Positions 1 to 25,192 of a DNA stretch of 25,192 nucleotides are shown piece after piece. A program made the position numbers and the translations under genes. The number at the start of each line of letters is the position of its first letter. Within the stretch, counting starts at the first letter, position 1. The notes below the pieces were generated by a model. The model saw only the letters and a program-made list of their open reading frames with translations, made no database searches and was not told the DNA's origin. Source of the stretch: a virus; the IMG/VR virus record IMGVR_UViG_3300026519_000316, positions 1 through 25,192 of that record, one strand, 5' to 3'.

Positions 1-1
1 G

Positions 2-877
2 CACAGCAGTCCGACCGTGACAATTCCCGAGCCGCCGCGCAACCCGGCCTCGCGCCCGGGCGATCTGTGGCGGCTGGGCGATCACCGCTTGCTCTGCGGC
101 GATGCCACCGATGCAGCGGATGTGCGCCGGCTGATGAATGGCGAACGCGCGGCGCTGTTTGCCACCGACCCGCCCTATCTGGTCGATTACGATGGTTCCA
201 ACCACCCGACCCGCAACAAGGACTGGTCGCAGTCCTACGGCGTGACCTGGGACGACAGCAGACAGGGCGCCGAGCTCTATGACGGCTTCATCGCCGCGGC
301 CGTGGCCGAAGCAATCACCGAGGACGCCGCCTGGTATTGCTGGCACGCTTCCCGCCGCCAGGCGATGCTCGAGGCCTGCTGGGAACGCGCCGGTGCCTTC
401 GTGCACCAGCAGATCATCTGGGTGAAGGACCGTGGCGTCCTGACCCGCTCGCATTACCTGTGGAAGCACGAGCCCTGCTTCATGGGCTGGATCAAGGGCA
501 GACGCCCGCCCAAGGTGGCCGAGGAAACGCTGCCCTCGACCTGGGAAATGCCCAGCTTCGCCAAGGACGAACGCCCCGACCACCCCACGCCCAAGCCGCT
601 TGATGCCTTCGGAATCCCGATGCGCCAGCATGTCGATCGCGGCGGGCTGTGCTACGAGCCGTTCTCGGGCTCCGGTTCGCAGATCATGGCGGGCGAAGCC
701 AATGGGCGGCGCGTCTACGCCATGGAGATCAGCCCCGCTTACGTGGATGTCGCCGTGGAGCGCTGGCAGGCCGAGACGGGCCGCGCCGCAATCCTCGACG
801 GTGACGGGCGGACGTTTGCGGAGGTGACGGAAGAGCGGTTGCGTGAGAATCCTGCCGATCAGGAAGCGGCGGCATGA
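2..877 (+). CDS. DNA methyltransferase (beta-class order), 5' partial
   Basis: This is a DNA base methyltransferase carried by the phage, probably modifying adenine. Counting residues from the GTG at 17, the visible motifs are a DPPY catalytic motif (51-54), HPTPKP (189-194) and the SAM-binding EPFSGSG (214-220). Catalytic motif before SAM motif is the beta-class order. The frame is open to the left edge, and the GTG at 17 lies in a Pro-rich linker just before the typical RPGDLWxLGDHRLLCGD opening of this domain. In the known family this linker follows an N-terminal ParB-like nuclease domain, so the real start is probably outside the window. The stop overlaps the next gene by ATGA, which indicates translational coupling. 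The methyltransferase assignment is firm; target base and recognition sequence are unknown. Confidence 0.88.
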   Translation, partial: HSSPTVTIPEPPRNPASRPGDLWRLGDHRLLCGDATDAADVRRLMNGERAALFATDPPYLVDYDGSNHPTRNKDWSQSYGVTWDDSRQGAELYDGFIAAAVAEAITEDAAWYCWHASRRQAMLEACWERAGAFVHQQIIWVKDRGVLTRSHYLWKHEPCFMGWIKGRRPPKVAEETLPSTWEMPSFAKDERPDHPTPKPLDAFGIPMRQHVDRGGLCYEPFSGSGSQIMAGEANGRRVYAMEISPAYVDVAVERWQAETGRAAILDGDGRTFAEVTEERLRENPADQEAAA

Positions 878-1158
878 AACAGAGCCGTACAATGTCGCTG
901 GTCGAGGCCGTCACCAACGTGGTCGTGGGCTATGGCATCGCGGTGGTGACACAGATCCTGATCTTTCCGGTCTTCGGGCTGCACACGACGCTGGTGCAGA
1001 ACCTGAAGATGGGCGCCATTTTCTCTGGGGTCAGCATCGCAAGGTCGTTCGCCCTGCGGCGGTTGTTCGAGGCGATCAGGATGCGGTCGATCCGGTCTAA
1101 AGAAACGCCTGATGCTGGCGGGCACGCGCCGCAAGCTTCGGAAGCCCCTTTGCCGTGA
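874..1158 (+). CDS. DUF7220-like small membrane protein
   Basis: A 94-residue protein starting at the ATG that overlaps the methyltransferase stop (ATGA). Residues about 10-32 and 40-53 are hydrophobic and look like two membrane segments, followed by a basic stretch (ARSFALRRLFEAIRMRSIR) and a soluble tail. The sequence resembles the DUF7220 family of small phage and prophage proteins; this is from memory and the function is unknown. Its last 62 bases overlap the 3' end of the convergent PIN gene, so the C-terminal tail after about residue 75 may be a poorly conserved read-out into that gene. No terminator was seen between the two convergent genes. Confidence 0.7.
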   Translation: MKQSRTMSLVEAVTNVVVGYGIAVVTQILIFPVFGLHTTLVQNLKMGAIFSGVSIARSFALRRLFEAIRMRSIRSKETPDAGGHAPQASEAPLP

Positions 1159-1672
1159 GGTCGAGGATGAATTCAGGCGCCGTATAAGGGGGATTCCTGT
1201 AATGCGCGCGCAATTCCCGCAGGACAGCGAGCGCCTCGGACGGGTAGAGGTCGAAAGTCCGCGAGAGAAATTCGTCGGCATCTATTGCTTCGATGTCGTA
1301 TTGCTCCAGCACTTCGATCGGAAAGTCGGCAAGGTTGTCGGTCACGATGTGCTGGGCGCCACATTTTATGGCGGCAGCGAGAACATGCCGGTCATCTGCA
1401 TCGGGCAGATCGAGAGATGCGACCAGAGGCTCGTACCCTGTGACCAGCGCTTCGGGGAAATGCGCCTGCATGGCTTGCAATTGGGCGCGAATGCTCTCTT
1501 CGAGCTGGGGCTTCAGCGCCAGAAGATTGCGCGACCATTCGTCAAGGATCTGCTCGGACCATCGCGCCCGGAACAGGCCGGCATGGTAGAAGCGCAAGAG
1601 AACGTCCCGCTTCCTGAAGGGAAACAGGACGTTTGCGCCGAGGAGGACAACAAAGCGGTCGGCGACGTGCAT
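1097..1672 (-). CDS. PIN-domain protein (VapC-like toxin family), first catalytic Asp replaced by Gly
   Basis: A 191-residue PIN-domain protein; PIN proteins are Mg-dependent RNases and often the toxin of a toxin-antitoxin pair. Motifs seen are VVLLGANVLF near the N-terminus, an acidic residue in EQILDEW, the DLPDADDRHVLAAA block, and IVTDNLADFP. In active PIN domains the first motif is xxDxNxL, and that aspartate binds metal. Here the codon is GGC (plus-strand bases 1637-1639), giving Gly. The other acidic positions look intact. The ATG start at 1672 overlaps the upstream HTH gene's stop as TGATG, typical of coupled antitoxin-toxin genes; the TTG one codon earlier is less likely. The family is clear, but ribonuclease activity is doubtful because of the substitution. 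Confidence 0.85.
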   Translation of the reverse strand: MHVADRFVVLLGANVLFPFRKRDVLLRFYHAGLFRARWSEQILDEWSRNLLALKPQLEESIRAQLQAMQAHFPEALVTGYEPLVASLDLPDADDRHVLAAAIKCGAQHIVTDNLADFPIEVLEQYDIEAIDADEFLSRTFDLYPSEALAVLRELRAHYRNPPYTAPEFILDLTAKGLPKLAARARQHQAFL

Positions 1673-2127
1673 CAAGAGGCATCGAACTCCTGTCCAAGCC
1701 GGGCAAGCTCGTCGAGCGCAGCATTGCGCGCGGCGTCACGGCGCGCCTTGTAGGCCATCAGATCCGCATGCATGACGCGCCGATGCGAGCCGACCGGGAT
1801 GAACGGGATTTCGCCTTCTTTCAGCAGCTTGCTGAGATAGGGGCGCGACACGTTCAGGATGTCGGCGGCCTGTTGGGTGGTGAGCATGGCGCCGGTCGGA
1901 ATGATCGTGACCATGTCACCGCGGGCCACATGGCCCAGCAAGTCGATCATCAGCTCGGCGATTGCCGGTGCGAGCCGAACGGGTTCGCCGCCGTCTCCGT
2001 GGATGACCAACGCCCCTTCTTCGGTGCGCGCATTCGCCAACGCAGTCGCGGCTTCTGCGGCGCTTGCGATTTCCTCCTGCGTCGGAAGACGGCGCGTCAG
2101 GTCAATCACTTCGGCAGTGTTGTCCAT
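1672..2127 (-). CDS. HTH (excisionase/MerR-like) DNA-binding protein, putative antitoxin
   Basis: A 151-residue protein with a C-terminal helix-turn-helix of the excisionase type, MLTTQQAADILNVSRPYLSKL, followed by EGEIPFIPVGSHRRV, the usual wing of this family. The N-terminal 80 residues are acidic and Ala-rich, and probably helical. The ATG at 2127 was chosen because GGAGG lies 7 bases upstream (plus-strand CCTCC at 2135-2139). The frame stays open to 2334, but that extension reads through the intergenic repeat block. It is translationally coupled to the PIN gene, so the likely role is to neutralise the PIN protein and autoregulate the pair. Binding to the 9-bp repeats just upstream is an inference. 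Confidence 0.82.
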   Translation of the reverse strand: MDNTAEVIDLTRRLPTQEEIASAAEAATALANARTEEGALVIHGDGGEPVRLAPAIAELMIDLLGHVARGDMVTIIPTGAMLTTQQAADILNVSRPYLSKLLKEGEIPFIPVGSHRRVMHADLMAYKARRDAARNAALDELARLGQEFDAS

Positions 2128-2181
2128 GGTTGATCCTCCGTTTCGCGTGTTCCCAAGGTTCAGGTAGCAATTGGGTGTCCC

Positions 2182-2226
2182 TGTTACAAGTGAAATAAAT
2201 GAAACAAGCGAAAAAAGTGTAAATGG
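2182..2226. repeat. Five tandem imperfect 9-bp repeats (iteron-like)
   Basis: Five consecutive 9-base units: TGTTACAAG, TGAAATAAA, TGAAACAAG, CGAAAAAAG and TGTAAATGG. The consensus is about TGAAACAAG. The block is strikingly AT-rich compared with its surroundings and lies 55-99 bases upstream of the HTH gene start, between that gene and the DUF3489 gene. It is probably a promoter/operator for the PIN/HTH pair. On the minus strand, TTTACA-N17-ATTTAT inside it is a weak promoter-like match. Confidence 0.5.
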
Positions 2227-2269
2227 AGCGGCCGCCGCGAAACGTTGGGGCGGCCCGCCAGCCGGGGCG

Positions 2270-2779
2270 TCACGACGCAATCCGGTAAACCCTCCCTCTT
2301 TCACTCTCTTTCCCGGAGACAACCTTGAGGCCAAGCCGCTTCTTCAACACCCCCGATATCGCCCCACGCACGCTGTGCGGTTGCCAGCCGGTCGCCGCAA
2401 CGATCTCGGGAATTGTGGCACCGCCTTCGGTGCGGAGCATCTCGATCAGGATCTCCTGTTTGCTACGCCGGGGTCGCTGAACGGGCGCGGGCTCAGCGGG
2501 CGCGGCGTCCTCAGGCTCGTCCGCGATGCCAAGCACCTGATGGGCCAGCTTTGTGGCGCGCAGGGTGATGGGCCCGCGTTCTTCGTCATGCCGCCAGACA
2601 GTGTTGAGGTCGCTTGCCCTGATTTCCTCGACGAGGCCGCGCTTGAGCAGGCTTTTCAGGCAATTGCCGACGGGCCCGCCCTTGAGGTGGGAAGGTGTCG
2701 GGAACACGAGGGCGTCCTCGCGGGCGCAGGCGGTTGAAAGGATGACGGCTTGGGTGTCGGAAAGCTCGATGTGGATCAT
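2270..2779 (-). CDS. DUF3489 domain-containing protein
   Basis: A 169-residue protein of the DUF3489 family, which I recognise from the N-terminal LSDTQAVILSTA motif and the C-terminal block IPEIVAATGWQPHSVRGAISG, which reads like a helix-turn-helix. A basic linker (PVQRPRRSKQE) and a Pro/Ala-rich segment separate the two halves. The ATG at 2779 was chosen because GGAG lies 6 bases upstream; an ATG at 2791 would add four residues. Family function is not established. The C-terminal part suggests DNA binding, possibly as a regulator of this accessory block. A perfect palindrome sits directly upstream, and the terminase operon starts divergently about 110 bases away. Confidence 0.82.
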   Translation of the reverse strand: MIHIELSDTQAVILSTACAREDALVFPTPSHLKGGPVGNCLKSLLKRGLVEEIRASDLNTVWRHDEERGPITLRATKLAHQVLGIADEPEDAAPAEPAPVQRPRRSKQEILIEMLRTEGGATIPEIVAATGWQPHSVRGAISGVLKKRLGLKVVSGKESERGRVYRIAS

Positions 2780-2793
2780 GTTGTTCTCCATGC

Positions 2794-2810
2794 AGCATCA
2801 ACTTGATGCT
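2794..2810. promoter_or_regulatory. 17-bp perfect palindrome, candidate operator
   Basis: AGCATCAACTTGATGCT is an 8-bp inverted repeat around one central base. It lies 15 bases upstream of the chosen DUF3489 start and 82 bases upstream of the terminase small subunit, in the divergent intergenic region 2780-2891. A dimeric regulator could bind here and control one or both directions. No other copy of this sequence was noticed in the window. Confidence 0.4.
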
Positions 2811-2891
2811 CTCAGCTTTGCTCGGGCGCGCGCAGCACTCCAGTAAAAGCAGCGCAATTTCATGGCGATTATTGCCGAGGATTGATCATCA

Positions 2892-3497
2892 ATGCAGGGG
2901 ATGAGCGAACGCCAGTATGCGGCCCATGTTGGCCTGTCGCGCGGCGCGATCCAGAAGGCGAAGGCGGCGGGGCGGCTGGTGCTGTTTGCCGACGGCTCCA
3001 TCGACGCCGCGGCCAGCGACGCAAGAAGGGCCGAGGCAACCGACCCCTCGAAAAGCCGCCCCCGGCGCGCGTCAGCAAAGGCGGGCATGAAGCCCGTTCC
3101 GGAAGCGGCAGTTTCGGCCGTGGGCGAAACCCTGCGAGAACAGGGCATGGAGACGCCCGCCAGCGGGGGCGGCACGACCTTTCTGCAGGCCAAGACCGCC
3201 AACGAAGTGCTGAAGGCGCAGGAGCGGCGGATCCGGCTGGCAAGGCTCAAGGGCGAGCTGATCGATCGCGAACGCGCGACAGCGCTGGTGTTCCGGCTGG
3301 CGCGCGAGGAACGCGATGCCTGGGTCACCTGGCCCGCGCGGGTGGCGGCGCTGATGGCGGCGGAACTTTCGGCCGCATGCAGCAAAGCGGCAGGCCATGA
3401 GGTGTGCGTCGAGACGGCGGTGATGCAACAGGTTCTGGAGACCCATGTCCGCGCCCATCTCGAAGAACTCAGCGAGGTCAAGGTCAGGCTGGGGTGA
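2892..3497 (+). CDS. Terminase small subunit (Nu1-like)
   Basis: The DNA-recognition subunit of the packaging terminase, 201 residues. The N-terminus MSERQYAAHVGLSRGAIQKAKAAGRL is a winged HTH of the Nu1/excisionase kind. A variable Ala/Pro-rich linker follows, then a helical segment TANEVLKAQERRIRLARLKGELIDRERA that matches the C-terminal assembly region of lambda-like small terminases. It is the first plus-strand gene of the late operon and directly precedes the large subunit, as in lambda. A GAGG lies 11 bases before the ATG, which is a long spacing; the ATG at 2901 is an alternative. Its 3' end overlaps the large subunit by 53 bases. The cos or pac site could not be identified. Confidence 0.83.
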   Translation: MQGMSERQYAAHVGLSRGAIQKAKAAGRLVLFADGSIDAAASDARRAEATDPSKSRPRRASAKAGMKPVPEAAVSAVGETLREQGMETPASGGGTTFLQAKTANEVLKAQERRIRLARLKGELIDRERATALVFRLAREERDAWVTWPARVAALMAAELSAACSKAAGHEVCVETAVMQQVLETHVRAHLEELSEVKVRLG

Positions 3498-5475
3498 ACT
3501 CACCGCCTCAAGCAGCGAAGCGGTAGGCGAACAGATCCCGGGTTTCGATGGCGCCGACAAGCTCCTGACCGCCTGGGGCCGCGGGCTGACGCCCGACCCG
3601 TGGCTGACGGTCTCGGAGTGGGCCGACCGCCACCGCTGGCTGTCATCGCGCGCATCCGCCGAGCCGGGGCGCTACCGCACCGAGCGCACGCCGTATATGC
3701 GCGCCATCATGGATGCGCTCTCGCCCGGTGACCCGGCACAACGCATCGTGTTCCAGAAGGCCGCGCAGGTGGGGGCGACGGAGGCCGGCAACAACTGGAT
3801 CGGCTTCGTGATGCACCACGCGCCGGGGCCGATGCTGGCGGTCCAGCCGACGGTGGAGCTGGCCAAACGCAACTCGCGCCAGCGGATCGACCCGCTGATC
3901 GAGGAAAGCCCGGCGCTGAAGGAACGGGTGAGGCCTGCCCGCGCACGCGACAGCGGCAACACGCAGCTCTCGAAGGATTTCCCCGGCGGGGTGCTGGTGC
4001 TGACGGGTGCCAACTCGGCGGTGGGCCTGCGCTCGATGCCGGCGCGGTATGTGTTTCTGGACGAGATCGATGCCTACCCGGCCTCGGCGGATGAGGAAGG
4101 CGATCCGGTCGGTCTGGCAGAAGCGCGCTCGCTGACATTTGCACATCGGCGCAAGGTCTTCCTGGTCTCGACCCCGACCATTCGCGGCGTGAGCCGGATC
4201 GAACGGGAATTTGATGCCAGCGACCAGCGCCGCTTCTTCGTGCCATGCCCCCATTGCGGGGAGATGCAGTGGCTGAAATTCGAACGCCTGCGCTGGGAAC
4301 AGGGCAAACCGGAAACCGCCACCTATCACTGTGAGGCCTGTGAAACACCGATCGAGGAACACCACAAGGCCGCGATGCTGGCCGCGGGCGAATGGCGGGC
4401 AACGGCTGTGGCGCGTGATCCCCGCACGGTGGGGTTTCACCTCTCGGCGCTCTATTCGCCGCCGGGCTGGAAAAGCTGGGCCGACATCGCGCGCGACAAG
4501 GAGGCGGCGAAAGGCTCGGACGAAGCCGAGCGGGTGTTTCGCAACACGGTGCTGGGCGAGACATGGGTCGAGACCGGGGATGCCCCTGACTGGCAGCGGA
4601 TTGCCGAGCGGCGCGAGAGCTGGCCCGCCGGCACGGTGCCCACGGGCGGGTTGTTCCTGACCGCAGGCGCCGACGTGCAGAAGGACCGGATCGAGGTCGA
4701 TGTCTGGGCCTGGGGCCGGGGGCTGGAAAGCTGGCTGATCGATCACATGGTGATCGAAGGCGGGCCCGGCGATCCTGCCTGCTGGCAGCGGCTCACTGAT
4801 CTGCTGGGCCGCAACTGGCGGCATGAGGGGGGCGCGGAGCTGGGGCTTGCGCGGCTGGCGATCGATACGGGCTACGAGACGGCGGCCGTCTATGCCTGGG
4901 CGCGGGCGAATGGCTTTGCGCAGGTCGCCCCTGTGAAGGGCGCCGAAGGGTTCAACCGCGCCGCGCCTGTTTCTGGGCCGACCTATGTGGATGCAACGGC
5001 AGGCGGCAAGCGCCTGCGCCGGGGCGCGCGGCTGTGGACGGTGGCGGTCTCGACCTTCAAGGCCGAGACCTATCGCTTTCTGCGCCTGCCGCGCCCAACA
5101 CCCGAAGAACTGGAGGAAGGCGCAACATTTGCGCCGGGCAGCATTCACCTGCCGCATTGGGCCGACAGCGAATGGATAAGGCAGCTGGTGGCCGAGCAGC
5201 TGGTGACCGTCAGAAACCGCCGCGGTTTTGCGAAGCTCGAGTGGCAGAAGATCCGCGAGCGCAACGAGGCGCTGGACTGCCGCATCTATGCCCGCGCTGC
5301 CGCCTGGATTGCCGGGGCCGATCGCTGGGGTGAGGCCAGCTGGGCCGATCTCGAAGATCAGCTCGGTGTACCGGTGGGTGAGGCAGCGCCTGCCGGAAGG
5401 ATCGGACGCCCCGAGAGACCGCCACAAACGACACGCCCGTCCGACTGGCTCGGGCGCAGAAAGGGATGGCTCTGA
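3445..5475 (+). CDS. Terminase large subunit, lambda GpA family
   Basis: The packaging motor and nuclease, 676 residues, close to the roughly 640 of lambda gpA. The N-terminal ATPase shows a Walker A-like stretch QKAAQVGATEAG (104-114), Walker B YVFLDEID (202-209) and the coupling motif VSTPT (241-245). A zinc-ribbon-like insertion has CPHC (268-271) and CEAC (296-299). The C-terminal nuclease half shows the acidic motifs ADVQKDRIEVDV and LAIDTGYE. The ATG at 3445 has GGAG just upstream and is the only convenient start, since no ATG, GTG or TTG follows in frame before the conserved core at about residue 33. This gives an unusually long 53-base overlap with the small subunit. The product acts at the portal vertex of the prohead. 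Confidence 0.95.
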   Translation: MSAPISKNSARSRSGWGELTASSSEAVGEQIPGFDGADKLLTAWGRGLTPDPWLTVSEWADRHRWLSSRASAEPGRYRTERTPYMRAIMDALSPGDPAQRIVFQKAAQVGATEAGNNWIGFVMHHAPGPMLAVQPTVELAKRNSRQRIDPLIEESPALKERVRPARARDSGNTQLSKDFPGGVLVLTGANSAVGLRSMPARYVFLDEIDAYPASADEEGDPVGLAEARSLTFAHRRKVFLVSTPTIRGVSRIEREFDASDQRRFFVPCPHCGEMQWLKFERLRWEQGKPETATYHCEACETPIEEHHKAAMLAAGEWRATAVARDPRTVGFHLSALYSPPGWKSWADIARDKEAAKGSDEAERVFRNTVLGETWVETGDAPDWQRIAERRESWPAGTVPTGGLFLTAGADVQKDRIEVDVWAWGRGLESWLIDHMVIEGGPGDPACWQRLTDLLGRNWRHEGGAELGLARLAIDTGYETAAVYAWARANGFAQVAPVKGAEGFNRAAPVSGPTYVDATAGGKRLRRGARLWTVAVSTFKAETYRFLRLPRPTPEELEEGATFAPGSIHLPHWADSEWIRQLVAEQLVTVRNRRGFAKLEWQKIRERNEALDCRIYARAAAWIAGADRWGEASWADLEDQLGVPVGEAAPAGRIGRPERPPQTTRPSDWLGRRKGWL

Positions 5476-5477
5476 AC

Positions 5478-5690
5478 ATGGCTGACTGGACCGATGCGGA
5501 ACTCGCCGCCCTGCGGCGCGCCTATGAAAGCGGCACCACACGAGTGAGTTACGAGGGGAGATCGGTGGAGTACGGAAGCGCAGAAGACCTGCTGAGCCGC
5601 ATCCGCACGATCGAGCGCGAGATGGCAGCCGCCAGCAAGCCCCTGCCGGTGGCGGGCTTTGCCGGCTTCAGGCGGGGTGCGCGCGGATGA
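5478..5690 (+). CDS. gpW-like head-tail joining protein
   Basis: A 70-residue protein whose layout (helical start, RVSYEGRSVEYGSAEDLLSRIRTIEREMAA) matches the gpW family of small head-completion proteins: an RVxYxGxxxEYxS strand pair followed by a helix. In lambda, gpW joins the filled head below the portal. It lies between terminase and portal, exactly as W does in lambda. The start at 5478 follows the terminase stop by 2 bases; an in-frame ATG at 5466 overlapping the terminase end would add four residues. Its stop overlaps the portal start as ATGA. Confidence 0.78.
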   Translation: MADWTDAELAALRRAYESGTTRVSYEGRSVEYGSAEDLLSRIRTIEREMAAASKPLPVAGFAGFRRGARG

Positions 5691-7177
5691 AGCCTGGCTG
5701 GTTCGACCGCGCCCTTGCCGGGATCGCACCGCGAACGGCCGCCCGGCGGGTCATGGCGCGTCAGGCCTTCGAGATGCTGGCACGCGGCTATGATGGGGCG
5801 GCGCGTGGTCGGCGCACCGATGGCTGGCGCACGCCGGGCAGCTCGGCCGATCACGAGATTGCCACGGCAGGCGCCCTGCTGCGCGACCGGATGCGCGATC
5901 TCGTGCGCAACAACCCGCATGCGGCCAAGGCGGTGTCGGTGCTGGCCAACAACATCATCGGCGCCGGGATCATGCCGCGCGCGGCCAGCGGGGACAAGGC
6001 GCTGGATCGCACCGTCGATAAGCTGTTCGACGACTGGAGCCGGGAATGCGACGCCGACGGACAGCTCGACTTCTACGGGCTGCAGACCCTGATCTGCCGC
6101 GAGATGATCGAGGCAGGCGAGGTCCTGGTGCGCCGCCGCCCGCGCCGGGCGCGTGATGGGCTGAGCGTGCCGCTACAATTGCAGGTGCTGGAGGCGGACT
6201 TTCTGGACAGCACCAAGGCCGGCACGCAAGGCAAGGAGCGCATCATCCAGGGGATCGCGTTCGACGCGCTCGGCCGGCGGCGTGCCGACTGGCTGTTTGC
6301 CGAACACCCCGGCAATGGCGCGGCGGGGCTTGCGGGCAGCCTGCAAAGCAGGCCCGTTCCGGCCGCTGACATCGCCCATGTCTATGAAAAACAGCGCACG
6401 CAGGCGCGCGGCGTGCCCTGGGGGGCGCCGGTGATCCGGTCCTTGCGCGATCTCGATGATTACGAGGTGGCCGAGATCGTGCGCAAGAAGACCGAGGCCT
6501 GCGTGACGGCAATCGTGTTCGGCGACGACGAGGCCCAGCAGGGCATTGCGCCGGTGGTGGTGGATGCCGACGGCAACCGGGTCGAGCAGTTCGAGCCCGG
6601 CCTGATTGCCTATGCCCGCGGCGGCAAGGACATCCGCTTCAACCAGCCCGCGGCCACGGGCGGGTACGCCGAATACAAGCGCGCAAGCCTGCACACCATC
6701 GCGGCGGGCTTCCGCGTGCCCTACGAGTTGCTGACGGGTGATCTGAGCCAGGTGAACTATTCCTCGATCCGGGCGGGGCTGGTGGAGTTCCGGCGCATGA
6801 TCGATGCGGTGCAATGGCAGCTCTTCATTCCCATGTGCTGCGCGCCGCTGTGGCGGTGGTTTACCGAGGCCGCATGGGCCGCGGGCAAGATCCCGCACCC
6901 GGTGGTGCCGGTCGAGTGGTCCCCGCCCAGGTTCGAGGCGGTGGATCCACAGAAGGACGCGCTGGCCGATCTGTTGGCGATCCGATCCGGCACCATGACA
7001 CTGGCCGAGGCCATCGCCCGGCAGGGCCGCAACCCCGAGGCGGTGCTGGCCGAGATCGCCGCCACCAATGAACGGCTCGACGCCCTCGGCCTCGTGCTCG
7101 ACAGCGACCCGCGCCGGGTCACCAAGACCGGCGTGGCGCAATCTCGCGAATCGTTCAGCGCAGCGAATGCCGGCTGA
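5687..7177 (+). CDS. Phage portal protein, lambda GpB family
   Basis: Dodecameric portal at the packaging vertex, 496 residues, slightly shorter than lambda gpB (533). Family features include the RDLVRNNPHAAKAVSVLANNIIGAGI block (about 66-91), REMIEAGEVLVRRRP, LEADFLD, the IRSLRDLDDYEVAEIVRKK region and LTGDLSQVNYSSIRAGLVEFRR near residue 350. The start overlaps the gpW stop (ATGA). In most related prophages the protease or capsid gene follows directly, but here a 1.2 kb cargo cassette intervenes. Confidence 0.95.
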   Translation: MKPGWFDRALAGIAPRTAARRVMARQAFEMLARGYDGAARGRRTDGWRTPGSSADHEIATAGALLRDRMRDLVRNNPHAAKAVSVLANNIIGAGIMPRAASGDKALDRTVDKLFDDWSRECDADGQLDFYGLQTLICREMIEAGEVLVRRRPRRARDGLSVPLQLQVLEADFLDSTKAGTQGKERIIQGIAFDALGRRRADWLFAEHPGNGAAGLAGSLQSRPVPAADIAHVYEKQRTQARGVPWGAPVIRSLRDLDDYEVAEIVRKKTEACVTAIVFGDDEAQQGIAPVVVDADGNRVEQFEPGLIAYARGGKDIRFNQPAATGGYAEYKRASLHTIAAGFRVPYELLTGDLSQVNYSSIRAGLVEFRRMIDAVQWQLFIPMCCAPLWRWFTEAAWAAGKIPHPVVPVEWSPPRFEAVDPQKDALADLLAIRSGTMTLAEAIARQGRNPEAVLAEIAATNERLDALGLVLDSDPRRVTKTGVAQSRESFSAANAG

Positions 7178-7187
7178 CAACGCCGAT

Positions 7188-7216
7188 TTGCTAAGTGATT
7201 CAAAAGACTCGATTAT
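7188..7216 (+). promoter_or_regulatory. Candidate promoter for the cargo methyltransferase
   Basis: TTGCTA and GATTAT, each matching 4 of 6 bases of the sigma70 consensus, are separated by 17 bases. This would place the transcript start about 35 bases before the ATG at 7258. The AT-rich segment begins immediately after the portal stop. It is a weak match and may be chance; read-through from the late operon could also express the gene. Confidence 0.28.
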
Positions 7217-7257
7217 CGGACTCTTTACTAAGGCGCTGATTCTGTTAAGTTTTACCT

Positions 7258-7851
7258 ATGGATGTGACATACAACATTAATGGCGGGTACAAGCCGGCTG
7301 TAAAGCGTTTCGCCGACTTGGATGGACCGGATTTTTATCCCACTCCGAGATGGGCAACGTTTGCGTTGATTGATAACGAGCAGTTCACCGGGGATATCTG
7401 GGAGTGTGCTTGTGGCGACGGTTCGATGTCACGGGTGCTTCAAGAAACCGGCTGCAAGGTCCGCAGTTCTGACCTTTATGATCGCGGGTTCGGTGAGATT
7501 GGCGTCGACTTCAAGCATGCTTCTGATCGTGCTGACAACATCATCACGAATCCGCCTTACAATAGTGCGGAGTCGTTTGTTGCTCGCGGTACGGAACTTG
7601 CGGGAAAGAAATTTGCTCTTCTTTTGCGATTGGCGTTTCTTGAAGGTGCCAATCGCGCTCGTACGATTTTTAGCGATCGCCCGCCCTCTCGAGTTTGGGT
7701 GTTCAGCGAACGTATTACTTTCTATCCTGCCGGTGCTGAGCGGAAGGGAACGGGAACAACAGCTTACGCTTGGTTTGTTTGGGATAAAGACGCTCCTTCG
7801 GGAACGGAACTGCGTTGGTTCAAGCCGGGATACAAGAAGCAATTTTCCTAA
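7258..7851 (+). CDS. Phage-type class I SAM-dependent DNA methyltransferase (cargo gene)
   Basis: A 197-residue stand-alone methyltransferase. It has a SAM-binding motif WECACGDGSMSR (49-59), an acidic strand end SSDL (71-74), and the catalytic NPPY motif (98-101) typical of amino-methylating DNA enzymes, probably N6-adenine. The C-terminal LLLRLAFLEGANRAR and TTAYAWFVWDK blocks are familiar from small alphaproteobacterial phage methyltransferases. It is unrelated in layout to the methyltransferase at the window's start. The gene is AT-richer than its neighbours (one 60-base line counted by hand is 48% GC, against 60-67% in lines of the structural genes), and it separates portal from protease, so it looks like a later insertion. 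No clear ribosome binding site was seen. Its stop overlaps that of the convergent wHTH-like gene by 4 bases. No restriction enzyme gene was found beside it. Confidence 0.85.
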   Translation: MDVTYNINGGYKPAVKRFADLDGPDFYPTPRWATFALIDNEQFTGDIWECACGDGSMSRVLQETGCKVRSSDLYDRGFGEIGVDFKHASDRADNIITNPPYNSAESFVARGTELAGKKFALLLRLAFLEGANRARTIFSDRPPSRVWVFSERITFYPAGAERKGTGTTAYAWFVWDKDAPSGTELRWFKPGYKKQFS

Positions 7852-8162
7852 TAGCCTTTGCTTTTTAGGTATCTCCGGCCACTATCAGTTATTTGATAGC
7901 CAACACGAGGGATATGTCGCGCATATCCTTCGCATAAGATGTTCCCAGGTGTGTCTGAATGCGACTTTATGTTCCTGATTAGTTGCTCCCAAAGTTCCTC
8001 ATTTGGGCGGGTCATTGATTGCTGACGATCATCTGCGCTTAGCGTGACATAGTTAGGTATTTCTTTCTTTAGGCGATAGAACGTTGCAGTTCCGTTTGGC
8101 CGAGATGCTGCAATCTTTAGCGTGGCCAGAGAGATGTCGGCTTCTGTCACTCGTGAAGGCAT
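7848..8162 (-). CDS. Small winged-helix-like protein of unknown function (cargo gene)
   Basis: A 104-residue protein I do not recognise with certainty. The N-terminal half (ADISLATLKIAASRPNGTATFYRLKKEIPN) looks like a helix-turn-helix. The C-terminal part (EGYARHIPRVGYQITDSGRRYLKSKGY) has the wing pattern seen in Mrr-N-like and phage wHTH proteins, ending in a typical ITxxGRRYL helix. The start at 8162 is well supported: AGGAG (plus-strand CTCCT 8172-8176) lies 9 bases upstream and a promoter candidate sits before it. It is convergent with the methyltransferase, and their stops overlap. It may be a regulator of the cassette or part of a defence or modification unit; no nuclease motif is visible. 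Confidence 0.68.
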   Translation of the reverse strand: MPSRVTEADISLATLKIAASRPNGTATFYRLKKEIPNYVTLSADDRQQSMTRPNEELWEQLIRNIKSHSDTPGNILCEGYARHIPRVGYQITDSGRRYLKSKGY

Positions 8163-8199
8163 GGCAAAATACTCCTAATCATCTTCAATATGAGCAGGA

Positions 8200-8228
8200 A
8201 TTACAGCCGATTTCTTCCTTCGGCACAA
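8200..8228 (-). promoter_or_regulatory. Candidate promoter of the wHTH-like cargo gene
   Basis: Read on the minus strand, TTGTGC and TGTAAT are separated by 17 bases. The -10 element matches the consensus at 5 of 6 positions and the -35 at 3 of 6. The predicted transcript start lies about 30 bases before the ATG at 8162, with AGGAG in between. It would give expression opposite to the late operon. The rest of the stretch 8163-8352 holds no gene. Confidence 0.42.
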
Positions 8229-8352
8229 GCCCGCGATCACGCACGCTTGTCCGACTAATGCTCGTTGCCGACAGGGATTGGCAGGCTCGGTCAGAAAAGG
8301 ACTGTGCCCGATCGACGGCTGATCGTGCCGAGCAAAACATCATGGAGACAAC

Positions 8353-10359
8353 ATGGAAGACAGGATCGAACTGCCGGCCCTGCGCCGGCTTGCGGAATTT
8401 GCCCCCGGCACAGTGGACGAGACCACCCGCAGCATCGAGGTGGTCTGGTCCACCGGCGCACGCGTCCAGCGGCGCACGCTGTTCGGCGAGGCCCATGACG
8501 AGGAGCTGAGCCTGGAACCGGGCCATGTGCGGCTCGAACGCCTGAACGCCGGCGCTCCTTTCCTGCGCGTGCATGACGCGGGGGATCTGGATGCCGTGAT
8601 CGGCTCGGTGGTGCCCGGCTCGGTGCGCGTGGAAGAGGGGCGCGGGCTTGCACGCATTGCGCTTTCCGAGCGCGCCGAGGTCGAACCCATCTGGCGTGAC
8701 ATCAAGGCGGGCCACATCCGGGCGGTATCGATCGGCTACCAGGTTCATCGCTACGAGATCACCAGGCCCGAAGGCAGCCGCGAGCTGTGGCGCGCCGTGG
8801 ACTGGACGCCGTTTGAGATCTCGGCCGTCCCCGTGGGCGCCGACCCCGAGGCCGGGTTCCGCCACGGCTCTGATCTGCACGATTGCACGCTGGTGCGCAA
8901 ATACGAGACCCCAAGGATGAGGAATGCCCCGATGAAAGATGACACTACCCAAACGGATGCGGCGGAAACGACCACCACCGAGGAAACCACCACGCGCGCG
9001 CAACCCGCCGAAGATGCCGAACAGCGGGCTGCGCCTGATCCCGCGCCGCAGGACACACCGCACGACACGCGCGCCGAGATCGACGCCGCCCGCCTGGCCG
9101 AGCGCGAGCGGGTCTCGGCGATCCATGATCTGACCGCGCGTTTCGATCTCGGCCGCACGTTTGCCGATGATCTTGTCAAACGCGGCGTCTCGCTCGATGA
9201 GGCGCGTCGCGCAATCCTCGATGCGCTGGCCGAGAAATCCGACGAGACCCGCAGCTTTCCCCATGTGGAAATGCCGCTGGGTGGCCGGCACGAGGCGCTG
9301 ACCCGGCGCGAGGCGGTGGCCTCGGCGCTGTTGCACCGCTACAGCCCGACGCTGTTCCCGCTGGAAGATGCCGCGCGTGCCTATCGCGGCATGACGCTGA
9401 TGGAGATCGCCCGCGAATGCCTGGAAAGCGCGGGTACCAGCACGCGCGGGCTGTCGCGCGACGAGGTGGCGACGCGCGCGCTGCATTCGACCTCGGACTT
9501 CCCCGAGATCCTGTCGGCGGTCACGAACAAGACCCTGCGCCAGGCCTACGAGGCCTATCCCCGAACCTTCCAGCTGTTCTGCCGGCAGGTGCTGGCGACC
9601 GACTTCAAGGCCATGCACCGGGTGCAGCTGGGCGAGGCGCCGCAACTCTTGAAAGTCAACGAAAGTGGCGAGTTCAAGCGCGGCACGCTGGGGGAGGCAA
9701 AGGAAAGCTACCGCATCGAGACATATGGCCGGGTGGTGGCGATCACCCGGCAGGTGCTGATCAACGATGATCTCGACGCCTTCACCCGGATCCCGGCGAT
9801 GTATGGCAACTCGATTGCCCAGCTGGAAAGCGATGTGGTCTGGGGCATCATCACCTCGAACCCCGCGATGGCCGACGGCAAGGCGCTGTTCCATGCCTCT
9901 CACGGCAACCTTGCGGGCACCGGCGCGGCGCTTTCGGTCGACAGTGTCGGGGCGGCGCGCGCGGCCATGCGCAAGCAGACCGGGCTCGATGCAAAGACCG
10001 TGCTCAACATCCGCCCGGCCTATCTGATCGTACCCGCCGCACTGGAGCTCAAGGCCGAGCAGCTTCTGGCCCAGAACATCGTGCCGCCGAGCACCACGAA
10101 TGTGGTGCCGCAATCGATCCGCACGCTCAGCCCGATTGCCGAGCCGCGGCTCGATGCCGCAAGCGCCACCGCCTGGTATCTGGCAGCCTCGCCCAACCAG
10201 ATCGACACGATCGAGTATGCTTACCTCGAGGGTCAGCAGGGCGCCTATATCGAGACCCGCAACGGCTTTGACGTGGACGGGATCGAGATCAAGTGCCGGC
10301 TGGACTTCGGTGCCAAGGCGATCGACTGGCGCGGGCTTTACCGGAACCCGGGGGCGTGA
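8353..10359 (+). CDS. Prohead protease / major capsid protein fusion
   Basis: A single 668-residue polypeptide joining maturation protease, scaffold-like linker and HK97-fold major capsid protein. The N-terminal 170 residues are a U35/S78-type prohead protease, with LRVHDAGD (candidate catalytic His74) and AVSIGY (candidate nucleophile Ser126) followed by PFEISAVPVGADPEAG. Residues about 190-300 are Thr/Glu/Ala-rich and then helical, as expected for a scaffold or delta domain removed on maturation. From about 310 on the capsid domain follows (for example FPEILSAVTNKTLRQAY, FKRGTLGEAKESYRIETYGRVVAITRQVLINDDL). The start has GGAG 5 bases upstream. An internal in-frame start at 8932 could make the scaffold-capsid part alone. 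This fusion family is known in alphaproteobacterial prophages. Confidence 0.93.
   Translation: MEDRIELPALRRLAEFAPGTVDETTRSIEVVWSTGARVQRRTLFGEAHDEELSLEPGHVRLERLNAGAPFLRVHDAGDLDAVIGSVVPGSVRVEEGRGLARIALSERAEVEPIWRDIKAGHIRAVSIGYQVHRYEITRPEGSRELWRAVDWTPFEISAVPVGADPEAGFRHGSDLHDCTLVRKYETPRMRNAPMKDDTTQTDAAETTTTEETTTRAQPAEDAEQRAAPDPAPQDTPHDTRAEIDAARLAERERVSAIHDLTARFDLGRTFADDLVKRGVSLDEARRAILDALAEKSDETRSFPHVEMPLGGRHEALTRREAVASALLHRYSPTLFPLEDAARAYRGMTLMEIARECLESAGTSTRGLSRDEVATRALHSTSDFPEILSAVTNKTLRQAYEAYPRTFQLFCRQVLATDFKAMHRVQLGEAPQLLKVNESGEFKRGTLGEAKESYRIETYGRVVAITRQVLINDDLDAFTRIPAMYGNSIAQLESDVVWGIITSNPAMADGKALFHASHGNLAGTGAALSVDSVGAARAAMRKQTGLDAKTVLNIRPAYLIVPAALELKAEQLLAQNIVPPSTTNVVPQSIRTLSPIAEPRLDAASATAWYLAASPNQIDTIEYAYLEGQQGAYIETRNGFDVDGIEIKCRLDFGAKAIDWRGLYRNPGA
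8919..8934 (+). promoter_or_regulatory. Internal ribosome binding site and in-frame ATG inside the protease/capsid fusion
   Basis: GAGGA at 8919-8923, an 8-base spacer and ATG at 8932 lie in frame with the fusion at residue 194, exactly where the protease domain ends and the Thr/Glu-rich linker begins. Initiation here would give a 475-residue scaffold-capsid protein without protease. This parallels lambda Nu3, which is made from an internal start in gene C. The ATG at 8917 is in frame too but has a poorer spacing. Confidence 0.5.
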
Positions 10360-10434
10360 TCCCGCCTGACATTCTGACAGCATGAATTGAGGGGGCGCAT
10401 TCACCGCATGTCCCGCCTGGCCGACAGGCCGGGC

Positions 10435-10464
10435 AGCGCCCGCCCGCCCCCATGGGCGGGCGCT
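10435..10464 (+). terminator. Strong GC hairpin between capsid and decoration genes
   Basis: AGCGCCCGCCC and GGGCGGGCGCT form a perfect 11-bp stem with an 8-base loop, followed by TTCTC rather than a U-run. It sits in the 168-base gap between the capsid fusion and the DUF2190 gene, the longest gap between consecutive structural genes apart from the two cargo sites. It may be a partial terminator or a block to 3' RNA decay that keeps capsid mRNA abundant. Another smaller GC-rich repeat (CCTG/CAGG) lies just before it. I see no gene in this gap. Confidence 0.45.
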
Positions 10465-10527
10465 TCTCGCCCACCCCGGGGCGGGCGCCGCCCTCCACTC
10501 TCTACACTCAAACCAAAGGATCCCCAC

Positions 10528-10863
10528 ATGAAAACCTACGTCCAGCCCGGCAACACCATCACCCTGACCGCGCCCTATGATGTCACCTCAGGCGACGGTC
10601 TGCTGGTCGGCGCAATCTTCGGTATTGCCAGTGGCGATGCGCTGACGGGCGCCGAGGTCGAGGTCGTCACCACCGGCGTCTTTGACCTCACCAAGGCCGT
10701 CAGCCAGGCATGGGCCGTCGGCGACAAGGTCTATTGGGACAACACCAACCGGGTGGCCACCAAGACCGCCACCGCCAATACCCTGATCGGGGTTGCGGTT
10801 CTCGCTGTAGGCGGCACTGCGAGCGAGACCACCGGGCGCGTGCGTCTGAATGGCAGTTACTGA
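10528..10863 (+). CDS. DUF2190 family capsid decoration (cement) protein
   Basis: A 111-residue protein starting MKTYVQPGNTITLTAPYDVTSGDGLLVGAIFGIA, the typical N-terminus of DUF2190 capsid cement proteins. These trimeric proteins sit on the outside of HK97-fold capsids and stabilise them. The middle VTTGVFDLTKAVSQAWAVGDKVYWDN and the end LIGVAVLAVGGTASETTGRVRLNG fit the family. The start at 10528 has AAAGGA 7 bases upstream; the frame is open to 10387, but that extension is Arg/Pro-rich and reads through the hairpin. The stop overlaps the next gene's ATG as TGATG. Confidence 0.88.
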   Translation: MKTYVQPGNTITLTAPYDVTSGDGLLVGAIFGIASGDALTGAEVEVVTTGVFDLTKAVSQAWAVGDKVYWDNTNRVATKTATANTLIGVAVLAVGGTASETTGRVRLNGSY

Positions 10864-11174
10864 TGAGCGTATTCAGGGCAGCGGTGGACGCGCTGTTTGC
10901 CGATCCCGATATTGCCAGTGATGTGGTCTATGTCGCCGCCGGCGGCACGCCGAAGCTCGTACGCGCAGTCCTCAAGCGCGCCGACGAGGTCACCGGCTTT
11001 GGCCAGGCGCAGATCTGGTCGGAAACCCAGCGCGTCGATCTGCGGGTTGCGGATATCCCGGACCCCCGCCCCGGAGACCGGGTGGAGATCGAGGGCGCGG
11101 CGTTTCTCATCCAGGGCGAGCCCATGCGCGATGCCAAACGCCTGATCTGGACCGTCGATCTGAGGCCGGCATGA
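10863..11174 (+). CDS. Head-tail attachment protein, lambda FII-like
   Basis: A 103-residue protein (MSVFRAAVDALFADPDIASDVVY...) matching in size and layout the lambda gpFII/Gifsy-2-type head-tail attachment family: N-terminal helices, then mixed beta strands with VDLRVADIPDPRPGDRVEIEGAAFLIQGEP ending in an LIWTVDL strand. FII forms the ring below gpW on which the tail docks. Its start overlaps the decoration gene's stop as TGATG, and its own stop overlaps the next gene (ATGA). The gene order after the decoration gene supports the assignment. Confidence 0.72.
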   Translation: MSVFRAAVDALFADPDIASDVVYVAAGGTPKLVRAVLKRADEVTGFGQAQIWSETQRVDLRVADIPDPRPGDRVEIEGAAFLIQGEPMRDAKRLIWTVDLRPA

Positions 11175-11809
11175 GGATTGATATCGAGATCTCCGGCGAT
11201 CCACGCCTTTGGGCCGAGAAAGAGATCCGGGCAGCCGAGCGCGCCGTCACCCGAGGCGTGGCCGCCGCGGGCCAGAAGCTGAAATCCAACTGGCGCGCGC
11301 AGATCGAAGGCGCCGGTCTCGGCAAGCGCCTTGCCCGTACCATCCGCGCCCGGACCTACCCGGAACACGGCACCAGCATCGGGGCTGCCGCGCTCGTCTG
11401 GTCAAAGGCCCCCGTGATCGTCGGCGCCCATGATACAGGCCCGCTGATCCGCTCGAAACACGGCTTCTGGCTGGCCATCCCGCTGCCCGCCGCCGGCAAG
11501 AAGGGGCTGGGCGGCAAGCGCATCACCCCCGACGGCTGGGAAAAGCGCACCGGCATGCGCCTGCGCTTTGTCTATCGGCGCGGCGGCCCGAGCCTTCTGG
11601 TGGCCGATGACGCGCGCTTATCCGGCAAGCGTGGGCTCGCCGCCCCCAGCCGCCGACGGCGGCGCAAGGACGGGATCCTGACAGGTGCCATGACAGTGCC
11701 GGTGTTCCTGCTGGTGTCGCAGGTGAAGTTGCGCAAGCGGCTCGATCTGGCGCGGGATGCGCGGGCGGTGGAGGCCGCGCTGCCGGGGATGGTGGTTGAG
11801 AGGTGGTAG
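11171..11809 (+). CDS. DUF6441 family neck/tail completion protein
   Basis: A 212-residue protein with SNWRAQIEGAGLGKRLARTIR, AALVWSKAPVIVGAHDTGPLIRSKHGFWLAIPLP and RLRFVYRRGGPSLLVADDARLS, patterns I associate with DUF6441. By position it corresponds to the HK97 gp10/lambda Z slot and probably completes the proximal tail tip. The protein is very basic in its C-terminal half (a SRRRRRKDG cluster). The start overlaps the attachment gene stop (ATGA). The next structural gene is displaced by about 640 bases by the minus-strand HEPN-like gene. Confidence 0.75.
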   Translation: MRIDIEISGDPRLWAEKEIRAAERAVTRGVAAAGQKLKSNWRAQIEGAGLGKRLARTIRARTYPEHGTSIGAAALVWSKAPVIVGAHDTGPLIRSKHGFWLAIPLPAAGKKGLGGKRITPDGWEKRTGMRLRFVYRRGGPSLLVADDARLSGKRGLAAPSRRRRRKDGILTGAMTVPVFLLVSQVKLRKRLDLARDARAVEAALPGMVVERW

Positions 11810-11814
11810 GGTGC

Positions 11815-12342
11815 CTATTTGTCGTTTTTCATCCTGTTACCACCGGAAGACGATCTGTTGCTCAGATTCAACCACGGCAGGCAGGATGCCTTTTTCCCGG
11901 GCAGTCTTGACCAAGGATCACATGAGAGTTCGGAAATTGAGCGATTTCGCAGAGTTTCGAGGGCAGTAATGACAAGTTCTGCTTTCTCTTTACAGTCGTT
12001 CAAGCTGAATACACGGACGCCATGAACCATCTTGTTTCGCATCTTCACGGCCTCCGGAACTGGTTGCCAAATCTTCTGGCCGATGAAATCTGGAAGTGCC
12101 CGATTTTGCTTCTCGAAAATCGGCCAAACCTCTTTCATTGCCTCCAACCCGCTATTCTTGAAGAGCTTGTCGCATTGTTTGGAAGTGAGCCCTCTGTTCA
12201 ATGCGCAAAATCTGAGCGTTCTGCGCACTGTCTTCTCGAACGCAAATACAGAAGCCAGAAGTGCTTCTGCATGATGGCCCCCTTGTATTAGATTATTCAT
12301 TCGTGTTTCAGCTTCTAGGTAGCCACGGTTTACGGGATACAT
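11815..12342 (-). CDS. HEPN-like protein with R-x4-H motif (cargo gene)
   Basis: A 175-residue, probably all-helical protein. It carries VKMRNKMVHGVR with R102-N103-x3-H107, the R-x4-6-H active site signature of HEPN-family RNases, between a helix EALLASVFAFEKTVRRTLRF (27-44) and a C-terminal helix KAELVITALETLRN. The arrangement fits HEPN or Abi-like proteins that bind and cleave RNA; the family call rests on this motif and the predicted helices only. The ATG at 12342 was chosen because AAAGG lies 9 bases upstream and the longer frame (to 12522) reads into the next phage gene. Its GC is lower than the structural genes (48% in one hand-counted line). It is antisense to the late operon and wedged between neck and tail-terminator genes, so it is a likely moron. 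No MNT nucleotidyltransferase partner is next to it. Confidence 0.72.
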   Translation of the reverse strand: MYPVNRGYLEAETRMNNLIQGGHHAEALLASVFAFEKTVRRTLRFCALNRGLTSKQCDKLFKNSGLEAMKEVWPIFEKQNRALPDFIGQKIWQPVPEAVKMRNKMVHGVRVFSLNDCKEKAELVITALETLRNRSISELSCDPWSRLPGKKASCLPWLNLSNRSSSGGNRMKNDK

Positions 12343-12385
12343 TGAATCGTGCCTTTCGTAGGATGTCCTTTCCGGAAATATCCCT

Positions 12386-12413
12386 ACTTTAGGGCAGGTT
12401 GGACGCCGTTCAA
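12386..12413 (-). promoter_or_regulatory. Candidate promoter of the HEPN-like cargo gene
   Basis: Read on the minus strand, TTGAAC and TAAAGT (each 4 of 6 to consensus) are 16 bases apart. The transcript would start about 37 bases before the ATG at 12342. The 112-base interval 12343-12454 separates this gene from the divergent tail terminator gene and holds no other coding sequence. Confidence 0.38.
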
Positions 12414-12454
12414 AGTCTCGACGGAAACTGCCGAATAGGAGTGCAAATCCCATC

Positions 12455-12886
12455 ATGCCCTCCCCCCGCGAATCCACCCTGCAGGCCCTGCTTGCAGCCC
12501 TGCAAACCATGCCCAACGCCACCGTCCTGCGCGGCGAGGTGCTGCCCGAGCGGATCCCGGCCGGCGGCCTTGTGATCCTGCGCGACGGCGAGCCCGGGGA
12601 GCCGGAAGTGACGCTGTCCCCGCTTCAGTACCACTACGAACATCGCGCCGAGATCGAGGTGATCGTGCAAGGCAAGACGCCTGCCGACCGGGACCCGGCG
12701 TTTGACGCGCTCATCCAGGCCATTGGCACCGCGCTCGCCGCCGACCGCACATTGGGCGGCACCTGCGACTGGGTGGAGGCACAGGCGCCGGCGCCGACCG
12801 ATCTCGCACAGGAGGGCGCCGAAGGGATCAAGGCCGCCGTGGTGCCGGTGATCCTGAGCTATTCCACCGCTGACCCGCTGAGCTGA
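12455..12886 (+). CDS. Tail terminator-like protein (lambda gpU slot)
   Basis: A 143-residue protein (STLQALLAALQTMPNATVLRGEVLPERIPAGGLVILRDGEPGEPEVTLSP...) of a family common in alphaproteobacterial prophages, sometimes mislabelled acyl-CoA transferase. The pattern of an N-terminal helix, a strand with VILRDG, YHYEHRAEIEVIVQG and a helix DPAFDALIQAIGTAL resembles tail terminator proteins (gpU/DUF3168-like) that cap the tail tube. Its position directly before the tube gene supports this. An AGGAG lies 13 bases upstream, longer than usual, perhaps because the adjoining cargo insertion altered the leader. Confidence 0.72.
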   Translation: MPSPRESTLQALLAALQTMPNATVLRGEVLPERIPAGGLVILRDGEPGEPEVTLSPLQYHYEHRAEIEVIVQGKTPADRDPAFDALIQAIGTALAADRTLGGTCDWVEAQAPAPTDLAQEGAEGIKAAVVPVILSYSTADPLS

Positions 12887-12910
12887 CACCAACCACAAGG
12901 AACAGACGAC

Positions 12911-13849
12911 ATGGCACGAGCCCAGGGGGCGCGGGCGCAGATGGCGCTTGCGTTCGAGACAAGTTATGGCACCGCCCCGACGGGCGGGTACTACCAGATG
13001 CCCTTTGCCAGCGCATCATTGGGCGCCGAGCAGCCGCTCTTGAGCCCCGAGCTTCTGGGCTATGGCAGGGATCCTCAGCCGCCGATCAAGGATGCGGTGA
13101 CGGCCGATGGCGACATCACCGTGCCGATCGAGGCAGAAAGCTGGGGCGTCTGGCTGAAGGCGGCGTTCGGAGACCCGACAACCACCGGCACCGGGCCCTA
13201 CACCCATACATTCCTGTCAGGCAATTGGGCACTGCCGAGCATGAGCATCGAGATCGGCATGCCAGAGGTGCCCCATTACGCGATGTATTCGGGCTGCAAG
13301 CTCGACAAGCTCAGCTGGCAGATGGGGCGCTCGGGATTGCTGACCGCCACCGCCAGCCTGATCGCGCAGGGCGAAAGCGTAGGCGTGGCAAGCGGCGCCG
13401 GCACACCCTCCGGCTGGGCGATGAAGCGTTTCGGCCATTTCAACGGGGCGATCACGCGCAACGGCGTCAGCCTCGGCAACGTGGTTTCGGCCGAAATCAC
13501 CTACGAGAACAATCTCGATCGGATCGAAACCATCCGCGCCGATGGGCGTATCGACGGGGCCGATCCCGGCATGGCGGCGCTGACCGGGCGCATCGAAGTG
13601 CGCTTTGCCGACACCACGCTGCTGAACCAGGCCATCAATGGCACGGCGGCCGAGCTGAAGTTCACCTACAGCCTGACCAGCGGCGAGAGCTTCGAGCTGA
13701 TCGCCCACGCCGTTTATCTGCCCCGCCCGCGCCTGCAGATTCAGGGGCCGCGAGGCATTCAGGCCAGTTTCGACTGGCAGGCGGCCTATGACAGCGTGGC
13801 CGGGCAGATGTGCACCGCCACCCTGATCAATGACATTGCCACCTATTGA
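12911..13849 (+). CDS. Phage tail tube (major tail) protein
   Basis: A 312-residue protein of the phage tail tube family that polymerises into the inner tail. The N-terminus ALAFETSYGTAPTGGYYQMPFASASLGAEQPLL, the central ADGDITVPIEAESWGVWLKAAFG and the VSAEITYENNLDRIETIRADGRIDGADPGMAALTG block are typical. The C-terminal SFELIAHAVYLPRPRLQIQGPRGIQASFDWQA fits the late beta strands. The start has AAGGA 9 bases upstream. It lies between tail terminator and chaperone genes, the canonical siphophage order. Confidence 0.88.
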   Translation: MARAQGARAQMALAFETSYGTAPTGGYYQMPFASASLGAEQPLLSPELLGYGRDPQPPIKDAVTADGDITVPIEAESWGVWLKAAFGDPTTTGTGPYTHTFLSGNWALPSMSIEIGMPEVPHYAMYSGCKLDKLSWQMGRSGLLTATASLIAQGESVGVASGAGTPSGWAMKRFGHFNGAITRNGVSLGNVVSAEITYENNLDRIETIRADGRIDGADPGMAALTGRIEVRFADTTLLNQAINGTAAELKFTYSLTSGESFELIAHAVYLPRPRLQIQGPRGIQASFDWQAAYDSVAGQMCTATLINDIATY

Positions 13850-13857
13850 GGAACACC

Positions 13858-14301
13858 ATGATCCGACTTGACCTGAACGCGGGGCCGGAATGGCTCGACC
13901 TCGGCCACGGGGTGCGGTTGAAGCTGCTGCCGCTCACCACCGCGCTGATGGCTGCCGCCCGTGCCGATGAGGCGGTGGAGAGCCTTCCCGAAGATACCCC
14001 GGACGAGACCCGCGCCATCGTGTTTGCCAAGGCCATCGCCCGGCGCGCGGTCATCGACTGGGCCGGTATCGGCGATGCAGAGGGTGAGCCCCTCGCGCCC
14101 ACGCCCAAGGCTATCGATGCGCTGCTCGACGTCTACCCGCTCTTCGAGGCCTTCCAGCTTGGCTATGTCGCGAGCGGCCTGGTGTTGGATCAGGAAAAAA
14201 ACGGCTCATCGCCCTTGCCGAGTGGCACTTCGGCGGGGGCGACAGATACTGCGAGGGCTGCGAGCCCCGCGGCGCCTGCCAGGACTGCCCGGCAAGGCTG
14301 A
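13858..14301 (+). CDS. Tail assembly chaperone, zero-frame product (lambda gpG analogue)
   Basis: A 147-residue protein by position and layout corresponding to the first tail assembly chaperone, which binds the tape measure during tail assembly. The start at 13858 has GAGG 6 bases upstream; a TTG at 13846 is in frame but lies before that site. The first 115 residues look like an ordinary folded domain (IRLDLNAGPEWLDLGHGVRLKLLPLTTALMAAAR, then YPLFEAFQLGYVASGLVLDQE). After a run of seven A bases at 14195-14201 the zero frame becomes a low-complexity Ser/Ala/Thr/Pro tail. The -1 frame past that point encodes a structured domain, so a fraction of ribosomes probably shift. Confidence 0.82.
   Translation: MIRLDLNAGPEWLDLGHGVRLKLLPLTTALMAAARADEAVESLPEDTPDETRAIVFAKAIARRAVIDWAGIGDAEGEPLAPTPKAIDALLDVYPLFEAFQLGYVASGLVLDQEKNGSSPLPSGTSAGATDTARAASPAAPARTARQG
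14196..14202 (+). promoter_or_regulatory. A AAA AAC slippery heptamer, probable -1 programmed frameshift site
   Basis: In the zero frame of the chaperone gene the codons are GAA AAA AAC, so the heptamer A AAA AAC is in the canonical X XXY YYZ phase, within a run of seven A. About 14 bases downstream, 14217-14234 can fold as GCCGAGT/ACTTCGGC with one bulged base and a GGC loop, a possible stimulator. Frameshifting between the two tail chaperone genes is a conserved feature of siphophages (lambda G/GT). Confidence 0.72.
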
Positions 14302-14528
14302 ACCGCCCCGCAACACTGGAGGGCTGGCAAGTCTGGGACTTGGCTCTGCGCCTCGGCGGGCAGCTTCGGGTTTCGGACGGCGCCGCCTTCGGCTGGGACA
14401 TGGGTGCAGCATTGGCGATGGCCCGGGCGCTGGGGGTGAACCCGCTCGTGGCCGCTGAATTACTGCCGGCCATTGAAGCCGTCGCCATCCGCAAGATCAA
14501 TGAAGAGATGAACGCGAACCATGGGTGA
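14202..14528 (+). CDS. Tail assembly chaperone, -1 frame extension (lambda T analogue)
   Basis: This 108-residue stretch continues the preceding gene in the -1 frame, giving a fusion of about 223 residues. It contains AEWHFGGGDRYCEGCEPRG followed by ACQDCPARLNRP, a C-x2-C-x5-C-x2-C cluster that probably binds zinc. A helical part follows (GWQVWDLALRLGGQLRV, FGWDMGAALAMARALG, ELLPAIEAVAIRKINEEM). No plausible start codon precedes the Cys cluster in this frame; the first candidates are a TTG at 14340 and an ATG at 14399, both after it. Frameshift expression is therefore the simplest reading. The stop overlaps the tape-measure ATG by 8 bases. The GT-type fusion would recruit tape measure and tube subunits. 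Confidence 0.75.
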   Translation, partial: RLIALAEWHFGGGDRYCEGCEPRGACQDCPARLNRPATLEGWQVWDLALRLGGQLRVSDGAAFGWDMGAALAMARALGVNPLVAAELLPAIEAVAIRKINEEMNANHG

Positions 14529-16458
14529 AAAACGCATCAGCGTGCGCCTTGCCGCCGTGGGTGGCGAGAAGCTGAAGGCCGAGCTTGTGGGCATCGGCAA
14601 GGCCGGCAAGCAGGCGCTGGCAGCAGTGTCGGGCGGCGCGGCGCCGGCAAGCCAGGGGCTCAAGGGCGTGGGCGCGGCGTCCGGCACGGCGCTGGTGCAA
14701 CTTGAAGCACTGGCGGCACGGGCCACGCGGGCGGCAACGGCGCTCAGGGCGGCTGGCGCCTCGACGGGTACGCTGGTGGAGCGGATCGACCGGGTCACCG
14801 GCGTCACCCCCGGTTTTCGCCGCAGTGCCGAGGATATCGCCGCTTATGGGCGCGCGCTCGATGACACGCGTGCAAAATTCAACCCGCTCTTTGCCACAAT
14901 CCGCGACTACAAGGCCAGGCTTGCCGAGATCCGGCAGGCCCATGCGGTGGGGGCAATCTCGGCAGACGAGATGCGCGCCGCCATCAGCCGCGAGCGTCAG
15001 GCGACATTGCAAAGTATCGCCGCCATCAAGGGCCGAACGACGGCACTCACAGGCATGGGGCGGGCCTCGCGCATGGCGGCGTTCCAGAGCCGGATGCTGA
15101 TGTTTCAATTGAACGACGTGTTCGTGTCGCTGGCCTCGGGCATGAACCCGATGATGGTGTTCATTCAGCAGGGCGCGCAGATCCAGCAGATCTATGCGGG
15201 CCAAGGCGGCGTGAGGGCGGCGTTGGCCCAGACCGCAAGAATGATCGGCAATGTGGTCACCAGCTTTCCGCTGCTGCCTGCGGCGATTGCGGCGGGAACG
15301 GCGGCTGTTGCTGGCATGCGTCACGAGATCAACCGCACGTCGAAGGTGGCAGTGAGTTTCGGCGATACCGCCCTTGCCGTCTGGCAGGTGGTGCGCGACG
15401 GGCTGTGGCAAAAGCTCAAGCCCGCCATCGATGCCATCGCCCCGTGGTTCGCCAGGGGCTGGGAAATAGTGGTGTCAGGCACGAAGATCGCGCTCAACGG
15501 CATCATCAAGGGCTTTCTGATCGCAAAGAACGATATCGCCTTCACCTGGGCGAGCTTGCCCGAAATCCTTGGAGCAGCGGTGGTTGGCACGGCCAATGCG
15601 GTGATCGGCGGTCTGGAATGGATGGTCAACACCGCGATCGACAAGATCAACTGGCTGGCCGATCAGGTGAATACCCTGATGGACAAGGCCGGCGCGCCTG
15701 AAGCCATGCGCATTGGCCGGATCGGCTCCACCGCATTTCCGCGCCTCGACAACCCGATGGCTGACGAGGTTGCGCGCAGGCTCGCGCGCCTCAATGACGA
15801 TCTCGCACGGATCATGGCAAGCGATCCGATGGGGGATTTCTTCGATGCCGTGAAGGCACGGGCGGTGGCCAACGCTCTGAAGAATGTTGAAAAGGCCGTC
15901 ACCGGCGCCGGTAAGGCCGCGAGCAAGGCGGCCGAGGTGGCGAAGTCCGCCTGGGAGACAGCGGCCACCGCGCTCAAGGACTACGCGACCAAGGCCATGG
16001 ACCTCGGCAAGGGGCTGGGCGACAGCCTAGTTGGGGCGTTCCGCAGTGCCGAGAATGCCATTGGCGAGTTTGTGAAAACCGGCAAGCTGGATTTCCGGTC
16101 TCTGGTCACCTCGATCCTGGCCGACATGGCGAAGCTGTCGGCACGCAGGTTCATCTTCGGCCCGCTCGCAGACGCGCTGTCCGGCGCGCTGGGCGGGATT
16201 GGCGCCCCGGGCGGGGTGCTGGCCAATGTCTTCCACTCTGGCGGTGTCGTGGGAACTGTTGCGCCCACGCGGGCGATCCCGGCGCGGGCCTTCGCGGGTG
16301 CTCCACGGATGCACGGGGGCGGTTGGGCAGGTGCGGGCGGCGCCCAGAACATCACCATCAACATCCAGACCCGCGATGCCGAGAGTTTCCGGCAATCCCG
16401 CGCCCAGGTTGCAGCCGATATTGCCCGCGCTGTGGCGCTTGGCAGGCGGGGGATGTAG
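14521..16458 (+). CDS. Tail length tape measure protein
   Basis: A 645-residue tape measure protein of the lambda-like family; its length sets tail length and suggests a fairly short siphovirus tail. The N-terminal region has Ala-rich helices (ATRAATALRAAGASTG). The family block MLMFQLNDVFVSLASGMNPMMVFIQQGAQIQQIYAGQGG lies at about 193-231, followed by hydrophobic segments including FPLLPAAIAAGTAAVAG (about 250-266) and a stretch near 310-370. Then come a helical Ala/Lys-rich part and the C-terminal lambda-type domain (GDSLVGAFRSAENAIGEFVKTGKLDFRSLVTSILADMAKLSARRFIFGPL). The end, GGAQNITINIQTRDAESFRQSRAQVAADIARAV, is the common C-terminal strand-helix motif. Confidence 0.92.
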   Translation: MGEKRISVRLAAVGGEKLKAELVGIGKAGKQALAAVSGGAAPASQGLKGVGAASGTALVQLEALAARATRAATALRAAGASTGTLVERIDRVTGVTPGFRRSAEDIAAYGRALDDTRAKFNPLFATIRDYKARLAEIRQAHAVGAISADEMRAAISRERQATLQSIAAIKGRTTALTGMGRASRMAAFQSRMLMFQLNDVFVSLASGMNPMMVFIQQGAQIQQIYAGQGGVRAALAQTARMIGNVVTSFPLLPAAIAAGTAAVAGMRHEINRTSKVAVSFGDTALAVWQVVRDGLWQKLKPAIDAIAPWFARGWEIVVSGTKIALNGIIKGFLIAKNDIAFTWASLPEILGAAVVGTANAVIGGLEWMVNTAIDKINWLADQVNTLMDKAGAPEAMRIGRIGSTAFPRLDNPMADEVARRLARLNDDLARIMASDPMGDFFDAVKARAVANALKNVEKAVTGAGKAASKAAEVAKSAWETAATALKDYATKAMDLGKGLGDSLVGAFRSAENAIGEFVKTGKLDFRSLVTSILADMAKLSARRFIFGPLADALSGALGGIGAPGGVLANVFHSGGVVGTVAPTRAIPARAFAGAPRMHGGGWAGAGGAQNITINIQTRDAESFRQSRAQVAADIARAVALGRRGM

Positions 16459-16461
16459 GCG

Positions 16462-17088
16462 ATGGCGTTTCACGAAGTTCGGTTCCCAGACGACATCAGC
16501 CGCGGCGCCCGTGGCGGGCCCGAGCGGCGCACCCAGATCGTGGAGCTTGCGTCCGGCGACGAGGAACGCAACGCCAGCTGGGCCAACTCGCGCCGGCGCT
16601 ATGACGCGGCCTACGGCATCCGCCGGGCCGACGACCTGGCGGCGGTGGTGGCGTTCTTCGAGGCGCGGAACGGCCGGCTCTACGGCTTCCGCTTCAAGGA
16701 CTGGGCGGATTACAAGTCCTGCCTGCCGTCGCAGACACCTGCGGCGACAGATCAGGTGATCGGGACCGGTGACGGCACGACGACCCAGTTCCAGCTGGTC
16801 AAGGTCTATTCGTCAGGCTCGCAGACCTGGACCCGGACCATCACCAAACCGGTCGCGGGCACCGTGCTGGTGGCCATCGACGGCGCCGAGCAGACCACCG
16901 GCCGGTCCGTGGACACCACGACCGGGCTGGTCACCTTCACTACTGCTCCGGCCAGCGGCGCGGCGATCACTGCCGGCTTCGAGTTCGACGTACCGGTGCG
17001 GTTCGATACCGACACGCTTGACGTGACGCTCGATATCGAGCGGCTCGGCTCCATCACTTCCATTCCGCTCATCGAGGTTCGCAGATGA
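16462..17088 (+). CDS. DUF2460 family distal tail protein (gene transfer agent gp12-like)
   Basis: A 208-residue distal tail protein of the TIGR02217/DUF2460 family. The signature is at the N-terminus: FHEVRFPDDISRGARGGPERRTQIVELASGDEERNASW, then RRRYDAAYGIR and FFEARNGRLYGFRFKDWADYKS. The C-terminal half has beta strands around VLVAIDGAEQT and ends in LIEVR. In the Rhodobacter gene transfer agent the homologue forms the distal tail ring on which the baseplate hub docks. It starts 3 bases after the tape measure stop and its own stop overlaps the endolysin ATG (ATGA). Confidence 0.92.
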   Translation: MAFHEVRFPDDISRGARGGPERRTQIVELASGDEERNASWANSRRRYDAAYGIRRADDLAAVVAFFEARNGRLYGFRFKDWADYKSCLPSQTPAATDQVIGTGDGTTTQFQLVKVYSSGSQTWTRTITKPVAGTVLVAIDGAEQTTGRSVDTTTGLVTFTTAPASGAAITAGFEFDVPVRFDTDTLDVTLDIERLGSITSIPLIEVRR

Positions 17089-17744
17089 ACATGAGAATGA
17101 CAGACCGGGGCCTTCTGGCCCTGGCCCGGCACGAAGGCATCGTGCCCGGGCCTTACCTGGATGCCACCGGCACCTGGACCTTCGGGATCGGCCACACGGC
17201 AGCGGCGGGGCCACCCGATCCGGCCACCATGCCCCGGGGCATGCCCGAAGACTTGGACGCCGCAATCCACGAGGCGTTCCGCGCCTTTCGGTCCGATCTC
17301 GCACGCTATGAGGCCGAGGTGCTGCGCGCCGTCACCGTCCCACTCGAGCCGCACGAATTCGATGCCCTGGTCTCGTTTGACTACAACACGGGCGGCATCG
17401 CCCGGGCCTCACTCACTCGCCATCTCAACGCCGGCAATCGCGAGGCGGCGGCACGCTCCTTCATGAACTGGCGCCGGCCGGCTTCGATCATCCCGCGACG
17501 CGTGGCGGAACGGACCCTGTTCCGCGAGGGCCGCTATCCCGCGGGCCCGATCACGGTGTGGGGCGTGGATACGAACGGCCGGGTGGATTTCTCGCGGCCC
17601 GTCCGGCGGCTGAGTGAGACGCAGGCCCTGACGCTGCTTCGCCCTTCACCAGTGACGCCGTCATCCTCGACCGAACCCAATGCGCCAACCGGGATTCTCG
17701 CCCGTCTGGCCACAATCCTCTCCCGTCTGTTCAGAAGGAGCTGA
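17085..17744 (+). CDS. Endolysin, GH24 lysozyme-type muramidase
   Basis: A 219-residue peptidoglycan-degrading lysozyme. The catalytic signature E-x8-D-x5-T is visible as E17 (ARHEG), D26 (YLDATG) and T32 (WTFGIGHT), the T4-lysozyme/GH24 triad. PLEPHEFDALVSFDYNTGG and the SFMNWRRPASIIPRRVAERTLFREGRY block are also family features. The C-terminal 60 residues are a Pro/Ser linker and a basic helix (LATILSRLFRRS) that may bind membrane or wall. No signal peptide is seen, so release probably needs a holin. It opens a lysis cassette placed between distal tail genes. Confidence 0.92.
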   Translation: MNMRMTDRGLLALARHEGIVPGPYLDATGTWTFGIGHTAAAGPPDPATMPRGMPEDLDAAIHEAFRAFRSDLARYEAEVLRAVTVPLEPHEFDALVSFDYNTGGIARASLTRHLNAGNREAAARSFMNWRRPASIIPRRVAERTLFREGRYPAGPITVWGVDTNGRVDFSRPVRRLSETQALTLLRPSPVTPSSSTEPNAPTGILARLATILSRLFRRS

Positions 17745-17749
17745 TCTCC

Positions 17750-17980
17750 ATGCGTTACATTCGACCGACCTCGCTCACCTGGTGGGCGGGATGTCTTGCC
17801 ATGCTCACCGGCATCGCGTCAGTCGCGTTGCCCACAACCGGCCCGCTTGGCGAACTCTCCCGCCTCGTTGCGCTGCTGGCCGGCACCGGCGACGCCTCGC
17901 CCGCCGGCCTGATCTTCCTCGGGCTCGGCCTGATCGGCCTGCGCGACCGGATCGAACGGGGGTTCCGGGGCGATGAGTGA
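17750..17980 (+). CDS. Small two-TM membrane protein, holin candidate
   Basis: A 76-residue protein with hydrophobic segments at about 8-27 (SLTWWAGCLAMLTGIASVAL) and 52-65 (AGLIFLGLGLIGLR), ending in a charged tail (DRIERGFRGDE). AAGGAG lies 9 bases before the ATG. Its place directly after the endolysin and before the spanin-like pair suggests a class II holin that permeabilises the inner membrane, but no specific family is recognised. The second segment is short, so it might instead be a tail-associated membrane protein. Confidence 0.7.
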   Translation: MRYIRPTSLTWWAGCLAMLTGIASVALPTTGPLGELSRLVALLAGTGDASPAGLIFLGLGLIGLRDRIERGFRGDE

Positions 17981-18203
17981 GATCGTGGCGCTGATATTCG
18001 GGATCCTTGGTGTCATCGCCGGCCTCGCCGCCCTGATCGGACAAGCACGCAAGCGGGGCGCGGCCGAGGAACGCGCCCGCCGCGCGCGCCAAGATCGGGA
18101 AGCCGCGAATGCCACAAGACGGAGAATGGATGATGCGACGAACGATCTGGGCGATGATCCCACTGTTCTTCGCGACTGGCTGCGCGCGCGTGGCCGTCAG
18201 TGA
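17973..18203 (+). CDS. Inner-membrane spanin-like protein (Rz-like)
   Basis: A 76-residue protein with one N-terminal membrane segment (IVALIFGILGVIAGLAALIG, residues 4-23) followed by a highly charged helix-forming stretch (QARKRGAAEERARRARQDREAANATRRRMDDATNDLG). This is the layout of an i-spanin: inner membrane anchor plus periplasmic coiled coil. It overlaps the holin candidate by 8 bases, and the next gene begins inside it in another frame, as Rz1 does inside Rz. It is shorter than lambda Rz (153 residues). The role is inferred from context and layout. Confidence 0.6.
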   Translation: MSEIVALIFGILGVIAGLAALIGQARKRGAAEERARRARQDREAANATRRRMDDATNDLGDDPTVLRDWLRARGRQ

Positions 18204-18342
18204 CTCGGCCCTCTGCGCAGGGCTCGAGCGGCCCGTCGCAGATCATGCAGCAGCGCTTGCCGAGGATGGCGGGCCGAATTCGGTCAGGACCGGCGCGCGC
18301 CTGATCCGCATGATCGACGCGGGCTGTGGGAGGATACGATGA
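18130..18342 (+). CDS. Outer-membrane lipoprotein, o-spanin-like (Rz1-like)
   Basis: A 70-residue protein beginning MMRRTIWAMIPLFFATGCARV: two arginines, a hydrophobic core and a lipobox-like ATGC. This predicts a lipoprotein signal with lipidation at the first Cys (residue 18). The start at 18130 was chosen because GGAG lies 5 bases upstream; the ATG at 18133 is also possible, and a start at 18109 would add charged residues that spoil the signal. The gene starts inside the preceding one in a different frame and runs past it, matching the Rz/Rz1 overlap. It lacks the strong proline content of lambda Rz1, so the o-spanin role is likely rather than proven. The stop overlaps the next start (ATGA). 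Confidence 0.6.
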   Translation: MMRRTIWAMIPLFFATGCARVAVSDSALCAGLERPVADHAAALAEDGGPNSVRTGARLIRMIDAGCGRIR

Positions 18343-19223
18343 AGACCCTGCCCACCGGCCTGCAATCCCACCTTGATTCCGGCACCACGACGCTGGCCTG
18401 GTGCTGGCGCCTGACCCGTTCTGACGGAAAGCTGTTCGGCTTCACCGATCACGACCTGCCGCTGACATTCGACGGCACGACGTTCGAGCCCGAGTCAGGC
18501 TTCACGGCGTCCGAGATCAGGACCGGTTCCGATCTTTCTGTCGATGCGCAGGATGCCGAAGGGGTGCTGACCTCCACCACCATCACCGAGACCGACATCC
18601 TCGACGGACGCTGGGACAACGCCGCCGTGGAAATCTGGCGCGTGAACTGGGCCGATACCAGCCAGCGGGTGCTCATGCGCCGGGGTGCCATCGGTCAGGT
18701 CCGGCGCGGGCATGTGCAGTTCGTGGCCGAGATGCGCTCGCTCGCCCATGTCCTGAACCAGAGCGTCGGGCGGACGTTTCAGGCGAGTTGCGACGCGGCG
18801 CTGGGCGATGCGCGATGTCGGGTCGTTCTGACGAACCCGACCTATGCGGGCAGCGGAACGGTCGTGACGGTCACGGGCGACCGGCGGTTTACCGCGTCCG
18901 GCCTGTCGTCTTTCGCGGATGGCTGGTTCGCGCTGGGCACGCTCAGCTGGACCACCGGCGCGAATGCGGGCCGCAAGGCCGAGGTGCTGAGCCATGCGGT
19001 TGGCGCCACCGATGTCACAGTCACTCTGCTGGAAGCGCCGGTTCGCCCCATCTCGACCGGAGACAACTTCAACATCACCGTCGGTTGCGACAAGCGGTTT
19101 GAGACCTGCAAGACCAAGTTCGCCAACGCGGTCAACTTCCGGGGCTTTCCGCATATTCCGGGCCAGGACACCGTGATCCGTATCGCCACAAGCGGCGATC
19201 CCAACACCGGGGGCGTGCTGTGA
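18339..19223 (+). CDS. DUF2163 baseplate hub protein (gene transfer agent gp13-like)
   Basis: A 294-residue protein of the DUF2163/BR0599 family. It opens LQSHLDSGTTTLAWCWRLTRSDGKLFGFTDHDLPLTFDGTTFEPESGFTASEI, the diagnostic N-terminus. FQASCDAALGDARCRV and VGCDKRFETCKTKFANAVNFRGFPHIPGQD carry conserved cysteines; in the gene transfer agent homologue such a cluster is reported to bind an iron-sulfur centre, but I apply that here only by homology. GGAGG lies 5 bases before the ATG. It forms the hub attached below the distal tail ring, and the stop overlaps the peptidase start as GTGA. Confidence 0.93.
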   Translation: MKTLPTGLQSHLDSGTTTLAWCWRLTRSDGKLFGFTDHDLPLTFDGTTFEPESGFTASEIRTGSDLSVDAQDAEGVLTSTTITETDILDGRWDNAAVEIWRVNWADTSQRVLMRRGAIGQVRRGHVQFVAEMRSLAHVLNQSVGRTFQASCDAALGDARCRVVLTNPTYAGSGTVVTVTGDRRFTASGLSSFADGWFALGTLSWTTGANAGRKAEVLSHAVGATDVTVTLLEAPVRPISTGDNFNITVGCDKRFETCKTKFANAVNFRGFPHIPGQDTVIRIATSGDPNTGGVL

Positions 19224-19714
19224 CCGGTGGGAGCGCCCACTGCGGTGGGAACGCCCACTGCGGTGCGGCCCGCATCATGCCCGCGCGGATCGTGAAGGCA
19301 GCGCGGGGCTGGATCGGCACGCCCTATCACGACCAGGCCTCGGTGAAGGGTGTGGGCTGCGACTGCCTCGGGCTGATCAGGGGCGTCTGGCGCGAAGTCG
19401 TCGGCCCCGAGCCCATGCCGGTGCCGCCCTATTCGCGCGACTGGGGCGAGGTCGGACCGCATGAAGTCTTGGCCGAAGCGGCGCGGGCGGCGATGGTCGA
19501 GATCGACGTGGCTGAGGCCCGCACCGGCGACGTGGTGCTGTTTCGTATGCGCCAGGGAGCCATCGCCAAGCACGCAGGCATCCTGACCCCCAACCACAGC
19601 TTCATTCACGCCTACGAGCGTACCGGCGTGATCGAGGAACCGCTGAGCGAGGCCTGGGCGCGCCGCATTGCCTTCGCCTTCCGGTTCCCGGTCCCTGAGA
19701 GCGGGAAGGGTTGA
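19220..19714 (+). CDS. NlpC/P60 tail peptidase (gene transfer agent gp14-like)
   Basis: A tail-tip cell wall peptidase of the phage NlpC/P60 family. Counting from the GTG at 19220, the catalytic Cys is C49 in VGCDCLGLIRGVW and the His is H118 in IAKHAGIL. The conserved core starts RIVKAARGWIGTPYHDQASVKG. Two starts are possible: GTG 19220, which overlaps the previous stop, or ATG 19277, which begins just before the conserved core and matches the usual family N-terminus. The extra 19 residues (GGSAHCGGNAHCG) come from a tandem DNA repeat. The enzyme probably opens the peptidoglycan during DNA injection. Confidence 0.9.
   Translation: MTGGSAHCGGNAHCGAARIMPARIVKAARGWIGTPYHDQASVKGVGCDCLGLIRGVWREVVGPEPMPVPPYSRDWGEVGPHEVLAEAARAAMVEIDVAEARTGDVVLFRMRQGAIAKHAGILTPNHSFIHAYERTGVIEEPLSEAWARRIAFAFRFPVPESGKG
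19227..19258 (+). repeat. Tandem 18-bp repeat, each unit a short hairpin
   Basis: GTGGGAGCGCCCAC at 19227-19240 and GTGGGAACGCCCAC at 19245-19258 repeat with an 18-base period, and each folds on itself (GTGGG/CCCAC). A degenerate third unit follows at 19263. The repeats sit between the two possible starts of the peptidase gene. They may be a repeat expansion, or hairpins that mask one start. Confidence 0.6.
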
Positions 19715-19717
19715 GCG

Positions 19718-22700
19718 ATGGCGTCCATTCTCCTCGCCTCCGCAGGTTCGGCCATCGGGGCCTCGATCGGCGGGTCCATTCTTGGTGTGTCGGCCGCCAC
19801 GATTGGTGGTGCGGTGGGGTCCTTTGCGGGCTCGCTGGTCGACAGCTGGATCGTGTCATCGCTGACGCCCGGTCAGCGAATCGAGGGCGCGCGGCTGGAG
19901 AATCTCGCCGTGACCACCTCCACCGAAGGCGCGGTCATTCCCCGCGTCTGGGGCCGCATGCGCCTGGGCGGCAACATTGTCTGGGCCACGGATTTCACCG
20001 AGACCGTCTCCACCAGCACGACCGGTGGCGGCAAGGGCGGTGGGTCCAGGGTCACGACGACGACCTACAGCTACACCGCCTCCTTCGCCGTGGCGCTGTG
20101 CGAAGGGCCGATTTCCGGCATCGGGCGGGTGTGGGCCGACGGTAAACCGCTTGATCTCTCGGGGCTCACATGGCGGCTCTACAAGGGCGACGAGGCGCAG
20201 ACGCCCGATCCGTTCATCGAGGCGAAGATGGGCACGGGCAATGCGCCCGCCTGGCGCGGCACGGCTTACGTGATGTTCGAGGAGCTCGACCTTACGCCTT
20301 TCGGCAACCGTATCCCGCAACTCTCTTTCGAGGTGTTCCGCCCCGTGGTGGAGCCGGACACCGCCGAGGGGATGGTGACGTCGGTGACCATGATCCCCGG
20401 CTCCGGCGAGTTCGTCCATGCCACCGAGCCGATCACCCGGGGCACGGGCGGCAACACGGCCTCGGAGAACGTGAACAACGCCACGGGCAAGCCGGACATC
20501 CTGGCATCGCTCGACAATCTGAAGGCGGCAGTACCCAACATCGAGAACGTCAGCCTCGTGGTCTCCTGGTTCGGCCTCGACCTGCGCGCGGGGAACTGCC
20601 AGATGAAGCCCGGCGTCGAGACCGCCACCAAAACCACCGCGCCCAAGACCTGGGGCGTGAACGGCGTGACCCGGTCGGGCGTGCATCTGGTCAGCACCGA
20701 TGGACAGGGCCGGGTGAACTACGGCGGCACGCCCGCGGACTTCTCCGTGGTGCAGGCGATCAAGGAGATGAAGACGCGGGGCTATCGCGTCACCTTCTAT
20801 CCGTTCCTGCTGATGGACATTCCCGCCGGTAACACGCTACCCGATCCGTATTCCGACAACGCCGCCGGCACCGGGCAGAGCGCGCATCCCTGGCGCGGAC
20901 GGATCACCTGTTCGCCCGCCGCGGGTTACGTCGGAAGCGTGGACAAGACCGCCGCCGCGACCGGCCAGGTCAACTCTTTCTTCGGCAACGCCCAGATCTC
21001 GGACTTCACGGTCTCTGGCGAAACCGTCACCTGGACCGGTGGCGCCGACTGGGGCTATCGGCGGATGATCCTGCACTATGCCCACCTCTGCAAGGCCGCC
21101 GGCGGCGTCGACGCCTTCCTGATCGGTTCCGAGCTGCGCGGGCTGACCACCATTCGAGACAGCGCCACCGGGTTCCCGGCGGTAACCGCCCTGAAGCAAC
21201 TGGCGGCCGACGTGCGCGCCATTCTCGGGCCGGGCACGAAGATCAGCTACGCCGCCGACTGGTCGGAATATTTCGGCCATCAGCCCGCCGACGGCTCCGG
21301 CGATGCGCTGTTCCACCTCGACCCGCTCTGGGCAGACCCGGCGATCGACTTCGTCGGCATCGACAACTACCTGCCGCTCAGCGACTGGCGCGACGGCACC
21401 GACCATCTGGATGCCCAGGCCGGGTGGAGCTCGGTGCGGGATCTCGACTATCTCAAGGCCAACATCGAGGGCGGCGAGGGATACGACTGGTTCTATGCCT
21501 CGGATGCGGACCGGCAGGCCCAGGTGAGGACGCCGATCAGCGACGGGTTCTACGGCGAGCCGTGGCTCTTCCGCCCCAAGGACATGCGGAACTGGTGGCA
21601 GAGCGTGCATCACGACCGCCTGGGCGGTATGCGCTTCGGCTTCTTCCAGAACGCGGCCGACCCGGCGAGCTACGATCCCAACCCCTCCACCGTCACCATC
21701 ACCCCGACCACAGGCAGCTTCGGTCCGTTCACCTCACCGGCTCTTGTCGCCTCCGACGGCGCCACCTGGCGCGGGGCGACGCCGGGCTACCGTTCTCTCT
21801 CGGTGGGCGAGCGCGTCACCATCACGGCTTACGTCGCACCGGGCACCTCCGGCGACTTCGCGCTCTACCTCGCGCTGGGCGCGGGCGCCGATCATGCTTC
21901 CTACTTCGGGGCGATAGGCGGATGGAAAAGCACCGCGCCGGGCGCACACACCATCAACGCCACCAGCCAGGCGGAAGTCTCGCCGGGGCTGTGGAAGATC
22001 ACGCTGGACGTCACAGCAGGCCTGTCTGGCTCGGCGGGTTTTCGCATCGGCCCGCGCTCGGCCACCGCGGGCGAGGACATCGTGGTCTACGGGGTGGAGG
22101 TATTGCCATACGGCCAATCCACCACCGGCTGGGTGCCGCAATCGAAGCCGATCCGCTTCACCGAGTTCGGCTGCCCCGCCGTCGATCGCGGCACAAACCA
22201 GCCAAACGTGTTCTACGATCCCAAAAGCTCCGAGAGCGCCCTGCCGTATTTCTCGCGGAGCTGGCAGGACGAGGCGGTGCAGAGATCTTACGTCGAGGCC
22301 ACGCTCGGCTATTGGGGAGATGCAGCCAGGAACCCGACCAGCAGCGTTTATGCCGGACCAATGATCGACATCACCGAGGCGGCGCTCTGGACCTGGGACG
22401 CGCGGCCATACCCGGATTTCCCGGCCCGGTCCGACGTCTGGTCGGACGCAGCCAACTGGCGGCTGGGGCACTGGATGGGCGGACGCCTCGGGCAGGTCTC
22501 GCTGGGCGCGCTGGTGCGGGATCTGTGCCGGGCCGCCGGGCTGTCGGACGCTCTGGTGGACGTCTCCGAGCTTTCCGACATCGTGCCGGGCTTCACCGTG
22601 GCCGCGCTGGAAAGCCCGCGTGCCTCGGTCGCGGTGCTGGCGCGGCACTTCGCCTTCGATGCGGTTGAGAGCGGCGGCAAGATCGTGTTCCGCGCCCGCG

Positions 22701-24148
22701 GTCGGGCGCCCGCCGTCACCATCCGCCCCGACGATCTGGTCGGCGCGAAGGGCGAGATCATGGAACTGGTGCGCGGGCAAGAGACAGAACTGCCTCAGGC
22801 GCTGAAATGGCAACTCGTGCGCGCCGACGAGGAATACGACGCGGCCACGGTCGAAGCGCGCCGCGCCGGGGTGGCGGCGGACGGCGTGAGAGCCGAGCGC
22901 TTCCCGCTGGCCGTGTCGCTCGAGGAAGCCGATCGGCACTGCCGCCGGGCGCTGCTCGAGGCCTGGGCTGGTCGCGAGACGCTGACGGCCAAGCTGCCAC
23001 CGTCAATGCTGGCGCTGGACCCAGGCGACGTCATCGCGCTTGATCATGATGGACGCCTGATCGACTACCGCATCGCCCGCGTGGCGGACGCCGGGGCGCG
23101 CGCCATCGAGTCCATCCGCGCCGATGCCGCCATCTACGACCTTCCGCCCGGCAAGGGACGGGACCCGCAGCTGGCCACCCCCACGGTCTTCGGCCCGGCC
23201 GAGGTGGCGCTGATGGACCTGCCGCAGATCGCCGACACGGTTCCGGCGCATCGGCCTTACGCGGCGGTGTTCGCGAGGCCTTGGTACGGCACCGGGGCCG
23301 TGTGGTGGAGCGCCGACACATCCGGCTTCCGGCTGCTCGACACCATCGGTGCGGCGGCGCGCATGGGCGCGCTGGCCGCCAACCTGCCGGCCGGTCCCGT
23401 AGACCGCTTCGACGCAGGAAACGAACTGCTGCTGGACCTCACCTCGGGCACGCTCGCCAGCGTCACCGATACCGAGCTTCTGAACGGCGCGAACGTGCTG
23501 GCGGTCGAGAGCGCGCCGGGTGACTGGGAGATCGTCCAGTTCGGGAACGCGGAACTCGTGGCAACAGGTCGGTACAAGTTGACCCGGTTGCTCAGGGGGC
23601 AGCGGGGCACGGAAGATGCCATGGGCGACCCGGCGCCCGCCGGGGCACGGGTGGTGATCCTCGACACCGCCGTCCAGCCGCTGTCGATCGCCGAGACCGA
23701 TCTCGGCATCCCGTGGAACTGGCGCATCGGGCCGGGCAATGCCGCGCCCTCCGACGCCATCATGCAGGCACTGACCTTCACTACCAATGGGCGCGGCCTC
23801 ATGCCCTTCGCGCCGGCGCAAGCGCGGATGCGGCGCGAATCGAACGGCGATCTGGCGATCCGCTGGCTGCGCCGCGACCGGGCGCTCTCGGCCGACAGCT
23901 GGGTGCTGGCGGAGGTGCCGATGTCGGAGGCCCGCGAAGCCTACGATCTTGAAATCCTGAACGCCGGTGCCGTTGTGCGCACCGTCACCGGCCTGACCGC
24001 ACCGAGCTTCCTCTACACCGCCGCCATGCAGACCGCCGACTTCGGCGGCACCATCACCAGCGTTGACGTCCGCCTCTTCCAGATCGGCGCGCTGGGTCGC
24101 GGCGTGCCGTTCACCACCACCCTCACCGTCACGGAGGCCGCGCCATGA
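19718..24148 (+). CDS. Tail hub / host-specificity protein with TIM-barrel-like domain (gene transfer agent gp15-like)
   Basis: A 1476-residue baseplate megaprotein homologous to gene transfer agent gp15, longer than usual for that family as I recall it. Order: a Gly/Ala-rich start (ASAGSAIGASIGGSILG); an N-terminal tail domain with IPRVWGRMRLGGNIVWATDF and FAVALCEGPISGIGRVWADG; a TIM-barrel-like region from about 350 (TRGYRVTFYPFLLMDIP) with WADPAIDFVGIDNYLPLSDWRDG and KPIRFTEFGCPAVDRGTNQPN; a hub domain near 930-1100; and a C-terminal region with RYKLTRLLRGQRGTEDAMG at about 1285. Residues about 640-803 look like an insertion: Thr/Ser/Gly-rich beta strands resembling a jelly-roll sugar-binding module. 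AAGGG lies 7 bases before the ATG. Confidence 0.92.
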   Translation: MASILLASAGSAIGASIGGSILGVSAATIGGAVGSFAGSLVDSWIVSSLTPGQRIEGARLENLAVTTSTEGAVIPRVWGRMRLGGNIVWATDFTETVSTSTTGGGKGGGSRVTTTTYSYTASFAVALCEGPISGIGRVWADGKPLDLSGLTWRLYKGDEAQTPDPFIEAKMGTGNAPAWRGTAYVMFEELDLTPFGNRIPQLSFEVFRPVVEPDTAEGMVTSVTMIPGSGEFVHATEPITRGTGGNTASENVNNATGKPDILASLDNLKAAVPNIENVSLVVSWFGLDLRAGNCQMKPGVETATKTTAPKTWGVNGVTRSGVHLVSTDGQGRVNYGGTPADFSVVQAIKEMKTRGYRVTFYPFLLMDIPAGNTLPDPYSDNAAGTGQSAHPWRGRITCSPAAGYVGSVDKTAAATGQVNSFFGNAQISDFTVSGETVTWTGGADWGYRRMILHYAHLCKAAGGVDAFLIGSELRGLTTIRDSATGFPAVTALKQLAADVRAILGPGTKISYAADWSEYFGHQPADGSGDALFHLDPLWADPAIDFVGIDNYLPLSDWRDGTDHLDAQAGWSSVRDLDYLKANIEGGEGYDWFYASDADRQAQVRTPISDGFYGEPWLFRPKDMRNWWQSVHHDRLGGMRFGFFQNAADPASYDPNPSTVTITPTTGSFGPFTSPALVASDGATWRGATPGYRSLSVGERVTITAYVAPGTSGDFALYLALGAGADHASYFGAIGGWKSTAPGAHTINATSQAEVSPGLWKITLDVTAGLSGSAGFRIGPRSATAGEDIVVYGVEVLPYGQSTTGWVPQSKPIRFTEFGCPAVDRGTNQPNVFYDPKSSESALPYFSRSWQDEAVQRSYVEATLGYWGDAARNPTSSVYAGPMIDITEAALWTWDARPYPDFPARSDVWSDAANWRLGHWMGGRLGQVSLGALVRDLCRAAGLSDALVDVSELSDIVPGFTVAALESPRASVAVLARHFAFDAVESGGKIVFRARGRAPAVTIRPDDLVGAKGEIMELVRGQETELPQALKWQLVRADEEYDAATVEARRAGVAADGVRAERFPLAVSLEEADRHCRRALLEAWAGRETLTAKLPPSMLALDPGDVIALDHDGRLIDYRIARVADAGARAIESIRADAAIYDLPPGKGRDPQLATPTVFGPAEVALMDLPQIADTVPAHRPYAAVFARPWYGTGAVWWSADTSGFRLLDTIGAAARMGALAANLPAGPVDRFDAGNELLLDLTSGTLASVTDTELLNGANVLAVESAPGDWEIVQFGNAELVATGRYKLTRLLRGQRGTEDAMGDPAPAGARVVILDTAVQPLSIAETDLGIPWNWRIGPGNAAPSDAIMQALTFTTNGRGLMPFAPAQARMRRESNGDLAIRWLRRDRALSADSWVLAEVPMSEAREAYDLEILNAGAVVRTVTGLTAPSFLYTAAMQTADFGGTITSVDVRLFQIGALGRGVPFTTTLTVTEAAP

Positions 24149-24885
24149 CCACCCCCAACCTTGCCCTGCCGCTCCTTGCCGCCGCCCAGGCCCAGAAGCA
24201 TGTCACCGTCAACGAGGCGCTGGCCCGCCTCGACGGGCTGGTGCAGATGTCGGTGAAGGACCGGGATCTCGCAGCGCCGCCGGCGAGCCCGGCCGAAGGG
24301 GAGCGTTACATCGTGGCCTCCGGCGCGACCGGGGCCTGGGCCGGCTGGGATGGCGACATGGTGCTGTTCTCGGCTGGGACCTGGTTGCGGCTGATACCGC
24401 AGGAGGGGTGGCGCGTGTGGGTTGAGGACGAAAGCGAGCTGGTCGTGCGCATGGGTGGTGCCTGGCTGACGCTCGATGCCGCCCTGAACCTGTTGGTCCG
24501 GGCTCCGGCCGTCGAGGTGGCCTGGGGGCAGAACGGATCATCCATCGGGTTGCACGTGGACGAAGAGCTGCTGGCGGGCCTCACCGGCGCCTCCGTCACC
24601 TCGACCATTGCCATCCCCAACCGGGCCATCGTGCTGGCGGTCTCGACCCGCACCGTCTCTGCCGTGCTGGGCGCTACCTCCTGGGATTGCGGCATCGCCG
24701 GAGAACCCGCCAAGTTCGGCGGCTCGCTCGGCGTGGCCGCCGGCAGCACCAATGTCGGCGTGATCGGGCCGCAGGCCTGCTATGCACCCACGCCCGTCGT
24801 GCTGACCGCCAATGGCGTGGACTTCACCGGCGGCGATGTGCGCATTGCCATCCAGTACCTGTTGCCGACGGCTCCGGCGGCCTGA
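24145..24885 (+). CDS. DUF2793 domain-containing tail protein
   Basis: A 246-residue protein. The N-terminal DUF2793 domain is recognised from TPNLALPLLAAAQAQKHVTVNEALARLDGLVQMSV, followed by GERYIVASGATGAWAGWDGDMVLFSAGTWLRLIPQEGW. The C-terminal 110 residues form a beta-rich region (SSIGLHVDEELLAGLTGASVTSTIAIPNRAIVLAVSTRT...) that probably makes a trimeric fibre tip or receptor-binding head. GGAGG lies 7 bases before the ATG, and its ATG overlaps the hub gene stop. Presence directly after the hub gene is usual in Rhodobacterales prophages. Receptor binding is an inference. Confidence 0.88.
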   Translation: MTTPNLALPLLAAAQAQKHVTVNEALARLDGLVQMSVKDRDLAAPPASPAEGERYIVASGATGAWAGWDGDMVLFSAGTWLRLIPQEGWRVWVEDESELVVRMGGAWLTLDAALNLLVRAPAVEVAWGQNGSSIGLHVDEELLAGLTGASVTSTIAIPNRAIVLAVSTRTVSAVLGATSWDCGIAGEPAKFGGSLGVAAGSTNVGVIGPQACYAPTPVVLTANGVDFTGGDVRIAIQYLLPTAPAA

Positions 24886-24917
24886 CCCTACGACCACAAA
24901 CAACGAGAGACCACACC

Positions 24918-25192
24918 ATGACACCACCGTCGAAGGACGCGGGCTTCGTCCGCATGCCCGAGGAGGATTTCGAGGCGATCCTCGCCCGCGCTGCCGAAAA
25001 GGGCGCCCGCAAGGCTCTCGCCGATGTCGGCCTCGAAGGTCCCGAGGCCGCCATCGACATTCGAGACCTGCGTACCCTGCTGGCGTCCCTGCGCATGGCG
25101 CGCCGCACCGCCTGGCAGACCATCGTGCGGCTCATCACCACTGGCTTGCTGCTGGCGCTGATTGCCGGGGTAGCCGTTAAGCTGAAGGTGTT
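24918..25192 (+). CDS. DUF6127 family membrane protein, 3' partial
   Basis: An open frame from the ATG at 24918 to the window's end, at least 91 residues, with GAGAG upstream. It has an amphipathic first part (MPEEDFEAILARAAEKGARKALADVGL), a charged helix (DLRTLLASLRMARRTAWQTIVR) and a C-terminal membrane segment (LITTGLLLALIAGVAVKL). The pattern recalls DUF6127 proteins found at the end of tail operons in alphaproteobacterial prophages; function unknown. The stop codon lies beyond the window. Confidence 0.75.
   Translation, partial: MTPPSKDAGFVRMPEEDFEAILARAAEKGARKALADVGLEGPEAAIDIRDLRTLLASLRMARRTAWQTIVRLITTGLLLALIAGVAVKLKV

Follow-up and report, generated by a model that had tools for sequence, protein, structure and literature searches.

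We analysed a window of 25,192 nt (the whole stretch, positions 1 to 25,192 of the IMG/VR virus record IMGVR_UViG_3300026519_000316) in which the genes run in the order terminase, portal, protease-capsid, tail terminator, tail tube, chaperone region, tape measure and tail-tip genes. A Rcc01695-like distal tail protein, a hub and 'megatron' genes, which make up a GTA-like tail-tip set, follow the tape measure, and the window lies within an operon of structural genes belonging to a tailed phage or prophage. Between the portal and protease-capsid genes lies a low-G+C island (7200-8400, about 50% vs 67%). It holds a plus-strand ORF (7258-7851) with an NPPY motif, methyltransferase-like by eye and with no Pfam match, and a minus-strand ORF (7848-8162) with no match. 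An antisense cargo gene (11815-12522, minus strand) sits in a G+C dip between the neck genes; its product contains RNKMVHG, which looks like a HEPN RNase motif, and has a weak PADLOC match to RTasHEPN (E 0.0026). At 1097-2334, on the minus strand, a PIN-domain protein adjoins a helix-turn-helix protein (HTH_17; mad1-like in PADLOC), and the two are probably a toxin-antitoxin pair or part of a MADS-like defence cargo. The chaperone region is flanked by the tail tube and tape-measure genes, as are lambda G and GT, and its features are collected in Table 1.

Table 1. Features of the chaperone region and the two genes that flank it (window coordinates).
Feature	Position	Strand	Support
Major tail tube protein, immediately 5' of the chaperone ORF	12911..13849	+	Pfam Phage_tube_2, E 7.8e-60
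G-type tail assembly chaperone read in the zero frame, 147 aa, conserved over residues 1-115	13858..14301	+	phrog_313, E 3.5e-14; alignments A3/A7
Slip heptamer A AAA AAC, in the reading phase of ATG 13858	14196..14202	+	Kept in place in 166 of the 182 distinct homologues
Spacer, 6 nt	14203..14208	+	
Predicted stimulatory stem-loop, 14 bp, 6-nt loop	14209..14242	+	Conserved; more stable than synonymous recodings
Zero-frame tail past the slip, 32 Ala/Pro/Ser-rich residues and stop; dispensable	14203..14301	+	1 or 0 residues in some relatives
-1 frame ORF, T domain, 108 aa, without a start codon ahead of the Cys cluster	14202..14528	+	
Cys4 cluster C-x2-C-x5-C-x2-C, T residues 17-29	14250..14288	+	182 of 182 distinct homologues
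Region of DUF7697 and phrog_11212, spanning T residues 60-108, with the phrog alignment at 55-107	14379..14525	+	PF24752, E 4.3e-24; phrog_11212, E 2.7e-24
Tape-measure protein, start shares 8 nt with the -1 ORF	14521..16458	+	Tape_meas_lam_C, E 8.9e-20; TMP_2, E 1.3e-17

The zero-frame gene is related to known tail assembly chaperones, its residues 1-115 matching the family phrog_313. Past the slip site it becomes low in complexity, as a first-pass annotation made from the sequence had noted: 32 Ala/Ser/Pro/Thr-rich codons lead to a TGA at 14299-14301. The -1 frame is open across the slip, has no start of its own and ends at the tape-measure start, as T does in lambda; its 108 codons run to a TGA at 14526-14528. 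The earliest ATG, GTG or TTG in this frame is the TTG at 14340, 3' of the Cys cluster. The first-pass annotation had rightly described the overlap with the tape measure and the lack of a plausible start before the cysteines, and its estimate of about 223 residues for the fusion agrees with the 223 aa obtained by joining the G and T parts.

Seven As occupy 14195-14201 and are followed by C. Since the zero-frame codons are GAA AAA AAC (Glu-Lys-Asn), the in-phase A AAA AAC that had been claimed within this run is present, and it sits at the end of the conserved part of the chaperone gene. AAAAAAC occurs once in the window, and chance alone would give about 0.64 copies; the motif by itself is therefore no proof, and we rejected it as evidence. 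We drew close relatives from IMG/VR, GTDB genomes and phage records, obtaining 195 loci, 182 of them distinct. They include near-identical alphaproteobacterial-type chaperone pairs in phages recorded from cyanobacteria (L005/L006, Nostoc and Synechococcus phages), whose host assignment may deserve a check. At the same place the 182 loci carry A AAA AAC (166), G GGA AAC (11), A AAA AAA (2) or A AAA AAG (1), and there are two exceptions, an AAAGAAC beside undetermined bases and one GGGACAC. This swapping of slippery heptamers at a fixed place fits the prediction of selection for slipping. Nearly all loci use AAA for the Lys at the slip, although AAG is the preferred codon in the rest of these genes (201 AAG vs 78 AAA). 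Counting against a frameshift, A_AAA_AAC is less shift-prone in E. coli than A_AAA_AAG (PMC5009743). The run is exactly seven As long in 80 of the 86 loci of the first homologue set. Loci with other lengths, namely eight As in two fused lineages (L013; L032, on the same contig as L161) and six in L143 and L148, may be sequence errors. With eight As, G and T form a continuous fusion in L013 (2656-3333) and L032/L161, and L048, near L032, has seven; the fusions may reflect either a sequence error or a real loss of the frameshift.

The stem that had been placed 14 bases later is found there, beginning 14 nt past the first A and 6 nt past the heptamer, with a predicted stability of -25.8 kcal/mol. 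When a 106-nt stretch was folded, none of 200 shuffles was equally stable (z = -3.1). We also recoded the codons past the slip synonymously in the -1 frame: across 69 loci the natural sequences were more stable than their recodings by a mean z of -2.31; in a control stretch taken from this ORF the figure was -0.15. For the window's own stem the excess is modest (z -1.76, with 14 of 200 recodings as stable). In the alignment, 90.6% of cells are paired at the stem position vs 45-53% when the stem is slid. Changes on both sides were seen in only four stem pairs. Because compensatory changes are few, we rejected covariation as the main support; the recoding test carries the weight, and the case for the stem is mainly one of conserved stability and position. 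By the recoding test, the stem is under selection beyond the amino-acid sequence.

Across the heptamer, the signature of coding changes frame. In the window, G+C by codon position is 0.74/0.44/0.82 for the zero frame before the slip; after it, the values are 0.69/0.63/0.91 for the -1 frame and 0.63/0.91/0.69 for the zero frame. Among 149 comparable loci, differences upstream of the slip peak at zero-frame third positions (522331 of 1103742) and those downstream at third positions in the -1 frame (48890 of 79810), these totals being pairwise counts of events that are not independent. Over the first 16 codons past the slip, protein identity is 0.83 in the -1 frame vs 0.70 in the zero frame. Coding constraint lies on the zero frame up to the heptamer and on the -1 frame beyond it. 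Stop codons narrow the point of crossing further: two loci have a -1-frame TGA directly 5' of the As (L051, L066), so that entry into the -1 frame can be no earlier, and four have a zero-frame TGA one codon past the heptamer (L047, L069, L070, L079), leaving a zero-frame tail of one residue, so that the shift can be no later. With one frame closed by a stop beside the heptamer in some relatives, the crossing must occur at the heptamer.

Three other accounts of this arrangement have to be weighed. In one, RNA polymerase would slip on the seven As and add one A, and part of the mRNA would then read G and T in frame. Both the constancy of the A run and the fusion of the frames in the eight-A loci would suit this. 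Transcriptional slippage on an A run is ill-suited, however, to the 11 distinct loci with G GGA AAC, which have no A run longer than three at the same place. Selection on a downstream stem is what would be expected of ribosomal -1 shifting instead, and seven As are a short run for efficient transcriptional slippage. We consider this account very unlikely. An error of sequencing or assembly, by which one A was lost from a gene that is truly a single continuous fusion, could likewise appeal to the continuous eight-A loci. Nearly all 182 distinct loci break frame at the same site, though, and they come from different studies and species and include isolate genomes; the break also occurs in the G GGA AAC loci, away from any error-prone homopolymer. 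Its probability is practically nil, and the independent loci already refute it.

It could also be that the -1 ORF starts internally, at TTG 14340 or ATG 14400, that there are two separate genes and that the heptamer is incidental. Gene callers imply as much, with DUF7697 and phrog_11212 matching T residues 55-108 only, and the annotation of Nostoc phage Nsp-JY21 lists a second chaperone as a gene of its own. Conservation of the -1 frame nonetheless begins at the first codon past the slip and takes in the Cys4 part, which an internal start would omit. Moreover, the stretch from the slip to the first Cys is free of start codons in 181 of the 182 loci, and in 130 this holds as far back as the stop codon before it, making separate genes extremely unlikely. 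The first-pass annotation had named two patterns that would speak against a frameshift, and neither appears among the homologues, because stops bracket the heptamer and starts are missing before the first Cys in all loci but one. The zero-frame tail is not kept (one residue in four loci, none in DUF1799-type loci), and no locus was found that cleanly lacks the slip site while starting its two frames separately. The alignment of homologues that it had proposed finds the slip site conserved in nearly all of the 182 distinct loci and the Cys cluster in every one.

The predicted frameshifted part contains cysteines at T residues 17, 20, 26 and 29, the C-x2-C-x5-C-x2-C of the first-pass annotation. 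In the window they form two Cys-x2-Cys knuckles; all four are kept in each of the 182 distinct loci and are invariant in alignments A5 and A6. The spacing between the two pairs varies widely among homologues, and in a distant clade the first pair is itself spaced x3 or more; that clade (L168-L196) has the same Cys4 T domain behind a G part apparently unrelated by sequence. The PF24752 (DUF7697) profile scores 84.6 bits against the -1 product (cut-off 27). The T family members match DUF7697 in 43 of 43 cases, phrog_11212 in 41 and PF08809 in 6. DUF7697 (52 aa) and phrog_11212 (55 aa) represent the C-terminal half of the -1 product and were apparently modelled on gene calls with an internal start, from which the first half is missing. 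Two families of 'unknown function' would then be frameshifted T domains cut down to their C-terminal half, and across a common group of phages and prophages in Alphaproteobacteria, gene callers would be dropping the conserved Cys4 stretch. The claim that standard gene calling misses the fusion is borne out by these models, which start past the Cys cluster, but not by the records of phages RcHotPocket and RcKemmy, which annotate the joined product. Sister T domains, of the DUF1799 type, can be aligned to DUF7697 across residues 37-105 (hhalign E 9.1e-6, probability 83) and have the same slip arrangement without the Cys cluster. On this distribution, we regard the Cys4 cluster as a lineage-specific feature.

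For structure we used AlphaFold2 with alignments lacking rows from phage records, modelling G and T apart because a mixed alignment with the natural fusion L013 misaligned. The T model is mainly helical (pLDDT 90.8) and the G model has a mixed fold (pLDDT 88.5). Neither had a fold match in the PDB, and profile searches gave nothing useful; the T model weakly resembles predicted phage tape-measure/tail assembly chaperones in BFVD (best E 0.037). Its Cys stretch is modelled as a helix (13-19), a loop and a second helix (30-33) at pLDDT about 76-81, with no beta ribbon, and no zinc-ribbon family is among the Pfam matches of the window or of the 43 T members. Of the 'zinc-ribbon-like' cluster in the first-pass annotation, the four cysteines stand, and a zinc-ribbon fold is unsupported. 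A speculative and rather unlikely idea is that the cysteines bind metal as a rigid joint or switch between G and T, tube assembly proceeding only when T is metal-loaded or reduced. If true, this would be a metal-dependent tail chaperone produced solely by frameshifting. The cluster gives this chaperone, for whose T part little structural knowledge exists so far, a specific feature open to testing.

Every comparative test run supports the frameshift that had been claimed, and we put the probability at about 0.95 that a programmed -1 frameshift, a stem-aided slip at A AAA AAC, yields G/GT-type tail chaperones from one start. Most ribosomes would complete the 147-aa G; we infer that in the cell a minority slip by -1 at the heptamer, aided by the stem 6 nt downstream, at whatever efficiency the signal sets, and make the 223-aa GT, whose T part would bear the Cys4 cluster and the DUF7697 helices. 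If the proteins work as in lambda, G would coat the tape-measure protein, the T part of GT would recruit tail-tube protein and so start tube assembly, and both would depart before the tail is complete. That this lambda-like working applies here we infer from position and homology.

The -1 frameshift of lambda gpG/gpGT is the established case (Levin 1993; Xu 2004, 2013, 2014, as cited in PMC5009743). There, many G copies bind the tape measure, GT comes from a small share of ribosomes, and T, by binding the tail tube protein, initiates its polymerisation (PMC5009743). In an HK97-like chaperone cluster, measured efficiencies are 6-7% (PMC3711429). Acinetobacter phage Loki has AAAAAAC beside an upstream stop and a predicted gp12-gp13 fusion (PMC5313236), and its 262-aa putative tail assembly chaperone weakly resembles the T model in structure (E 0.5). 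Among the open-licence titles listed (15 of 20 papers), none concerns a zinc-binding tail chaperone, nor does the Loki paper (PMC5313236). The same literature yielded no paper on DUF7697 or on DUF1799 with frameshifting, and no description of the Cys4 cluster or of DUF7697/phrog_11212 as halves of a frameshifted T.

Like the window, the DUF1799 (PF08809) T domains of Alphaproteobacteria are entered at A AAA AAC or G GGA AAC, with probable homology over residues 37-105, but they have another segment in place of the Cys4 cluster and a zero-frame TGA directly past the heptamer. This compact layout, with a zero-frame tail of 0 residues, was seen in ten usable loci (L197-L207). In L199 and L201, Asn-Cys-rich tandem repeats (QENCLQENC, YQNTCQNTC) stand just 5' of the DUF1799 part. 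The DUF7697 (PF24752)/phrog_11212 models, unlike the window's T, begin 3' of the Cys cluster. Direct homologues are RcHotPocket, RcKemmy and relatives (MW677515, MW677517; PMC8601537), 44-49% identical over the fusion and with the same Cys4. Their heptamer is G GGA AAC where the window has A AAA AAC, their records carry a two-piece joined CDS 'tail assembly chaperone', and the paper calls the frameshift usual in tail assembly chaperone genes (PMC8601537). The frameshift class and this joined annotation were known already, and the window is a new member of the lambda G/GT class. It shares with lambda a gene that lies between those of the major tail protein and the tape measure, an in-phase X XXY YYZ and a start-less -1 T; it differs in having A AAA AAC with a 14-bp stem and a conserved Cys4 in T, and the likeness rests on layout.
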